From Fermentimonas sp. (GTDB lineage Bacteria; Bacteroidota; Bacteroidia; Bacteroidales; Dysgonomonadaceae): a stretch of 64,000 nt of DNA. A model generated the notes under the pieces. It was not told where the DNA came from, did no database searches, and worked only from the letters and a program-made list of their open reading frames with translations. The DNA is taken from positions 248,001 to 312,000 of the forward strand of contig JAQVXD010000001.1 of the NCBI GenBank assembly GCA_028709385.1. The letters are read 5' to 3'. Positions 1 through 64,000 of the stretch are shown here, in pieces; the first letter of the stretch is position 1; each line of letters opens with the position of its first letter. Both the position numbers and the translations under genes were made by a program.

Positions 1-197
1 TGTATTACAGTGCCATCCTGCACATTTACGCGGTTGCCGATCCGTATTGAGTTAACATCACCTCTGAGCACGGCATTGAACCATATACTGCAATCACGGC
101 CTATTTCAACATCTCCTATAATAGTAGCATTGTCTGCAAGATAAGTGTTTTCTCCAATTTTGGGGGTGAAGCCGCGAACTGATTTTACGAGAGCCAT
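1..197 (-). CDS. gamma-class carbonic anhydrase-like hexapeptide protein (5' part only)
   Basis: Only the first 65 codons lie in the window; the gene runs off the left edge. The peptide begins MALVKSVRGF and then shows the repeating hexapeptide pattern of a left-handed beta-helix (TYLADNATIIGDVEIG, then CSIWFNAVLRGDVNSIRIG). The SIWFNAVLRGD stretch is characteristic of the YrdA/PaaY/CaiE gamma-carbonic-anhydrase-like group, which are small trimeric proteins binding a metal through histidines that would lie beyond the edge. The ATG at 195-197 is the only sensible start. Whether it hydrates CO2 cannot be judged because the metal ligands are not visible. Confidence 0.85.
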   Translation of the reverse strand, partial: MALVKSVRGFTPKIGENTYLADNATIIGDVEIGRDCSIWFNAVLRGDVNSIRIGNRVNVQDGTVI

Positions 198-211
198 ATT
201 TTTAAAAATGA

Positions 212-253
212 AGAAGTCGGGGGTGTTTAAATTAAACAAATACCCCGACTTCT
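212..253. terminator. stem-loop terminator after pepP
   Basis: A 10-bp perfect GC-containing stem (213-222 with 243-252, plus A212-T253) encloses a loop that holds a second small stem (225-229 with 233-237). It lies directly behind the pepP stop and before the carbonic anhydrase-like ATG. Read leftwards (pepP direction) it is followed by an A/T-rich stretch with a T-run, as expected for an intrinsic terminator. Confidence 0.7.
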
Positions 254-271
254 GATTATATATTATTTTAG

Positions 272-2062
272 TTAAATAGGTTTGGTTTTATTCTTAAGCC
301 AGGCTTTTTCTTCTTTGCTGAGATGTTTTTTCAACTTTTTATAAACCATTTTGTGGTAATCGTTGAGCCATTTTGTCTCACTTTTTGTTAGAAGTTTCTT
401 TGAAATCGGCTTAGTGTCGATAGGGCAAAGAGTGATAGTCTCGAAGTTATAAAAAGTGCCAAACTCTTCAGACTTCTGATATTCCTGTGTTACTATCAGA
501 TTTTCTATACGTATACCATACTGATTTGCACGATAAACACCCGGTTCGTTAGAGGTAACCATTCCCGGTTTAAGGAGTGTGGGGTTTTCTTCGAGACGTA
601 TATTTTGCGGACCTTCATGAACATTGAGGAAGTGACCGATTCCGTGACCTGTTCCGTGCCAATAGGTAAGACAGTTATCCCAAAGCGCTTTGCGGGCAAG
701 CACATCAAGTTGCGAGCCCCTTGTTCCTTCCGGGTAGATTGCTGTGGCTAAAGCAATGTGTCCTTTAAGTACGTTTGTGTAATCAGCTTTCATCTGCTTG
801 GTGAGCTTACCTGCTGCAACTGTGCGTGTTATGTCTGTTGTGCCGTCTTTGTACTGTCCGCCGGAGTCAATAAGCAGTAACCCTTCCGGTTTTATTGTCA
901 GACAAGTTTCTGGGATCGCATGATAATGAACAATAGCTCCGTTACCTGCATAACCGGCAATTGTTCCGAAACTTTCTCCTACAAACAATTCCTGCTGTGA
1001 GCGATATTCAAGTAGTTTTTCTTCAACCATTACCTCTGTAACCTCGCCCGTAGGTATAGCTTTTTCAAGCCACATATAGAATTTTACAAGAGCAATTCCG
1101 TCCTTGATCATTGCATTACGGAAGCCACTCAGCTCGGTTTGATTCTTAATGCTTTTCATCAGGTCAACCGGAGAGGGGACATCTATTATTTTGCACGAAT
1201 CAGGAAATGTCTGAAGCAATTTCCAGTTAATCTTATTTCCGGTAATACAAACAGAACTGTTTTCAGGAAGATTTGCAACATATTCAAATATATCGTTGTA
1301 TCCGCTTATTTTTATTCCCTGTTCTTTGTATTCAGCTGCTGCCTCTTCGCTTATTTTATCAGGATCGATAAATAATACTGTTTCATTTTCTGAAACGTAA
1401 GCATAAGCAACTGCCACAGGATTATATTCAACATCATTACCTCTCATGTTGAAAGTCCATGCAACAGCATCAAGAGTAACAATGATTATACCGTCAGCCT
1501 CCAGTTTCTTAAGTTCTGCGTTTATACGGTCAATTTTACTTTTGACCGTTTCACCGGCCACTTCAACAGGTAGAGTAAAGATCTGGTTTTTTGGAATTTC
1601 AGGTCTGTCGGTTCGGATAGCAGAAAAAGGATCGAATTCAGTATTCAGATTTATATCTTTAGCCTCCAGTTTATCTTTTAAAGATTTAGCATCTGACGAG
1701 GCATAAACCAGGCCGTCTATACCTACTGTGCCTCCGCTACCCACCTGTTCTATTATCCAGGCAGTCATATCAGGAGTGTCAGGCTGTCCCATTTTAAACA
1801 GATCAAACCCGGTGTCTTTGAGTTCATCAGCAGCCTGAATGAAGTAGCGGGAATCAGTCCAAACTCCTGCCTTGTCTTTAGTGACAACGGCAGTTCCCGC
1901 CGACCCACTAAAGCCGCTTATCCACTTCCTGGATTCCCAGTACTTGGGAGGATATTCACTAAGGTGAGCGTCTGTACTCGGGATTATAAATGCATCAAGA
2001 TTTTTCTCACCCATAAACTGACGCAATGCTTCGAGTCTTTCGGGGATTTCGTTTGTTTTCAT
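272..2062 (-). CDS. pepP: Xaa-Pro aminopeptidase (M24B, aminopeptidase P family)
   Basis: Cytosolic dinuclear-metal peptidase that removes an N-terminal residue preceding proline. The 596-residue length matches the large three-domain form: two creatinase-like N domains (about 1-140 and 150-300) and a pita-bread catalytic domain (about 305-540). All five metal ligands of the M24 family can be placed: D399 (LLIDSG), D410 (TTDITRT), H473 (HGTGHGIGHF), E506 (TSNEPG) and E520 (IRIEN). The HGTGHGIG motif is diagnostic. The gene is alone in its unit, divergent from folB; a TATATTTG-like -7 box on this strand sits near 2090. Complete and not unusual. Confidence 0.95.
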   Translation of the reverse strand: MKTNEIPERLEALRQFMGEKNLDAFIIPSTDAHLSEYPPKYWESRKWISGFSGSAGTAVVTKDKAGVWTDSRYFIQAADELKDTGFDLFKMGQPDTPDMTAWIIEQVGSGGTVGIDGLVYASSDAKSLKDKLEAKDINLNTEFDPFSAIRTDRPEIPKNQIFTLPVEVAGETVKSKIDRINAELKKLEADGIIIVTLDAVAWTFNMRGNDVEYNPVAVAYAYVSENETVLFIDPDKISEEAAAEYKEQGIKISGYNDIFEYVANLPENSSVCITGNKINWKLLQTFPDSCKIIDVPSPVDLMKSIKNQTELSGFRNAMIKDGIALVKFYMWLEKAIPTGEVTEVMVEEKLLEYRSQQELFVGESFGTIAGYAGNGAIVHYHAIPETCLTIKPEGLLLIDSGGQYKDGTTDITRTVAAGKLTKQMKADYTNVLKGHIALATAIYPEGTRGSQLDVLARKALWDNCLTYWHGTGHGIGHFLNVHEGPQNIRLEENPTLLKPGMVTSNEPGVYRANQYGIRIENLIVTQEYQKSEEFGTFYNFETITLCPIDTKPISKKLLTKSETKWLNDYHKMVYKKLKKHLSKEEKAWLKNKTKPI

Positions 2063-2178
2063 ATAAACTTTGATTTAACTCTTAAAACAACAAATATACT
2101 AAAATGTTCTTATATTTGGATTTGAAAAAAGCGGGATAATAAAAGCGGAATGCATACTTCGCGATAAAATAATTAAGA

Positions 2179-2532
2179 ATGAAGACTAAAATTAAACTCT
2201 CCGGCATGAAATTCCACTCTCACCACGGGGTGTTAACGCAGGAGACAATAATAGGAGCTGCCTTTGAGGTGAATGTGCTTATTGAGGCGGATTTAACAAA
2301 TGCGTTTGTTTCTGATAATGTTGAGGATACAATAAATTATGCAGATGTTTATGATCTGATAAAGACTGAAATGAGTGTGCCCTCTAAGTTGCTGGAACAT
2401 ATTGCAGGACGTATCTACAAAAAACTTCTCAATAAATATCCTGAAATAATATCGCTGGAGGTGAGTGTTGCTAAATTGAATCCGCCTGTAGACGGTGAGA
2501 TGGATAAGTCTGAGATAGTGATTAGTAATTAA
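2179..2532 (+). CDS. folB: dihydroneopterin aldolase
   Basis: 117-residue enzyme of tetrahydrofolate synthesis that splits 7,8-dihydroneopterin to 6-hydroxymethyl-dihydropterin and glycolaldehyde. Family length is about 120 residues. Recognised from the N-terminal LSGMKFHSHHGVLTQE segment (the FxxxHGVxxxE signature with the substrate-binding Glu), the central INYADVYDLIK segment and the C-terminal AKLNPPVDG, which stands for the usual KPxAP. A TATATTTG -7 box at 2111-2118 would serve as promoter. The next gene, lptB, starts 46 bp downstream and has its own -7 box, so the two may be transcribed separately. Confidence 0.92.
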   Translation: MKTKIKLSGMKFHSHHGVLTQETIIGAAFEVNVLIEADLTNAFVSDNVEDTINYADVYDLIKTEMSVPSKLLEHIAGRIYKKLLNKYPEIISLEVSVAKLNPPVDGEMDKSEIVISN

Positions 2533-2554
2533 TCTGTAACTGCGAACTTTTTCA

Positions 2555-2562
2555 TATCTTTG
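2555..2562 (+). promoter_or_regulatory. candidate -7 promoter box for lptB
   Basis: TATCTTTG fits the Bacteroidetes TAnnTTTG -7 element and lies 16 bp before the lptB ATG. No convincing -33 TTTG is seen at the usual spacing, so this is a half-supported promoter. Confidence 0.45.
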
Positions 2563-2578
2563 TACAAAATTTCGAGTA

Positions 2579-3412
2579 ATGGAAGATGGTTTCGAAAATA
2601 TAACACCTTCTGATGATTCTGATGAGGTTCAGACCTTAACAGGTCTTGATGCTCCGGATAACGGACGTTTGATGCTGCGCACAGAAAATCTGGTAAAGAA
2701 ATATGGCAAAAGAACTGTGGTCAGTCATGTTTCAATTAACGTGAAGCAGGGCGAGATTGTTGGTCTGCTCGGTCCAAACGGTGCAGGAAAAACAACCACT
2801 TTTTATATGACGGTGGGACTAATCGTTCCTAATGAAGGAGAGATTTTTATCGGTAATGATAATATAACTAAATTCCCGGTATATAAGCGTGCACAGAAAG
2901 GTATCGGTTATCTTGCCCAGGAGGCTTCTATATTCAGGAAGATGACTGTTGAGGACAATATAAAATCGGTACTTGAGTTTACAGATAAAACGCCTCGTGA
3001 GCAGGAAGAGAAACTTGAGAGTCTGATTTCTGAGTTTGGTCTTGAGAAGGTACGCAAGAATCAGGGTGACAGGCTTTCAGGTGGTGAGCGCAGGCGAGCT
3101 GAAATTGCCCGTTGTCTCGCTATTGACCCGAAATTTATAATGCTTGACGAGCCTTTTGCAGGTATCGACCCGATTGCTGTTCAGGATATTCAGTCTATTG
3201 TAGCTCAACTGAAATATAAGAATATCGGTATCCTGATTACAGACCATAATGTTGATGAAACGTTGAGTATTACCGACAGGGCTTACCTGCTGTTTGAAGG
3301 TAAAGTGTTGTTTCAGGGTACTGCAGAAGAGCTGGCAGATAATCCTGTAGTCAGGGAAAAGTATTTGGGACGCGACTTCGAGCTTCGTAAGCGAACATTC
3401 GATACTCATTAA
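2579..3412 (+). CDS. lptB: LPS export ABC transporter ATP-binding protein
   Basis: ATPase of the LptB2FGC complex that extracts lipopolysaccharide from the inner membrane. Visible motifs: Walker [11 protein letters not shown] (65-74), signature [15 protein letters not shown] (166-180), Walker [14 protein letters not shown] with E191 as catalytic base, H-loop H223 (ITDHNV). The ERRRAEIAR form after the signature is typical for LptB rather than other ABC ATPases. The protein has an extra acidic N-terminal tail of about 31 residues before [12 protein letters not shown] (M32), which is where most LptBs begin; an internal start at M32 is possible, but the ATG at 2579 follows the -7 box at a plausible distance. 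Downstream ruvX begins 8 bp after the stop. Confidence 0.93.
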
Positions 3413-3419
3413 CTGTTTT

Positions 3420-3836
3420 ATGGCAAGATTGTTATCAATTGATTACGGTAAAAAACGAACCGGTATTGCAGTAAGCGACCCGCTTCAGATTATTGCCAAT
3501 GGCCTTACTACAGTAGAAACTTCCAAATTGTTTGAATTCCTCGATGATTACATTAAGAAAGAGGAGGTTGAGTGTATTGTAGTCGGACTTCCGAAGCAGA
3601 TGAATAATGAGCCGTCTGAGAATATGAAACGGGTAGAGCCGTTTGTGAATCGTTTAAGAAAACTGTATCCCAACATCCCGGTGGAGTATTATGATGAGCG
3701 TTTTTCATCTAAACTTGCTCATCAGGCAATGATTCAGGGTGGATTAAAAAAGAGGGATCGTCAAAATAAAGAGTTAGTAGATGAAATTAGTGCTACCATT
3801 ATCCTTCAGGGATATATGGAGAGTAAAAGAAAATAA
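3420..3836 (+). CDS. ruvX: YqgF/RuvX-type Holliday junction resolvase-like nuclease
   Basis: 138 residues, the normal family length, with an RNase H-like fold. The protein is implicated in 16S rRNA 5'-end maturation in E. coli and was first proposed as a Holliday junction resolvase. Motifs: N-terminal [17 protein letters not shown] with the first catalytic Asp, VVGLPKQMN, the YDERFSS segment with the second acidic site, and C-terminal [14 protein letters not shown] with the third (usually VDxxAAxxIL). It sits between lptB (8 bp) and def (2 bp), so the three are probably one operon. Confidence 0.92.
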
Positions 3837-3838
3837 TT

Positions 3839-4399
3839 ATGATATTACCAATATATATTTACGGGCATCCGATTTTGAGAAAGGTAACTGAGGATATTGA
3901 TCCTGCAACATACCCCAATTTGAAAGAGTTGTTTGAAAATATGTTTGAGACAATGTATAATGCTGAAGGGGTGGGGCTAGCAGGACCGCAGGTCGGGCTG
4001 GAAGACAGAGTTTTCGTGGTGGATTTATCTCCACTTGCTGATGATGACCACCCTGAATTTAAAGATTTCAAGAAGGTGTTTATTAATGCTCATATCACTG
4101 AACGTACAGGTGATGTGGAAATAATTGAAGAGGGTTGTTTGAGTATTCCCGGTATTCATGAGAAAGTGCCCCGTGAGGATGAAATCAGGATTAAATATCT
4201 TGATGAAAACCTGCAACCGCACGACGAGGTTTACAAAGGTTATATGGCAAGGGTTATTCAGCATGAGTATGACCATCTTGATGGTATACTTTTTACCGAT
4301 AAGATATCATTGCTTCGCAAAAGAATGATAAAGGGAAAGTTGACAAATCTTGAGAAAGGAAAAGTTAACTGCGATTACAGAGTGAAAACTATTAGGTAA
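3839..4399 (+). CDS. def: peptide deformylase
   Basis: Removes the N-formyl group from nascent proteins. The three family motifs are all present: [10 protein letters not shown] (44-53), EEGCLSIPG with metal ligand C100, and QHEYDHLDG with ligands H142 and H146 and catalytic E143. 186 residues is normal. Starts 2 bp after ruvX. Its 3' end converges on pgl, with a 12-bp hairpin in between. Confidence 0.96.
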
Positions 4400-4403
4400 T
4401 TCG

Positions 4404-4435
4404 AGGTAAGTTAACTGTTGCCTGTTAACTTACCT
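4404..4435. terminator. bidirectional hairpin between def and pgl
   Basis: A perfect 12-bp inverted repeat (4404-4415 and 4424-4435, loop 4416-4423) lies at the junction of two convergent genes and covers the last codons and stop of pgl. No long T-run follows on either side, so it may act as an mRNA 3'-end stabiliser or a weak two-way terminator. Confidence 0.5.
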
Positions 4436-5136
4436 GCTGCCTTCTCATCCAGAAACCATAAAAGTTTATCTGATTCCGGTTGCACCAATGCTGCCGGATA
4501 TTTTTTATCTGACTCTTCAGGATTTTCAATTATCTCCTTGATTTTATCAGCCTTGTTTTCGCCGGTAACTAAAAAAGCAACGTTTTTAGCTGCATTGATT
4601 ACCTTACCTGTCAGACTTACCCTTTTCTGACCAGTCTCAGGGTGAGTTGCAACAATGCAGTTATAGTTGCTGTTCCATAATTCTATTTCGTGCGGAAAAA
4701 TTGATGCTGTATGACCATCATCGCCCATGCCCAAAATGATTATATCGAATGTTGGCACTCCGTTAACTACTTCAATCTCTTGATTTAATAAATCGCCATA
4801 AACCTTTGCTTCGTTTGAAGGGTTGTTTTCTCCCCTGATGCGAAAAATATTTTCCTGAGGAATATTTATATTATTGAACAGGTGATCCATTGTCATTTTA
4901 TAGTTGCTCTCTGCATCACTTGGAGGAACACAACGCTCATCACCCCAAAAGAATTTTATTTTATTCCAGTCTATCTCACTTTCTGGCAGGTCTGACCAGA
5001 AATTGAACAGTGATTTAGGTGTAGATCCTCCTGAAAGGGCTATGGTGATACTTTCTTTATTATTTAATATCTCTTGTAACCATTCAGTAAAAGATTGGTT
5101 TAATTCCTGTAAAGTTTTAAATATTTGAATTTCCAT
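4411..5136 (-). CDS. pgl: 6-phosphogluconolactonase
   Basis: Hydrolyses 6-phosphoglucono-delta-lactone, the step after Zwf in the oxidative pentose phosphate pathway. The SugP-isomerase fold of the NagB/Pgl family is shown by ALSGGSTPKSLF, the FFWGDERCVPPSDAESNY block and ILGMGDDGHTASIFP, all diagnostic. I place the start at the ATG at 5134-5136 (MEIQIFKT, 241 residues); an in-frame TTG at 5157 would add seven residues but is only 3 bp from the zwf stop and adds nothing conserved. Co-transcribed with zwf (24-bp gap). A gnd gene is not adjacent. Confidence 0.93.
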   Translation of the reverse strand: MEIQIFKTLQELNQSFTEWLQEILNNKESITIALSGGSTPKSLFNFWSDLPESEIDWNKIKFFWGDERCVPPSDAESNYKMTMDHLFNNINIPQENIFRIRGENNPSNEAKVYGDLLNQEIEVVNGVPTFDIIILGMGDDGHTASIFPHEIELWNSNYNCIVATHPETGQKRVSLTGKVINAAKNVAFLVTGENKADKIKEIIENPEESDKKYPAALVQPESDKLLWFLDEKAAGKLTGNS

Positions 5137-5160
5137 TTTCTTGTTTTTAGTAGTCAACCA

Positions 5161-6690
5161 TTATAATTCACAATAAAAGCCATCTTCTGCCAGATTCTTG
5201 CATGGATAACGCCATGTGTTTTCTTTACCCTCAATCAGTTCGTCTGCTACATCCGGTCCCCAAGAACCTGAAGGGTATCCGTGAAGTGCTGCATCCTTTT
5301 CATTTTCCCAATAATCCAGTATAGGCTGAACAAACTTCCATGTCTCTTCAACTGCCTCCCCCTGCATGTAAAGCATGTTATCGCCCGACATGCAATCGAG
5401 TATCAAACGTTCATAAGCACTTGGTATATAATGGTCATTAAGATCTGAATAGTGGAAATCCATGTTAACTGATTTCACCTCGTAACCGTTACCAGGCACT
5501 TTCATTCCTGTTTTCAGTAAAATGCCTTCGTCTGGTTGAATTCTGAGGATCAACTGATTGTCAGAGTGTGTGGACTCATCTTCTTGCTTAAACAACTTTT
5601 GCGGGGATGGTCTGAAATGAATAACAACCTCTGAAACATTTGTGGGTAAACGTTTACCGGTTCGGATATAAAAAGGGACACCCTCCCAGCGCCAGTTGTC
5701 AATGAAGATCTTCATGGCGGCGTAGGTTTCTGTCCTCGAGTTTGGTTCTACATTGGGCTCTTCCCTGTAACTCTTGTAATGTTTACCCCTTACTGTCGCT
5801 TCGGTATATTGTCCGCGGATAACATTTTTTCTCAGGTCACTCTTGCTGAATGGACGAAGTGAACGGAAAACTTTCATTTTCTCGTATCTGATATCCTCAG
5901 GTGTTATCTTAGCAGGAGGTTCCATCGCAACCAATGAAAGAACCTGCAGTAAGTGGTTTTGAATCATATCACGCAATGCACCTGCACTTTCATAATATCC
6001 TCCTCTGCCTTCTACACCAATGCTCTCAGCTGCTGTAATCTCTACATGTTTAATAAAGTTCCTGTTCCACAACGGCTCATATATTCCATTTGCAAATCGT
6101 GTAACCATCAGATTTTGAACCGTCTCCTTTCCAAGGTAATGATCGATACGATAAATCTGATCTTCATTAAAGAATTCCAGGAGCTGCCTGTTTAATTCGA
6201 CAGCCGATTGAAGGTCATGTCCGAAAGGCTTCTCGATAATCACTCTGCGAAAGCCTTTCTGTTGTAATGTAAGTCCATGTCCATAAAGATACTTTGGGAT
6301 GGTACTGTATAAAGAAGGAGGTGTTGACAGATAAAATATATAATTTTGTCCCAGATTGAACTTTTTATTTAGTTTATCAAGTTTCTCCTTTACACGGCCA
6401 TACTCTTCTCCTTTGTCTGTATCAATGCTCAGGTAGAAAAGTTTAGACAGGAATCCTTCCATCTTATCGTTGGCAGCATCCTTATAGCTTGCAAACTGCC
6501 GGATTCCTTCTTTCATTTTCTTCCGGAATTTATCATCTGTGAACTGTGTACGGCTGACTCCCAATACAGCGTAACCTTCCGGCAGTGAATCGTTCATGTA
6601 AAGGTCGAATACTGCAGGAATTAACTTTCTGTATGTAAGGTCGCCCGAAGCACCGAAAATTACAAGTGCCTGGTTTATTTTTTTCTTCAT
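5161..6690 (-). CDS. zwf: glucose-6-phosphate 1-dehydrogenase
   Basis: NADP(+)-linked first enzyme of the oxidative pentose phosphate pathway. 509 residues, standard length. N-terminal Rossmann motif IFGASGDLTYRKL (11-23), active-site RIDHYLGKE (181-189) with H184, second catalytic H246 (MIQNHLLQ), and the EKPFG cis-proline segment near 153-157. Divergent from rpsF with about 190 bp between them. It is followed by pgl, an order common in bacteria. Confidence 0.96.
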   Translation of the reverse strand: MKKKINQALVIFGASGDLTYRKLIPAVFDLYMNDSLPEGYAVLGVSRTQFTDDKFRKKMKEGIRQFASYKDAANDKMEGFLSKLFYLSIDTDKGEEYGRVKEKLDKLNKKFNLGQNYIFYLSTPPSLYSTIPKYLYGHGLTLQQKGFRRVIIEKPFGHDLQSAVELNRQLLEFFNEDQIYRIDHYLGKETVQNLMVTRFANGIYEPLWNRNFIKHVEITAAESIGVEGRGGYYESAGALRDMIQNHLLQVLSLVAMEPPAKITPEDIRYEKMKVFRSLRPFSKSDLRKNVIRGQYTEATVRGKHYKSYREEPNVEPNSRTETYAAMKIFIDNWRWEGVPFYIRTGKRLPTNVSEVVIHFRPSPQKLFKQEDESTHSDNQLILRIQPDEGILLKTGMKVPGNGYEVKSVNMDFHYSDLNDHYIPSAYERLILDCMSGDNMLYMQGEAVEETWKFVQPILDYWENEKDAALHGYPSGSWGPDVADELIEGKENTWRYPCKNLAEDGFYCEL

Positions 6691-6803
6691 TCTTTAAAAG
6701 TTGCTTTGATACATAGAAAGAACAAATTTAGCGTGAAAAAGTTGAATGTCCCTTTTTTTTATAAAAATCATACTAACATCATTAAGGTTTTCAGAATTAT
6801 AGC

Positions 6804-6834
6804 TTTGAGGGTAAGATATTTTATCGTATCTTTG
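6804..6834 (+). promoter_or_regulatory. promoter of the rpsF operon
   Basis: TTTG at 6804-6807 and TATCTTTG at 6827-6834, separated by 19 bp, match the Bacteroidetes primary sigma factor consensus (TTTG, N19-21, TAnnTTTG) completely. It lies 50 bp before the rpsF ATG. This is the best textbook promoter in the window and fits a strongly expressed ribosomal operon. Confidence 0.85.
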
Positions 6835-6884
6835 CCGCTCGAAAAATATAGATTCTTTATTAAAACATTAATAGTTAATTAAGT

Positions 6885-7325
6885 ATGAATAATTACGAAA
6901 CCGTTTTCATTTTAACTCCCGTTTTGTCTGATGCTCAGATGAAGGAGACGGTTGAAAAATTCAAGAACCTCCTCACAGATCAAGGAGCCGAGATTGTAAA
7001 TGAAGAAGATTGGGGCTTGAGAAAACTTGCCTACAATATCGACAAAAAAACAACCGGGTTTTACACTTTTCTTGAATTTAAAGCTGACCCTTCAGTTATC
7101 GATAAACTGGAAGTAAATTTCCGTCGCGATGAGCGCGTAGTTCGTTTCCTTACTGTGAAACAGGACAAGTTTGCACATGAGTATGCACTCAAAAGAAGAA
7201 ACAATAAAAGCGGAAAGAAAAAGGAGGCTGACCCTTCTTCAGCAGATAGCAAAAAAAGAAAAGAGAACGTTCGGGTGACTGAGTCAGAGCAACCTGAATT
7301 AACCACTAACGAAAAGGAGGATTAA
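6885..7325 (+). CDS. rpsF: 30S ribosomal protein S6
   Basis: 146 residues. The first about 95 residues are the S6 ferredoxin-like domain, starting [17 protein letters not shown], with [10 protein letters not shown] and [15 protein letters not shown] highly charged Lys/Arg/Ser/Glu-rich tail of about 45 residues follows, as is common in Bacteroidetes S6. First gene of rpsF-rpsR-rplI, 3 bp before rpsR. The ssb gene that separates rpsF and rpsR in many other phyla is absent, which is normal for Bacteroidetes. Confidence 0.96.
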
Positions 7326-7328
7326 GAA

Positions 7329-7595
7329 ATGGCAAAACAATCAGAAATAAGATATTTAACACCACTATCAGTGGATGTAAAGAAAAAGAAATATTGCCGT
7401 TTCAAAAAGAACGGTATTAAATATATCGATTATAAAGATCCTGAGTTTTTAAAGAAATTCCTGAACGAACAGGGTAAGATATTACCCAGAAGAATCACAG
7501 GAACATCTTTGAAGTTCCAGCGTCGTGTGGCTCAAGCAGTGAAGAGAGCTCGTCATATTGCTCTGCTTCCTTATGTAACAGATTTAATGAAGTAA
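7329..7595 (+). CDS. rpsR: 30S ribosomal protein S18
   Basis: 88 residues, standard. Diagnostic segments are [16 protein letters not shown], the [17 protein letters not shown] block and [16 protein letters not shown]. The start context is a purine-rich AGGAGGATTAAGAA. The gene lies between rpsF and rplI. Confidence 0.97.
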
Positions 7596-7609
7596 AGGAG
7601 GAATAAGAG

Positions 7610-8053
7610 ATGGAAGTAATTTTAAAAGAAGATATACATAACCTGGGGTACAAGGATGATTTAGTGAATGTGAGAAAAGGCTATGCACGCAATTTTCTCA
7701 TTCCTCAGGGTAAAGCAATTATTGCCAGTGAGTCTGCAAAGAAAGTTTTAGCTGAAAACCAAAAACAACGTGCACACAAAATTGCACAAATTAAGGCTGA
7801 TGCACAAGCGCTTGCTGATAAAATGGAAGGTGTAACACTTTCAATAGGAGCAAAAACAAGTTCTACCGGAACCATTTTCGGATCTGTAACTAATATCCAG
7901 ATTGCTGATGCGTTGCAAGTAAAAGGATTTGAAATTGACCGTAAGGTGATTCTGATTAAAGATCAGGTAAAAGAAGTAGGAAACTACACTGCTGTAGTTA
8001 AATTACATAAAGAGGTATCTGTTGAGGTTCCATTTGAAGTGGTAGCTGAATAA
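7610..8053 (+). CDS. rplI: 50S ribosomal protein L9
   Basis: 147 residues, standard two-domain L9. N-terminal rRNA-binding domain MEVILKEDIHNLGYKDDLVNV followed by KGYARNFLIPQGKA, then a long helix (about 45-78), then a C-terminal domain with FGSVT. A clear AGGAGG lies about 10 bp before the ATG, unusual in a phylum where Shine-Dalgarno signals are weak. Last gene of the unit, followed by a strong terminator. Confidence 0.97.
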   Translation: MEVILKEDIHNLGYKDDLVNVRKGYARNFLIPQGKAIIASESAKKVLAENQKQRAHKIAQIKADAQALADKMEGVTLSIGAKTSSTGTIFGSVTNIQIADALQVKGFEIDRKVILIKDQVKEVGNYTAVVKLHKEVSVEVPFEVVAE

Positions 8054-8080
8054 CATCAACTCTGCAAAATTTTATTAAAG

Positions 8081-8107
8081 CCCCGGGAAATATTCCGGGG
8101 TTTTTTT
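8081..8107 (+). terminator. intrinsic terminator after rplI
   Basis: GC-rich stem CCCCGG (8081-8086) with CCGGGG (8095-8100), lengthened by A-U pairs outside, followed directly by a run of seven T. Ends the rpsF-rpsR-rplI transcript. Confidence 0.9.
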
Positions 8108-8291
8108 GTAACCTATTGTGATCTTTGCTATGCAATAGAGCCAGAATATTAACACATTAGAGGAACAATCCACAAAGATTTTCAACTTATAGCATCATCA
8201 CAGACTCTAAACATTTTTTAAATATATACGTTATAGTAATTGGATTAAATAATTAAGGCCGGAAACAGGATTCATTTTTTTGTAATGAAGA

Positions 8292-8819
8292 ATGAAGGAA
8301 CAAGAAGTTATTACTCAGCAATATTTTTTGATTTACGCTTCCGTAATTACCGTAGTATTGCTCATTATCTTGTTGTCGGTTTTTGTTTTTTCTTATTTTA
8401 GGAGTGCTAAAAAAAACAGAGGACTTATTGATCTGGTGAGAAACAGATCAGGTTTTTTCAGGAATATAACCCATGAATTTCGCACACCGCTAACTGTCAT
8501 ACTCGGATTTAACAATGAGTTGAAAACAATAACTGATCTTAGTTCCAATGAGTCAAAATCATTTATGGATGCTATTGAAAGGCTTTCCGTAAGCACTTCA
8601 CAGCTTAACAGGAAGCTGACTGCAGTAGCAGGACACTCCCCGTCAAACTTTATAAGCAGACTTCGTATTGAATACGCAAAAACAATGTTGGAGAATGGTG
8701 AAAAACCAATTGGCGAAATTGCCGAAGAGTGTGGATATTACGATCTGGCCTATTTTTCACGAACATTTAAAAAAATGACAAAATTTTCTCCTTCACAATA
8801 TCGTCGTTTACGCCGTTAA
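8292..8819 (+). CDS. minimal membrane-tethered HisKA/AraC regulator (shrunken hybrid two-component protein)
   Basis: 175 residues. Order: short N-terminus, one transmembrane helix (about 12-36), a HisKA phospho-acceptor segment with the H-box FFRNITHEFRTPLT (H61), a linker of about 25 residues, then an AraC-type DNA-binding region from about 95 to the end (TSQLNRKL, then IGEIAEECGYYDLAYFSRTFKK and FSPSQY). In full hybrid two-component systems of Bacteroidetes the same elements are separated by HATPase_c and receiver domains and preceded by a large periplasmic sensor; all of these are missing here, yet the frame stays open. It has its own intergenic space on both sides. Either a remnant of an in-frame deletion or a genuine small regulator. 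Target unknown. Confidence 0.75.
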   Translation: MKEQEVITQQYFLIYASVITVVLLIILLSVFVFSYFRSAKKNRGLIDLVRNRSGFFRNITHEFRTPLTVILGFNNELKTITDLSSNESKSFMDAIERLSVSTSQLNRKLTAVAGHSPSNFISRLRIEYAKTMLENGEKPIGEIAEECGYYDLAYFSRTFKKMTKFSPSQYRRLRR

Positions 8820-8918
8820 TATCATCTGGTTTTTATATACAATATTCACACACATAGATTTCCATGTGTACCATTATAAATAATAAAGACCAGTTTTTAG
8901 ACTTTTAATGTGATAAAA

Positions 8919-10124
8919 TTACAAAACCTGACTCAAAATCTCTACAGTATCCTTTGCAATGGTAAGTTCCTCGTCAGTAGGTATTATAAGTACTTTTACT
9001 TTAGATGAAGGTTTACTTATAACTACCTCTTTTGCACGAACCGAGTCATTCAGCTCTTCATCAAGTTCAATTCCCATATATTCCATATTTTCACAAACAG
9101 CCTTTCGTGCGCTCGCCTGATTCTCACCAACTCCTCCTGTAAATACAAGAATATCCACACCTCCCAGAGCTGCAGCGTAAGATCCTACATATTTTTTAAT
9201 CCTATAGCAATAGGTCTTCATAGCCATGATAGCTCTTTTGTTGCCTCCCTCAATTGCCTCTTCAATTTCCCTCATATCAGAAGAAACACCGGATATGCCA
9301 AGCATCCCTGAGAACTTATTTAACAGGGTTGAAATCCCTTTGGTTCCCATATTTTCTTTTTCCATTATATAAGAAATAACACCAGGGTCAACATCACCCG
9401 AGCGGGTTCCCATGATAAGCCCCTCCACAGGTGTCATACCCATGCTTGTGTCAATTGATTCACCATTCTTAATTGCAGTGACAGATCCACCGTTTCCAAT
9501 GTGAGCAGTTATAATTCGTTGTTCTTCATAAGGTACACCTAAAAATTCACATGCACGTCGTGATACATATCGGTGGCTTGTTCCATGAAATCCGTAGCGT
9601 CGTATTCCATATTTCTCGTAAAGTGAATAAGGTAATCCATACATATATGCATAGTCAGGCATAGTCTGGTGAAAAGCAGTGTCGAATACACCTACCTGAG
9701 GAGTTTCCGGAAGAAGTTCCTGAATTGCATAAATTCCTTTAAGGTTAGGCGGATTGTGAAGAGGTGCAAGTTCGATACACTCATTTAGCATTTCAATAAC
9801 CTCGTCAGTAATAAGCACGCTTGAGTTGAATCTTTCGCCTCCGTGAACCACCCTGTGCCCTACAGCCTTAATCTCTTCTATAGATTTTATACAACCATAT
9901 TTATCACTTAGTAATACTCCCAGGATGTATTCTATTCCGGCCCTATGTTCAAGAATTTCTCCCTCAAGCATAACTTTTTGTCCGTCAGGCAACGTTAATT
10001 TCAGGAAAGAACCTTTCATCCCAATCTTTTCAATACCACCCTGTGCTATAACTTCTTTGCTTTCCATTTCGAAAAGTTTATACTTTATGGAAGAGCTGCC
10101 GCAATTTAAAACCAATATCTTCAT
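8919..10124 (-). CDS. ackA: acetate kinase
   Basis: Makes ATP and acetate from acetyl phosphate. 401 residues, normal. ASKHA-fold phosphate motifs: N-terminal VLNCGSSSIKYKLF, HRVVHGGERF, FDTAFHQTMP, RYGFHGTSHRYV, the IGNGGS segment, and the C-terminal VFTGGVGENQA. Last of a three-gene minus-strand unit (pta, 3HCDH-like, ackA), 48 bp after the preceding gene. Confidence 0.97.
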   Translation of the reverse strand: MKILVLNCGSSSIKYKLFEMESKEVIAQGGIEKIGMKGSFLKLTLPDGQKVMLEGEILEHRAGIEYILGVLLSDKYGCIKSIEEIKAVGHRVVHGGERFNSSVLITDEVIEMLNECIELAPLHNPPNLKGIYAIQELLPETPQVGVFDTAFHQTMPDYAYMYGLPYSLYEKYGIRRYGFHGTSHRYVSRRACEFLGVPYEEQRIITAHIGNGGSVTAIKNGESIDTSMGMTPVEGLIMGTRSGDVDPGVISYIMEKENMGTKGISTLLNKFSGMLGISGVSSDMREIEEAIEGGNKRAIMAMKTYCYRIKKYVGSYAAALGGVDILVFTGGVGENQASARKAVCENMEYMGIELDEELNDSVRAKEVVISKPSSKVKVLIIPTDEELTIAKDTVEILSQVL

Positions 10125-10172
10125 TTCTGTCTTTTGTTTTTCTTTTAACCTTTTTGTCTATTCTGATTTCAG

Positions 10173-11153
10173 TTAGTTTATTACCGCTTTATTTACTGAA
10201 ACAGGGTTTCCATTATCATCATATATATAAAATCCCTTACCTGTACGTACACCTAACTGATTGGATCTATATAATTTCCATAATAACGGGTTGGGTTTGT
10301 AGTGTTTCTCACCAAATTCGTTAAACATTGCCTCCATAAGAGTTACCAGGCGCTCAATGCCAATTATGTCAGCCATTCTGAATACTCCATAGCGCTGCCC
10401 GTAAATTATAGTATAAGTCTCTTCTATATCTTCCAGCGAGCTTACTCTCTCAAGCAGAATCTGGCAAGCTTCGTTAAGCATGTTTACCATTATACGCATA
10501 CTTACATTTCCGTTGCTTTCGTTTATGCGGTGTGGCTTATAATTAATCAGTTTGGCAAAAACCTCCATTTTATTGTAAACTTCTTCTGAAGTATACATTC
10601 CGCTTACAATTTCAAGTATGCGTGCATCAGGATGCGATACAGGAAAATAAAGACTAACACATCTATCTTTGTGCGCCAGCTCTGCAGCAAGTTCGCTGAT
10701 GATTACTACTGAACCGTTTGTTGCTATGATAGCATCATTGTCAAGTATTTCTTCCAGTTTCTTAAATATGCTTTTTCTTAATGGAGTACTCCTTCGTCCT
10801 CCTTCAGAAAACCTGGTACATTCAATAACCATATCACATCCGGCAAAATCTTCATAAAGCAAAGTAGGTGTAATGCGGTTCATTATGATTCTCTTTTCAG
10901 CCTGCGTAAGTCCCCAGTTGCTGATCTTATGATCCATCACCTTCTCCAGTTCACCTGTCACGAAATCTATTCTTTCCTTTGACTCTTCAAGAAATATAAC
11001 TTCCATTCCTGCTGTTGCAGCCATGTTTATGATATTTCTGCCCTCTTTTCCTGCACCTACAACTCCAATTCTTGAGAATAATGGTTTCTTTTTACTGTCT
11101 GATGTTATGTTAAGTCCATATTTCTCAATAGGTTCTATAATCATTTCACTCAT
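10173..11153 (-). CDS. 3-hydroxyacyl-CoA dehydrogenase-fold protein with altered active site
   Basis: 326 residues. N-terminal Rossmann domain with GVVGAGKEG (about 30-38), then a C-terminal 3HCDH domain ending LGVRTGKGFYIYDD, a typical family ending (normally TGxGFYxY). By alignment with human HADH (Ser137, His158, Glu170, Asn208), which I recall rather than ran, Ser148 and Glu181 are kept, but the catalytic His is Tyr169 (SLYFPVSHPD where families have GLHFFNPVP) and the Asn is Met219. The His/Glu spacing of 12 is preserved, so the alignment is firm there. It would normally be called 3-hydroxybutyryl-CoA dehydrogenase; with these changes catalysis is doubtful. It sits between pta (34 bp) and ackA (48 bp) in one unit, so a role tied to acyl-CoA or acetyl phosphate pools is possible. 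Confidence 0.8.
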   Translation of the reverse strand: MSEMIIEPIEKYGLNITSDSKKKPLFSRIGVVGAGKEGRNIINMAATAGMEVIFLEESKERIDFVTGELEKVMDHKISNWGLTQAEKRIIMNRITPTLLYEDFAGCDMVIECTRFSEGGRRSTPLRKSIFKKLEEILDNDAIIATNGSVVIISELAAELAHKDRCVSLYFPVSHPDARILEIVSGMYTSEEVYNKMEVFAKLINYKPHRINESNGNVSMRIMVNMLNEACQILLERVSSLEDIEETYTIIYGQRYGVFRMADIIGIERLVTLMEAMFNEFGEKHYKPNPLLWKLYRSNQLGVRTGKGFYIYDDNGNPVSVNKAVIN

Positions 11154-11187
11154 AAGAATGCGGCTTTTTATCTATTGTTTTTAAAAT

Positions 11188-12198
11188 CTAATTCTTTTTT
11201 AGTCCGATTGCCTGGTTTGCTGTTATCGCTACGATGTTGTAAATATCCTCAACTGAGCAACCGCGTGACAAATCGTTAACAGGTGCAGCCATGCCTTGAA
11301 GTACAGGACCCACAGCCTGCGCGTTACCAAGTCTTTGCACCAGTTTATAACCTATATTCCCCGATTCAAGTGTAGGGAAAACCAGCACATTTGCCTTTCC
11401 CGCAATAAGACTGCCCGGAGCTTTGCTTGAACCCACCGATGGCACCAATGCTGCGTCTGCCTGCAATTCTCCGTCAATCTGCAGGTTGTTATCCATCTCT
11501 TTCGCAATTCGTGTTGCTTCCCTCACCTTATCAACCATCTCATGCTCGGCACTTCCTTTTGTGGAAAAACTCAGCATTGCCACTCTCGGCTCAACATTCA
11601 CAAGGCTTTTCATAGTCTTGGCCGATGAAACAGCAATCGAAGCAAGTTCCTCTGCATTTGGATTTGGCATAACAGCACAGTCGGCAAAAAGCAGGACACC
11701 ATTTTCGCCATATTGAGGTGTTTGGGTAAACATTATAAATGCACCTGAAACAACCTTCACTCCCGGTAGTGTCTTAATAATCTGCAGTGCCGGTCTGAGC
11801 ACATCTCCAGTGGTATTCTGAGCACCTGCTATTTCACCATCTGCATCCCCGTTTTTAATCATCAGGCATGCCAGATAAAGAGGGTCTTCAACCAGAACAG
11901 AAGCCTGTTCATAAGTCATACCTTTCTTTTTACGAAGCTCCACAAGAAGATCTGTATACACCTTTTTCTTATTATGCTCTTTAGGATTTACAATGGTCCC
12001 TTTACCAATATTTTGTAATCCGATATTTTCCGCTGATTCCTTAATTAACTGTTCATCACCAAGCAGAATGATTTCTGCCACTTCATCCGACAATAATAAA
12101 TCAGCAGCACGAAGTGTTCTTTCCTCTGTTCCCTCTGGCAATACTATACGCTGTTTATCAGCCTTAGCCCTGTCAATAATACTTTCGAGTAAGTTCAT
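11188..12198 (-). CDS. pta: phosphate acetyltransferase
   Basis: Converts acetyl-CoA and phosphate to acetyl phosphate, the partner step of AckA. I start at the ATG at 12196-12198 (MNLLESIIDRAKAD, 336 residues), which matches the short single-domain Pta family; an in-frame TTG at 12231 would add 11 residues. Recognised from RIVLPEGTEERTLRAA, the GDADGEIAGAQNTTGDVLRPALQ region, MLSFSTKGSA, QIDGELQADAALVP and the C-terminal NDLSRGCSVEDIYNIVAITANQA. No N-terminal DRTGG/regulatory domains. First gene of the acetate unit; a -7 box TACTTTTG on this strand is at 12279-12272. Confidence 0.95.
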   Translation of the reverse strand: MNLLESIIDRAKADKQRIVLPEGTEERTLRAADLLLSDEVAEIILLGDEQLIKESAENIGLQNIGKGTIVNPKEHNKKKVYTDLLVELRKKKGMTYEQASVLVEDPLYLACLMIKNGDADGEIAGAQNTTGDVLRPALQIIKTLPGVKVVSGAFIMFTQTPQYGENGVLLFADCAVMPNPNAEELASIAVSSAKTMKSLVNVEPRVAMLSFSTKGSAEHEMVDKVREATRIAKEMDNNLQIDGELQADAALVPSVGSSKAPGSLIAGKANVLVFPTLESGNIGYKLVQRLGNAQAVGPVLQGMAAPVNDLSRGCSVEDIYNIVAITANQAIGLKKN

Positions 12199-12271
12199 TT
12201 TATTATGTAATTGTTTTGGTTTTTCAATCAAGATAATTAGGATACAATATAATTTTATAAAGTATATGTCG

Positions 12272-12279
12272 CAAAAGTA
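12272..12279 (-). promoter_or_regulatory. candidate -7 box of the pta unit
   Basis: Read on the minus strand this is TACTTTTG, a match to TAnnTTTG, about 74 bp before the pta ATG. No perfect -33 TTTG at 19-21 bp upstream. Confidence 0.5.
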
Positions 12280-12328
12280 CTAAAAATTAGGGTAATTAAA
12301 CAGGAAAAACTGATGTAAAAGGCTAATG

Positions 12329-13123
12329 TTATTCTCTTATCAATTTGTTTCTGTCAATAATTTTCACGTTGCGACCGTCCAGCTTGATTATTCCCTCAAC
12401 CTCCATCTCTTTAAGTGAACGGGCAAGTGACTGTCTCTGTACGCCAAAAAACTCAGCCAGTTGAGTACGGGAACGTTTTAGGTTGAATGAGTTATTTTCT
12501 GCAGTAGTCTTATCAAGTAGGAAGGTTGCTAATTTCTTCCTCAGACTTTTCAGAGATATCATCTGCAGTTTATTTGTCAGATAGAGAGTCAAATCCGCAT
12601 TCATAGTCAGGAAATTTGTAAGCAGCTGTTTATTATTTGCCATCTCATCCAACCACGCCTCTTTCGAAATTTTCAGGAATATGCATGGTTCCACAGCTAT
12701 CACATCAACCGGGTACCGGTTTTTCTCACCATATATAAATGAAGGGGCCAAAGGGATTACCGCTTCCATTATATCTATATCCAGAATATTTCCCTCCATA
12801 GTAATCATTTCTGTTCTTACGCTTCCCTTTACAAGAAGCATTACAGAGCTGATAGGGTCACCCTGCAAGGCAATAGTTTCTCCTTTTTTGTATGTCAGCA
12901 CTTCTTTTACGTTCCTGTCGAGAAACTCATCATGTTCAGCCTGACTCATATTTCTAAAAAGCGGACAATATGACAATTGCTGACCAGAATGTTCATGATG
13001 CTGTCCGGTATGTTGATTATGAGCATGTTCATGATTATGCCCGGTTAGATAGTCATGACTTATATTATATTCTTTGAGGAGACGTGCTAAATGATCGTGC
13101 GAAAGTCCTTTTTGATTATCCAT
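12329..13123 (-). CDS. Crp/Fnr-family transcription regulator with His-rich N-terminal tail
   Basis: 264 residues. Residues about 53-170 form a cyclic-nucleotide-binding-type beta-roll (PLFRNMSQAEHDEF, then KGETIALQGDPISSVMLLVKGSVR) and about 185-260 a winged helix with the Crp-type SRTQLAEFFGVQRQSLARSLKEME recognition unit. The first about 50 residues are unusual: 11 histidines between positions 9 and 45, including HNHEHAH and HHEH. This suggests metal binding. The effector pocket lacks a clear cAMP-binding RSA signature. Divergently transcribed from the secreted DUF6448-like gene, whose promoter carries a Crp-like palindrome. Confidence 0.85.
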   Translation of the reverse strand: MDNQKGLSHDHLARLLKEYNISHDYLTGHNHEHAHNQHTGQHHEHSGQQLSYCPLFRNMSQAEHDEFLDRNVKEVLTYKKGETIALQGDPISSVMLLVKGSVRTEMITMEGNILDIDIMEAVIPLAPSFIYGEKNRYPVDVIAVEPCIFLKISKEAWLDEMANNKQLLTNFLTMNADLTLYLTNKLQMISLKSLRKKLATFLLDKTTAENNSFNLKRSRTQLAEFFGVQRQSLARSLKEMEVEGIIKLDGRNVKIIDRNKLIRE

Positions 13124-13205
13124 TTGCTTGTTGATTATATTGATAAACAGGCAGTAAACCCGTAAGTTATTTCTTTATAGTTAAATAACATTAATAGGGA
13201 AAGTG

Positions 13206-13250
13206 TGTCGCCTGGGTGACAATTATTGCGCTGGGCAAGCCTTACCTTTG
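13206..13250 (+). promoter_or_regulatory. Crp-like palindrome and -7 box before the DUF6448-like gene
   Basis: A 16-bp imperfect palindrome of form TGTCnCCnnGGnGACA lies at 13206-13221 and a -7 box TACCTTTG at 13243-13250. If transcription starts a few bases after the -7 box (about 13254), the palindrome is centred near -41, the place for a class II activator. There is no good -33 TTTG, as expected for an activator-dependent promoter. The neighbouring Crp/Fnr-type regulator is the natural candidate to bind it. Confidence 0.6.
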
Positions 13251-13402
13251 TAATACAAAATTAGAAAGTATATAAATATGATATCGGTTTAGACGACAAA
13301 ATAGAGACAAATAAATAAACAAAATCCCGATAACGATTATAATAAACGAATAACGAAAATAATAAAAACAAATTAGTATAACAACAATTAAAAACTACAA
13401 TT

Positions 13403-14014
13403 ATGAAAACAAGAAATTACTCATTAAAAAATAACTGGCTTAAGTCGATTTTAACTCTATCACTTATAGCGTTTTTCTCAATCATCAATATTCAAACAGC
13501 ATCAGCACATTGCGATTCTTTTGACGGACCGGCTCTGAAAGATGCTGAAAAAGCACTGGAAACAAACAACGTTGATTTGATACTTAAATGGATTAATGCT
13601 GATATGGAAGCTGAAGTTGTACCTCTTTTTCACAAAACTTACAGCCTGAGAAACGGTGATAAGGAAATATATGAAATTGTAAAAAAACATTTCTATGAAA
13701 CATTTGTCCGCTTACATCGCGAAATGGAAGGAGCACCTTTTACAGGACTGAAGCCTGCAGGAACAGTGGCACCTATAACCATGATGAGTGATAAGGCACT
13801 TGCAACAGGTGATTTTGACAGTTTACTGAAAGCTCTCAATAACCATATAAATGGGGTACTTCAGGAGAAATTTGATAAAACAGAAGCTCTTTACAAAGTA
13901 AGAGACAATTCAGTTGAAGAGGGCAGAAAATATGTTGAAGCTTATGTAGATTACACACACAGTGTTGAAGCAGTGCATGATATCCTGTTAGGAGGCGGTG
14001 GTCATAGTCACTAA
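13403..14014 (+). CDS. secreted DUF6448-like protein, predicted mature N-terminus His-Cys
   Basis: 203 residues. A signal peptide (1-35, charged start, hydrophobic core 16-30, TASA end) fits cleavage after A35, leaving H36-C37-D38 as the new N-terminus. The rest looks all-helical, with conserved-looking motifs PLFHKTYSL, KKHFYETFVRLHREMEGAPF, and YTHSVEAVHDIL, ending GGGGHSH. I recognise the AHCDSFDGP start as that of the DUF6448 family, function unknown. A free N-terminal His-Cys followed by a helical protein resembles the metal hook of nickel superoxide dismutase, but this is resemblance only. The His-rich Crp/Fnr regulator next door strengthens a metal-related reading. Confidence 0.8.
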   Translation: MKTRNYSLKNNWLKSILTLSLIAFFSIINIQTASAHCDSFDGPALKDAEKALETNNVDLILKWINADMEAEVVPLFHKTYSLRNGDKEIYEIVKKHFYETFVRLHREMEGAPFTGLKPAGTVAPITMMSDKALATGDFDSLLKALNNHINGVLQEKFDKTEALYKVRDNSVEEGRKYVEAYVDYTHSVEAVHDILLGGGGHSH

Positions 14015-14048
14015 TATTATTTAAGGTAAAAATAAATCTTCTGAAACA

Positions 14049-14096
14049 AAAACAACGGAGATCAGACGCTCATCGAGCTTAGATCACCGTTGTTTT
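14049..14096. terminator. bidirectional terminator between DUF6448-like gene and argH
   Basis: Perfect 10-bp stem (14049-14058 with 14087-14096) with four further inner pairs (GATC at 14060-14063 and 14082-14085). A-run on the left and T-run on the right let it work for both convergent transcripts. Confidence 0.85.
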
Positions 14097-14192
14097 GTAT
14101 TTAATTTCATCTTGCCTCCTGCTCTTCTAACCGAGCGATATAAGAGCCAGGTAAGAGCAAAGTAAGGCCAAAATAAGAATAAAGTACCTGCT

Positions 14193-15488
14193 TTATAGTA
14201 TGACTTCTGACGCTAAAATCATTTTTTTCTTTATTTCGTCGCTACATAGATTGCCTATACTGCCTGCATGAGTATGATTAACCATTTTATCAGCTTTAAA
14301 AGTTCCCTCCTGTACCTCTTTTCCTATCTGCTGATATGCTTCACGGAAAGGGATACCTTGTAAAACAAGGTTGTTAACCTCTTCAACAGTAAAAAGGTAG
14401 TCATATTTCGGATCAGAAAGTATATCATTATTTACACTGATATTCTGAAGCATGAAATGAGACATTTTCAGAATAGTATGCAGAGTTTCAACTGCAGGGA
14501 ACAGTACCTCCTTCAGTAGCTGGTAATCCCGATGATAACCATGTGACATATTGGTTGTCATCATTGAGATTTCATTGGGCAGACTTTGTAAACGGTTACT
14601 GTGAGCCCTTATCAGCTCCCATACATCCGGATTCTTTTTGTGCGGCATAATACTCGATCCGGTGGTCAGTTCTTTCGGGTAAGATATAAATCCATAATTC
14701 CCTGAAAGATACATGCAGTTGTCAGCAGCCAGTTTATTCAGTGTAGAGGCAATATTAGCCATACTTTGCGCCAGAATACGTTCTGTTTTACCCCGTCCCA
14801 TTTGCGCTGCTATTACATTGTAACTCATCGTATCAAAGCCAAGCTCTTTAGTTGTCATCTCCCTATCAAGCGGGAAAGAGCTGCCATAACCAGCAGCAGA
14901 ACCAAGCGGGTTTTGATCGGCTACCTTCCATGCAGCAGCCAGTGAGTGCATGTCATCTACTAATGATTCTGCGTAAGCACCAAACCATAAGCCGAATGAA
15001 GATGGCATGGCAATTTGTGCATGAGTATAGCCCGGAATAAGGATGTCTTTATGCTCTTCGCTAAGTGACTGTAACAGATCAAACAGTTGCAGAACCTCCT
15101 GTTTAATCAGCTGAATCTCCTCCTTCAGATATAGTTTTATGTCAACCAATACCTGATCGTTCCGGGAGCGTCCGGAATGAATCTTTTTGCCTATGTCTCC
15201 CAGTCGCTCTGTCAGCATAGCCTCAATCTGAGAGTGGATATCTTCAGCATCATCATCGAGACTGAAATTGCCCCTTTCCACCTCTGTCAATATGTTTTGC
15301 AGTTCTGAGCGAAGTGATTTTTCTTCATCCTCACCAAGCAGACCAATCTTCACCAGCATTTTTATATGCGCCATCGATCCTTTTATGTCATGTTTTGCAA
15401 GACGCAAGTCCAGTTCTCTGTCATTACCTACTGTGAAATCTTCCACCAGCTTGTTAGCATCAAAGCCCTTATCCCATATTTTTGCCAT
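14193..15488 (-). CDS. argH: argininosuccinate lyase
   Basis: Last step of arginine synthesis: argininosuccinate to arginine and fumarate. 431 residues from the ATG at 15486-15488 (MAKIWDKGFDANKL), which fits the usual family start; a TTG at 15521 would add 11 residues and overlap argE. Superfamily motifs: SGRSRNDQVLVD, the GYTHAQIAMPSSFG block and the signature GSSIMPHKKNPD containing the catalytic Ser loop. Final gene of the arg operon. Confidence 0.96.
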   Translation of the reverse strand: MAKIWDKGFDANKLVEDFTVGNDRELDLRLAKHDIKGSMAHIKMLVKIGLLGEDEEKSLRSELQNILTEVERGNFSLDDDAEDIHSQIEAMLTERLGDIGKKIHSGRSRNDQVLVDIKLYLKEEIQLIKQEVLQLFDLLQSLSEEHKDILIPGYTHAQIAMPSSFGLWFGAYAESLVDDMHSLAAAWKVADQNPLGSAAGYGSSFPLDREMTTKELGFDTMSYNVIAAQMGRGKTERILAQSMANIASTLNKLAADNCMYLSGNYGFISYPKELTTGSSIMPHKKNPDVWELIRAHSNRLQSLPNEISMMTTNMSHGYHRDYQLLKEVLFPAVETLHTILKMSHFMLQNISVNNDILSDPKYDYLFTVEEVNNLVLQGIPFREAYQQIGKEVQEGTFKADKMVNHTHAGSIGNLCSDEIKKKMILASEVIL

Positions 15489-15513
15489 ATATCTTGTATT
15501 CAATAACTGATTT

Positions 15514-16593
15514 TCAGTCAAAGTTTTTTGTTAGTTGTGATATAAAACCGATATAACCTTCAATCCCCTGCTCAAGTTCCTTGATAAGCACAAACTCATC
15601 AGCCTGATGAGAGCGGGCCGATTCACCCGGGCCCATTTTGATTGCAGGACAGGTAATTCTCATCCAGTCGGAGGTAGTAGGAGATGTGTAAGTTTCAATC
15701 TTCAGCTGATCTATGCACTTCATTAGTAAATGATTTTGCGGAGTTGCGGAACTTCTGTTTGAAAGATTACGAGCTTTAAGTTCACTTTTCACCAAAGGTT
15801 GCAGAATATCCATAATCTCGCTGTTGCTGTATTTCTCCGTTGGCCGTATATCAACAACAAAGCTGCAGCGGTCGGGTACCACATTATGCTGTGTGCCCGC
15901 TTCTATTTGAGTTATAGTCAGCTTTACCTCACCCATAGTTGGCGAAATTTTTTCAAATTTCACCGATCTTAAAGTACTTATATCATCATGTGCAATGTAA
16001 AGCGCATTTACACCCTCATCGCGGGCTGCGTGACCGCTTGCACCTATTGCCATGCCATCAATAACCAGTAATCCCCGTTCAGCTACAGCAGTCCTCATTC
16101 CGGTAGGTTCCCCTATAATTGCCATATCCACCTCATTCCTCAGTTTTTCCCATAAAAGACGCATACCTCCCGGTCCTGAATTCTCCTCTTGAGTTGAAAG
16201 TGCCAGCAACAGATTAAAAGGCATCTGTGTGTTGTAGAAATGTAGAAAAGTCTGTATCATAGAAACCACACTTGCCCCGGCATCATTGCTTCCCAGTCCG
16301 TACACATGAGTATCAGATATTTCGGGATTAAAGGGATCGAAGGTATAGCCTGAGGCCGGTAAAACGGTATCCAGATGTGAGTTGAGCATTAAGGTAGGTT
16401 TGCCTGCATTATGAAAAGCCTGACGGAAAATTAGATTATTTCCTATCCTTTCTGCAAAAATACCTTTTTGCTTAAAATAATCTGCCAGAAAATCGCTGCG
16501 CAACTCCTCATGCCCGGAATATGACTTTAATGACACCAGTTTTCTGAGTAAATCAACAACACTATTTATTCCACTATTACTATTATCTGCCAT
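15514..16593 (-). CDS. argE: M20 deacylase acting on N-succinyl/acetyl-citrulline (ArgE type)
   Basis: 359-residue zinc peptidase-fold enzyme. Metal and catalytic residues: H73 and D75 (NSHLDTV), D104 (GSNDAGA), E136/E137 (TQEENSG). With a succinylornithine transcarbamylase in the same operon, the substrate is probably N-succinyl-citrulline rather than acetylornithine. It ends 25 bp before the argH ATG and starts 10 bp after argB. Acyl-group preference is inferred from context, not from visible residues. Confidence 0.88.
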   Translation of the reverse strand: MADNSNSGINSVVDLLRKLVSLKSYSGHEELRSDFLADYFKQKGIFAERIGNNLIFRQAFHNAGKPTLMLNSHLDTVLPASGYTFDPFNPEISDTHVYGLGSNDAGASVVSMIQTFLHFYNTQMPFNLLLALSTQEENSGPGGMRLLWEKLRNEVDMAIIGEPTGMRTAVAERGLLVIDGMAIGASGHAARDEGVNALYIAHDDISTLRSVKFEKISPTMGEVKLTITQIEAGTQHNVVPDRCSFVVDIRPTEKYSNSEIMDILQPLVKSELKARNLSNRSSATPQNHLLMKCIDQLKIETYTSPTTSDWMRITCPAIKMGPGESARSHQADEFVLIKELEQGIEGYIGFISQLTKNFD

Positions 16594-16603
16594 TTCAGTA
16601 AAG

Positions 16604-17419
16604 TTAATTCAATACAGTTCCTCTTCCTGTTAAAAGATTTTTTGCATGAAGGATTTTCACCTCCGAAACACCCTGCGAGATAGCATTGAAAGAGTTATAT
16701 AATTTTGGAATCATTCCATCAGCTATCACACCCTGCTGAATAAGTTTATCATACTCTTCAAGGTTGATTCTCTCTATAAGGCTCACAGGATCATTTACAT
16801 CCATAAGTACACCCTCTTTCTCGAAGCAGTAATAAAGCACTGTTTTATATTTTTCAGAGAGAGCAGTTGCAACAGTATAAGCAATTGTGTCGGCATTTGT
16901 GTTGAGAAGAGTACCGTCGCCATCATGCGTAATTGCGCAAAATACCGGTATTATGTCATTTTCAACTAAGAGAGAAATGAAGCTTTTATTAACCTTTTTA
17001 GGGTCAGGATCGCCAACAAAACCAAAATCAACAGGTTTAGGAGAACGACGAACGGATGGAATAGTGTTCGCATCAGCACCTGATAATCCAATAGAATTAC
17101 AACCAAGCTTTTGAAGAGAAGCAACAATGTTTTTATTGATCAAGCCGGCATAAACCATAGTAACAAGCTTCAGTGTTTCTGCATCAGTTATTCTTCTGCC
17201 ATCCACTTTCTTAGTCTCTATACCAAGCTGTTCAGACATTTTTGATGCAACTTTGCCACCGCCGTGAATCAGGATTTTTAGTCCTTCAAGTTTATTAAAA
17301 TCAGTGAGAAACTTATCTAATTCTTCAGGATTATCAACAATATTACCTCCGATCTTTACAATTGAAAGCTTCTCTTTATCCCTGTTTTGAATATTTACAT
17401 CTTTAGTTCCCATTCTCAT
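16604..17419 (-). CDS. argB: N-acyl-glutamate kinase
   Basis: Amino-acid-kinase fold enzyme that phosphorylates N-acetyl- or, here, probably N-succinyl-glutamate. 271 residues. Motifs: LSIVKIGGNIVDN, LIHGGGKVAS, VDGRRITDAETL, GLSGADANTI and TLLNTNADTIAYTVA near the ATP site. Starts at ATG 17417-17419; a second in-frame ATG two codons later is equally possible. Separated from argF' by a 244-bp gap with an unusual inverted-repeat element, but reads in the same direction. Confidence 0.93.
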   Translation of the reverse strand: MRMGTKDVNIQNRDKEKLSIVKIGGNIVDNPEELDKFLTDFNKLEGLKILIHGGGKVASKMSEQLGIETKKVDGRRITDAETLKLVTMVYAGLINKNIVASLQKLGCNSIGLSGADANTIPSVRRSPKPVDFGFVGDPDPKKVNKSFISLLVENDIIPVFCAITHDGDGTLLNTNADTIAYTVATALSEKYKTVLYYCFEKEGVLMDVNDPVSLIERINLEEYDKLIQQGVIADGMIPKLYNSFNAISQGVSEVKILHAKNLLTGRGTVLN

Positions 17420-17472
17420 TATTTGTTGACTGTTTTTCTTCTTTGAATAATAAAAATGTATTGTTTTTTAGA

Positions 17473-17596
17473 CGTCTCACTAACTTCTTTCGGGTACCCA
17501 TTCTGCGAGACGAACGTTAAATTTGATTTACTGTTTGAGCGAAGCGAGTTTAAATCAAATAGTGAGTGAGCAGCTAATGGGTGAAAGAATTAGTGT
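17473..17596. repeat. nested inverted-repeat element inside the arg operon
   Basis: Nested inverted repeats fill the argB-argF' gap. Inner arms are a perfect 10 bp (17521-17530 with 17551-17560) around a loop containing GAGCGAAGCGAG. Outer arms 17478-17506 and 17570-17595 pair imperfectly over about 25 bp. Further alternative pairs exist: CTCACTA at 17476-17482 with TAGTGAG at 17560-17566, and CGTCTC at 17473-17478 with GAGACG at 17507-17512. No open frame of note. It may be a REP-like or MITE-like repeat or an mRNA-processing structure. Confidence 0.65.
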
Positions 17597-17663
17597 AAAC
17601 TAGAAAAAATGATGCATTTTTTTAAAGAAGAAGAAAATTATCCCGAAAAACAGGATAGTAAAT

Positions 17664-18617
17664 TTATAAATCCTTTAAAATCTCTTTAAGTATCACTTGT
17701 GCAGAAACTACTCTGTTTGCAGCTTCAGGAATTACGATTGATTGAGGCCCTTCAATTACCTCATCACTAACAATCATATTGCGGCGTACCGGCAGGCAGT
17801 GCATAAAATAAGCATTATTGGTAAGAGCCATTTTATCAGAGTCTACAGTCCACGACCGATCAGTACTTAAAATCTTTCCATAATTGGGGTCCTGGTATGC
17901 AGCCCAGTTTTTTGCATAAATAAAATCAGCACCCCTGTATGCTTTCTCTTTGTCATATTCAACAACAGCATTTCCAACAAACTTTTCATCCAGTTCATAA
18001 CCTTCAGGATGGGTAATCACGAACTCATAATCTGCAGCATTCATCCACTCAGCAAATGAGTTCGGAACCGCCTGCGGCAAAGCCTTGGGGTGAGGAGCCC
18101 ATGTGAGTACCACTTTTGGGCGCTCCGTTTTTTTATACTCCTCAATTGTAATCAAGTCGGCAAAACTCTGAAGAGGATGACGGGTAGCTGCCTCCATACT
18201 GAACACGGGTCGCCCTGAATATTGTATAAACTGATTAAGAATCACCTCGTTATAATCATCAGCCTTGTTCGCGAACTGAGCAAAGGAGCGCACGCCAATG
18301 ATATCACAATAAGAGCCCATTACAGGGATTGCTTCAAGAATGTGTTCAGGTTTATCACCATCCATAATTACTCCTCTTTCGGTTTCGAGTTTCCAAGCCC
18401 CCTGATTAATATCAAGTACAATTACATTCATTCCCAGATTCAGACCGGCTTTCTGTGTGCTCAGGCGGGTACGCAGACTCGAATTAAAGAATATCAGCAG
18501 TAATGTCTTATTCTTTCCCAGTTCCTGATCTGCATAAGGATGCTCTTTAACAAATTTAGCATTCTGCAAAGCTAAATTCATATCACCTATATCATGTACG
18601 GATGTAAAGTTTCTCAT
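17664..18617 (-). CDS. argF': N-succinylornithine carbamoyltransferase
   Basis: 317 residues. Transfers the carbamoyl group to N-succinyl-ornithine. The carbamoyl-phosphate loop is FFNSSLRTRLST rather than the STRT loop of ordinary OTCases, typical for the acyl-ornithine class. Residue 90 is Pro (GDKPEH); in the characterised B. fragilis enzyme Pro90 marks succinylornithine use, while the Xanthomonas acetylornithine enzyme has Glu at the matching place. Position and context agree, so succinyl specificity is likely. Other motifs: ATRHPLQSFADL, HCLPVRR. Follows argD by 5 bp. Confidence 0.93.
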   Translation of the reverse strand: MRNFTSVHDIGDMNLALQNAKFVKEHPYADQELGKNKTLLLIFFNSSLRTRLSTQKAGLNLGMNVIVLDINQGAWKLETERGVIMDGDKPEHILEAIPVMGSYCDIIGVRSFAQFANKADDYNEVILNQFIQYSGRPVFSMEAATRHPLQSFADLITIEEYKKTERPKVVLTWAPHPKALPQAVPNSFAEWMNAADYEFVITHPEGYELDEKFVGNAVVEYDKEKAYRGADFIYAKNWAAYQDPNYGKILSTDRSWTVDSDKMALTNNAYFMHCLPVRRNMIVSDEVIEGPQSIVIPEAANRVVSAQVILKEILKDL

Positions 18618-18622
18618 ATCAT

Positions 18623-19747
18623 TTATTTTAATTTATTTGCCAGTTCATTAATAAAAATATCAATCTCCGCTTTAGAAATTGAGAGAGGAGGCAGAAGACG
18701 CATAATGTTGTTTTTTGCTCCACCTGTAAATATATGACTTTCGAACAACAAACGGTTGCGTACAGTTGAATATTCATGTTGAAATTCAATTCCAAGCATC
18801 AAACCATTACCACGGATCTCTTTAATACCTTTGATGTTGAGCAGCTTCCCTTTCAGATATTCGCCCATTAAAGCAGCGTTTTCAACCAAAGACTCATATT
18901 TAATCACATCAAGAACCGCAATTGCAGCTGCACAGGCCAGATGATTACCTCCAAAGGTTGTGCCCAGCATTCCCTTTTTTGCTTCAAATTTCGGAGAAAT
19001 AATTACTCCCCCAATAGGGAAGCCGTTGCCCATACCTTTTGCAACAGTTATTATGTCTGGTTTAATACCTGCAAACTGATGAGCAAAAAATTTTCCTGAG
19101 CGACCGTAACCAGATTGAATCTCATCAACTATCAAAGGCACATTGTGTTTCTTGCAGAGTAAGTCGAGTTGCTGCAGAAATTCAGTTTCGGGAACAAATA
19201 TACCCGCAACACCCTGAATACCTTCTATAATTACAGCTGCTACATCACCTTTATCTAACTCAGACTCTACAGAAGCAATGTCGTTAAGTGACACGAAAGT
19301 AACGTCATGTCCACTATTAAAAGGAGATTGAATATTTGGATTGTCAGTAATGGACACAGCACCTGATGTGCGACCATGAAATGCTTCTTTGAAAGCTATT
19401 ACACGACTCTTTCCGGTATAAAATGATGCCAGTTTGAGTGCATTTTCATTTGCCTCAGCACCAGAGTTACACAGAAAAAGTGAATAATCAGGATAACCAC
19501 ACTGCTCACCCAATTTTTGAGAAAGCATTTTCTGTAGCGAGTTTTGAACTGAGTTTGAGTAAAAACCGATTTTCTCTGCCTGGTCGCTAATCGCTTTTAC
19601 ATATACCGGGTGTGAGTGTCCTATAGAAATAACTGCATGACCTCCGTAAAAGTCTAGATATTCATTACCCTCTTTATCCCATACACGACAACCCTTAGCC
19701 TTTACCGGTTCAATATCCCATAAACTGTACACATCAAATAGTTCCAT
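18623..19747 (-). CDS. argD: N-acyl-ornithine aminotransferase (ArgD)
   Basis: Class III PLP aminotransferase, 374 residues. PLP lysine K237 in TVAKGMGNGFPIGG, Asp D208 in VDEIQSGYGRSG that holds the pyridine nitrogen, and NSGAEANENALK (about 94-105) that binds PLP phosphate. Converts N-acyl-glutamate semialdehyde to N-acyl-ornithine using glutamate. N-succinyl substrate is inferred from the transcarbamylase next to it. Confidence 0.94.
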   Translation of the reverse strand: MELFDVYSLWDIEPVKAKGCRVWDKEGNEYLDFYGGHAVISIGHSHPVYVKAISDQAEKIGFYSNSVQNSLQKMLSQKLGEQCGYPDYSLFLCNSGAEANENALKLASFYTGKSRVIAFKEAFHGRTSGAVSITDNPNIQSPFNSGHDVTFVSLNDIASVESELDKGDVAAVIIEGIQGVAGIFVPETEFLQQLDLLCKKHNVPLIVDEIQSGYGRSGKFFAHQFAGIKPDIITVAKGMGNGFPIGGVIISPKFEAKKGMLGTTFGGNHLACAAAIAVLDVIKYESLVENAALMGEYLKGKLLNIKGIKEIRGNGLMLGIEFQHEYSTVRNRLLFESHIFTGGAKNNIMRLLPPLSISKAEIDIFINELANKLK

Positions 19748-19835
19748 AATTATTATAGCTCGTTTATCTCGTTATACATTAATTCATTGGAAATATTAAA
19801 ATAAAAACCAGTTCGAATATCTCCATTGAGGTAAA

Positions 19836-20810
19836 TTAAAAACTACTCCCCTTAAGTTTCAATCCAAGAGATTCATCAAAACCAAACATAAGATTCATAT
19901 TCTGTACAGCCTGACCGGATGCCCCTTTTACCAGGTTGTCAGTTATTGAAGTTATATGTATGTAACCGTTGTGAAATTCAATATGGAGCAGACATTTATT
20001 AGTATTCACAACCTCCTTGAGACTGATGGGTTTGTCAGAAACAAAGACAAAAGGCGAATCAGCATAATATTCTTTAAAGAGTGTAATTGCATCATTATTA
20101 GAGATGTCTCCGTTCCATTTTGTATATATACTTGCAAATATACCGCGTGTAAAATCTCCCCTCACAGGCACAAAATTGATTTGAGGTAGATTATTGTTTC
20201 CGGCAGAAATCAAAGTGTTGCCAATTTCTTCAAGATGCTGATGTGTAAAAGGCTTGTAGACAGATATATTATTATCGCGATAACTGAAGTGAGTTGTTTC
20301 ACCCGGTCTTTTACCTGCACCTGTAGAACCTGTAATAGCGTGTATGTGAATCTCATCTGCAATCATATTTTTAGATGCCAGAGGTAACAGCGCAAGCATT
20401 ATTGTTGTGGCAAAACATCCAGGATTGGCAACATTATCTGCTTTTTTGATCTCTTCACGGTACTGCTCACATAAGCCAAATACAAATTTTCTGTCACCAA
20501 ATTCAGGTTGGTTGCGGAAGTCATTGCCCAGATCAATAACTTTACAGCTTTCAGGCAACTGATTCTTCTCAAGGAATTCTCTTGAGAGACCATGACCAAG
20601 GCATAAAAAGATAATATCAGGATTATTAAATGTATCGCTGTAGATAAGATCAGTTTCACCCAGCAGATCCCTGTGTACGTCTGATACAGACATTCCAACC
20701 GATGTTGTGCTGATTACCGACTCAATATTTACTTCCGGATGTCGTAGCAGGATACGCAAAAGTTCTCCCGCCGTATATCCTGTTCCTCCTGCTATACTTA
20801 CATTAATCAT
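19836..20810 (-). CDS. argC: N-acyl-gamma-glutamyl-phosphate reductase
   Basis: 324 residues. NADPH-dependent reductase; Rossmann motif AGGTGYTAGELLRIL at the N-terminus, catalytic C132 in NPGCFATT, and the C-terminal VKGASGQAVQNMNLMFG helix that is a family hallmark. Its ATG overlaps the argG stop by 8 bp, indicating translational coupling. An 88-bp gap leads to argD. Confidence 0.96.
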   Translation of the reverse strand: MINVSIAGGTGYTAGELLRILLRHPEVNIESVISTTSVGMSVSDVHRDLLGETDLIYSDTFNNPDIIFLCLGHGLSREFLEKNQLPESCKVIDLGNDFRNQPEFGDRKFVFGLCEQYREEIKKADNVANPGCFATTIMLALLPLASKNMIADEIHIHAITGSTGAGKRPGETTHFSYRDNNISVYKPFTHQHLEEIGNTLISAGNNNLPQINFVPVRGDFTRGIFASIYTKWNGDISNNDAITLFKEYYADSPFVFVSDKPISLKEVVNTNKCLLHIEFHNGYIHITSITDNLVKGASGQAVQNMNLMFGFDESLGLKLKGSSF

Positions 20811-21993
20811 TATCGTGAATTGTATAATAAATTTTCAAAGGATTTGCATTCACTTTTGTGAATCCTACCACATCCTGTCCAGTAAATGATTTATTGCTTT
20901 CGCCATACTCACCGAATCTTGAGCTCATAAGATCAAATTCGCTTGAGCAGCCCAGTACAGAGAAGTGATATGGGCGAAGCTCGATTTCCACTTCTCCGGT
21001 TACATATTGCTGAGTGTCGTCGAGGAATGTCTCTATATTACGCATAACCGGTTCAAGATATTGAGCCTCATGCATAAGCTGTCCATACCAGTTGGAGAGC
21101 TGATCTTTCCAGTAGAGCTGTTGTTTGGTGAGTACATGTTTTTCCAGAAGATGGTGTGCCTTAATAATAATAAGAGGTGCAGGGGCTTCGAAAGCAACCC
21201 TGCCTTTTGTTCCGATTATTGTGTCACCAACATGTACGTCGCGTCCAATACCATACTGTGATGATATTTTATGCAGTTTATGAATCAAATCGACCGGTTC
21301 CATTTTGTTTCCATTGAGTACTACAGGTTCACCTTTATCAAAACCGATAGTAATACGCTCTGATCCATGATTTACAACCTGTGACGGATAAGCCTCTTCA
21401 GGCAGTACGCCTGATGATTTAAGTGTTTCAACACCACCAACACTTGTGCCCCATATTCCCTGGTTTATTGAGTACTTTGATTTTTCCCATGAGAAATCAA
21501 ACCCTTTATCTTTAAGGTAGTCTATCTCCTGCTGGCGAGAAAGGCTAAGTTCACGAATAGGTGCAATTATTTTAACTTCGGGAGCAAGAACCTCAAATAC
21601 CAGGTCAAATCTTACCTGATCGTTTCCGGCACCTGTACTTCCGTGTGCAACGTAATCAGCACCTGTTTTTCTTACATGTTCAAGAACTGCCATTGCCTGA
21701 AAGAAACGCTCAGAGCTTACTGAAAGAGGATAAGTGTTGTTTTTTAACACATTGCCAAAAATCAGATACTTTATACCATTATTATAATAATCATTCACAG
21801 CATCTATACATGTATGAGTTGCAGCACCTAATTTTAGTGCACGCTCCTCAATTTTAGTTGCTTCTTCATCAGAGAATCCGCCCGTATTTACTATAACGGT
21901 GTGTACTTCTAACCCTTTCTCATTAATAAGATAGGGGACGCAAAACGAGGTGTCGAGACCGCCGCTGAATGCTAAAACTACTTTCTGTTTCAT
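20803..21993 (-). CDS. argG: argininosuccinate synthase
   Basis: 396 residues; ATP-pyrophosphatase family enzyme joining citrulline and aspartate. PP-loop AFSGGLDTSF at the N-terminus, GNDQVRF in the middle and the SVGGVETL segment. The visible length and motifs place it in the short ArgG form common in Bacteroidetes. Overlaps the upstream GNAT gene by an ATGA junction and downstream argC by 8 bp. Confidence 0.94.
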   Translation of the reverse strand: MKQKVVLAFSGGLDTSFCVPYLINEKGLEVHTVIVNTGGFSDEEATKIEERALKLGAATHTCIDAVNDYYNNGIKYLIFGNVLKNNTYPLSVSSERFFQAMAVLEHVRKTGADYVAHGSTGAGNDQVRFDLVFEVLAPEVKIIAPIRELSLSRQQEIDYLKDKGFDFSWEKSKYSINQGIWGTSVGGVETLKSSGVLPEEAYPSQVVNHGSERITIGFDKGEPVVLNGNKMEPVDLIHKLHKISSQYGIGRDVHVGDTIIGTKGRVAFEAPAPLIIIKAHHLLEKHVLTKQQLYWKDQLSNWYGQLMHEAQYLEPVMRNIETFLDDTQQYVTGEVEIELRPYHFSVLGCSSEFDLMSSRFGEYGESNKSFTGQDVVGFTKVNANPLKIYYTIHDND

Positions 21994-22607
21994 TTCTTAT
22001 ATAATTTATTTGGTTTTCTTGTTTTGATTACCGGCTTAACTACTTTTTTTGCAAAAGTGCTTGGCTTCTGTGCTGCAGGGTCTTTAGGATCATAAAGCAA
22101 GCCTGTGCAAAGACACATTTTGAAACTGTTACGTTGCAGAATATCATAATTTCTGCAACCCTTACATCCGTTCCAAAACTCCTCATCATCTGTCAGTTCA
22201 GAAAATGTGACAGGTTTGAATCCAAGCTCAGTGTTCATTTTCATAACAGCTAAGCCTGTAGTTATGCTAAATATTTTAGCATTAGGATATAGCTTACGAG
22301 AAAGATCGAAAATCTTCCTTTTTATTTTTTTTGCCAATCCCTGATTACGGTAGTCAGGATGCACAACCAATCCTGAGTTGGCAACAAATCGTTGGTGACT
22401 AAAAGTTTCAATATATGAAAAGCCTACCAGTTTATCGCCATCGAGAGCGATAACTGCTTTGCCTGCCTCAATTTTTTCTGATATATACTCTGCACTACGT
22501 TTGGCAATACCTGTGCCACGTGCTTGTGCTGATTCGTAAATCAAATCACATATTTCCTGAGAGTAACTTACAAAACTGCTGTTTGCAATATGAATTTCTA
22601 CATTCAT
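21990..22607 (-). CDS. GNAT acyltransferase, candidate N-acyl-glutamate synthase, with C-terminal Cys cluster
   Basis: 205 residues, first structural gene of the arg operon. GNAT acetyl-CoA motif is VVHPDYRNQGLAKKIKRK (about 82-100). There is no argJ or classical argA here, so this gene is the natural first enzyme, acylating glutamate with acetyl- or succinyl-CoA. I recall that a homologous GNAT in the B. thetaiotaomicron arg cluster was implicated genetically in this step. Unusual for GNATs are four C-terminal cysteines (CX2CX13CXC), which could hold zinc or an Fe-S cluster, followed by a basic tail KTRKPNKLYKK. Confidence 0.78.
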   Translation of the reverse strand: MNVEIHIANSSFVSYSQEICDLIYESAQARGTGIAKRSAEYISEKIEAGKAVIALDGDKLVGFSYIETFSHQRFVANSGLVVHPDYRNQGLAKKIKRKIFDLSRKLYPNAKIFSITTGLAVMKMNTELGFKPVTFSELTDDEEFWNGCKGCRNYDILQRNSFKMCLCTGLLYDPKDPAAQKPSTFAKKVVKPVIKTRKPNKLYKK

Positions 22608-22647
22608 TTTAATTAAATAAAAAAGATAGTTGTTGTGTGGTGAATAA

Positions 22648-22706
22648 TCGCTTTAAAGCGAAAAAAATAAAAACATGGAGGGATACAGTCAACTTATCGG
22701 CTGTAT
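22648..22706 (-). promoter_or_regulatory. folded arg leader RNA downstream of the leader peptide
   Basis: Just past the leader-peptide stop the minus-strand RNA can form a 6-bp hairpin (22706-22701 with 22688-22683). The GACUG at 22690-22686 can instead pair with CAGUC at 22735-22731 inside the peptide codons, so the two folds exclude each other. A U-rich run (22673-22661) and a 14-bp palindrome (22661-22648) follow. This is the layout expected for attenuation, though a GC-rich hairpin abutting the U-run is not obvious. Confidence 0.55.
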
Positions 22707-22709
22707 GAA

Positions 22710-22775
22710 TCAAGAGCGTCGTCGGACTAAGACTGCTGCCTGGTGAAGGTTTGTATGTGATAAAAACATTATCAT
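22710..22775 (-). CDS. arginine leader peptide of the arg operon (candidate)
   Basis: A 21-codon open frame: MIMFLSHTNLHQ, then AAVLVRRRS and TGA. Three consecutive Arg codons (CGA CGA CGC, 22724-22716) lie just before the stop, followed by alternative RNA folds and then the arginine biosynthesis operon. This is the classical arrangement of an amino-acid leader-peptide attenuator. Start at 22775 would be almost leaderless given the -7 box at 22790-22783; the next in-frame ATG at 22769 is also possible. I did not find a named family; the call rests on position and codon content. Confidence 0.7.
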   Translation of the reverse strand: MIMFLSHTNLHQAAVLVRRRS

Positions 22776-22782
22776 AGAAATG

Positions 22783-22815
22783 CAAAAGTAATAATAATAA
22801 TTTAATAACCGCAAC
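22783..22815 (-). promoter_or_regulatory. promoter of the arg operon
   Basis: Minus strand: GTTG at 22815-22812 and TACTTTTG at 22790-22783 with 21 bp between, close to the Bacteroidetes consensus. Transcription would start near 22778, making a leader of about 170 nt before the first structural gene. Confidence 0.65.
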
Positions 22816-22900
22816 ACTTTAGAAAAATATCCATTATTAGAAATAGAATTAAAGCAAAATGTTAATATTTGCCATTAAAAAGGTGAAATAGCATTGTAAA

Positions 22901-22933
22901 TATTGTCTTTTTGATGCTTTTTTCTTATTTTTG
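22901..22933 (+). promoter_or_regulatory. candidate promoter of the KamA-family gene
   Basis: TATTG at 22901-22905 and TATTTTTG at 22926-22933 (20-bp spacing) precede the ATG at 23018 by about 85 bp. Together with the arg leader this accounts for the 410-bp divergent gap 22608-23017; the bases between 22816 and 22900 are A/T-rich and show nothing I can name. Confidence 0.5.
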
Positions 22934-23017
22934 TTTCTCAGGTTAAAAAAACACTTATATCCTGACGCAAATCTGCAGGTTTATTTTTCTCTCCTGTATT
23001 AAAACTAATAATAAATT

Positions 23018-24349
23018 ATGGAAACAATTAAGTACAGAAATTATATTCTTAGGAATTATGCCGATTTACCCCAAATGAGCTCCCTTTCACAGGAGGAGCA
23101 GGAAGCCATCAAAATAGTTGGACAGGTTTTGCCGTTTAAAGCCAACAACTATGTTGTAGAACAACTTATTGATTGGAATAATGTTCCGAATGATCCTATT
23201 TATACTCTAACTTTCCCAAGAAAGGAGATGTTATCAAAGAAAAATTATAACGATGTGAAGTCTTATCTGGAGAAAGGAGATGAGGCAGCACTGAAACAGA
23301 AAGTCTTTGATATAAGGATGAAACTAAATCCTAATCCAGCAGGACAGGAAAAGAATATCCCGATGGTTGATGGCATTAAACTTCACGGAATGCAGCATAA
23401 ATATCGAGAGACAGTTTTGTTTTTCCCCAGTCAGGGTCAGACTTGTCACGCTTACTGCACATTCTGTTTTCGCTGGCCTCAATTTTCAGGAATGAATGAA
23501 CTGAAGTTCGCAATGAAAGAGGCTGATCTGCTCCAGAGATACCTTCTGAAACATCCTAAAGTGACAGATGTGCTTTTTACAGGAGGTGACCCGCTTACAG
23601 CCAAAACAAGTATAATGGCTGCATACATCGAACCACTGCTGACAAAAGAGTTTGATCATATAAGGAATATACGTATAGGAACTAAAACACTTGCCTATTG
23701 GCCATACAGATTCTTAACAGATAAGGATGCTGATGATCTGCTGAGACTTTTTGAAAAAGTGAAAAAAGCAGGTAAGCATTTAGCTTTCCAGTCACATTTT
23801 AATCATCCTGTTGAACTGTCAACTGATGCTGTCAAACAGGCAATATCCCGTATACAAAACACCGGTGCACAGATAAGGACACAATCGCCATTACTTCGCC
23901 ATATAAATGATGATGCGAAAATATGGGCCGATATGTGGAAGGAGCAGGTAAGACAGGGATTAATACCTTATTATATGTTTGTTGCAAGAGATACCGGATC
24001 TAAAGAGTTTTTTGATGTACCGCTCGAGAAAGCCTGGAATATTTTCCGTAAAGCATACAGTAATGTCAGTGGTGTTTGTCGAACAGTGAGAGGCCCAAGC
24101 ATGAGTGCCAGTCCAGGCAAGGTGCAAATCCTGGGAGTTACTGAAGTTAGCGGAGAAAAGGTGTTTGTTTTGAGATTTCTGCAATGTAGAAACCCCAAAC
24201 TAATTGATATACCTTTCTTTGCAAAATATGACAAAAAAGCAACCTGGTTTGATGAGTTAAAACCTGCATTCGGAGAAAAAGAGTTCTTCTTTGAGAAGGA
24301 TAATCTCTTAAGAAAGAACGGGAGAGATACTGATTTTATTTGGGAATAG
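23018..24349 (+). CDS. lysine 2,3-aminomutase-family radical SAM protein (KamA-like)
   Basis: 443 residues. Radical SAM [4Fe-4S] motif C143-x3-C147-x2-C150 (CHAYCTFC), GGDP motif at about 189-192, and a C-terminal K368 (SASPGKVQILG) where the PLP-binding lysine of lysine 2,3-aminomutase sits. D298 (LLRHINDD) matches the first lysine-binding Asp, but the second one appears to be R324 in an ungapped remembered alignment. Substrate is therefore uncertain: beta-lysine formation is the family default. Longer than EpmB (about 340), so not that protein. Single gene, divergent from the arg operon. Confidence 0.8.
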   Translation: METIKYRNYILRNYADLPQMSSLSQEEQEAIKIVGQVLPFKANNYVVEQLIDWNNVPNDPIYTLTFPRKEMLSKKNYNDVKSYLEKGDEAALKQKVFDIRMKLNPNPAGQEKNIPMVDGIKLHGMQHKYRETVLFFPSQGQTCHAYCTFCFRWPQFSGMNELKFAMKEADLLQRYLLKHPKVTDVLFTGGDPLTAKTSIMAAYIEPLLTKEFDHIRNIRIGTKTLAYWPYRFLTDKDADDLLRLFEKVKKAGKHLAFQSHFNHPVELSTDAVKQAISRIQNTGAQIRTQSPLLRHINDDAKIWADMWKEQVRQGLIPYYMFVARDTGSKEFFDVPLEKAWNIFRKAYSNVSGVCRTVRGPSMSASPGKVQILGVTEVSGEKVFVLRFLQCRNPKLIDIPFFAKYDKKATWFDELKPAFGEKEFFFEKDNLLRKNGRDTDFIWE

Positions 24350-24485
24350 TGATTAAAAAACATTTTACCACCATACTTATCTACAAAAAAGGCAACGTTT
24401 TAAATAATTAACACAAAAATATTCGATTTATTGTTTATTTTGTCAATCGAAGCAACATAAGAATTTGCTGAATGAAAATTTAAGT

Positions 24486-25250
24486 ATGGGAAGAATAATC
24501 TCTTTGGCTAATCAGAAAGGTGGGGTGGGTAAGACAACCACTACTATTAATCTTGCTGCTTCTCTGGCAGCAATGGAAAAAAAGGTTCTCGTAGTAGATG
24601 CGGATCCCCAGGCAAATGCATCTTCAGGTTTAGGAATCGATATAAAGAGCGTGGAAAACAGTATTTACGAAGGGCTTATTGGCAAAAGTAAGTCCGGGGA
24701 AACTGTATTAAACACTCCTTTTGAAAATATCGATATCATACCGTCACACATTAACCTGGTAGGGGCAGAGGTGGAAATGGTTCAGATGGAAAACAGAGAA
24801 AAAAGGCTTCGGGATTTATTGATGCCATTAAAAGAAAAGTATGATTATATTCTGATTGACTGTTCACCATCGTTAGGCATAATCACTGTTAACGCACTTA
24901 CATCTGCAGACTCTGTTATGATTCCTGTGCAGTGTGAATACTTTGCTTTGGAAGGACTAAGCAAATTGCTCAATACCATCAAGATTATCAAATCAAAACT
25001 CAACAGGTCGCTTGAGATAGAAGGATTTGTTCTGACTATGTATGACTCACGTTTAAGGCTTCATAATCAGATTTATGAAGAAGTCAAACATCATTTTAAA
25101 GAGCTGGTTTTCACAACTGTTATCCAGAGAAATATTACTCTCAGTGAATCTCAGAGTTATGCTCAGCCTGCTTTGATGTACGATTCCGGTTCACGCGGTG
25201 CAATTAATTACCTTCAGCTTGCGCAGGAGCTTATTGAAAAAAATGCCTAA
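24486..25250 (+). CDS. parA: chromosome partitioning ATPase ParA (Soj)
   Basis: Deviant Walker A ATPase that positions the ParB-parS complex. Motifs: NQKGGVGKTTTTINLA at the N-terminus, VVDADPQANASSGLG, DYILIDCSPSLG. I start at the ATG at 24486 (MGRIISLANQKGG, 254 residues); a TTG at 24465 would add seven residues. Directly followed by parB (25 bp). Confidence 0.95.
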   Translation: MGRIISLANQKGGVGKTTTTINLAASLAAMEKKVLVVDADPQANASSGLGIDIKSVENSIYEGLIGKSKSGETVLNTPFENIDIIPSHINLVGAEVEMVQMENREKRLRDLLMPLKEKYDYILIDCSPSLGIITVNALTSADSVMIPVQCEYFALEGLSKLLNTIKIIKSKLNRSLEIEGFVLTMYDSRLRLHNQIYEEVKHHFKELVFTTVIQRNITLSESQSYAQPALMYDSGSRGAINYLQLAQELIEKNA

Positions 25251-25275
25251 CTTTGGAGATTATACAGTTTAAATT

Positions 25276-26181
25276 ATGGCAAAAAAAAATGCATTAGGAA
25301 GAGGATTGGATGCACTGATTACTTTTAACGACAGTGATACGCAGGGCTCCTCATCAATTAGTGAGGTGGAACTTCATAAAATTGCACCTAATCCTGATCA
25401 ACCAAGAAGAACTTTTGACGAGGAGGCACTTCAGGAACTTGCCGCTTCCATTAAATCAATCGGCCTTGTTCAACCTGTTACCTTAAGAAAGATTGATGAA
25501 GATTCATACGAAATAATTGCAGGAGAAAGACGTTACCGTGCCTCATTAATGGCAGGACTGACAGCAATACCCGCATATATTAAAACTGCTGATGATGATG
25601 AAATTATGGAGATGGCGCTGATTGAAAACATTCAGCGTGAGGATCTAAACTCCATAGAGATTGCATTAGCATACCAAAAACTGATTAATACACTTTCTCT
25701 GACGCAGGAACAGCTTAGTGAAAGAGTCGGAAAAAAAAGAGCAACCGTAGCTAACTACCTGCGTTTGCTAAAACTGCCTGCAGAGGTGCAGATGGGAGTA
25801 AAAGATAAGAAAATTGATATGGGTCACGCACGTGCCTTGGTGACAATGAACGATCCGGTTGCACAGCTCTCGCTGTATAATGTAATATTACAGGAGGGAC
25901 TTTCTGTACGGAATGTTGAGACAATTGTCAGGGATTTCAGTGACGGGAAACAAATTGAGGATCTGTTAAAGTCAGACAGTAAAAGTGCAAAATCAGACAA
26001 TAAGAAACCAATACAGAAATTGCCGGATGACTTTGAAATTTTGAAGAAGCATCTATCTGCATATTTCGAGACAGATGTTCAGTTCAGCTATAACAAGAAT
26101 GGGAAGGGTAAAATAACAATTCCTTTTAATTCTTCAGATGACCTGGAGCGCATTATAGTTATGTTCGACAAAATGAAATAA
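25276..26181 (+). CDS. parB: chromosome partitioning protein ParB (Spo0J)
   Basis: 301 residues, CTP-dependent DNA clamp. Order: N-terminal ALGRGLDALI, ParB/Srx domain with PNPDQPRRTF, GERRYRASLMAG (CTP-binding), ENIQREDLN, then a helix-turn-helix EQLSERVGKKRATVANYLRLLKLP and a C-terminal dimerisation region. I looked for a parS-like TTCCACGTGGAA or TTTCACGTGAAA site in this neighbourhood and saw none. Confidence 0.96.
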   Translation: MAKKNALGRGLDALITFNDSDTQGSSSISEVELHKIAPNPDQPRRTFDEEALQELAASIKSIGLVQPVTLRKIDEDSYEIIAGERRYRASLMAGLTAIPAYIKTADDDEIMEMALIENIQREDLNSIEIALAYQKLINTLSLTQEQLSERVGKKRATVANYLRLLKLPAEVQMGVKDKKIDMGHARALVTMNDPVAQLSLYNVILQEGLSVRNVETIVRDFSDGKQIEDLLKSDSKSAKSDNKKPIQKLPDDFEILKKHLSAYFETDVQFSYNKNGKGKITIPFNSSDDLERIIVMFDKMK

Positions 26182-26192
26182 CAAGATTTGGC

Positions 26193-26918
26193 ATGAAGGT
26201 TAACGGATTGCATGTTTTTCTGCTCTTTTTTCTTTTTTCTACCGGATTGCATGCACAGATTTTTTCCACACAGCAACAGACTGATTCATTACAGTCGTTT
26301 GTAGGGGATTCTACCTTTACAACACAGAGTGATTCCATTAAAGAGGTAGTAATAGACATTAAATCTCCCCTTATACTTCCTACATTATATTCAGATAAAT
26401 TTTCCACACCGGCATATATGTTTAAACCCACACCCAAAAAAGCTGTAATCTATTCAGCCATTTTTCCTGGTCTGGGTCAGATTTATAACAGAAAGTACTG
26501 GAAATTACCAATATTATATGGTGGTTTCGTGGGATTTACTTATGCAATTACCTGGAATAATGGATATTACAGAGATTATCTGGGGGGTTATCAGGATATT
26601 ATGGATGATAATCCCGAAACTATAAGATGGCACGATATGCTTCCTTATGGAATGGATCCAGGGACAGTTGACCAGAAGTGGTTTACCGATGTTTTGCAGC
26701 AAAGAAAAGATTATTACAGATATTATCGTGACTTAAGTGTCATTGGTACGGTTGCACTGTATTTACTGGCAATTGTTGATGCTTACGTAGACGCACAACT
26801 ATTTGATTTCGACATGAGTCCAGATTTGTCAATGCGAATTGAGCCTGCACTTATAAGAGAGGAAAGGCCTGTTTACCCTGGAAACTCCTATGGTTTGCAG
26901 TGGAGTTTTAATTTTTAG
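26193..26918 (+). CDS. DUF5683 membrane protein
   Basis: 241 residues. Signal peptide 1-22 ending LHAQ. From about 88 the DUF5683 core PTPKKAVIYSAIFPGLGQIYNRKYWKLP appears, a pattern like the TM2/GxGQxYN membrane motif, with hydrophobic segments near 98-125 and about 185-205. Function unknown. It stands between parB and mltD in many Bacteroidetes, suggesting a cell-envelope role linked to division or the par region. Starts 11 bp after parB. Confidence 0.85.
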   Translation: MKVNGLHVFLLFFLFSTGLHAQIFSTQQQTDSLQSFVGDSTFTTQSDSIKEVVIDIKSPLILPTLYSDKFSTPAYMFKPTPKKAVIYSAIFPGLGQIYNRKYWKLPILYGGFVGFTYAITWNNGYYRDYLGGYQDIMDDNPETIRWHDMLPYGMDPGTVDQKWFTDVLQQRKDYYRYYRDLSVIGTVALYLLAIVDAYVDAQLFDFDMSPDLSMRIEPALIREERPVYPGNSYGLQWSFNF

Positions 26919-26961
26919 ATTTAATATTTGAATTGAAATTGACTAAAGAGAAAATCTTAAT

Positions 26962-28647
26962 ATGAAGAATAACATTTTATTTTCATTGGTTTTTTTAATT
27001 GGAAATTTTGGGCTGTATGCTCAAAACAATTCAGTTGTAAAAAGTGAGAATGAGAGAAAAGTCACAGAGTCTCCAAGTTATAATTCGAACTCTTTTAATG
27101 ATAGTTCAATAGTATATCCTGAGAGTATGACCGAGAATGTTGCCAATCTTCTCCATGAGTGGCAGCTTGATCTTTCATCGTCTGAATTGAATTGTAAGAG
27201 AGGATCCAACGTTCAATTTCATGATACTGTATATGCCAAACGTTTATATAACTTACCTACAGAAATGGAGCTCTCTTATAATCAAGTGGTGAAAAAGCAC
27301 ATTGAGATGTATACCGGAAGGAGAAGGGATCAGGTTAGTTATATGTTAGCACTGGGTGAATATTATTTTCCGATGTTCGAAGAGGCGCTTGACAAAGAGG
27401 GTATGCCTCTCGAATTAAAGTATCTGCCGGTAGTTGAATCAGCATTAAACCCAACGGCGGTATCAAGAGTTGGTGCAACCGGTTTATGGCAGTTTATGCT
27501 TAGAACAGGGAAAGGATACGGACTGGAGGTAAACAGTCTGGTGGATGAACGACGTGATCCATATAAATCTACTCAGGCAGCCGTAAAATATCTGAAAGAT
27601 CTTTATACTATTTATGGCGACTGGAATCTGGTGATAGCTGCCTATAACTGCGGTCCGGGAAATGTAAACAAGGCAATAGCAAGAAGTGGAGGAAAACGTG
27701 ATTATTGGGATATTTATGATCGCTTACCCCGCGAAACAAGAGGCTATGTTCCGGCATTTATTGCCGTAAATTATGTTATGAATCATTATGCAGATCATAA
27801 TATATGCCCTGCAGGTTCACACGGTTCTTTCTTAGCTCTGGATACAGTTCATGTTAATGAAGAAGTCCATTTTGAGCAGATTGCAGGTGTACTGAATATG
27901 CCTGTCAGTGAAATAAAAAGGCTGAATCCTCAGTATAAGAAAGATGTGATTCCCGGCAACCAAACGTATGCTTTGGTTTTACCTACAGAGAAAATGTATG
28001 CATACATTGATCAGAATGATTCAATAATGAATTATAACAGAGATACATATTTTACTCACAGAACGTATACTATGGACGGGACAAACTCTTTAGCTGACGG
28101 GAGTACAACAGATGTGTATTACAGGGTTAAGAGAGGTGATAATTTATCAACTATAGCAAGAAGAAATGGTACTACAGTTTCAAGGATAAAATCATGGAAT
28201 GGTCTTAAATCAGACAGGCTGAGTGTCGGGAAACAGCTAATAGTCGGGAAAAAAGCTCTGCCTGCTGCTCAGGTTGAAACACAGCAGCAACTGGCGCAAG
28301 TAGTGACCAGTGGCAATGCAACTACCGTAAATACATATTATAGAGTTAGAAAAGGTGATACTTTGGGTAAAATAGCTCAAAATAATAATGTGCAGGTTTC
28401 GCAACTGCGTGCATGGAATAATCTTAGATCATCCAGAATTGATGTTAACGATCAGCTTATTGTAGGGCAAAAAGTAGTGGATGCGACCCTAGAAGAAGAG
28501 CTCGAGCAGAAGCAGGAACAGAAGCCAGAAGCTCCGAAAATTGAGAGTAATATAATTTCCGATTATATTAAAGGACAAATTGACAAAACGAATCAGGATC
28601 AGGAGAGTAAGTTTGAGGAAGAGTTGGAGAATATATCTGATCTGTAG
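26962..28647 (+). CDS. mltD: membrane-bound lytic murein transglycosylase D with two LysM domains
   Basis: 561 residues. Signal peptide to about A20. SLT domain about 140-270 with catalytic E159 (LPVVESALNP), GATGLWQFM, YNCGPGNV. Two C-terminal LysM repeats (about 383-426 starting YYRVKRGDNLSTIARR, and about 454-497 starting YYRVRKGDTLGKIAQ) bind peptidoglycan. A Glu/Gln-rich tail follows. Cleaves glycan strands to 1,6-anhydroMurNAc ends. Often followed by relA in Bacteroidetes; here a convergent protease gene lies there instead. Confidence 0.93.
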   Translation: MKNNILFSLVFLIGNFGLYAQNNSVVKSENERKVTESPSYNSNSFNDSSIVYPESMTENVANLLHEWQLDLSSSELNCKRGSNVQFHDTVYAKRLYNLPTEMELSYNQVVKKHIEMYTGRRRDQVSYMLALGEYYFPMFEEALDKEGMPLELKYLPVVESALNPTAVSRVGATGLWQFMLRTGKGYGLEVNSLVDERRDPYKSTQAAVKYLKDLYTIYGDWNLVIAAYNCGPGNVNKAIARSGGKRDYWDIYDRLPRETRGYVPAFIAVNYVMNHYADHNICPAGSHGSFLALDTVHVNEEVHFEQIAGVLNMPVSEIKRLNPQYKKDVIPGNQTYALVLPTEKMYAYIDQNDSIMNYNRDTYFTHRTYTMDGTNSLADGSTTDVYYRVKRGDNLSTIARRNGTTVSRIKSWNGLKSDRLSVGKQLIVGKKALPAAQVETQQQLAQVVTSGNATTVNTYYRVRKGDTLGKIAQNNNVQVSQLRAWNNLRSSRIDVNDQLIVGQKVVDATLEEELEQKQEQKPEAPKIESNIISDYIKGQIDKTNQDQESKFEEELENISDL

Positions 28648-28672
28648 GTTAGTTCAGAAGGTTGAGCATAGC

Positions 28673-30928
28673 TTAAATCACCAGGACCTTTTTAGCACTG
28701 TCGGTTCCATTTACAGTTTTTACTTTAATGATATAAACCCCTTTTGGCAGATGAGATGCTGAGTATGAAGTTCTGTTCATACTTATATCGGTACTTTCCT
28801 GATGTATTTTTTGTCCGGAAACATAAAATATCTCCCATTCAAGTAAATCATCGTTAGACTCAATAAAAATACGTTTAACCTCTCCTGAATAATATACAGA
28901 AATTACTGTCTGTTCATGATCTGGTTCTACTTTAGTTTCCTTGTTTCCGATAATATAGGGTGCAATCAAGAGAGAAGTATTTGCAGGGTTTTCAATATTC
29001 TCGGATGACTTTACCCAGCCTGCAGAGTTTTTCATCCATGCAGTGGATATTATTCCTGATCCCAGTTTACGCGGTTCGGTATTAAAAACCTTAAACCCGT
29101 TTGGTATACCATTAGTTTCGTAGTAAGAGATGTAAAAGCTGCCGCTCAGTGTTATCGGATTAGCAAATTCAATATAATTTTCCACATTGTGACTCATGTC
29201 CCGACCACTATAATTGAAATTCCGGTTGCTGTAGTATCGATAACTGTAATTGTATGGTATTTCCTGAATGAGATTTTGCGGACCATTCACACCGGTATAA
29301 ATTCTGATCCTGATATTCTTATTTGAGAAATCACTTGTGTATGGAGATGATATAAAAACACCTTTTAACTGTACGTTTTCCTTTGCAAAGAACTCCTCTG
29401 CAAATTCGTTATATCCATATGTGTTGTTTGTGGCAAACATTGGCACAGACTCAAAGTATAATTCAGAAATTTTCTCATCAGATCTGAAATTATGACTTTT
29501 TGTATAAGGTTCGTCAGTAAAGGGATTGAAGCCTTCGAGCCTGTTAGTTCCTGATTCTTGCGGATCAAGATAGTAGCTGATAGGGTTTGGATTATTCAGT
29601 GATCCTTGCACATTCCAGAACTTATTTAATGAAGCATAAATGTCAGGACCACGTGGTGAGGAGCAGAATGATTCACCTCCGGTTAGTGTGCCTACTATCC
29701 TTTTTTGTCTGTCAAGAAGGGGAGATCCGGATGAGCCAGCCTCCGTTGCAGCAGTTTCCCATTCTCTTACTACCCAGAAAGAGTTAGGCTCCATATTATA
29801 TTTGGATGTCGGGTCGGCAAATGAACCTATGGCTAGCGAGCTTTCTTCAACAGCTACTTTTTTAATCCCACCATTGGGATGATGTATACCATGGAATGGT
29901 GCTGATGATGGGGAACCGGAATCAGAACCTGAGTTCCATCCCAGATAAAACGGCTGATATTCTATTGGTGGAGCCTGCTTTAATTTTAAGAGTGAAATAT
30001 CATGGCGTTCACTAATTAGCACAGAGTCAGCTGATGCCATTGACATTTGCAAAGGACCCCTTATGTCGGGAGAGCATACAGGTGAGTTGTAATTAAAGAA
30101 AGCTACAATACTACCAGCAATAATATCATATTGTCTGTTTTTAAGGAAATTCTCATTATAATCAAAATTGAGACAATGTGTTGCCGTCAGAATATAAGGA
30201 GTTCCATCCTCGGATGTATTGTTTACCAAACTACCTGTACAATAAATTGTTCCGTTGATTATTAGTGCGATAACTCCACTGCTCGGCTGAATGTTTTCCG
30301 GATAACAAATCAGGTTTGGATGGCATGACTGCGAAGGGTCTCTTGGTTCAGCTGCTCTGAAGATTCCTATAAAGTCATGGTTAACTTCGCCGATTTCTAT
30401 CTCACTTTGCATTGCTTCATCTATCGGGACCTGATATTCTACAATGAGCTCATCTCCTCCTATAGGCTGTACAGGAAGCAGGCTTTGATCACTGTTGTTT
30501 TCATGAGTAAATGATCCCAGAATTTCTGACTGATCCGAATTGTAGACAAAAACTTTAGCACCTTCTGACAGTTTAAACTTCGAGAAAAGAATATTTAAAG
30601 AATATGCATTCTTTGAGCGAATTCCTACTCGCCATACATTCATATTCCCCATAGTAAAGTTGATTCCTGAATTATCAGGACGAAGATGAACGTCAAATTT
30701 ATGAGCAAACTCCAGACTCTTGAATTGAGATTGTTGAAGACCAGACCTCCAAAGTGCAGCTTGTTCATCGAACTCTGGCATCTCTACAAAAATATCTGCA
30801 GCAGGAGCGAAAATTCTTACGCCTGCATCAGCCGACAACGGTAGTGGCTTTCCTCCGTGACTTATTTGACCCGATAAAGAATGGGAGAGAATATAAAAGG
30901 TAAAAAGAATAAAGAATTGGCGTTTCAT
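28673..30928 (-). CDS. secreted trypsin-like serine protease with type IX secretion C-terminal domain
   Basis: 751 residues from the ATG at 30928 (MKRQFFILFTFYILS, signal peptide ending about SGQ); a TTG at 30958 would add ten residues. Catalytic triad of a lysyl-endopeptidase-like S1 domain: H251 (LTATHCLN), D310 (HDISLLKLK), S402 (GSSGSPLLD). The last about 75 residues form a type A T9SS sorting domain (YYSGEVKRIFIES, WEIFYVSGQKIHQES, LPKGVYIIKVKTVNG, KKVLVI end). It would be exported across the outer membrane and attached to or released from the surface. Single gene, converging on mltD. Confidence 0.88.
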   Translation of the reverse strand: MKRQFFILFTFYILSHSLSGQISHGGKPLPLSADAGVRIFAPAADIFVEMPEFDEQAALWRSGLQQSQFKSLEFAHKFDVHLRPDNSGINFTMGNMNVWRVGIRSKNAYSLNILFSKFKLSEGAKVFVYNSDQSEILGSFTHENNSDQSLLPVQPIGGDELIVEYQVPIDEAMQSEIEIGEVNHDFIGIFRAAEPRDPSQSCHPNLICYPENIQPSSGVIALIINGTIYCTGSLVNNTSEDGTPYILTATHCLNFDYNENFLKNRQYDIIAGSIVAFFNYNSPVCSPDIRGPLQMSMASADSVLISERHDISLLKLKQAPPIEYQPFYLGWNSGSDSGSPSSAPFHGIHHPNGGIKKVAVEESSLAIGSFADPTSKYNMEPNSFWVVREWETAATEAGSSGSPLLDRQKRIVGTLTGGESFCSSPRGPDIYASLNKFWNVQGSLNNPNPISYYLDPQESGTNRLEGFNPFTDEPYTKSHNFRSDEKISELYFESVPMFATNNTYGYNEFAEEFFAKENVQLKGVFISSPYTSDFSNKNIRIRIYTGVNGPQNLIQEIPYNYSYRYYSNRNFNYSGRDMSHNVENYIEFANPITLSGSFYISYYETNGIPNGFKVFNTEPRKLGSGIISTAWMKNSAGWVKSSENIENPANTSLLIAPYIIGNKETKVEPDHEQTVISVYYSGEVKRIFIESNDDLLEWEIFYVSGQKIHQESTDISMNRTSYSASHLPKGVYIIKVKTVNGTDSAKKVLVI

Positions 30929-31012
30929 CAACTGGTGTAATAATGAATGTAAACACAAATGTAAGGTTTTTTAAGAAATAGTCGTAATTTTGTAGTGAAT
31001 AAATAAACATCT

Positions 31013-31774
31013 ATGATTAAATTAAAAGAGCTCCTTGATGAAAAAGCAGATTATTATAACAATCCCTCATTCATTTTAAACGATCCCATATCAATTCCAC
31101 ATGGTTTTTCAGGTAAGCAAGACAAAGAAATTATGGGTTTTTTTGCCGCAACACTTGCATGGGGCCAGAGGAAGACAATCATAAACAAGTGTAATGAACT
31201 TGCATCAAGATTTGACAATGAGCCTTATAAGTTTATTACTGGCTATGGAGATGAGGATCTGAAAAATCTTTTAGGATTTAAACATCGTACTTTCAATGAT
31301 ACAGATCTGCTCTATTTTGTAGATTTCCTGAGGAGATTTTATGAAGAACACGATAGTATGGAAGAAGCTTTCCTACCGAACGGCAGTTTTATTTCTATGG
31401 AGGATTCGCTGGTGCATTTCGAATCAAGTTTTTTTAATCATCCTGACGCACCTTTACGCACTCGTAAACATGTGGCTACACCGGCTCGTAATTCAGCGTG
31501 TAAGAGACTTAATATGTTTTTGAGATGGATGGTAAGAGATGACGACAGAGGAGTAGACTTTGGAATATGGAAACTCATTCCGCAAAGTGCACTAATCTGT
31601 CCTATTGATGTTCATGTAGACAGGACTGCCAGAAAATTAGGACTAATTACAAGAAAGCAAACTGATTGGAAAACTGCTATAGAGCTTACGCAAAATCTCA
31701 GGCTGTTTGATGAGAATGATCCTGCAAAATATGATTTTGCACTGTTCGGACTGTCAATTGAGAAGGTCATTTAA
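31013..31774 (+). CDS. TIGR02757 family protein (DUF2400)
   Basis: 253 residues, matching the family length. Start IKLKELLDEKADYYNNP, then FFAATLAWGQRKTII and the C-terminal PIDVHVDRTARKLGL are family hallmarks; the latter resembles the HhH/DNA glycosylase-like region in this family, whose function is not established. No signal peptide or membrane segment. Convergent with the AI-2E gene, 18 bp apart. Confidence 0.85.
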   Translation: MIKLKELLDEKADYYNNPSFILNDPISIPHGFSGKQDKEIMGFFAATLAWGQRKTIINKCNELASRFDNEPYKFITGYGDEDLKNLLGFKHRTFNDTDLLYFVDFLRRFYEEHDSMEEAFLPNGSFISMEDSLVHFESSFFNHPDAPLRTRKHVATPARNSACKRLNMFLRWMVRDDDRGVDFGIWKLIPQSALICPIDVHVDRTARKLGLITRKQTDWKTAIELTQNLRLFDENDPAKYDFALFGLSIEKVI

Positions 31775-31792
31775 AATTTATAAGGTTTATGG

Positions 31793-32836
31793 CTACTCTT
31801 TACTTGTGATTCGAAGTTTGACTGTCGATTCTATTATATAATCATATCTGTACATATTAAGCAGCAATAGTAATAAAGATATTAGAAGTGGACCGAAAAT
31901 AATACCCCAAAAGCCAAACATTGCCAGTCCTATCAGTACGCCAAAAAAAGTTATCAACGGATGTATGTTTGCTAGTTTCTTTTGAAGAATAAAACGTAAG
32001 ATTGCATCCGAACCTCCAATAACTACTAAACCATAAGCCAGAAGCAGTATCCCTCTTAAGATATCTCCGCTAAGTAGAGCTGATATACCTATTGGGACCC
32101 AAACTAAAGATGTGCCCACAACTGGAATAACTGTAGTAAAAGCGACCAATACAGCATATACAAGTGGAGTATTTACTCCTAAAAAGATGTACCCTATGTA
32201 TGCAAAAACTCCTTGAGTTAGAGCTACTACCGGTATACCAATAGTATTAGAGAGAATTATTGCTTTTGTTTCTTTCTTGAGTATTAATTTATTTTCTTCA
32301 CTGAATGGTAATAATTCCATTAAAGTAGTTTCCAATTTACCATAACTTACAAGCATAAAATATAGTACAAAAACTGCAATAATACTGTTTAAAACCATCG
32401 AGCTGAGTCCTGAGACTACACTCTGCATCAATGAACTGCTCGCCTCCGGCACAAAAGACAAATTTTCAGGAGTAAATAATTCTATTCCCGTTCGTCTTTC
32501 TAAATCTGTTGCAAAGTCGCCAATAACACTTTTTATACGCTCTGGATTAATTTCTATACCCGAAATCGTATCTGCTGCCAAAAAACCTATTCCCGTTAGT
32601 GGAATTAAGATAAATATAAAAGATCCTACAACTATCAGTGAAGCACTTAGACCGCGACTCCAATTTCGATCTTCAACTAATTTAACCATATATCCTCTTA
32701 ATATGGTATACATTGCAATTGCAGCCATAAATCCGCCCAAATAATATCTGAATTGGGTAAAAATGATAATAGATAGGAGTAGAATTAATCCAATCAGGAC
32801 ATACCGGTAATGTGAGTACTTCTGCAATTGCGTCAT
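31793..32836 (-). CDS. AI-2E family transporter (PerM-like permease)
   Basis: 347 residues with about eight predicted membrane helices: pairs near the N-terminus (12-28, 32-48), 62-82, then after a soluble stretch 150-170, and four toward the C-terminus. The segment VVPVVGTSLVWVPIGISALLSG-like (TTVIPVVGTSLVWVP) and FWGIIFGPLLISLLLLLLNMYR are typical of the AI-2E/UPF0118 family. Substrate unknown; most members do not move AI-2. Follows prfB by 26 bp on the same strand, so may be cotranscribed. Confidence 0.85.
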   Translation of the reverse strand: MTQLQKYSHYRYVLIGLILLLSIIIFTQFRYYLGGFMAAIAMYTILRGYMVKLVEDRNWSRGLSASLIVVGSFIFILIPLTGIGFLAADTISGIEINPERIKSVIGDFATDLERRTGIELFTPENLSFVPEASSSLMQSVVSGLSSMVLNSIIAVFVLYFMLVSYGKLETTLMELLPFSEENKLILKKETKAIILSNTIGIPVVALTQGVFAYIGYIFLGVNTPLVYAVLVAFTTVIPVVGTSLVWVPIGISALLSGDILRGILLLAYGLVVIGGSDAILRFILQKKLANIHPLITFFGVLIGLAMFGFWGIIFGPLLISLLLLLLNMYRYDYIIESTVKLRITSKE

Positions 32837-32862
32837 AACACCTTAATTAAGTTATAAAAGGT

Positions 32863-33973
32863 CTATTCACCGCCATATTCCATAAGATAAGCTTTAATAA
32901 ATGCATCTATATGGCCATCCATAACACTGTTGACATCTGAAGTCTGGTAGTTTGTTCGATGATCTTTCACTCGGCGGTCATCAAAAACATAACTGCGAAT
33001 CTGTGATCCCCACTCAATTTTCTTTTTTCCAGCTTCTATAGCTGCTTGAGCAGAGCGTCTTTTCTCAAGCTCAATTTCATAAAGCTGCGACTTAAGCAGA
33101 CGAAGAGCATTCTCACGATTACCCATCTGAGAACGACTTTCGGTGTTTTCTATTACAATTTCCTGTTCCTCACCGGTGTCAGGGTCTTTATAATTATAAT
33201 GAAGACGAACTCCGGTTTCCACTTTATTTACATTCTGTCCACCGGCTCCGGATGAGCGGAAAGTATCCCAGCTTAAATCAGCATTATTTATCTCGATTTC
33301 GATAGTGTCATCCACAAGCGGAACTACAAAAACAGACGCAAATGAAGTCATACGTTTTCCCTGAGCATTGAAAGGAGATACACGAACAAGACGATGTACG
33401 CCGTTTTCACTTTTTAAAAATCCATATGCAAGATCACCCTCAACCTGTAGAGTTGCAGTTTTAATTCCCGCATCATCACCATCCTGCCAGTTTGTAACTG
33501 TAGTTTTATAGTTTTTACTTTCACACCAGCGCTGATACATTCTGAAGAGCATAGAGGCCCAGTCCTGGCTTTCAGTTCCACCAGCACCGGCATTAACCTT
33601 CAAAACAGCACCCAACTTGTCTTCTTCTCGTCTGAGCATGTTTTTTAGCTCTAGATCTTCTATAAGAGAAATTGCCCGGTCATAGTTCTTTTGGACCTCT
33701 TCTTCTGTTACTATACCATCTTTGACAAAGTCAAAAGCTAATTCTAATTCTTCGGCAGCTGACTTTACTTCATTATAGGCATTAATCCAGAATTTGAGTT
33801 CCCTGACCACCTTCATCTGCATTTCGGCAGTTTTGGCATCATTCCAAAAATCAGGAGATTGTGTGCGAAGTTCTTCTTCTTCTAATTGTATTGTCTTTGA
33901 ATCGATGTCAAAGATACCCCCTCAGCGCTTTCTCGCGCTCCAGCACATCTTTAAGCTGGTCTGCTGTAATCAT
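32863..33973 (-). CDS. prfB: peptide chain release factor 2 with programmed +1 frameshift
   Basis: The gene is in two frames. The first starts at ATG 33973-33971 and runs 21 codons (MITADQLKDVLEREKALRGYL) to an in-frame TGA at 33910-33908. A +1 shift at CTT-TGA-C joins it to the long frame, giving about 369 residues, like E. coli RF2 (365). The shift site has the classic parts: AGGGGG Shine-Dalgarno-like stretch, three bases, then CTTTGAC. RF2 marks: SPF tripeptide (VRVSPFNAQ) for UGA/UAA recognition and GGQ (SGAGGQNVNKV) for peptide release. Codes for termination at UAA and UGA; the frameshift autoregulates it. Confidence 0.95.
33905..33922 (-). other. prfB programmed +1 frameshift site
   Basis: Minus-strand order AGGGGG, TAT, CTT, TGA, C. 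The ribosome pauses at TGA when RF2 is scarce and slips forward one base on CTT to TTT, aided by the AGGGGG pairing with 16S rRNA. The whole cassette is intact. Confidence 0.95.
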
Positions 33974-34234
33974 AATCGTTTTTTTTAAATCTGCTGACAA
34001 AAATACACAAAAGCAGATAAACTAAGGCCATATTACTGTAATAATAACAATTTGTCTCAAAATAGTTGTATTAATCTGGCAGTATGTCCTTATTGTGTAA
34101 TAGAAAAGGGCAAATCTTTGTTAAGTACACATGGCTGTATTTAAAAAATTACAATAATAATCTTTTGGTTTTTATAATAATTTATATATATCTATATTTG
34201 TGGTATACAGACAATTAACATTAAGGTATCAATT

Positions 34235-35065
34235 ATGAAAAAGAATAATTTTAATAAGATCCTGACTAAGTTATCAGTGATGCTGGCTGTTTTTATAGTA
34301 AGTTCATGTACTTATATTGATGACAAAATGGACACTTTTGAAGTAAGAAGCGGACAATACAATGAAGAGGTACAAAAAAACTACCCTAAATCAGATTCTT
34401 CAGGTGCAGTATTTCTTCTGATAGATGAGGAAAGTATAGACAATGACAGTGAACCCAATATGTTTAAAGATTGGGAAATTAATGACAATATCTCTGAAGT
34501 TGGTTTGCGCAAGATATTACCCTATTTTAAAAGTAATGTAAGTAAACAAATACCATTATACACTGGTCAGGTTGGAGATGAAGGTTGGTTTGCGCCTACC
34601 TATATTCCAAGGAGTTGGTCGGATGCCGGTCCGGGTTTTGAAGGTTCGTTTAACTACTTTATGGCAGGCCCCGGGTTGGGATATAATGGAAGTGAAGATT
34701 TACTGGATAAAGTTCCGGGTGTTGTACCATTACGTGCTGCCGGACTTGCTATGTTAATAGGGAAAACAGTTTACGCTGTTGTTTATGACAGTGATATATC
34801 AATTAATTACAGTCCTCTGAATGCAAACTTAAAAGGTGAAAATCTTGGGGTTGTTGCTTTTACTGTACTGGATGTAGTTGAAAGGAGAGATGCTTCCTCT
34901 TCTTCATTACCGGTTGCAATTATCAGGATAGAAGATGCTAGTCTTGTTTCAACCTACCCGCTTATGTTGTTTTCAAATGCACCGTTACCTCATTCATCTT
35001 CCGAGCCTATGGACGTCAAGCCATCAATGAATGTACCATCACCTGAATTAGTTGATGCCTGGTAA
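34235..35065 (+). CDS. lipoprotein of unknown function
   Basis: 276 residues. Type II signal peptide with lipobox IVSSC (Cys at about 25) and then a Thr/Tyr/Asp start, so probably lipid-anchored. Not a family I recognise. The middle is aromatic and Gly/Pro-rich (GWFAPTYIPRSW, AGPGLGYNG), the tail is Ser/Pro-rich. An N-terminal stretch holds FEVRSGQYNEE. It could be a surface protein, but there is no SusCD partner nearby. A TATATTTG -7 box is at 34193-34200. Its end overlaps the convergent NlpC/P60 gene by 18 bp. Confidence 0.7.
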   Translation: MKKNNFNKILTKLSVMLAVFIVSSCTYIDDKMDTFEVRSGQYNEEVQKNYPKSDSSGAVFLLIDEESIDNDSEPNMFKDWEINDNISEVGLRKILPYFKSNVSKQIPLYTGQVGDEGWFAPTYIPRSWSDAGPGFEGSFNYFMAGPGLGYNGSEDLLDKVPGVVPLRAAGLAMLIGKTVYAVVYDSDISINYSPLNANLKGENLGVVAFTVLDVVERRDASSSSLPVAIIRIEDASLVSTYPLMLFSNAPLPHSSSEPMDVKPSMNVPSPELVDAW

Positions 35066-35941
35066 AATATATAATTTTTCACCTGCTTTTAAAATGGAAT
35101 CAAACTGTGGGTTCCATTTTTTTATTTGTTCAACCGAACATCCATATTTTCTTGATATAGAATAGAGTGTCTCACCGGGCTGAACAATGTGTGTCTCGGT
35201 AGGAGGCGGAACAACAGCTGTTTCTCTTGGTAATACAACTTCTGATTTAACTATCGCAACCTTTTTTTCTTCATCTCTTCGTTCCTTTGCGTCTTGCTGA
35301 CTTAAAAGTTCAGGGTTCTTGGACTGGTCTGTCTGAGTAATTGTTATAATAGCAGGAGTCAATGTTTTAGGTGTGAGTTCAGCAGATTCAGGTCCTGTTT
35401 GCTTAGAAACTTCAATAAATGAGTTTTCTTCCAGAACCCGTCCTCCCCGAAGATAACGTGAAGCATAATAGGGTTCAGTAGAGTTTGAGATAATAACTCC
35501 ACTTGTTGTTGACGCATGAATAAATCTGAATTCACCATTGGGCAATGTTTCGGTGACTATTCCTACGTGTCCAACTCTTCCGTTCCTTCTGCTACCTTCA
35601 AAAAATACAAGATCTCCTTTATTTAGTTTCTCTTTTCGAGTAATAGAAGGAAACTGCTTGTCTTGTCCTGCAGAACTGGAATTTAATCTGAATCCGAATT
35701 TCTTAAATACAAATGAAGTAAAGCCCGAGCAATCAAAAGAATTAGGTCCTTTCCCCGCATATCTGTATGGTTTGCCAAGATATTTTTTACTATAATCCAA
35801 AACATCTTTTTGTTGTGGTGTTGTAGTGCTTTTACGGGATAAGCCTGTTCTACCTGCACCACAGGATGCGAGAAGTACTATTAATGTAGTAATAGAAACA
35901 AGTTTAATAAAATAGTTTCCTGAAAATACCTTCTGGTTCAT
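35048..35941 (-). CDS. NlpC/P60 cell-wall endopeptidase lipoprotein with LysM
   Basis: 297 residues. Lipobox LLASC (C27). NlpC/P60 domain about 43-165 with catalytic C71 (FDCSGFTSFVF), H125 (GHVGIVTE) and third-residue H142 (FIHASTTSG). A Ser/Glu-rich linker follows, then a LysM repeat at the C-terminus (about 252-295, HIVQPGETLYSISRKYGC). Cleaves peptide stems of peptidoglycan, probably in the periplasm facing the wall. Alone in its unit. Confidence 0.92.
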   Translation of the reverse strand: MNQKVFSGNYFIKLVSITTLIVLLASCGAGRTGLSRKSTTTPQQKDVLDYSKKYLGKPYRYAGKGPNSFDCSGFTSFVFKKFGFRLNSSSAGQDKQFPSITRKEKLNKGDLVFFEGSRRNGRVGHVGIVTETLPNGEFRFIHASTTSGVIISNSTEPYYASRYLRGGRVLEENSFIEVSKQTGPESAELTPKTLTPAIITITQTDQSKNPELLSQQDAKERRDEEKKVAIVKSEVVLPRETAVVPPPTETHIVQPGETLYSISRKYGCSVEQIKKWNPQFDSILKAGEKLYILPGIN

Positions 35942-36133
35942 ACTTTGTAATTGAGCTCAGAAAAAGCAAAATTAAGTAAAATACGTTCTATAAATAGCTC
36001 TTATGGAAATATTAACAATATAGCAGTTATTTTAGTAAATAAATGATTCTGTTTATTAGGAGTAAATTTCAGGGTATTATGTTAATAAAAATGTTGTATA
36101 TTTATATCCTGAACAGACTTTAAATTTTGAATA

Positions 36134-36742
36134 ATGGAACTATTAAAAAATATTGTGTTTGATTTTGGAGGTGTACTGATTGATTGGAACCCGGTATATT
36201 TGTATGAGAAAGTGTTTGATAGTGAGGAAAAGATGAACTATTTTCTGGAGAATGTTTGTACCTCAGAGTGGAATTTACAGCAGGATGAGGGTCGACCCCT
36301 GGATGAAGCTACAAGGCTACTAAAGGAGAAACATCCGGAGTTTTCGGACGAAATAGAAATGTACTACGGAAGATGGACAGAAATGTTGGGAGGTATAATT
36401 GAAGAAAATGTCAAATTAATCAAACCATTAAAACAAAAATATAAAGTTTACGGACTCACTAACTGGTCTAGTGAAACCATACCTCACGCAAAGGAGCGGT
36501 ATGTTTTTTTTAAAGATCTTGACGGTATTGTGGTATCAGGGGAAGAAAAACTGGTGAAACCTGACTATAAAATATATCAGATACTTTTAGATCGATTTAA
36601 TATTAAAGCTGAAGAATCGCTATTTATTGATGATAATGCTTTAAATATAAAAGCTGCAGAGGAAATGAATTTCAGAGTAGTTCATGTAAGCGGTGATCTT
36701 AATCTGGAAGGATGGCTGAAAAATAAAGGTATTATGCCTTGA
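36134..36742 (+). CDS. HAD-superfamily phosphatase
   Basis: 202 residues. Motif I VFDFGGVLIDW with the nucleophilic Asp (the usual second Asp replaced, as in YihX-like sugar phosphatases), motif II LTNWSS, motif III KPDYKIY with the Lys, motif IV LFIDDNALNI. A helical cap about 18-90. Close in form to YihX/HAD-IA phosphatases such as those acting on glucose-1-phosphate; substrate cannot be read from sequence. Upstream of the metK leader. Confidence 0.85.
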   Translation: MELLKNIVFDFGGVLIDWNPVYLYEKVFDSEEKMNYFLENVCTSEWNLQQDEGRPLDEATRLLKEKHPEFSDEIEMYYGRWTEMLGGIIEENVKLIKPLKQKYKVYGLTNWSSETIPHAKERYVFFKDLDGIVVSGEEKLVKPDYKIYQILLDRFNIKAEESLFIDDNALNIKAAEEMNFRVVHVSGDLNLEGWLKNKGIMP

Positions 36743-36798
36743 ATTTTAAGGTTCAGTACATTTAACTTTTTTTTTTCAGCGGAATAGCATAATGTTTT

Positions 36799-36806
36799 TA
36801 CCTTTG
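36799..36806 (+). promoter_or_regulatory. -7 box of the metK leader
   Basis: TACCTTTG, a match to TAnnTTTG, lies 14 bp before the first aptamer base. A weak -33 region. It would place the transcription start right at the beginning of the riboswitch. Confidence 0.6.
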
Positions 36807-36820
36807 CAGATATAAAACAA

Positions 36821-36876
36821 TGTGGAAAGATTTGGACTGCTTGCAACCACAGAAAAAAATGCTAAAACGATTTTCC
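36821..36876 (+). promoter_or_regulatory. candidate SAM-II riboswitch before metK
   Basis: The leader contains, in order, a 5-bp stem half TGTGG (36821-36825), GATTT (36829-36833), TTGCAA (36841-36846), stem half CCACA (36847-36851) and GCTAAA (36861-36866). These blocks and the distances between GATTT, TTGCAA and the closing stem match the SAM-II aptamer as I remember it (GAUUU, seven bases, UUGCAA, stem, then GCUAAA). The pseudoknot partner is less clear; GGA at 36834-36836 could pair with TCC at 36874-36876. Location before metK fits SAM sensing. Followed by a terminator. Confidence 0.62.
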
Positions 36877-36908
36877 GCATTTCCCCTTCATTTTATGCTG
36901 CAGTTCAC

Positions 36909-36947
36909 ACGTTGTTTATGGTTTTAATGTAAAACAACGTTTTCTTT
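36909..36947 (+). terminator. intrinsic terminator in the metK leader
   Basis: Perfect 9-bp stem ACGTTGTTT (36909-36917) with AAACAACGT (36932-36940), immediately followed by TTTCTTT. It lies before the metK ATG (36990), so it must be conditional, in keeping with a riboswitch acting by transcription termination. Confidence 0.75.
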
Positions 36948-36989
36948 ATAAATTGGATATTTATAACAGGAAGCATAAATTATTAGAAA

Positions 36990-38297
36990 ATGAGCTATTT
37001 ATTTACTTCCGAATCTGTATCGGAAGGTCACCCGGATAAGGTAGCCGATCAAATATCGGACGCAATTTTAGATGAGTTTTTAGCATACGACCGTGATTCA
37101 AAAGTTGCCTGTGAAACATTAGTGACTACAGGTCAGGTTGTATTGGCAGGTGAGGTGAAATCCAAAGCTTATGTAGATGTGGCTGAAGTGGCCCGTAATG
37201 TGATAAGCAAAATTGGTTACACGAAAAGTGAATATGGTTTCGAGGCCAATTCCTGCGGTGTTTTTTCGAGTATCCATGAGCAGTCGGATGATATAAACCG
37301 TGGAGTTGATCAGAAGTCTGATCCAATGGAGCAGGGAGCCGGAGATCAGGGAATGATGTTTGGGTATGCAACAGATGAGACTGATAATTATATGCCTCTT
37401 TCACTTGATTTGAGTCATGCCATACTTCTGGAACTTGCAAATATTCGCAAGAATGAATTGGATCTAATGCCATACCTACGTCCGGATGCAAAGTCTCAAG
37501 TGACAGTAGAGTATTCAGATGAAGGAACTCCTCTTCGAATTGATACAATAGTTATTTCAACTCAGCATGACGAGTTTGAGTATCCCAAAAAAGATACTAA
37601 AGAGGCAGCGTTAGAAGCAGATGAGAGAATGCGGTCACGTATTGAAACTGATATCCGTACAATACTAATACCACGTGTGAAGGCACAATATAAGCGTCGT
37701 AAAGATATTCTCAAACTTTTTGATGGAGATATAAAATATTTTGTCAATCCAACAGGAAAATTTGTTATAGGAGGACCGACCGGAGATACCGGGCTTACCG
37801 GCCGAAAAATAATTGTTGACACATACGGTGGGAAAGCAGCACACGGAGGAGGAGCCTTTTCAGGAAAAGATCCATCTAAAGTTGACAGGTCAGCAGCCTA
37901 TGCAGCACGTCATATTGCAAAAAATATGGTTGCAGCAGGCGTTGCCACTGAGATTCTGATTCAGATATCTTATGCGATTGGTGTTTCTGAACCTATGAAT
38001 ATTTATGTAAATACTTACGGAAAAAGTAAGGTGAGTCTGTCTGACTCAGAGATAGCATCGAAAATCAGAATGCTATTTGATCTGCGTCCAAAGGCAATAG
38101 AGCAAAGACTGAAACTTCGCAATCCCATTTATTTAGAGACTGCCAGTTATGGACATATGGGTAGAGAGCCCCAAACGGTTAAGAAAGTTTTTAGTTCTCG
38201 TTACATGGCAAAACCGGTTGAATATAATGTTGAACTTTTCACATGGGAGAAACTGGATTATGTCGATAAAATCAAAAATGCATTTGAGTTGATTTAA
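36990..38297 (+). CDS. metK: S-adenosylmethionine synthetase
   Basis: 435 residues, the usual size for Bacteroidetes. Motifs: start [34 protein letters not shown] and the P-loop [18 protein letters not shown]. Makes SAM from methionine and ATP. Control by its product is implied by the leader element. LOG-type hydrolase gene follows 44 bp downstream. Confidence 0.97.
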
Positions 38298-38341
38298 TTC
38301 AGCAGAAAATTAGTCACAGTCTATTTAAGATAGTATAACAG

Positions 38342-38899
38342 ATGCAAGATGTTAACCCGGTTGTAGTTGTTTATTGTGCTTCAAGTCCAGAAATAGACAA
38401 ATCGTATTTTGAAGACGCTGAGAAGCTTGGAGTATTATTGGCAGAAAACAACGTTACTTGCATTACAGGTGCGGGTAAGCAGGGACTTATGGGTCTTCTG
38501 AATGATACAGTTATGAGTCACGGCGGAAAAGTAAAAGGTATTATTCCCGGATTTATGGTTGACGCAGGGTGGTGTCATGATAGTCTTACTGAAACTGTAA
38601 TAACAAAAACTATTCACGAAAGGAAAGAGCTGATGGCGCAACTTTCAGACGCTGCTATTGCATTACCCGGTGGTATAGGTACATTAGAAGAGTTATCTGA
38701 GATTATTACCTGGAAGCAACTCGGGCTCTTCAAGAATCCGGTTATACTTCTCAACACAAATAATTATTACGAACCACTACTTACATTTTTTGAGAGTATG
38801 ATTGAGCAGAAGTTTATGGACCAGTCGTATGCTAAATTGTTGCAAGTTGCATCTTCACCTGAAGAAGTGATATACATCCTGAGGAATAAAACAGACTAG
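38342..38899 (+). CDS. LOG family / TIGR00730 nucleotide 5'-monophosphate phosphoribohydrolase
   Basis: 185 residues. Diagnostic PGGIGTLEELSEI motif (about 100-112) and GAGKQGLMG (about 42-50); N-terminal VVYCASSP. Family members release the base from nucleoside monophosphates (cytokinin-activating LOG in plants, PpnN-like in bacteria). Often annotated as lysine decarboxylase by mistake. Follows metK, may be in the same transcript. Confidence 0.92.
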   Translation: MQDVNPVVVVYCASSPEIDKSYFEDAEKLGVLLAENNVTCITGAGKQGLMGLLNDTVMSHGGKVKGIIPGFMVDAGWCHDSLTETVITKTIHERKELMAQLSDAAIALPGGIGTLEELSEIITWKQLGLFKNPVILLNTNNYYEPLLTFFESMIEQKFMDQSYAKLLQVASSPEEVIYILRNKTD

Positions 38900-38962
38900 A
38901 ATCCCACATTTAGCAGAAATCAAAAAAAATAATAGTAAATTCGCAGAAAACATAATAATTAA

Positions 38963-39853
38963 GTGCCATTCTTAATCCCCGATACAATACAGGATTCGAT
39001 ATCCTTCTATTTGAGAAAAGAAGAACTGCCTGTTCGATTTAACTCACTTAATGTGGATTTCGGAAATTATGAATATTTGCCCAGTAATCCGCAAGGAGTT
39101 TTCTTTTCACAAGATTCAACTATTTACGAAGCATTTTTAACTGTAAAAGGAATAGATGGTTTGTCTTTTTCATTATCTCCGGTAGTTAGCGGGGTTATTT
39201 TCTCAATGTTCTTTATTTCTTTTATTGTTTTCTCATTCATATTCAATAAAGAAGGTGCTGCCTTATCAGGAAACTTCAATAGTATATTTAGCTTAAACAG
39301 AAGGTCTTCCAAGGGCTATAAAGAACAGGTAACAACAACTGAAGTCTGGGGTGAGTTTTTTATGATCTTTCAGGCTATTCTGCTTTATTCAATATTTTTT
39401 CTGACTTACTTAATTGACAGTGGTTTACATCTTTTGTCTTTTAATTCTTATGCATTAAATTTCCTTGCAGTTTTTATTGCTTTGGCTCTTTTGGCTTGTT
39501 TAAAGTATTTCATATACAGATCAATTGCAGTTTTTTTTCTGCAAAGTGATTTAAAAAACTGGATTAGCCGTTACTTTCGTTTAATTGAACTTAGCGGATT
39601 AATTTTATTTATTCCGATTTTTGCTTATGTTTTTTTACCGGAAAGCAGGTCTTCTATTATAATTATTATAATAATTGTATTTATAATAGTACGTCTTATC
39701 GTCGCGATGGTGCTGTTAAATATTTTTGTTAAAAATAAAGTAGGTGGTTTTTATTTTTTTGTGTATCTTTGCGGGACTGAAATAGCACCCTATTTACTGT
39801 TTTATAAAGGGATGCTTTCGTTTATAAGTATAGCAGGAAATAACATTGTATGA
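38963..39853 (+). CDS. DUF4271 membrane protein
   Basis: 296 residues, GTG start (38963) since an in-frame stop precedes it and the next Met is far inside. About seven hydrophobic segments: about 75-96, 132-152, 160-178, 200-220, 226-252, with one containing a run of seven Ile. The layout and segment LRKEELPVRFNSLNVDFGNYEYLPSNP-type N-terminus match DUF4271, a Bacteroidetes-only family of unknown function. Overlaps hemD start by 4 bp (ATGA), so the two are coupled. Confidence 0.82.
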   Translation: MPFLIPDTIQDSISFYLRKEELPVRFNSLNVDFGNYEYLPSNPQGVFFSQDSTIYEAFLTVKGIDGLSFSLSPVVSGVIFSMFFISFIVFSFIFNKEGAALSGNFNSIFSLNRRSSKGYKEQVTTTEVWGEFFMIFQAILLYSIFFLTYLIDSGLHLLSFNSYALNFLAVFIALALLACLKYFIYRSIAVFFLQSDLKNWISRYFRLIELSGLILFIPIFAYVFLPESRSSIIIIIIIVFIIVRLIVAMVLLNIFVKNKVGGFYFFVYLCGTEIAPYLLFYKGMLSFISIAGNNIV

Positions 39854-40614
39854 ACGCCCGAAAAGTAAAGAGAATTCTTATCTCTCAACCTAAACCGAAC
39901 AGCGAAAAGTCTCCCTATTACGATATAGCGGAAAAGTATCACTTGAGTCTGAATTTTTATCCATTCATTAAAGTGGAAAGAGTTTCGTCAAAAGAGTTTC
40001 GTCAACAACGAATAAACATACTGGACTATACTGCGATTATTTTTACTTCCAGAACAGCAGTCGACAACTTTTTTTCAATTTGTGAGGATCTGAAAATTGT
40101 CATACCTGAATCTATGAAATATTTTTGTGTTTCAGAAACTGTAGCATTATATCTGCAGAAATATATTGTTTACAGGAAGAGAAAGATATTTTTTAGCCAG
40201 ACAGGTAAGATTGAAGGACTCAATAATTCTTTTACAAAACACTCAAAAGAGAAGTTTTTATTTCCAGTACCGGAAGAACATAATGATGATGTTTCTCATT
40301 TTCTTGATCAAAAGAAACTTGATTATAATAAGAGTGTTATGTACAGAACTGTTAGTAATGACTTTCCGGAAAACGCGAAATTGGAATATGATATGATTAT
40401 CTTCTTTAGCCCTCTTGGTATACAGTCTTTAGTTAAAAATTTCCCCGATTTTATTCAGGGAGATATAGCAATTGGCTGCTTTGGAGCTACTACTGCAAAG
40501 GCGGTTGAAGAGGCAGGTTTCAGGCTTGATTGTGAAGCACCACAGCCAGAGTTTCCTTCTATGGTTGCCGCATTGGATGCATTTCTGAAGGAAAATCATA
40601 AACATCATAGTTGA
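39850..40614 (+). CDS. hemD: uroporphyrinogen-III synthase (HemD) family protein
   Basis: 254 residues. The two-lobed HemD fold is indicated by RILISQPKPNSEKSPYYDIA, YTAIIFTSRTAVDNFF and the C-terminal FFSPLGIQSLVKNFP and GATTAKAVEEAGFRLD. Sequence is divergent, as in Bacteroidetes generally, and there is no other heme gene near, so function in tetrapyrrole synthesis is by family. Translationally coupled to DUF4271 gene. A strong terminator follows. Confidence 0.82.
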   Translation: MNARKVKRILISQPKPNSEKSPYYDIAEKYHLSLNFYPFIKVERVSSKEFRQQRINILDYTAIIFTSRTAVDNFFSICEDLKIVIPESMKYFCVSETVALYLQKYIVYRKRKIFFSQTGKIEGLNNSFTKHSKEKFLFPVPEEHNDDVSHFLDQKKLDYNKSVMYRTVSNDFPENAKLEYDMIIFFSPLGIQSLVKNFPDFIQGDIAIGCFGATTAKAVEEAGFRLDCEAPQPEFPSMVAALDAFLKENHKHHS

Positions 40615-40636
40615 TTGTTATATGACAAATATATAC

Positions 40637-40674
40637 AATAGGAAAAGTTCATTTTTACTTTTCCTATTTTTTTT
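40637..40674 (+). terminator. intrinsic terminator after hemD
   Basis: Perfect 12-bp stem (40637-40648 with 40657-40668) followed by an eight-T run. Ends the DUF4271-hemD unit before the rnpA promoter. Confidence 0.9.
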
Positions 40675-40706
40675 GCTAAAGTCTGATATTTGATTTCAAA
40701 AAGGTT

Positions 40707-40714
40707 TATCTTTG
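40707..40714 (+). promoter_or_regulatory. candidate -7 box of rnpA
   Basis: TATCTTTG is an exact TAnnTTTG match 36 bp before the rnpA ATG. The nearest TTTG (40689-40692) is too close (14 bp) for a standard -33 element. Confidence 0.55.
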
Positions 40715-40750
40715 TTGCAGTAATTGCTTTCAGAGGAATGCTTTTTATCT

Positions 40751-41155
40751 ATGGATAAGGAACAACGGTTTTATTTTAAAAAAGAGGAGAAATTAACAGG
40801 GGATAAAAGGATAGAATATCTGTTTGCCCAAGGTAAATCATTTGTAGCTTATCCTTTAAGAGTTGTTTATTTAGAGAAAACTTCTCGCGATCCTGCGGTA
40901 CATAAGATATTGGTTAGTATTCCTAAAAAGAGAATTAAATCTGCTGTAAAGCGCAATAGAATGAAAAGGCTCATAAGAGAGTCATTTAGATTGAACAAAC
41001 ATATTCTTAATGATGTTCCAAAAGATAAATTCGTATATCTTGAGATCGCATTTGTTTATGTGAAAGACGAATTAACTGATTTTGCCACAGTAGAGAAGGG
41101 TATGCGAAAAGCATTAACAGAAATAAAAAACAGATTAGAGAACGGAAGAAAATAA
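40751..41155 (+). CDS. rnpA: ribonuclease P protein component
   Basis: 134 residues from the ATG at 40751 ([16 protein letters not shown]); a TTG at 40724 would add nine residues. Core: [17 protein letters not shown], then [23 protein letters not shown]-type RNR motif ([18 protein letters not shown]), the family signature. Assists the RNase P RNA in tRNA 5' processing. Overlaps yidD by one base (TAATG), so tightly coupled. Confidence 0.94.
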
Positions 41156-41421
41156 TGTGGAATGGTTTGAAGAGGCTATTGACATGGATTTTGTTAATCC
41201 CTGTATATTTTTATAGAGCAGCTATTTCACCGCTTTTGCCCCCTAGTTGCAGATATACACCTACATGCTCACAATATGCAATTGAAGCTTTAAAAAAGCA
41301 TGGACCATTCAGAGGTTTATATTTGTCAACAAAACGAATATTAAGTTGTAACCCTTGGGGAGGATCAGGATATGACCCTGTTCCAGAACCCAAGACTAAA
41401 AAAAGCAAGAAGAAAGAATAG
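41155..41421 (+). CDS. yidD: membrane protein insertion efficiency factor YidD
   Basis: 88 residues. Family core [51 protein letters not shown] is nearly invariant; three Cys-containing motifs are present. N-terminal amphipathic or membrane segment. Helps YidC insert membrane proteins. rnpA-yidD is a conserved pair in most bacteria. Confidence 0.97.
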
Positions 41422-41430
41422 GATATATAT

Positions 41431-42129
41431 ATGGAATTTTACGACGTACATACACACCAGATTTACACTGAAGATAACGATGATCCATATCATTCGTGTA
41501 TCTTTGATGTTTATTCCCTTGAATTTGAAGTTGCTAAAGAACTGCATCAAAGACATTCGTTCTCATGTGGTATTCATCCATGGTACTCTGAAGATAGTGA
41601 AACACAAATGGCTTATCTCACTGAGATTGCCTCTGACTCGCGCATTGTAGCAATAGGAGAAACGGGCCTGGACAAATTAAAGGGTCCTTCACTTGAAGTA
41701 CAAATTCCTGTTTTTAAAAAACATATTGAGTTGTCCGAGAGATTAGGCAAACCAATTATTATTCACTGCGTTAAGGCTTGGGAAGAACTGATCAAGGTAA
41801 AAAAAGAGTCTAATCCTAAACAACCCTGGGTTATCCATGGCTACAGGGGAAAACCTGAACTGACAAAGAGACTTATTAAAGAAGGATTCCTTTTTTCAGT
41901 TGGTGATTCCATCAATGTAGATTCGTTGCAGATAATACCTATTGAATCAGTTTTCTGTGAGACTGATGAGGGAGAAATGAATATTCGTGAAGTTTACCTT
42001 CAGGCTTCACAAGCTGTAAATATGGAAAGAGGGGAGTTCGCATTAAAAGTTGCTGAAAATGTTCGAAGGATATTCCCTACAGTTAAACCTCCCAAACCAT
42101 ACTATCCCGAAGAAGAGGAAGAGGATTAA
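41431..42129 (+). CDS. TatD family hydrolase
   Basis: 232 residues. Metal-binding residues of the TIM-barrel fold: H7 and H9 (DVHTHQ), E77 (IGETGLD), H112 (IIHCVK), H136 (VIHGYRG) and D179 (ETDEG). The GxHPW motif (CGIHPW) is present. TatD proteins are DNases or related hydrolases. It is shorter than E. coli TatD (about 260) and ends with an acidic tail (EEEEED). Follows yidD by 9 bp, probably same operon. Confidence 0.9.
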   Translation: MEFYDVHTHQIYTEDNDDPYHSCIFDVYSLEFEVAKELHQRHSFSCGIHPWYSEDSETQMAYLTEIASDSRIVAIGETGLDKLKGPSLEVQIPVFKKHIELSERLGKPIIIHCVKAWEELIKVKKESNPKQPWVIHGYRGKPELTKRLIKEGFLFSVGDSINVDSLQIIPIESVFCETDEGEMNIREVYLQASQAVNMERGEFALKVAENVRRIFPTVKPPKPYYPEEEEED

Positions 42130-42774
42130 TTATTTTCTTCCGAAATCTGCCGGAATTTCGCCCCAATTACGAGTATCCCATTTAAGTATTTGGTTAGAAT
42201 AGTTGTGGCAATGCAGCCACTTTTCAGCACGCTCTATAAGTTCAAAAACAACCTTATTTTTAGCAGAACGTTCAAGTTTGGTATTACATTTCTTCTTGGC
42301 AACCCATTTAATAGCATTTACACTATCAGAATAAATAGGTGTGTTCTTGTTGTCATTTTTTAATAGAGCCAGTGCATGCACAATTGCAAGGAACTCACCG
42401 ATGTTATTAGTGCCTTCTTCCAAAGGGCCAACATGAAAAATTTCAATACCATCTGCTACATTTACACCTCGATATTCAAGAAGACCGGGATTACCACTGC
42501 ATGCAGCATCAACTGCAATACTCTCAGTTATAATCTTATTTGTGATGGCAGAAAGATTGGTTTTTTCTTTATGTACTGATTTTGTACTGTTTTTAGAATT
42601 CAAGTGCTTCCATGGATTATCAGTAAAAGCGAACTGAGCTTCTTCCATAGAGGGAAATGATTTATATAGTGCATCTTCATAACCATGCACGTTTTTCTTA
42701 CATTCATCCCAAGAGGAGTAAACTCCCGGTACTACTCCTTTCCAAACTACATAATACTTTTTACTTTTTGCCAT
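42130..42774 (-). CDS. ribonuclease HI with viroplasmin N-terminal domain
   Basis: 214 residues. N-terminal about 1-50 viroplasmin/RNase H1 hybrid-binding domain (KKYYVVWKGVVPGVYSSWDEC). RNase H fold about 85-212 with the catalytic acidic residues D89, E127, D150 and D210. Cuts RNA in RNA-DNA hybrids. Like eukaryotic RNase H1 in layout, common in Bacteroidetes. It ends 3' to 3' with the TatD gene, abutting directly, and starts downstream of the small membrane protein gene on the same strand (9 bp). Confidence 0.92.
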   Translation of the reverse strand: MAKSKKYYVVWKGVVPGVYSSWDECKKNVHGYEDALYKSFPSMEEAQFAFTDNPWKHLNSKNSTKSVHKEKTNLSAITNKIITESIAVDAACSGNPGLLEYRGVNVADGIEIFHVGPLEEGTNNIGEFLAIVHALALLKNDNKNTPIYSDSVNAIKWVAKKKCNTKLERSAKNKVVFELIERAEKWLHCHNYSNQILKWDTRNWGEIPADFGRK

Positions 42775-42783
42775 CCTACTCCC

Positions 42784-43236
42784 TCACAAAGTCTCCAGAA
42801 TGTAAGGCGTAAGCTCATCCAGAGTGTCGGATCTTACCTGATCCTGAATGTCAACAATACTATCTACAATGAACTTGGTATATCCTCTCCAGGGTAAAGT
42901 CCCAAAATACTCTTTATAATGTAATTGTACGTTTTTCCCACTTGAAATCATTAATTTTTGAGCTATTTCCTCATCAACAACGGAGAAGTCGAACTGATTG
43001 GATTGTAAGCCCCCCGGCTTATCGGCCCGGAAGCCAGACTGTATTAGTTTTCCTTCATAAGTTTTGAAGATGACTCCTTTGTAAACAAGGTAGTTGAGCT
43101 CTCCGGACTTTACGCCTGTTCCAAATACATAGTAGTATCTTACATAAACAAAAATGCTGAGTGCAACAACAAGTATACCGATAAACCAAACTAGTCCTTT
43201 ACGGTTTTTTTTCTTTTTAGGCTTTAGATCATCCAT
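42784..43236 (-). CDS. small single-pass membrane protein of unknown function
   Basis: 150 residues. A Lys-rich N-terminus (DLKPKKKKNRKG) and one membrane helix (about 15-35), then a soluble domain (VKSGELNYLVYKGVIFKTYEGKLIQ and LQSNQFDFSV). I recall close homologues in Bacteroides databases labelled 6-phosphogluconate dehydrogenase; no such enzyme domain is visible here and that label should be ignored. A TATCTTTG -7 box on this strand lies at 43266-43259, overlapped by an inverted repeat. Confidence 0.8.
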   Translation of the reverse strand: MDDLKPKKKKNRKGLVWFIGILVVALSIFVYVRYYYVFGTGVKSGELNYLVYKGVIFKTYEGKLIQSGFRADKPGGLQSNQFDFSVVDEEIAQKLMISSGKNVQLHYKEYFGTLPWRGYTKFIVDSIVDIQDQVRSDTLDELTPYILETL

Positions 43237-43247
43237 AATTACTAAGC

Positions 43248-43306
43248 TATTTAGGTCGCAAAGATACCGTTTATTTTTTCTATATAGTGAAATTGCGACC
43301 TAAATA
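43248..43306. repeat. 14-bp perfect inverted repeat in a divergent promoter region
   Basis: TATTTAGGTCGCAA (43248-43261) and its perfect complement TTGCGACCTAAATA (43293-43306) are separated by 31 bp. The left arm overlaps the minus-strand -7 box (43266-43259) and the right arm falls near -40 of both divergent promoters (plus-strand -7 TATATTTG at 43332-43339). Confidence 0.8.
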
Positions 43307-43398
43307 ACTGCAGAAGTTCCTTTATTTAGGCTATATTTGTTACTCATAAATTTATTAAACATGAATTTTCACATTGACAAAATAACTACAATTCTAAA

Positions 43399-44568
43399 AT
43401 GAAAAAAATTTCATTATTCTTATCTGCACTGCTCTTGGCAGTATCAATTTTCGCACAGGGTGCGTATACTTTTAAAACGGTAAAAGAAAATCCGATAACA
43501 TCTGTAAAAAATCAATCCAATACAGGAACATGCTGGAGTTTTTCAGGAGTGGGACTATTGGAGTCTGAACTTATCAGGATGGGAAAAGGAGCTTTTGACT
43601 TGTCAGAAATGTATATCGTACGAAAAAATTATGAAGATAAAGCAAAAAAACATGCTCGTTTGCATGGACACCTGAATTTTGCGGCAGGTGGGTCCTTTGC
43701 AGATGTATTTGAGACAATAAATGATTTCGGAATAATACCTAACGATGCTTATCCGGGACTTAACTATGGCTCAGATAGTCACGATCACGGAGAATTAGAC
43801 AAAGTGCTTTCCGGTTATATGGCAGGGATTATTGGTTCCAGGAATCTTTCTCCTGTATGGTTTGATGGTTTTTCTTCAATCCTGGATACATATTTGGGAG
43901 AAGTGCCGGAAAAATTCATTTACAAAGGGGTGGAATATACACCTCATACATTTGCTGAGTATGTAGAATTAGACCAAGATGATTATGTCTCTTTGACTTC
44001 ATTCAGTCATCATCCATTTTATGAAGCTTTTTCAATTGAAGTACCAGACAACTGGCGCTGGGCAGATTCGTATAATCTTCCAATTGATGAATTGACAGAA
44101 GTAATGGATAATGCAATAATGAACGGCTATACAATTGCATGGGCATCAGATGTCAGTGAGCCCGGATTCTCACGTTCCGGTATTGCAATTATACCTGATG
44201 AGAATGCGCCTGAAAATGCAGGAAGTGATCAGGAAAGGTGGTTGGGCCAATCAAGTCGTGAGCGTGACGCAAGTATCAGGTCACGAGTAGGTGCAGAGGT
44301 TCTGGCAGAAAAGCAGATAAACCAGGAAATGCGTCAAGCTGCTTATGATAATTATCAGACAACTGATGACCATGGAATGCAGATTTATGGTATAGCTACC
44401 GATCAGAATGGTAAAAAATATTATATGGTAAAGAATTCCTGGGGAGAGACAGGACCTTATAATGGATTGTGGTATGCTTCTGAGCCGTTTGTAAAATATA
44501 AAACTCTTAGTATCGTACTACATAAAGATGCAATTCCGGATTCAATTGCAGAGAAACTTGGACTTTAA
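43399..44568 (+). CDS. exported C1-family peptidase (bleomycin hydrolase/PepC type)
   Basis: 389 residues. Signal peptide 1-20 (SALLLAVSIFAQG). Papain-fold cysteine peptidase of the C1B type: catalytic C45 (TGTCWSFSG), H325 (DDHGMQIYG) and N346 (VKNSWGE). Most bleomycin hydrolases are cytosolic; this one carries a signal peptide, so it acts in the periplasm or outside and may trim peptides. Followed by murF at 17 bp. Confidence 0.88.
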   Translation: MKKISLFLSALLLAVSIFAQGAYTFKTVKENPITSVKNQSNTGTCWSFSGVGLLESELIRMGKGAFDLSEMYIVRKNYEDKAKKHARLHGHLNFAAGGSFADVFETINDFGIIPNDAYPGLNYGSDSHDHGELDKVLSGYMAGIIGSRNLSPVWFDGFSSILDTYLGEVPEKFIYKGVEYTPHTFAEYVELDQDDYVSLTSFSHHPFYEAFSIEVPDNWRWADSYNLPIDELTEVMDNAIMNGYTIAWASDVSEPGFSRSGIAIIPDENAPENAGSDQERWLGQSSRERDASIRSRVGAEVLAEKQINQEMRQAAYDNYQTTDDHGMQIYGIATDQNGKKYYMVKNSWGETGPYNGLWYASEPFVKYKTLSIVLHKDAIPDSIAEKLGL

Positions 44569-44585
44569 TTATTTAAAGTGAAAAT

Positions 44586-45887
44586 ATGGATGTAAAAGAA
44601 CTGTACTCCATTTTTTGTAAATATCCTAAAGTCACTACGGACTCCAGGATATGTATACACGACTCAATTTTCTTTGCTTTAAAAGGGGACAGGTTTAACG
44701 GTAATTTGTTCGCAGAAAAAGCACTTGAGTCAGGTTGCGCTTATGCTGTAGTTGATGAATGGGATGATAATGTCAAAAATGAGAGAATCATTAAGGTCGA
44801 TAATGTTCTTACTACATTGCAGAATCTGGCAAATTTTCACAGAAAAAAGCTTAAAATCCCAATTATTGGTATAACCGGAACCAATGGAAAAACAACTACC
44901 AAAGAACTTATAGCAATTTCTTTATCTAGAGAATTTAAAGTTGTATCCACACAAGGGAATTTAAACAATCACATTGGAGTGCCTTTAACTCTGCTTGCCA
45001 TGGACAAGTCACATGAGATAGGGGTAGTAGAGATGGGAGCAAATCACCCGGGTGATATTAAAGAATTATGCGCAATTGCTGAGCCGGATTATGGAATTAT
45101 TACCAATGTCGGCAGAGCACATCTCGAGGGATTTGGTACATTCGAAAACGTTATAAGTACTAAGTCTGAGTTGTATGATTTTATTCGAAATCACGAAGGT
45201 AAAGTTTTTGTAAACAGAGATAATAAAATATTATTTGATCTGTCTGAAGACATGGATCGCATTTTGTACGGTATGAATGATCCAACGCTCTTTGCTTCAG
45301 GATCTATAGCCGATGCTACACCGTTTTTGGAGTTCGACTGGAACTTCTTTGACAGTTCATATAGAGTTAAAACCCGTCTGGTGGGAGAATATAATTTTGA
45401 CAATGCTATTGCAGCTGTGGCTATAGCAAAATATTTCGGTATAAACGCAGAAAGGATTAGTGCTGCACTGGAGGAGTATGAACCGACCAATTACAGGTCA
45501 CAGTTTATGAGAACTGAAAAAAATGATCTGATAATCGATACTTACAATGCAAATCCTACAAGCATGAAAACTGCCCTCGATTTCTTTTCCTCTATTCCTA
45601 CATTATTGCCAAAAATGGTTATACTTGGTGAAATGAAAGAGCTAGGCGATGTCAGTGAAGAAGAGCACAAAAAGATGATTACTTACCTTGAGAAGCAGTC
45701 CTTCTCACTCAAATATCTTGTGGGAGGGGTTTTTAAGAACCTGGTAAAAAACTGCGATAATTGCATCTACTTTGAAAATGTAGATGAATTGATAAAGGAA
45801 TTGGAAAATAACCCGGTGAAAGACCATTACATCTTCATAAAAGGATCACACTCAGTACAACTGGAGAAAGCAATTGGTTATTTATAA
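44586..45887 (+). CDS. murF: UDP-MurNAc-tripeptide D-alanyl-D-alanine ligase
   Basis: 433 residues. Adds D-Ala-D-Ala to the muropeptide precursor. N-terminal domain, P-loop GITGTNGKTTTKE (95-107), GVVEMGANHPGDI, VEMGANHPG, and the C-terminal DTYNANPTSMKTALDFF motif, which is specific for MurF. It lies away from the dcw cluster here. Convergent with the phosphoesterase genes, no terminator seen between. Confidence 0.95.
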   Translation: MDVKELYSIFCKYPKVTTDSRICIHDSIFFALKGDRFNGNLFAEKALESGCAYAVVDEWDDNVKNERIIKVDNVLTTLQNLANFHRKKLKIPIIGITGTNGKTTTKELIAISLSREFKVVSTQGNLNNHIGVPLTLLAMDKSHEIGVVEMGANHPGDIKELCAIAEPDYGIITNVGRAHLEGFGTFENVISTKSELYDFIRNHEGKVFVNRDNKILFDLSEDMDRILYGMNDPTLFASGSIADATPFLEFDWNFFDSSYRVKTRLVGEYNFDNAIAAVAIAKYFGINAERISAALEEYEPTNYRSQFMRTEKNDLIIDTYNANPTSMKTALDFFSSIPTLLPKMVILGEMKELGDVSEEEHKKMITYLEKQSFSLKYLVGGVFKNLVKNCDNCIYFENVDELIKELENNPVKDHYIFIKGSHSVQLEKAIGYL

Positions 45888-45929
45888 ATTATCAAACTTG
45901 TTATTTTTATTGATCTATTGAGGATTTAT

Positions 45930-47063
45930 TCACCTGCTGAAGGTGACAGTAATCATTGCAATTTCAGAAACTGTGCCAATACGGTATTGAGGACCTACCA
46001 AACCAATTCCGGAAGTAACGTAAACATGCGTATTGTCTTTTTTCTTGTATCCGTGAGCAACCTCAAAAACTATTTCTGTAGCTATATTGCCCGGAAAAGC
46101 CTGTCCGTGGTGTGTATGTCCGTAAAGAGCTATATCCACGCCGGCATCTGACTCCTCACTCAGATTATCCGGAGTGTGATTAAGCACTATTACCGGTTTA
46201 GACATATCCACACGCTGATCTTTTAATAGATCCTTTGTTGATTTTCGGTCAAGTACAACCTTATCCTCTCTGCCAACAACATAAAATGCACTGTCAATCA
46301 AAACTGCAGAATCACGCAGCATTGTTATTCCTGCATCATTTAATAGCTTTATCTTTTCTTCTGCATCATATCTATACTCATGATTACCGGTGCATGAATA
46401 TACGCCTAAAGTAGCTGAAAGTCGTTCCAGTTCCTTCTCCATATTCTGTTCCAATATTGGATCAATATGAGAATCCAGGATGTCACCTACAAAAAGTATC
46501 AGGTCAGGTTCCTGTGACATGATGAGGTCAACAAAACGTTTTGTGTGATCACGATTTATCATCCAACCCAAATGCAAATCGCCAATTACAGCTATACGTA
46601 CCGAGTCTATTCCTTCAGCAGGTTTGTTTACAGACACGTTTAATTCTTGTACAACCGGGTTCAGGAATTTATAGTGTCCGAAAGCCATTATACCTGATAC
46701 AATTAATATGGGTATTGTAAATGATATAATTTTGTATTTCTGAGTCTGTCTTTGGAACTGCCACGATTTTTTTTGAGCTCTCTTCACCAAAATATAAAAA
46801 AGGTCAATAATCAACCATAATCCTCCTGAGTAAAGTAAAAATAACATCCAACTTGTACCCATGACCCTTATCAGTTGTACTATATTTTCAGGGATATTTC
46901 TGTAGAAAATAAAACCTAATGTGTAAATAGTAAATTCAATTCCAAATATGATTACCAGTAAAATCCGTGCCCACTTTTTCTTATCGAAAGTATGCCAACC
47001 TTTTAAGAACACTAAAACGTTAAGTGTAACATGAACAATGAATGCATTGATAAGTGCGCGCAT
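45930..47063 (-). CDS. membrane-anchored calcineurin-like metallophosphoesterase (copy 1)
   Basis: 377 residues. Four N-terminal membrane segments (about 2-20, 30-52, 66-88, 112-130), then a calcineurin-like phosphoesterase domain: GDLHLGW, FVGDILDSH, CTGNHEYRYD, VLNHTPD, GHTHHGQ, all metal-site motifs. Similar to YkuE-type proteins whose substrate is often lipid or UDP-sugar derived; not resolvable here. Tandem paralogue of the next gene (26 bp apart), likely an old duplication. Confidence 0.88.
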   Translation of the reverse strand: MRALINAFIVHVTLNVLVFLKGWHTFDKKKWARILLVIIFGIEFTIYTLGFIFYRNIPENIVQLIRVMGTSWMLFLLYSGGLWLIIDLFYILVKRAQKKSWQFQRQTQKYKIISFTIPILIVSGIMAFGHYKFLNPVVQELNVSVNKPAEGIDSVRIAVIGDLHLGWMINRDHTKRFVDLIMSQEPDLILFVGDILDSHIDPILEQNMEKELERLSATLGVYSCTGNHEYRYDAEEKIKLLNDAGITMLRDSAVLIDSAFYVVGREDKVVLDRKSTKDLLKDQRVDMSKPVIVLNHTPDNLSEESDAGVDIALYGHTHHGQAFPGNIATEIVFEVAHGYKKKDNTHVYVTSGIGLVGPQYRIGTVSEIAMITVTFSR

Positions 47064-47089
47064 ATACTAATTTTAATATATTGTGTAAA

Positions 47090-48244
47090 TTATGATGGGG
47101 TCAGGTCTAAAACAAGATATTCAGATCTGGTTCCTATCCTGAATTTGCCTCCCCATATTCCAATACCGGACGAAACAAAAAAGTGTGTATTCTCCTTTTT
47201 TAAATAACCATTGGATAGTTCAAATATTTTATCTGTAATCAGCGAAATCGGGAATATTTGACCCCTGTGAGTATGACCGGACAGCTGGAAATCTATGTTT
47301 TGTTCACTAGCTTCTTCAAGTTTCAACGGCTGATGATCCAGTAAAATTGTGAATGTCGACCTATTTACTTTCTCCATGATGCTGTTCAGACTTTTCCTTT
47401 TTATATTAGAGTGGTCATCGCGGCCTATAACTGTAATTCCGTTGATGCTATGTGTGCTATCCCTGAGAAGTGTTATACCTGCACGTTCATAAAAATCCTC
47501 ATCTTCATTTACAGCGAACATAAGATCATGATTCCCCGTACAGGCAAAAACACCCATTCGAGTATTTATTTTTCTTAATACACTCTCGGTCGAGTCCTGC
47601 ATCAATGGACGCAGATGATTATCGATTATATCCCCTGCAATTATCACAATATCAGGATTCTCTGAATTTATCATTTTAACCCATTTATCCACCTCCCTTG
47701 CTGAAATTGTATAGCCAATATGAAGATCACTTATTCCCACTATTCTTACAGGGTTATGAATCTTGTCAGACTCAATATTTATATGTTGCTTTTTTTTATT
47801 GTGATATTGGATGTTTCCATATAACAAAATAAGAGCAACAGACCCAAAAACTATCAGAGATGTTGTAGTATTATTTGTGAAAATCCGATATACTGTATTT
47901 CTATCAATGAAATGAAAAAAACCGTTTAACAGACGGAAAATATCAATTAAAAACACTGCAATCAGAAAATACAGAAATGCAATCAGCCATCCGGTACTAA
48001 ATGTGTAGAGTGATCCTGCTACAGATATATTCATCTTCTCACCTAAAGTAAAAAACAATATAATTGCAATTATGCCCACTATGAATAAAATGGGTACTAA
48101 TATCCGTAACAGAGTAGTTTCTGGCATCAGCCTATATAACCTGACAGCTGTGTAAATATAAGCCGCAAGGAAAATTGCAGGAAGTATTATCAGAACGGTT
48201 TTTTGTGGCAAAATTTCACAATTAGAAAGTGTAACATATTTCAT
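47090..48244 (-). CDS. membrane-anchored calcineurin-like metallophosphoesterase (copy 2)
   Basis: 384 residues, paralogue of its downstream neighbour with the same layout: membrane segments near 17-35, 43-65, 77-97 and 122-140, then SDLHIGY, IAGDIIDNH, CTGNHDLMF, LLDHQP and GHTHRGQ. It differs in the second-site residue after GNH (D versus E) and in the last motif (GHTHRG versus GHTHHG), so the two may differ in substrate. Both are on the minus strand; this one is transcribed first. Confidence 0.88.
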   Translation of the reverse strand: MKYVTLSNCEILPQKTVLIILPAIFLAAYIYTAVRLYRLMPETTLLRILVPILFIVGIIAIILFFTLGEKMNISVAGSLYTFSTGWLIAFLYFLIAVFLIDIFRLLNGFFHFIDRNTVYRIFTNNTTTSLIVFGSVALILLYGNIQYHNKKKQHINIESDKIHNPVRIVGISDLHIGYTISAREVDKWVKMINSENPDIVIIAGDIIDNHLRPLMQDSTESVLRKINTRMGVFACTGNHDLMFAVNEDEDFYERAGITLLRDSTHSINGITVIGRDDHSNIKRKSLNSIMEKVNRSTFTILLDHQPLKLEEASEQNIDFQLSGHTHRGQIFPISLITDKIFELSNGYLKKENTHFFVSSGIGIWGGKFRIGTRSEYLVLDLTPS

Positions 48245-48408
48245 TTAACGTTTTAAACTTCAAAATGTTTTCTGTAACTGCTATTGCTTAAACAGTATAA
48301 ACAGTATGTGAAAATAAATGTAAAATAAATTGATAAATCTTTTGCAGATAAGAAAATGTATAATATATTTGTGATATCAAAATAATATCATATTAAATAT
48401 TCTGTTTT

Positions 48409-49341
48409 ATGGAAACAAAAGAATTCGATTTTAAAGGTTTTAAAGCCAACGGTTTCGTTATGATTTTTATGGAATTTATATTGCTCATTGCAATATTTTG
48501 GTTGTTTTTTGAAGGAGTATGGGGTGCAATTTTAGGTATAATACCTTGGTCCATATTTTTGTTCGGGTTTACTAAGCTGGAACCAAACGAAGCTGTTGTG
48601 TTGATATTTTTTGGCAAATACAGAGGGGTTCTAAAGGAATCCGGCTTTTTTTGGATTAATCCTTTCATGACAAAGAAACGAATTTCTCTTCGTGCAAGAA
48701 ATCTTAATCCAACTCCTATTAAAGTGAACGACAAAGTTGGTAATCCTGTTCTTATAGGATTGGTACTGGTTTGGAAACTTAAGGATACTTACAAGGCTAT
48801 GTTCGAGATTGATTCACAGACAATAGCAGCTTCTACACCCAATACAGGGGGTAAAGGGACATTTTCTGTTAGTAAACAGATGGATGCATTCGAAAATTTT
48901 GTAGATGTTCAGAGTGATGCTGCTCTCAGGCTGATTGCCGGTAAATATGCATACGATAGCAGTCTTGTATCAGATGAGGAGATTACATTAAGATCAGGTG
49001 GAGAAGTAGTAAATGATGATCTTGCGGTTGAATTGAATAAAAGACTTGAAATGGCAGGTATCGAGATTGTAGAAGCGCGTATAAATTATCTCGCTTATGC
49101 TCCTGAAATAGCTGCTGTTATGTTGCGCAGACAACAGGCTGAGGCAATTATTGCTGCCCGCGAGAAAATTGTTGAAGGTGCAGTAACAATGGTGAAAATG
49201 GCTTTGGATAAGATAGAAGATGAGGATATTGTTGAACTCGATGCAGATAAAAAAGCAGCAATGGTAAGCAATTTGCTTGTTGTACTTTGTGCCGACGAAT
49301 CTGCACAGCCAGTTCTGAATACAGGTTCACTTTATCAATAG
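48409..49341 (+). CDS. SPFH/band-7 membrane protein
   Basis: 310 residues. Two hydrophobic segments near 20-50, then an SPFH domain with LEPNEAVVLIFFGKYRGVLKESGFFW (about 62-90), typical of the YdjI/SPFH group, then a coiled helical region AAVMLRRQQAEAIIAAREKIVEGAV and a conserved tail. Such proteins build membrane microdomains or chaperone scaffolds. Starts a three-gene set with a two-TM protein and a tiny ribbon-helix-helix protein. Confidence 0.88.
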   Translation: METKEFDFKGFKANGFVMIFMEFILLIAIFWLFFEGVWGAILGIIPWSIFLFGFTKLEPNEAVVLIFFGKYRGVLKESGFFWINPFMTKKRISLRARNLNPTPIKVNDKVGNPVLIGLVLVWKLKDTYKAMFEIDSQTIAASTPNTGGKGTFSVSKQMDAFENFVDVQSDAALRLIAGKYAYDSSLVSDEEITLRSGGEVVNDDLAVELNKRLEMAGIEIVEARINYLAYAPEIAAVMLRRQQAEAIIAAREKIVEGAVTMVKMALDKIEDEDIVELDADKKAAMVSNLLVVLCADESAQPVLNTGSLYQ

Positions 49342-49401
49342 CCGACAGTTTATATAAGATTATAAAAGATCAAAATCGGAACAATTATATCCACAAGGAA
49401 A

Positions 49402-49923
49402 ATGAGAGTCAAAAGCAAATATTTTCAGGAAGATCAACACCAAGGCTGGGTTGTTTGGATAACATTGTTGATTGTTAACCTGATATTTATTTTCGGAACA
49501 GTCAAACAGATAGGATTTAATGAGCCATTTGGTGATAAGCCGATGAGCGATATCGGGTTAATAATATTTGCTGTTTTAATTCTTTTTTTCTCAATTTCCT
49601 TATCACTGTTCAGTAAGCTTCAAACCTATATAAACAGTGAAGGTATTTATTTAAGATATTTACCTTTTCAATGGAGATATAAATTTATCGATTGGAAAGC
49701 TGTTGATAAACTTCATATTATCAGATATAGGCCGATACTGGAATATGGAGGCTGGGGTTTCAGAAAAAAAAGGAAAGGCACTGTAGCTTATACTGTGAAA
49801 GGCCGGTTGGGATTGAAAATAGATTTAAAAAACGGGAAAAGTGTTTTGATTGGAACACAATATCCTGAATACTTAAAAGATATTCTTACTGTATTGGGTA
49901 AGTATGGAGATGAAAAAGGATGA
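49402..49923 (+). CDS. two-TM protein with PH-like C-terminus (DUF6141-like)
   Basis: 173 residues. Membrane helices about 17-36 and 48-70, then a beta-rich cytosolic part with YRPILEYGGWGFR, TVAYTVKGRLGLKIDLKNGK, VLIGTQYPEYL. I place it only loosely with DUF6141/bacterial PH-like proteins; no enzyme motif is visible. It lies 60 bp after the SPFH gene and overlaps the next by 4 bp (ATGA), so they are very likely one unit. Confidence 0.72.
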   Translation: MRVKSKYFQEDQHQGWVVWITLLIVNLIFIFGTVKQIGFNEPFGDKPMSDIGLIIFAVLILFFSISLSLFSKLQTYINSEGIYLRYLPFQWRYKFIDWKAVDKLHIIRYRPILEYGGWGFRKKRKGTVAYTVKGRLGLKIDLKNGKSVLIGTQYPEYLKDILTVLGKYGDEKG

Positions 49924-50087
49924 CAAAAAAAGATAAGACAACCAGAAATTTTGCCTTGCGTTTGGATCCAGAAACAATGGAAGCTATTGAGAAATGGGCT
50001 GCTGATGAATTCAGAAGTGTTAATGGTCAGATTCAATGGATGCTCGACCAGCAGCTTCGGAAGAATGGCAGGCTGAAATCGAAATAA
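49920..50087 (+). CDS. small Arc-type ribbon-helix-helix protein
   Basis: 55 residues, too short for a usual ORF cut-off. MTKKDKTTRNFALRLDPETM then EAIEKWAADEFRSVNGQIQWM shows the beta-strand (NFALRLDPE), helix, turn, helix layout of Arc/MetJ-type DNA-binding proteins, the last helix holding Gln-Trp-Met. ATG overlaps the TGA of the upstream gene. Similar small proteins are often called antitoxins, but here the partner is a membrane protein rather than a toxin. Confidence 0.82.
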   Translation: MTKKDKTTRNFALRLDPETMEAIEKWAADEFRSVNGQIQWMLDQQLRKNGRLKSK

Positions 50088-50124
50088 TTACGTCTGACAT
50101 TGCAGTTAAAAATGATTAATGAAA

Positions 50125-50137
50125 TGACAGAATGTCA
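50125..50137. repeat. small palindrome upstream of the TonB-type receptor
   Basis: TGACA (50125-50129) and TGTCA (50133-50137) with three bases between, in the 133-bp gap between the ribbon-helix-helix gene and the receptor gene. Size and placement fit an operator, but nothing links it to a specific regulator. Confidence 0.35.
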
Positions 50138-50220
50138 AATAGGATTAATATTTATTCTACTTTTACTAATATATACTTATTATAACTTGTTAAGAACCTA
50201 ATAAAACCACACTTAAAACA

Positions 50221-52707
50221 ATGAAACATTCTTTTGTTTTCTTTATGAGCTTTCTGTTGACAGCAACACTTACTGCTCAAAATATTACAGTGAACGGCAG
50301 ATTGATTTCAGCTTCAGATAATAAGCCGCTGCCATATGCCACAATTGCTGTATCGCAAGAAAGCTCACCTGAAAAAAGCTTCCGGAAATTTGCCACAAAA
50401 GAGAACGGCAGTTTTTCAACCGAACTTGAGAAAGGAAAATACATCTTCGTCTTTAATTTTGTCGGTATGGATCAGGTCCGGGAGACAATAGATCTTACAA
50501 CAGCTGCCGGAACTTACGATATTGGTGATATCAAGATGTCAGAATCTTCCACCGAACTTGATGAACTAAATGTTGTTGCTCAGAAACCATTGGTTAAAGT
50601 GGAGATCGATAAACTCACTTACAGTGCTAAAGATGACCCTGAAGCATCAACATCGAATGTACTTGATCTACTTAGAAAAGTGCCGCTGGTAACTGTAGAC
50701 GGAGAAGATGAGATACAGCTTAAAGGCTCATCTAATTTCAAGATATATGTGAATGGTAAACCCTCAAATATGGTTTCATCAAACCCGTCACAAGTTTTAA
50801 AAAGCATGCCTGCAAACAGTGTGAAGGATATTGAAGTAATTACCGACCCCGGAGCCCGGTATGATGCTGAAGGTGTTGGAGGTATTATTAATATTGTAAC
50901 AGATAAAAGGGTAGATGACGGTTATTCAGGTTCTGTAGGAGCAAATGCAAATACATTTGGAGGTTACGGAGGCAATATGTATTTAGCAACAAAATACGGG
51001 AAATTCGGTTTTACGGGAAATGCAGGCTATTACAAATTTAAGCAGCCTGAATCTGAAACCAGTTCCACAAGAGAAGAATTCACCCCTTTTCCACTAAATA
51101 CACTGACGCAGAATGGTACTTCTGAAAGTAATGGCAGGGGACTATTTCTGAACGGTTCTATGAGTTTTGAACCTGATACACTTAATCTTTTTAATCTGTC
51201 TGTATCACGATTTGGCGGCAAATTTAATTCACTGTCAAACCAGCAAGCGATTTCCGGTGCATCACGTCCATATTCATATACTTCAAGAAGTAATAGTATA
51301 AGTAATTACGGAGGTATGAACCTGTCTGCCGATTATCAGCGCAGCTTCAAAAAGAAGGGAGAGATGCTTACAGGGTCATACAGGTATGAAAGAAATCCAA
51401 ATGACAGCGAATATGACAGTGAATATGATGTTGATGAATCAGTTGGTTTCTTCTATTATCCTGATGGTTACCAATTAAAGAGTGTTAATGATGCAGGTGG
51501 CGATGAGCATACAATTCAAGTCGACTATGTGAATCCTCTTAACGGAAAACATGGCATAGAGACAGGATTAAAGTATATATTCAGGGATAATTCAAGTCGT
51601 GCTGATCACACATTTTTTGACGTAACAGACAACTCCTGGAAACCTGATTTAGATCGCAAAAATGATCTTGATCACTCTCAAAATATCTCTTCGGGATATG
51701 CAGGGTATAGTTATAAAAGTGGTAAAGTAGGGATGAAGTTTGGTCTCAGGGCTGAACACACTCAGCAGGACATCCACTTTATGAGTGCTGAATTAGATAC
51801 GGTTGTCGGAACAAACTTCTTTGACCTTGTTCCTTCTGCTACGCTATCTTATCAGTTAGGGATGACTCAAACACTCAGGGGTGGATATAATATGAGAATA
51901 TCACGCCCCGGTATTTGGTACCTAAATCCATACATAAATGATGTAGATCCAAATAATATTAGTTATGGTAACCCTAGTCTGGATTCCGAACAACAGCATA
52001 ATTTTAATATAAATTATGGGTCATTTTCTCAGAAACTGAATTTTAATGCAACATTTAGCTACTCTTTTGCAAAAAATGCAGTTACACCATATAGTTTTAT
52101 TGTTCAGAGTGTGGAAGATGGAATAGAAAAATCTGTAACACATAATACCTATGCAAATATCGGACGAAATCATACGTTAGGCACAAATATTTATGCAAGC
52201 TGGACTCCAAGTGAAATGATCCGTACATATCTAAACGGAGGAATTAATTATACTGATATTCAAAGTACACAGAACAGTGCATTAAGAAACAGCGGTTTCT
52301 CCGGCCGTGCATTTGGCGGGATAACTTTTACTTTCCCAAAAGATCTCAGGGTTGGTGCTAACGGAGGACTCTTTCTCAACCGCGTTCAACTGCAAACAGA
52401 GCAGTCACCGTTCTATTTTTATTCATTCAGCATGCAAAAAAGTTTCCTTGACAAAAAACTTGATTTATCTTTAAACGCTCAGAGCCTTTTCTCGGAGTAT
52501 AGGGAGTTTTCTTCTACAACCAGAGGTGAAGGGTTTACTCAAAAAAGCAAGTTTCTCAACCCAATGAGAAACCTAAGTCTGAGTGTAACTTACAGATTTG
52601 GTGATCTAAGGACATCTGTTAAACGGGTTCAGAGAAGTATCACCAACGAAGATGTCATGCAAGGTGAAAGCGGAACGCAACAAACTGGTACTGCAATTCC
52701 TGACTGA
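50221..52707 (+). CDS. TonB-dependent receptor-like outer membrane protein with CarboxypepD-like domain
   Basis: 828 residues. Signal peptide to about A19. Residues about 20-105 form a carboxypeptidase D-like regulatory domain (ITVNGRLISASDNKPLPYATI), then a plug region (SSNFKIYVNGKPS, IEVITDPGARYDAEGVGGIINIVT) and a large beta-barrel of the OMP_b-brl type (about 230-790). A TonB box is not obvious and no SusD-like partner is adjacent. Substrate unknown; possibly a siderophore or small metabolite receptor. Stands alone before trmD. Confidence 0.87.
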   Translation: MKHSFVFFMSFLLTATLTAQNITVNGRLISASDNKPLPYATIAVSQESSPEKSFRKFATKENGSFSTELEKGKYIFVFNFVGMDQVRETIDLTTAAGTYDIGDIKMSESSTELDELNVVAQKPLVKVEIDKLTYSAKDDPEASTSNVLDLLRKVPLVTVDGEDEIQLKGSSNFKIYVNGKPSNMVSSNPSQVLKSMPANSVKDIEVITDPGARYDAEGVGGIINIVTDKRVDDGYSGSVGANANTFGGYGGNMYLATKYGKFGFTGNAGYYKFKQPESETSSTREEFTPFPLNTLTQNGTSESNGRGLFLNGSMSFEPDTLNLFNLSVSRFGGKFNSLSNQQAISGASRPYSYTSRSNSISNYGGMNLSADYQRSFKKKGEMLTGSYRYERNPNDSEYDSEYDVDESVGFFYYPDGYQLKSVNDAGGDEHTIQVDYVNPLNGKHGIETGLKYIFRDNSSRADHTFFDVTDNSWKPDLDRKNDLDHSQNISSGYAGYSYKSGKVGMKFGLRAEHTQQDIHFMSAELDTVVGTNFFDLVPSATLSYQLGMTQTLRGGYNMRISRPGIWYLNPYINDVDPNNISYGNPSLDSEQQHNFNINYGSFSQKLNFNATFSYSFAKNAVTPYSFIVQSVEDGIEKSVTHNTYANIGRNHTLGTNIYASWTPSEMIRTYLNGGINYTDIQSTQNSALRNSGFSGRAFGGITFTFPKDLRVGANGGLFLNRVQLQTEQSPFYFYSFSMQKSFLDKKLDLSLNAQSLFSEYREFSSTTRGEGFTQKSKFLNPMRNLSLSVTYRFGDLRTSVKRVQRSITNEDVMQGESGTQQTGTAIPD

Positions 52708-52749
52708 AGCTGATTTTGTAAAGAATTTTATTTCCCGTAATTTTGAAAA

Positions 52750-53421
52750 ATGAGGATTGATATAATAACAGTGCTCCCGGAAATGATTGAAGGTACTCTT
52801 TATACGAGCATATTAAAAAGGGCTCAGGATAAGAACCTTGTAGAATTCGGTCTGCACAATCTCCGGGATTACACACTGGATAAACATAAAAGAGTAGATG
52901 ATTATCCATATGGCGGCGAGGCAGGGATGGTATTGCAAATCGAGCCTATAGACAGGGCAATCTCTTATTTAAAATCCCAACGAGAATATGATGAGGTAAT
53001 CTTTACATCACCCGACGGGGAGCTATTTACACAATCTACTGCAAATGAACTTTCGTTGTTGAATAATATTATTATTCTGTGTGGTCACTACAAAGGTATT
53101 GACTATAGGGTCAGGGAACACCTTATTACCCGCGAAATATCAATAGGCGACTTTGTGCTTACGGGAGGCGAGCTCGCTGCGGCAATGATTGCTGATGCAG
53201 TTGTTCGATTAATTCCCGGTTCTATTGGTGATGAACAGTCGGCATTGTCTGATTCATTTCAGGATGGTTTGCTGGCTCCTCCTGTATACACAAGGCCCGC
53301 AGAATATAAGGGGTGGAAGGTTCCGGATGTGCTCCTGTCGGGGCATGAAAAGAAAATTCAGGAATGGCGTCACGACCAAGCAGTTGAACGAACAAAAAAG
53401 CTAAGACCTGATTTATTGTAA
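52750..53421 (+). CDS. trmD: tRNA (guanine-N1)-methyltransferase
   Basis: 223 residues, normal. Methylates G37 of tRNAs that read CNN codons, using SAM through a deep trefoil knot. Motifs: [68 protein letters not shown]. Not with rpsP/rplS as in many other bacteria. rmlA begins 40 bp downstream. Confidence 0.96.
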
Positions 53422-53461
53422 CTTTTTATATCTTTGTCAAAACTAAAAAAATTAAACAAAT

Positions 53462-54340
53462 ATGAAAGGCATTGTGTTAGCAGGCGGTTCCGGTTCCAGG
53501 TTATACCCCATTACCAAAGGAGTATCCAAGCAAATGTTGCCGATATTCGATAAGCCGATGGTGTATTATCCAATTTCCACCTTAATGCTTGCCGGAATCA
53601 GGGAAATACTTATTATATCAACACCATCCGATCTACCCGGGTTCAAACGCTTATTAGGTGACGGGTCTGATTATGGAGTGAATTTTGAATATGCCGAACA
53701 GCCGAGTCCCGATGGATTAGCACAAGCTTTCATTATCGGGGAAGATTTTATTGGTGATGATCCGGTTTGTTTAATTCTTGGAGACAATATCTTTTATGGT
53801 CAGAGTTTCAGGTTAATGCTTCAGCAAGCGGTGGCTAATTCCAAAAACAGTCAGCAAGCCACAATATTCGGATATTATGTAAACGACCCTGAACGATATG
53901 GTGTTGTTGAATTTGATAAAGATAATAAAGTAAAATCGATTGAAGAAAAACCTGCTAATCCCAAGTCCAATTACGCAGTAGTAGGTTTATATTTTTATCC
54001 CAACAGCGTAGTTGATATTGCAAAGAGTATAAAACCTTCTGCGCGTGGAGAGCTTGAAATAACTACTGTTAACGAGATTTATCTAAACAAGCAGCAATTG
54101 GATATTCAAATACTCGGTAGAGGTTTCGCATGGCTCGATACCGGCACACACGACTCGCTATCGGAGGCTTCAACATTTATTGAAGTACTGGAAAAGCGAC
54201 AAGGTTTAAAAATTGCTTGTCTTGAAGAGATTGCTTTGCTCAATGGATGGATTTCGAAAGATGATATAAGACGTATTGCAGAGCCAATGAAAAAAAATCA
54301 ATATGGTCAGTATCTGTTGCGATTAATAGATATGGATTGA
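53462..54340 (+). CDS. rmlA: glucose-1-phosphate thymidylyltransferase
   Basis: 292 residues. First enzyme of dTDP-L-rhamnose (and related deoxysugar) synthesis. Nucleotidyltransferase motif [50 protein letters not shown] and [13 protein letters not shown] are all typical. A TATCTTTG -7 box is at 53429-53436. Next genes rmlC and rmlB follow on tight spacing. Confidence 0.96.
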
Positions 54341-54345
54341 AAGTT

Positions 54346-54900
54346 ATGGAAGTAGAAAAAACTGAAATTGAAGGGCTTGTAATAATTAAGCCTGATGTAT
54401 ACATTGATGAAAGAGGTTATTTTTTTGAGTCGTTTTCACAAAAAGAGTTTGAAAACAAAGTAAGCAAGACCGTTTTCGTTCAGGATAATGAGAGCAGATC
54501 CAGTTATGGAGTTTTGAGGGGATTGCATTTCCAGAAACCGCCATATGCGCAGGCAAAACTTGTTAGAGTAGTTAGTGGAAAGGTGTTGGATATAGCTGTC
54601 GATTTAAGGCATAATTCTCCAACATTCGGAAAGCATGTCTCTGTTGAGTTGTCAGAAGAAAATAAACTGCAGGTATTTATCCCGTTCGGCTTTGCACATG
54701 GTTTTGTTGTCTTGAGTGATTACGCTGTTTGTCAGTATAAATGTGACAACTATTATGCTCCTGATTATGCAGAGGGGTTAAAGTGGGATGATAGCCGGTT
54801 AAATATTGATTGGTTATTACCTGATAAAGATTTAATACTGTCGGAAAAAGACAAGAATAATCCGCTACTGGATTTTAATACTGTTTATTTCAATCAGTAA
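54346..54900 (+). CDS. rmlC: dTDP-4-dehydrorhamnose 3,5-epimerase
   Basis: 184 residues from the ATG at 54346 (MEVEKTEIEGLVI); a TTG at 54337 would overlap rmlA by 4 bp and add three residues. Cupin fold: YFFESFSQKEFE, SSYGVLRGLHFQ (substrate loop with His), KLVRVVSGKVLDIAVDLR, GFAHGFVVLS. Standard length. No rmlD in the window. Confidence 0.95.
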   Translation: MEVEKTEIEGLVIIKPDVYIDERGYFFESFSQKEFENKVSKTVFVQDNESRSSYGVLRGLHFQKPPYAQAKLVRVVSGKVLDIAVDLRHNSPTFGKHVSVELSEENKLQVFIPFGFAHGFVVLSDYAVCQYKCDNYYAPDYAEGLKWDDSRLNIDWLLPDKDLILSEKDKNNPLLDFNTVYFNQ

Positions 54901-54933
54901 AATAATAACTAAAATAGAAACACTTTGAGTAAT

Positions 54934-55992
54934 ATGGCAAGAAAAAACATTTTAATTACCGGAGGCGCCGGTTTTATCGGGTCGCATGTAGTCAGACAAT
55001 TTCTGAACAATTATCCTGAGTATAATATAATCAATGTTGATTTGCTTACTTATGCCGGCAACTTGCTTAATCTAAAAGAGGTAGAAAATAAGCCTAATTA
55101 CACATTTGTAAAAGCAGATATATGTGATTTTTCTGAAATGCAAAATCTTTTCAGAAAGTATGATATCGATTCTGTTGTTCATCTTGCTGCAGAGAGTCAT
55201 GTCGACCGTTCAATCACAGATCCGTTTTCTTTTGCCCGAACCAACGTAATGGGAACACTTAATCTTTTGCAGGCTGCAAGAGAATACTGGGGTAAAGATT
55301 TTAACAATAAACTTTTTTATCACGTATCCACTGATGAGGTCTACGGTTCACTCGAATTTGGAGACCATCCTTTTACAGAAACAACTTCTTATGATCCTCA
55401 CTCGCCATATTCGGCTTCTAAAGCCTCTTCTGATCATTTTGTAAGGGCTTACAGGGATACTTATGGCTTACCTGTTGTTATTTCAAACTGTTCCAACAAT
55501 TATGGGCCCTACCAATTTCCGGAAAAACTGATTCCTCTATTTATCAACAATATACGTCACAATAAATCATTACCGGTTTACGGAAAAGGTGAAAACGTGA
55601 GAGACTGGCTGTATGTTGAGGATCATGCAAAAGCTATTGATTTAATATTTCATGAAGGTCGAAAAGGTGAAACTTATAATATCGGGGGACTCAATGAATG
55701 GAAGAATATCGACCTTATTCACCTTATTGTAAAAGTTTCTGATAAGCTCCTTGGAAGGGCAGAAGGTGAATCAGTAAAACTTATCACATATGTAACTGAC
55801 AGGGCAGGACATGATTTAAGATATGCTATTGATGCATCCAAACTGACTAATGAGCTTGGCTGGGAGCCTTCTCTCCAATTCGAAGAGGGACTCGAAAAGA
55901 CTGTCAGATGGTATCTTGATAATCAAGACTGGCTGGATCATGTAACAAGTGGTGAATACATGAACTATTATAAAAAAATGTACGGGGAGTGA
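54934..55992 (+). CDS. rmlB: dTDP-glucose 4,6-dehydratase
   Basis: 352 residues from the ATG at 54934 (MARKNILITGGAGFIG); a TTG at 54925 would add three residues. SDR fold: ILITGGAGFIGSHVVRQFL, HVDRSI and YSASKASSDHFVRAY with the YxxxK catalytic pair; C-terminal VTDRAGHDLRYAIDASK. Makes dTDP-4-keto-6-deoxyglucose. Confidence 0.96.
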   Translation: MARKNILITGGAGFIGSHVVRQFLNNYPEYNIINVDLLTYAGNLLNLKEVENKPNYTFVKADICDFSEMQNLFRKYDIDSVVHLAAESHVDRSITDPFSFARTNVMGTLNLLQAAREYWGKDFNNKLFYHVSTDEVYGSLEFGDHPFTETTSYDPHSPYSASKASSDHFVRAYRDTYGLPVVISNCSNNYGPYQFPEKLIPLFINNIRHNKSLPVYGKGENVRDWLYVEDHAKAIDLIFHEGRKGETYNIGGLNEWKNIDLIHLIVKVSDKLLGRAEGESVKLITYVTDRAGHDLRYAIDASKLTNELGWEPSLQFEEGLEKTVRWYLDNQDWLDHVTSGEYMNYYKKMYGE

Positions 55993-55996
55993 ATCT

Positions 55997-56017
55997 CTTA
56001 TAAGCCTAAGTTATAAG
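55997..56017. terminator. hairpin between rmlB and the convergent outer-membrane gene
   Basis: 7-bp perfect stem CTTATAA (55997-56003) with TTATAAG (56011-56017), loop seven bases. A/T-rich, without T-run, and it covers the 3' end of the gene on the minus strand. Weak terminator or 3'-end stabiliser. Confidence 0.35.
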
Positions 56018-56540
56018 CGATACTCACTCCGGGTGTTACAAAACTCTTCTTGTGTATGGCACTGTTTTTAGAACCGAATGCTGTATCTAAGAAAATGGAT
56101 AATTCAAGATTCTGAAATGAATAACCTGCTAACGGTGAGAAAGCAAATGCAGTATAACTGGCACCGAATGCAGCACCTATACGTGGCTCAATAAATAAAC
56201 CATCTTCAATGCCCCTCTGAGTGAATCTATAGCCAACCAGTGGCATAATATAATTAAATGCATCATCAGCATCATTCAATATGCTTGAAAGGATCTTACC
56301 TTCGCCATATGGGTTGTTGAATCCTTTCACGCTAAGTGATATGTAGTTAAATTCGTTTTTCGATAGCATATTATCCACTGTCAGCCAGGTAACTGTTCCT
56401 CCAACTCCGAACTTTTTATCGCGCTCACTGTTCGTTACTATGCCAATATCACCTGACAACCTGATATAGTTATTGTATTGGGCCTTAGCGCTCATTAGTA
56501 TTAAAATAGTAAATAACAGGGTAAAAACAACTTTTTTCAT
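55998..56540 (-). CDS. small outer-membrane beta-barrel-like protein
   Basis: 180 residues. Signal peptide about 1-20 ending AKAQ. The remainder alternates polar and hydrophobic residues with aromatic ends, and finishes SIAYNLGL, the sort of C-terminus seen in small beta-barrels (OmpW/OmpX/PorT-like). No specific family recognised. Single gene between two polysaccharide loci; a role in the envelope is likely, nothing more can be said. Confidence 0.65.
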   Translation of the reverse strand: MKKVVFTLLFTILILMSAKAQYNNYIRLSGDIGIVTNSERDKKFGVGGTVTWLTVDNMLSKNEFNYISLSVKGFNNPYGEGKILSSILNDADDAFNYIMPLVGYRFTQRGIEDGLFIEPRIGAAFGASYTAFAFSPLAGYSFQNLELSIFLDTAFGSKNSAIHKKSFVTPGVSIAYNLGL

Positions 56541-56699
56541 ATCTTATATTTTTTATTTTTCTGAAAGCTAAATTATAGTATTATTTTATCATTAGCAATT
56601 TTTATATTACATTTACAATGAATCTTAATACTTTTTATTTACATTGTTTTGAAACATAAGATTATAAATAAGAGCAAAAAATAAAATAAGAAAAAATAT

Positions 56700-57776
56700 A
56701 TGATTAGTAAATCGTCAAAGATATATGTAGCAGGGCATCGTGGATTGGTAGGCTCTGCAATCTGGAAAAATCTTGAAAAGAAAGGCTATACAAACCTTAT
56801 TGGCAGAACACACAAAGAGCTGGACCTTATGAATAGTAATGAAGTGGCCCGGTTTTTCGATGAAAAGAAACCGGATTTTGTATTTCTGGCAGCAGCACAC
56901 GTGGGTGGAATTATTGCCAATAATAATTACAGAGCTGATTTTATATACAGAAACTTACAGATTCAAAATAATGTGATCTCAGAGAGTTTTCGTCATAATG
57001 TAAAGAAACTTCTTTTTCTTGGGAGTACATGCATTTATCCTAAAGAAGCAAGTCAGCCTATGTCCGAAGACTCATTACTTACCGGTCCGCTTGAATATAC
57101 TAATGAGCCTTATGCAATTGCCAAGATTGCCGGATTGAAGATGTGTGAAAGTTTTAATATTCAATATGGCACTAACTATATTGCGGTTATGCCAACAAAT
57201 TTATACGGACCGAATGATAACTTTGATCTGGAAAAGAGTCATGTACTACCTGCAATGATCAGGAAAATACATCTTTCCGGTTCTTTGTTGAACAATGATT
57301 GGAATATTATAAAAAGAGATTTAAACGCACGTCCCGTTGAGCATGTTACAGGCGAAAGCAGTAAAGAAGAAATAGTTGCAATATTGGAGAAATATGGTAT
57401 TTCTGATAAGTTTGTTAAACTCTGGGGAACAGGAAAACCATTTCGGGAATTTCTGTGGAGTGAAGAGATGGCTGATGCTTGTGTATTTATAATGGAGAAA
57501 GTTGATTTTGCAGATTTAATCACTGATAAAAAGGAGATTCGTAACTGTCATATAAATATCGGAACGGGTAAGGAGATATCTATTCGCGACCTTGCATATC
57601 TAATTAAAGAGACTATCGGGTATAAAGGAGAAATACTTTTTGATGATTCAAAACCTGACGGTACAATCAGAAAACTGACAGATGTGACCAAATTAAATAA
57701 TCTCGGATGGAAACACAAAATTGAAGTTGAAGAAGGAGTTGAAAAATTATATAACTGGTATATTCAGAATATCTGA
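56700..57776 (+). CDS. fcl: GDP-L-fucose synthase
   Basis: 358 residues, longer than E. coli Fcl (321) by an insert near 195-225. SDR fold: N-terminal VAGHRGLVGSAIW, STCIYPKEASQPM, YAIAKIAGLKMCE (YxxxK), and VMPTNLYGPNDNFD. Converts GDP-4-keto-6-deoxymannose to GDP-L-fucose. The usual partner gmd is not in the window. Upstream gap 56541-56699 is A/T-rich without clear promoter. Confidence 0.92.
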   Translation: MISKSSKIYVAGHRGLVGSAIWKNLEKKGYTNLIGRTHKELDLMNSNEVARFFDEKKPDFVFLAAAHVGGIIANNNYRADFIYRNLQIQNNVISESFRHNVKKLLFLGSTCIYPKEASQPMSEDSLLTGPLEYTNEPYAIAKIAGLKMCESFNIQYGTNYIAVMPTNLYGPNDNFDLEKSHVLPAMIRKIHLSGSLLNNDWNIIKRDLNARPVEHVTGESSKEEIVAILEKYGISDKFVKLWGTGKPFREFLWSEEMADACVFIMEKVDFADLITDKKEIRNCHINIGTGKEISIRDLAYLIKETIGYKGEILFDDSKPDGTIRKLTDVTKLNNLGWKHKIEVEEGVEKLYNWYIQNI

Positions 57777-57851
57777 AAATTGAAGCATCAATAACTTCCG
57801 TTTTTGATTTAACTTCACTATTTTTGCACGTCATTATTTAAACAGAATCAG

Positions 57852-59132
57852 ATGAATAGAGATAAACACATCTTTGAAATTATCGAAAAGGAACGAGAGC
57901 GTCAACTAAAAGGTCTGGAGCTGATTGCTTCAGAAAACTTCGTTAGTGAGCAAGTAATGGAAGCAGCGGGCTCTGTCCTTACAAATAAATATGCCGAGGG
58001 CTATCCCGGAAGAAGATATTATGGCGGTTGTGAAGTAGTCGATATGAGTGAACAGCTCGCAATAGACAGAATAAAACAGTTGTTCAACGCAGAATGGGCA
58101 AACGTACAGCCTCATTCAGGAGCGCAGGCAAACGCAGCCGTATTTCTTGCATGTCTTCAAGCAGGAGATAAATTCCTTGGATTAAACCTTTCTCACGGTG
58201 GTCACCTTACTCACGGATCTCCTGTAAATTTCTCAGGAATAATGTTCCACCCCCTTGAGTATAATGTCAGGGAAGATGATCAGCACGTTGATTATGATCA
58301 GTTGGAACAAGTTGCACGTAATGAAAAGCCAAAATTAATAATTGCAGGTGCATCAGCTTATTCCCGTGAATGGGATTATGCCCGTATCCGTAAAGTTGCA
58401 GACGAGATAGGTGCAATATTTATGGTTGATATGGCACACCCTGCAGGCATAATTTCAGCCGGTCTACTCGATAATCCTCTTAAATATGCGCATATTGTTA
58501 CATCTACTACTCACAAAACCCTTCGCGGTCCTCGTGGCGGGGTTATATTGATGGGTAAGGATTTTGAAAATCCCTGGGGAGTGAAAACTCCAAAAGGAGA
58601 GGTTAAAATGATGTCAGCAATGCTTGACTCGGCAGTATTCCCAGGTATGCAGGGTGGCCCCCTTGAACATATTATAGCAGCTAAGGCTGTAGCTTTTCAC
58701 GAAGCACTTCAACCAGAATATAAAGAGTATCAGAAGCAGGTAAAGAAAAATGCCGCTACAATGGCACAGGCTTTTGTGGATTTAGGCTATAATGTAGTAT
58801 CAGGTGGCACTGACAATCATATCATACTTGTGGATTTACGTACTAAGTTTCCAAAACTAACCGGTAAGGTTGGAGAGAATTTACTGGTAGACGCTGATAT
58901 TACCGTAAACAAAAATATGGTACCGTTCGACAGCCGCTCACCATTCCAAACATCAGGTCTGCGCTTTGGTGCACCTGCAATTACAACTCGCGGAGTAAAA
59001 GAAGATCTTATGGGAGAGATTGTTGAGATGATTGATAAAGTACTTGCTAATCCTGACGATAGTAAAGTTATATCATCAGTTCGCGAAAAGGTGAATTCTA
59101 CAATGAAAAAATATCCTATTTTTGCATGGTAA
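57852..59132 (+). CDS. glyA: serine hydroxymethyltransferase
   Basis: 426 residues, normal. PLP enzyme that swaps serine and glycine with a tetrahydrofolate one-carbon carrier. PLP lysine K222 in [38 protein letters not shown] and [10 protein letters not shown] are canonical. A TATTTTTG -7 box is at 57819-57826. Terminator follows at 59171. Confidence 0.97.
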
Positions 59133-59170
59133 TATAATTGTATTTTAATATACATATCAGATAATTTGTC

Positions 59171-59207
59171 AAACGAGGGGTGGTTGAACTATTCCTCGTT
59201 TTTATTT
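59171..59207 (+). terminator. intrinsic terminator after glyA
   Basis: Perfect 8-bp stem (59171-59178 with 59194-59201) with a T-rich tail 59199-59207. It sits just before the recG promoter. Confidence 0.8.
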
Positions 59208-59214
59208 ATATTTG
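59184..59214 (+). promoter_or_regulatory. candidate promoter of recG
   Basis: TTG at 59184-59186 and TATATTTG at 59207-59214 with 20 bp between, matching the Bacteroidetes -33/-7 spacing. The -33 part lies inside the loop of the glyA terminator. Confidence 0.55.
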
Positions 59215-59255
59215 CATATCATCATAGGTAAATAAAAACCTGCAAAAGAAAGTTT

Positions 59256-61349
59256 ATGAGTATCCTTCAGAAAGAAATTCAGTTTATTCCGGGAGTCGGT
59301 CCCAAACGGGCTGCACTTCTGAACAAAGAGATTGAAGTTTTTACTGTAGGAGATCTTTTAAGATGGTACCCTTACCGATACATCGACAGAACCCGTTTCT
59401 ATTATATACACGAAATTGATAATTCTCTTGCTTTCATACAGCTGAAGGGCAAAATCACTTCATTCGAAACTTTTGGAGAGGGACGCAAAAGACGTCTGGT
59501 AGCCCATTTTACGGATGGTACAGGCTATATCGATCTCATCTGGTTTCAGGGTATTCGTTTTATTGAAGGAAAGTATAAACTCAATCAGGAGTATATAGTT
59601 TTTGGCAAACCCAATCTTTTCAGTGGTAAGTGGAATATTGCTCATCCCGAGATTGATCCGTTTCTAAATGATTCGGATCCACCCCAGGGACTGATGGCGA
59701 TGTACAATACCACAGAGAAAATGAAGAACAATTATCTTAATTCTAAAGCGATGCAGAAGATAATTGAGAACGCATTCAGTTTAATCAAAGAGAAACTGCC
59801 TGAATCATTGTCTGACGATGTTATTAAAGAGGGTAAGTTAATTTCCTTTCACGATGCAGTTGAGAATATTCACTTCCCAAAATCACCGGCTAAGTTGAGG
59901 GATGCTCAGTATAGACTGAAATTCGAAGAACTCTTCTACATTCAGTTAAGTATAGTCAGATATGCATCGGAAAGAAAAAGGAAATTAAACGGTTTTATAT
60001 TCCACAGAGTAGGTGAGAACCTTAATAACTTTTACAAGAAAAATCTTCCCTTCCCGCTTACAAATGCACAGAAGAGAGTAGTAAAAGAGATTCGCAGGGA
60101 TACTGGTTCAGGCAAGCAGATGAACCGTCTGCTACAGGGTGATGTGGGGAGCGGCAAAACGCTGGTTGCTATAATGTGTATGCTGATTGCTTTAGATAAC
60201 GGTTTTCAGGCATGTCTGATGGCACCGACAGAGATACTCGCATCTCAGCATTTCGAGACTTTCAACAAAATGCTATCAGGCATGAGTCTGCGTGTTGAAT
60301 TGCTTACAGGGTCTACTAAGAAGAGGAAACGTGAGGAACTGCACGCAGGACTGCAGTCCGGTGAAATTAATATTTTAATAGGTACACATGCACTTATTGA
60401 GGATGTTGTGCAGTTTAAAAACCTTGGATTTGTTGTTATTGACGAACAGCATCGTTTTGGTGTAGCACAAAGAGCCAAGCTGTGGTCCAAGAATAACAGA
60501 CCTCCGCATGTACTTGTGATGACTGCCACACCGATACCCCGAACTTTAGCAATGACTGTTTACGGTGATCTTGATGTGTCTGTAATTGATGAACTGCCTC
60601 CCGGCAGAAAGCCTGTACAGACATTGCACAGATTCGATAAAAAGAGGGGTGAATTATATAATTTTATTCGTAAGGAGATTAATTCCGGACGCCAGGCATA
60701 TATTGTTTACCCTTTGATTGAAGAGAGTGAAACTCTCGACCTTAAAAACCTCGAAGAGGGCTATGAGCATATAAAAGAAGCATTCCCGGAGTTTTCTGTC
60801 TGCAAAATGCATGGTAGGATGAAGCCGACCGAGAAGGATGAGGTTATGCAGCTTTTCGTGTCGGGGAAAGCAAATATTATGGTTTCCACAACTGTTATTG
60901 AAGTTGGCGTTAATGTTCCGAATGCAAGTGTGATGGTAATAGAAAGTGCCCAGAGATTCGGCCTGTCTCAGCTTCACCAGCTTCGGGGAAGAGTGGGGAG
61001 GGGAGCCGACCAGTCCTACTGTATTTTGCTTACTCCATACGAATTGTCGGCAGACACCCGCAAAAGGATTGAGATAATGACAGAAAGCAATGACGGGTTT
61101 GTTATTGCTGAGGCTGACCTTAAACTCAGGGGCCCTGGCGATCTGGAAGGAACTCAGCAAAGCGGAATCCCTTTCGATCTCAAAATTGCTGATATCGTAA
61201 GGGATAACGATATACTGTTTAGTGCCCGTGAAATTGCCGAAGAGTTAATTGATAATGACCCTTCTCTTGAGTTGCCTGAACATGAGGTGCTGAAGCAGCA
61301 GCTTAAGCGGCTTGGAGGTAATCGCTACGACTGGGGCAGAATAAGTTAA
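59256..61349 (+). CDS. recG: ATP-dependent DNA helicase RecG
   Basis: 697 residues. N-terminal wedge/OB region (about 60-150, with FIQLKGKITSFETFGEGRKR), superfamily 2 helicase core: Walker A LLQGDVGSGKTLVAI, DEQHRFG (DExH), TATPIPRTLAMT, and motif VI region QLRGRVGRGADQSYCIL. Regresses stalled replication forks. Complete, converges on the GH92 gene. Confidence 0.96.
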   Translation: MSILQKEIQFIPGVGPKRAALLNKEIEVFTVGDLLRWYPYRYIDRTRFYYIHEIDNSLAFIQLKGKITSFETFGEGRKRRLVAHFTDGTGYIDLIWFQGIRFIEGKYKLNQEYIVFGKPNLFSGKWNIAHPEIDPFLNDSDPPQGLMAMYNTTEKMKNNYLNSKAMQKIIENAFSLIKEKLPESLSDDVIKEGKLISFHDAVENIHFPKSPAKLRDAQYRLKFEELFYIQLSIVRYASERKRKLNGFIFHRVGENLNNFYKKNLPFPLTNAQKRVVKEIRRDTGSGKQMNRLLQGDVGSGKTLVAIMCMLIALDNGFQACLMAPTEILASQHFETFNKMLSGMSLRVELLTGSTKKRKREELHAGLQSGEINILIGTHALIEDVVQFKNLGFVVIDEQHRFGVAQRAKLWSKNNRPPHVLVMTATPIPRTLAMTVYGDLDVSVIDELPPGRKPVQTLHRFDKKRGELYNFIRKEINSGRQAYIVYPLIEESETLDLKNLEEGYEHIKEAFPEFSVCKMHGRMKPTEKDEVMQLFVSGKANIMVSTTVIEVGVNVPNASVMVIESAQRFGLSQLHQLRGRVGRGADQSYCILLTPYELSADTRKRIEIMTESNDGFVIAEADLKLRGPGDLEGTQQSGIPFDLKIADIVRDNDILFSAREIAEELIDNDPSLELPEHEVLKQQLKRLGGNRYDWGRIS

Positions 61350-61375
61350 ATAGGATATCAAACAAAGTAATTGAA

Positions 61376-63538
61376 TTACTCAGTTTTAATTACCAGCTCT
61401 TTTCCCTGTTCAAGCTTATCATGTGTGATAAACCATCCGTCAACTGCTTCGCCGTCGTAGGTTATCTGATTAATCTTTTTCCCCTGACCCTCTTTTCTGA
61501 TAGTGAATTTTGTTCCGGTTCCCAGTCTGAATTCCACTTCATCAAACAGAGGAACGGTTACAATGTATTCCGGGTCAGCGGGAGAGTAAGTGTATAATCC
61601 TATAGCATTTAAAACATACCACGCTGACATTTCACCTGCATCATCCATACCTGCATATGCAAGTCCCTCAGCTCCCATATCATAGAACCTGTCCATGATA
61701 CTGTCAAGTACACACTGTGCTTTCTCCTGACGGTCTATAAAGTAATATGTGTATGGAATACTGTGACCAGGCTGATTACCATGACAATAGTTTCCGATGA
61801 ATCCGGTCATATTGTGCAGTTCAACTCCATTCCACGGCTCGGTAAAGAGAGAGTCGAGCTTCTGATCTATTGCTTCATAGCTTGGATACAGATCAATCAT
61901 ACCTTTCACATCATGAGGTGCAAAAAAGAGTGAATTCCATGCATTTGCCTCACGATACATATATGCAAAATATGCGTAATAGGGATCGAAGTCTTCTATC
62001 CACTTCCCTTCTTTTGTTCCGTTATCCACTTTGCCACGCCAGAAGCCTGTTGACGGGTCAAACAGGTTTTTATAGTTTTGTGAACGTTCCATCAGAAGCT
62101 CATAATTCTCTGTATCTCCCAGTTCTCTTGCAACAAGTGCTGTAGCATAATCATCATATGCATACTCAACTGTTTTGGTTACAGCTGCTTTGTATTCATC
62201 CCAGAATGGTACATCTGTTGTATCTTTCTCAGCTATCCAGCCTCTTTCGATGTATTCGTCAAGATAAGGTCTGCCACCGCGACCAGGCACTGTTGCATTT
62301 TTTAAGATAAGTGCGTATGCTCTTTCAAGGTCAAAATCATTTATACCTCTGAGCCAGCTGCCCGAAATAAATACCGAAGCATGATCTCCATGAAAAAACG
62401 TAGGCATATATCCACCTCTTTTTTCACCTTTATCTGTTATAGATTTAATAATGTCGGTTGTAACATCCGGTGAAATCATAGCCAGAAGTACAAGCTTATT
62501 CCTGTAATCGTCCCAAAATGACGGGTTTGTATAATATCTGAAACCTTCATTTACAACGTCTCCTTTCTCATCCGTAAAATCACCGTTTACATCACTTCTG
62601 AGTGCAGGCCATAAAAATGAACGGTACAGAGTCGAGTAAAACAGGCCTTTTTCACGCTCTGTTCCTCCGCTTACTTTAATGTTGGACAGTAGTTCATTCC
62701 AGGTATCATCAGCATCTTGCCGTACCTGTGCGAAGCTCTTGTCAAGCATCTCCTCTTCAAGATTCATTTTAGCATTATCAGCGCTTACAAAGGAGAATCC
62801 AATCTTTAACTCCAATGGCTGGTTGTTGCTGCTGTCATCAAAGCTGACAACAGATACTTCATGCCGATCATTTTTCACCTGCTCTATTTCTTCGATAGGG
62901 TAGTTGCAAACAGCGTAAAAATAAATTTTACCCTCTGCATCCTGAAAACCTGTAAACGTATTATCATCAACTTTTCGTATACCCCATTCTCTTACCCTGT
63001 TGTTTGTACGTGTGATATCGACAATAAGTTTTTTATCAGAATTATCACTGAAAGTGTATCTGTGAAAACCAGATCTTAAAGTTGATGTCAGCTCTGCATT
63101 AATGCCATATCTTTCAAGAAATACCTGGTAGTATCCGGGACTTGCCGACTCATTGTCATGACTGTATCCCGATGCATAATCTGAGGGGATTATATCACCT
63201 GTAGCAGGTAATATAGGTAAATGGAGTAGATTCCAATGACCTTTATTGGTGTGGGCAAAACCATAAATTACAGTATCTTCATATTGATAACCGGCACCAC
63301 TTCTGAATTGTGTCACGGGACTGAGTTGAACCATGGCATTAGGTAATGATGATCCCGGGAATACTTCAGCACCCCAGGTTCTTTCATCCCAGGTACGTTC
63401 ATAGCCGAGGTCTTCTTTCTCCCATAAAGTAGCAGTACCCAAGAATGGATTTACATATTTAGTTAAGCTTTCTTCTGATGCAGATGTGCAGCCTGATATA
63501 GCTATTGAAAGGATAATAATTGTTGATAAAAGTTTCAT
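61376..63538 (-). CDS. GH92 family lipoprotein, possible mannosyl-phosphate hydrolase
   Basis: 720 residues. Lipobox ISGC (C17) anchors it to a membrane. Beta-sandwich N-domain (about 28-270) and alpha/alpha-barrel (about 280-650). Family marks: FWDDYRNKL (about 341-349), GDHASVFISG, and AGMDDAGEMSAWYVLNAIGLY with D632/D633 near the calcium/base site. The catalytic-acid motif is usually HGNEP; here it is HGNQP with Gln589. In characterised GH92 enzymes that split mannosyl-phosphate bonds this Glu is Gln, by my memory of the Cellulosimicrobium enzyme. So an alpha-mannosyl-phosphate activity is plausible. It precedes a GH76 gene on the same strand. Confidence 0.87.
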   Translation of the reverse strand: MKLLSTIIILSIAISGCTSASEESLTKYVNPFLGTATLWEKEDLGYERTWDERTWGAEVFPGSSLPNAMVQLSPVTQFRSGAGYQYEDTVIYGFAHTNKGHWNLLHLPILPATGDIIPSDYASGYSHDNESASPGYYQVFLERYGINAELTSTLRSGFHRYTFSDNSDKKLIVDITRTNNRVREWGIRKVDDNTFTGFQDAEGKIYFYAVCNYPIEEIEQVKNDRHEVSVVSFDDSSNNQPLELKIGFSFVSADNAKMNLEEEMLDKSFAQVRQDADDTWNELLSNIKVSGGTEREKGLFYSTLYRSFLWPALRSDVNGDFTDEKGDVVNEGFRYYTNPSFWDDYRNKLVLLAMISPDVTTDIIKSITDKGEKRGGYMPTFFHGDHASVFISGSWLRGINDFDLERAYALILKNATVPGRGGRPYLDEYIERGWIAEKDTTDVPFWDEYKAAVTKTVEYAYDDYATALVARELGDTENYELLMERSQNYKNLFDPSTGFWRGKVDNGTKEGKWIEDFDPYYAYFAYMYREANAWNSLFFAPHDVKGMIDLYPSYEAIDQKLDSLFTEPWNGVELHNMTGFIGNYCHGNQPGHSIPYTYYFIDRQEKAQCVLDSIMDRFYDMGAEGLAYAGMDDAGEMSAWYVLNAIGLYTYSPADPEYIVTVPLFDEVEFRLGTGTKFTIRKEGQGKKINQITYDGEAVDGWFITHDKLEQGKELVIKTE

Positions 63539-63634
63539 TGTAAAGTTAATATGAAAAATGTATGAATTAATGCTGTTACGAACCTAGTCATAAAAGTCTT
63601 AAAAAACAAACTAAATGTATATGCTTTATAAGGT

Positions 63635-64000
63635 TTAATCTATAAAATTCTCATTTTGTAAAAATGCGGCAGCCTCTATTAGCATACAGCCGCTGAGCTG
63701 TTCAGTTAAACCTGTTACTGTTCCTGGTTTTACACGCCAATTCGGACCAAAAAGTATGCTTTGCTTATTTGTTCCTTCATTCCAGAGTGTTTTGGAATTA
63801 AGCTCAATAAACTGGATATATCTTCTGCGAACCGAAGCATCCAGCCTTTCTTGAATAATAAGTTGTGTGAAGTATCTTACAAAAATTCCTTTGAAGAGTC
63901 CGCCATCTCCTTCACCTTCGCTTTTCAAAATTGAGTTGTTTACTAAACTACTCATTGTATAGTCTGCAGCAAGAGCAGCATCATTTAAATAGCTTTTCTC
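63635..64000 (-). CDS. GH76-family alpha-1,6-mannanase (C-terminal part)
   Basis: The frame is open from the window's right edge to the stop at 63635, so only the C-terminal about 121 residues are seen; the real start lies outside (the ATG at 63955 is internal). Recognised by EKSYLNDAALAADYTMS and EGDGGLFKGIFVRYFTQLI, the C-terminal GH76 motif. GH76 enzymes cut alpha-1,6-mannan backbones as in yeast cell walls. It is transcribed toward the GH92 gene (96 bp apart), which fits a mannan utilisation locus. Confidence 0.85.
   Translation of the reverse strand, partial: EKSYLNDAALAADYTMSSLVNNSILKSEGEGDGGLFKGIFVRYFTQLIIQERLDASVRRRYIQFIELNSKTLWNEGTNKQSILFGPNWRVKPGTVTGLTEQLSGCMLIEAAAFLQNENFID

Follow-up and report, generated by a model that had tools for sequence, protein, structure and literature searches.

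Organization of the arg operon and its leader

The window, i.e. the whole stretch of 64,000 nucleotides of Fermentimonas sp. DNA that was analysed, was found to contain an arg operon on the minus strand in the order GNAT-argG-argC-argD-argF'-argB-argE-argH, preceded by a promoter, a short leader open reading frame (ORF) and two hairpins, H1 and H2 (Table 1). The GNAT acetyltransferase encoded by the first gene is likely to catalyse the N-acylglutamate synthase step, as judged from the operon context. The leader ORF ended with the codons CGA (22724-22722), CGA (22721-22719), CGC (22718-22716), TCT (22715-22713) and TGA (22712-22710), giving Val-Arg-Arg-Arg-Ser-stop as the C-terminal end of the peptide. 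The frame, hairpin and promoter, followed by an arg operon, had been described in an earlier note on this DNA, and its coordinates were all found to be exact on the minus strand.

Table 1. Positions of the leader elements and operon genes in the window
Feature	Position	Strand	Remarks
Promoter	22783..22814	-	TTG 22814-22812 (-33) and TACTTTTG box 22790-22783 (-7)
Expected transcription start zone	22775..22778	-	Predicted by applying the box position given in PMC9723704 to the window; leader ORF 5′ UTR of ~0-4 nt
Leader ORF MIMFLSHTNLHQAAVLVRRRS-stop	22710..22775	-	21 codons; ATG at 22775
Tandem CGA CGA, proposed stall site	22719..22724	-	Conserved Arg codons
Hairpin H1	22683..22706	-	Directly past the leader stop; ATACAG 22706-22701 pairs with CTGTAT 22688-22683, plus inner pairs; covaries
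Hairpin H2 TCGCTTTAAAGCGA	22648..22661	-	Short; covaries in own genus
GNAT acetyltransferase, first operon gene	21990..22607	-	Pfam GNAT; no NCBIfam match
argG	20803..21993	-	TIGR00032 above cut-off
argC	19836..20810	-	TIGR01850 above cut-off
argD-like aminotransferase	18623..19747	-	TIGR00707, E 1e-113, below cut-off
argF'-type N-acylornithine carbamoyltransferase	17664..18617	-	NF003384 above cut-off
argB	16604..17419	-	TIGR00761 above cut-off
argE/dapE-like deacylase	15514..16593	-	TIGR01910, below cut-off
argH	14193..15521	-	TIGR00838 above cut-off

The TTG upstream of the box is taken to be a consensus promoter element, and 7 nt were found between the TACTTTTG box and the leader ATG. A divergent gene for a KamA-family radical SAM protein (aminomutase-like; 23018-24349, plus strand) is located on the other side of the intergenic region that contains the arg leader. 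At the Rfam gathering score, no leader family was found at the arg leader; the only match, a SAM-II riboswitch, was located elsewhere in the window (36816-36875, plus strand).

Conservation of the leader ORF in the family

The nearest matches of the first gene among named records were from Fermentimonas and Proteiniphilum, followed further out by Petrimonas, Seramator and "Dysgonamonadaceae" records. A GNAT match was present in 95 of the 101 family genomes, one of which (G029) contained a fragment of 23 residues only. The 62 family loci (Fermentimonas/Proteiniphilum group, same operon type) are the GNAT places with at least 72% identity, excluding the G029 fragment; near-identical loci are not independent in the counts given below, and one genome (G026) yielded two loci, one of them Petrimonas-like, and is probably a mixed assembly. 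Tandem Arg codons in a leader ORF were found in 59 of the 62 loci. In 57 of them, the script recognized a TAnnTTTG-type box followed by a short frame containing Arg-Arg, and two (L070 and L074) were recognized by eye, whereas a 58th script match (L038) belongs to another family. Reading of the upstream DNA of the other three loci (L036, L037 and L069, all of own genus) revealed no Arg leader frame, and their genomes gave no ArgR match either, which was counted against the attenuator model. These three loci were found to retain the GNAT gene and the promoter box, followed by the presence of a different small hairpin sequence after the promoter. A search with the exact pattern in 295 genomes of the order proved too strict, giving four matches, i.e. 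the window, L038/L055 and two within coding frames. The sequence TCCGACGANGC was found at one further place in the own genome, but this lies within a tRNA-Arg gene.

The first two codons of the Arg run were CGA in 114 of 114 cases in the 57 leaders, although the search criterion was Arg-Arg and blind to the codon. CGA is a rare codon, accounting for 9 of the 207 Arg codons in 16 ORFs of the window. Of the 32 tRNA matches in the own, incomplete genome, 30 were read, and the tRNA-Arg anticodons among them were UCU, CCU and CCG only. The residue before Arg-Arg was V, L, I or F in all 57 leaders, and the position after it was occupied by Cys (47/57), Arg (8/57) or the stop (2/57), the conserved peptide core being [VLIF]-Arg-Arg, usually followed by Cys. 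The Arg-Arg-Arg described in the earlier note was found to be a local form of this Arg-Arg: a third Arg was contained in 8 of the 57 leaders (L001-L004, L068, L078, L079 and L080), and among the 35 own-genus leaders in L001-L004 only. Longer CGA runs were present in L078 and L079 (four each) and in L080 (three), as expected under codon sensing. A Ser/Thr-His near codons 6-7, partly conserved by eye, counts against pure codon sensing, which does not require it.

In fungi, arginine is sensed directly in the ribosome by the nascent chain of the arginine attenuator peptide. An arrest peptide of this kind, in which a nascent chain (Ser-His-x ... Val-Arg-Arg-Cys-Phe) would sense arginine itself and not tRNA charging, would agree with the length of exactly 21 codons in 38 of the 57 leaders and with the conserved residues on both sides of Arg-Arg. 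It is nevertheless quite improbable, as the peptide outside Arg-Arg differs between genera at most positions (by eye), the Arg run varies from 2 to 5, and what is conserved is the codon CGA, while other members of the class contain different peptides and other Arg codons. At the nucleotide level, UCCGACGA was found to be almost invariant in the family, as might also be seen in a protein-binding site on the RNA or a plain 5′ UTR hairpin with an incidental ORF; the open frame with its almost fixed start position, together with the Arg-Arg kept by Flavobacteriaceae with other codons, makes such a site highly improbable.

In the transcriptome of Flavobacterium psychrophilum (Bacteroidota), the TAnnTTTG box was mapped at -12 to -5 (PMC9723704). 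Between box and ATG, 34 of the 57 family leaders had 7 nt and another 20 had 8 nt (54/57 jointly), a result partly conditioned by the automatic parse, which demanded an ATG 5-13 nt past the box (L070 and L074 lie outside that range). The ATG being 7-8 nt past the box in 54 leaders, the leader ORF is therefore probably almost leaderless, with the AUG about 3-4 nt past the transcription start by analogy with the F. psychrophilum box position. The his leader of the own genome was found to contain its ATG 18 nt past the box, against 7 nt for the arg leader of the window.

Hairpins and ribosome position

In the 35 own-genus leaders (34 distinct), paired cells of H1/H2 amounted to 83.6% against 29-39% in slid controls, and the covariation score was 0.337 against 0.189 after shuffling, a value reached in none of the 500 shuffles, whereas two of the five measures were unexceptional against the shuffles (both-side changes, 89/500; further pair types, 132/500). 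The fold z of H1 was found to have a mean of -3.2 and to be below -2 in 47 of the 57 family leaders, and H2 was weaker across the family, with a mean of -1.97 and values below -2 in 27 of 57. The alignment of related leaders, which the earlier note had proposed as a check, was thus found to contain the conserved frame with its Arg codons beside a covarying stem in support of that note. A further hairpin around the Arg codons (H0) was foldable in many leaders and was rejected, being weak against shuffles (mean z -0.86, 57 leaders) and in different registers between genera.

The 3′ edge of the ribosome was set at +13 from the A-site codon, where stalls at Arg codons were located in PMC13009471. 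H1 began beyond this edge in 51 of the 57 leaders when the second CGA occupied the A site, and inside it in 52 of 57 when the stop codon did; both together, counted as H1 free at the second CGA with 4 nt or more covered at the stop, were found in 37 of 57. For the window leader, the edge would lie at ~22711 (first CGA), ~22708 (second CGA) and ~22699 (stop), as compared with 22706-22701 for the 5′ arm of H1. On this positional argument, a conserved RNA structure appears to be placed such that the position of the ribosome would decide its folding, and the switch is best sought in H1, which a terminating ribosome could mask.

Alternative pairing, terminators and the gap to the first gene

In the window, CAGTC (22735-22731) in the leader codons was found to be complementary to GACTG (22690-22686), and an ACAGAC/GTCTGT competition between codons and H1 was visible by eye in L005, L006 and L014. 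Over the 57 leaders, the pairing of the codons with H1 was no better than after shuffling of the codons, with a mean z of -0.23 (3′ arm) and +0.25 (5′ arm) and a 3′-arm z below -1 in 18/57, and the competition was rejected as a conserved switch. As this pairing was not enriched, no classical 1:2/2:3/3:4 switch is apparent. The leader-peptide attenuation proposed in the earlier note is well supported by comparison in its core idea of Arg codons and a covarying stem, but not in the competition between codons and hairpin.

The scan for intrinsic terminators, for which the own-genome his leader with its 11-bp stem and TTTTT served as positive control, gave none between the leader and the first gene of the window, and no U-run was found after H2 there. 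The strict scan was positive in 3 of 57 family leaders (0.6 in shuffled sequences) and 5 of 52 class relatives (0.6), and the relaxed scan in 14 of 57 (3.1) and 15 of 52 (3.3), respectively. A doubt about the exact terminator, voiced already in the earlier note, was right. A U-run was present after H2 in L007, L013 and L019, and none was found after H1 in Petrimonas-type or Seramator-type leaders. Two class relatives (L249 and L252) contained a strong intrinsic terminator just past the Arg-Arg leader, and a classical-looking form therefore exists in the class. Classical transcription attenuation, with H1 or H2 as the intrinsic terminator and the codon/H1 pairing as the antiterminator, is consistent with these two terminators, the U-runs after H2 and the excess of relaxed hits over shuffles; it is unlikely for the window operon in view of the few strict hits, with none in the window, the missing U-run past H1 in Petrimonas-type and Seramator-type leaders, the pairing that was not enriched and the own-genome his leader, which shows what a terminator looks like here. 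That his leader (L176, contig C43) lies upstream of hisG and was found to contain a textbook-looking attenuator, MKVKGFHHHHFQTCSQAR, followed by the presence of the 11-bp terminator and its U-run.

The gap from the leader to the first gene had a mean of 104 nt and contained 22% C against 12% G, with C exceeding G in 56 of the 57 leaders; in 28 other upstream stretches of 104 nt from the window, C and G were both 13%, and C exceeded G in 14 of 28. A C-rich, G-poor gap would suit Rho, and Rho-type termination within these ~100 nt, against which H1 would protect by folding, is tentatively put forward as a possible output. Translational attenuation, in which the stalled ribosome would refold the RNA and expose the GNAT start with no early termination, is somewhat unlikely. 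The short gap and the lack of a robust terminator would agree with it, and leaders gating translation through Arg codons are known from rbfL (PMC13009471) and orf34-speF (PMC6386406); however, the folds of 16 leaders, compared by eye, contained no structure at the GNAT start common to the clades, and a pairing between leader and GNAT start failed in the clade whose GNAT starts with MNVI (by eye). A pairing that would join the GNAT start to leader codons 5-8 was rejected, the MNVI clade having altered the target and not the leader (by eye).

Arg-Arg leaders beyond the family

Besides the own locus, 89 Bacteroidia loci were read, of which 7 contained an ArgR motif upstream and 82 were non-ArgR; the ArgR mark used here and in the reading of family loci is a motif of our own making and not a family search. 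In 52 of the 82 non-ArgR loci, a count that includes chance cases (about 9 expected), a short ORF was found with Arg-Arg close to its 3′ end; 30 loci contained none. Dinucleotide shuffles gave a mean of 8.95 (range 4-14) and the reverse strand gave 13 of 82. Arg-Arg was the commonest doublet in the short ORFs there, followed by Leu-Leu (24). The last Arg-Arg codons in the 52 loci were CGC (27), CGA (24), AGG (24), AGA (13), CGT (12) and CGG (4).

In Flavobacteriaceae, all seven loci read were found to contain other Arg-Arg leaders, e.g. MNTLKNKIRPSSPGLRARSNRRRF (L145), with mostly CGC/CGT codons and located near the promoter box. Six loci of the Flavobacteriaceae type (L144, L145, L146, L147, L177 and L180) contained a second conserved element nearer GNAT, CGTCGCCC or similar, with a short hairpin. 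This element can be read as Arg-Arg-Pro, often followed by a stop, and is possibly a second leader. In other families, the leaders of L199, L211, L203 and L235 ended with Arg-Arg...Pro-Arg-Ala/Val and contained CGA CGA, with a possible hairpin within the end of the frame. Bacteroidota-type GNAT genes were also found in a Taylorella asinigenitalis record (L142) and a Clostridiaceae record (L102), likely through contamination or misnaming.

ArgR and the two operon types

The own genome (88% complete) gave no match to ArgR in a search that was positive in 8 of 14 control genomes, including Bacteroides ihuae, and none was found in the leader-bearing genomes G008, G013, G015, G022 and G035 (99-100% complete). 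An ArgR match was present in 54 of the 101 family genomes. An ArgR-like gene was carried by 9 of the 39 genomes of the own genus and by 9 of the 10 in Petrimonas, which counts against a simple replacement story; in the two loci read of four, this gene was located away from the arg genes. These two genes (L267, 2695-3222; L269, 2740-3216) were preceded by Smr-domain-like and lipoprotein-like genes, named by eye.

In five genera of the same family (g26, g27, g191, g192 and g193), ArgR directly precedes GNAT. The ArgR-type family loci L081-L095 (15 read of 33 places) were found to contain the end of ArgR just upstream in 15 of 15 and a leader in none of 15. An ARG-box-like sequence at the GNAT start was rejected, its spacing being wrong against the consensus and the sequence being coding. 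A tree of 62 GNAT proteins contained 17 ArgR-headed rows and one other on its first side, and all 38 rows labelled leader-headed and six others on its second side, with a split support of 99/96; the rows were picked by hand, the root was placed at the midpoint and some branches were long (L038, L044, L198 and L242). The second side contains the leaders of the family, though the first contains members of the family too, and the ArgR-headed and leader-headed operon types therefore probably have separate histories, which may have arisen by transfer or by differential loss. ArgR as the usual control of arg genes, as the earlier note had it, holds for another operon lineage only: no match was found in the own genome and in the five near-complete leader-bearing genomes, though an ArgR-like gene is located elsewhere in other leader-bearing genomes. 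At the window operon, ribosome-mediated arginine attenuation most likely takes the place of ArgR, as far as can be read from the sequence.

Discussion

The genes for arginine biosynthesis are a standard textbook example of control by a repressor, and to our knowledge no leader-peptide attenuator has been described for an arg biosynthetic operon. Three marks of an attenuator were found at the present locus, i.e. consecutive codons for the end product in a short ORF, a position upstream of an arginine biosynthetic operon and, on the positional argument given above, the placement of the conserved RNA structure. The leader probably gates the arg operon by arginine-responsive, ribosome-mediated attenuation through stalling at tandem rare Arg codons. 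The conserved ORF, the CGA pair, the promoter spacing, the covarying H1, its geometry, the placement before the operon and the split from ArgR-headed operons were observed directly in the sequences.

Translation of the leader, stalling and the direction of control are what we infer from that arrangement. RNA polymerase would start a few nucleotides before the AUG, and translation of the 21-codon ORF would proceed with almost no 5′ leader. If charged arginyl-tRNA ran short, the ribosome would stall on the tandem CGA, three to four codons before the stop, leaving H1 downstream free to fold, and expression would proceed through to the arg genes. With ample arginine, the ribosome would reach the stop codon with its leading edge over the 5′ arm of H1; with this arm covered, H1 would not form in time and expression would be cut off. 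The output step is the least certain part of this model.

In the his, trp, leu and thr leaders of enteric bacteria, a short ORF with codons for the end product is followed by RNA hairpins before the operon. The arg leader has the same layout as these and as the his leader of the own genome, and differs from them in its amino acid, arginine, in its probably near-leaderless start and in that no strong intrinsic terminator and no conserved alternative pairing were found. Mycobacterial leaderless polycysteine ORFs are said (Canestrari, 2020) to be attenuators with a run of the codon for the sensed amino acid; they would share the codon run, and probably the leaderless start, with the arg leader, but concern cysteine and actinobacteria. 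ArgR-headed arg operons of Bacteroidales likewise contain GNAT near the head, but with ArgR immediately upstream and a separate GNAT lineage.

The orf34/speF leader of Salmonella (PMC6386406) contains two consecutive Arg codons, at which pausing alters the folding of the RNA with involvement of Rho; the consecutive Arg codons in a leader ORF are shared with the arg leader, whereas the target is ornithine decarboxylase and not arginine biosynthesis. The rbfL leader of Staphylococcus aureus contains rare Arg codons near the end of its ORF, as the arg leader does, and the ribosome stalls at +13 of them; there, however, a stalled ribosome covers the ribosome site that follows and thereby represses, and the target is a biofilm regulator, rbf (PMC13009471). 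Leader-peptide attenuation before amino-acid operons in general was noted for F. psychrophilum, which shares the phylum and the promoter type with the present leader, and the available part of PMC9723704 names no arginine leader. In a search of the open-access literature, as far as its texts were accessible, no arg biosynthetic operon of Bacteroidota was described as being preceded by an arginine leader.

It is plausible, though still a tentative proposal drawn from sequence comparison, that Bacteroidia contain two deep lineages of arg operons, one run by ArgR and the other by an Arg-codon leader with no repressor gene at the head, the Dysgonomonadaceae branch of the latter being near-leaderless, locked to tandem rare CGA and working, with no intrinsic terminator, through a single hairpin that would sense the ribosome position. 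With CGA fixed in this way, the sensing of a specific codon can be tested directly. If true, a class-wide arginine leader would explain the control of arginine in Bacteroidota that do not contain ArgR.
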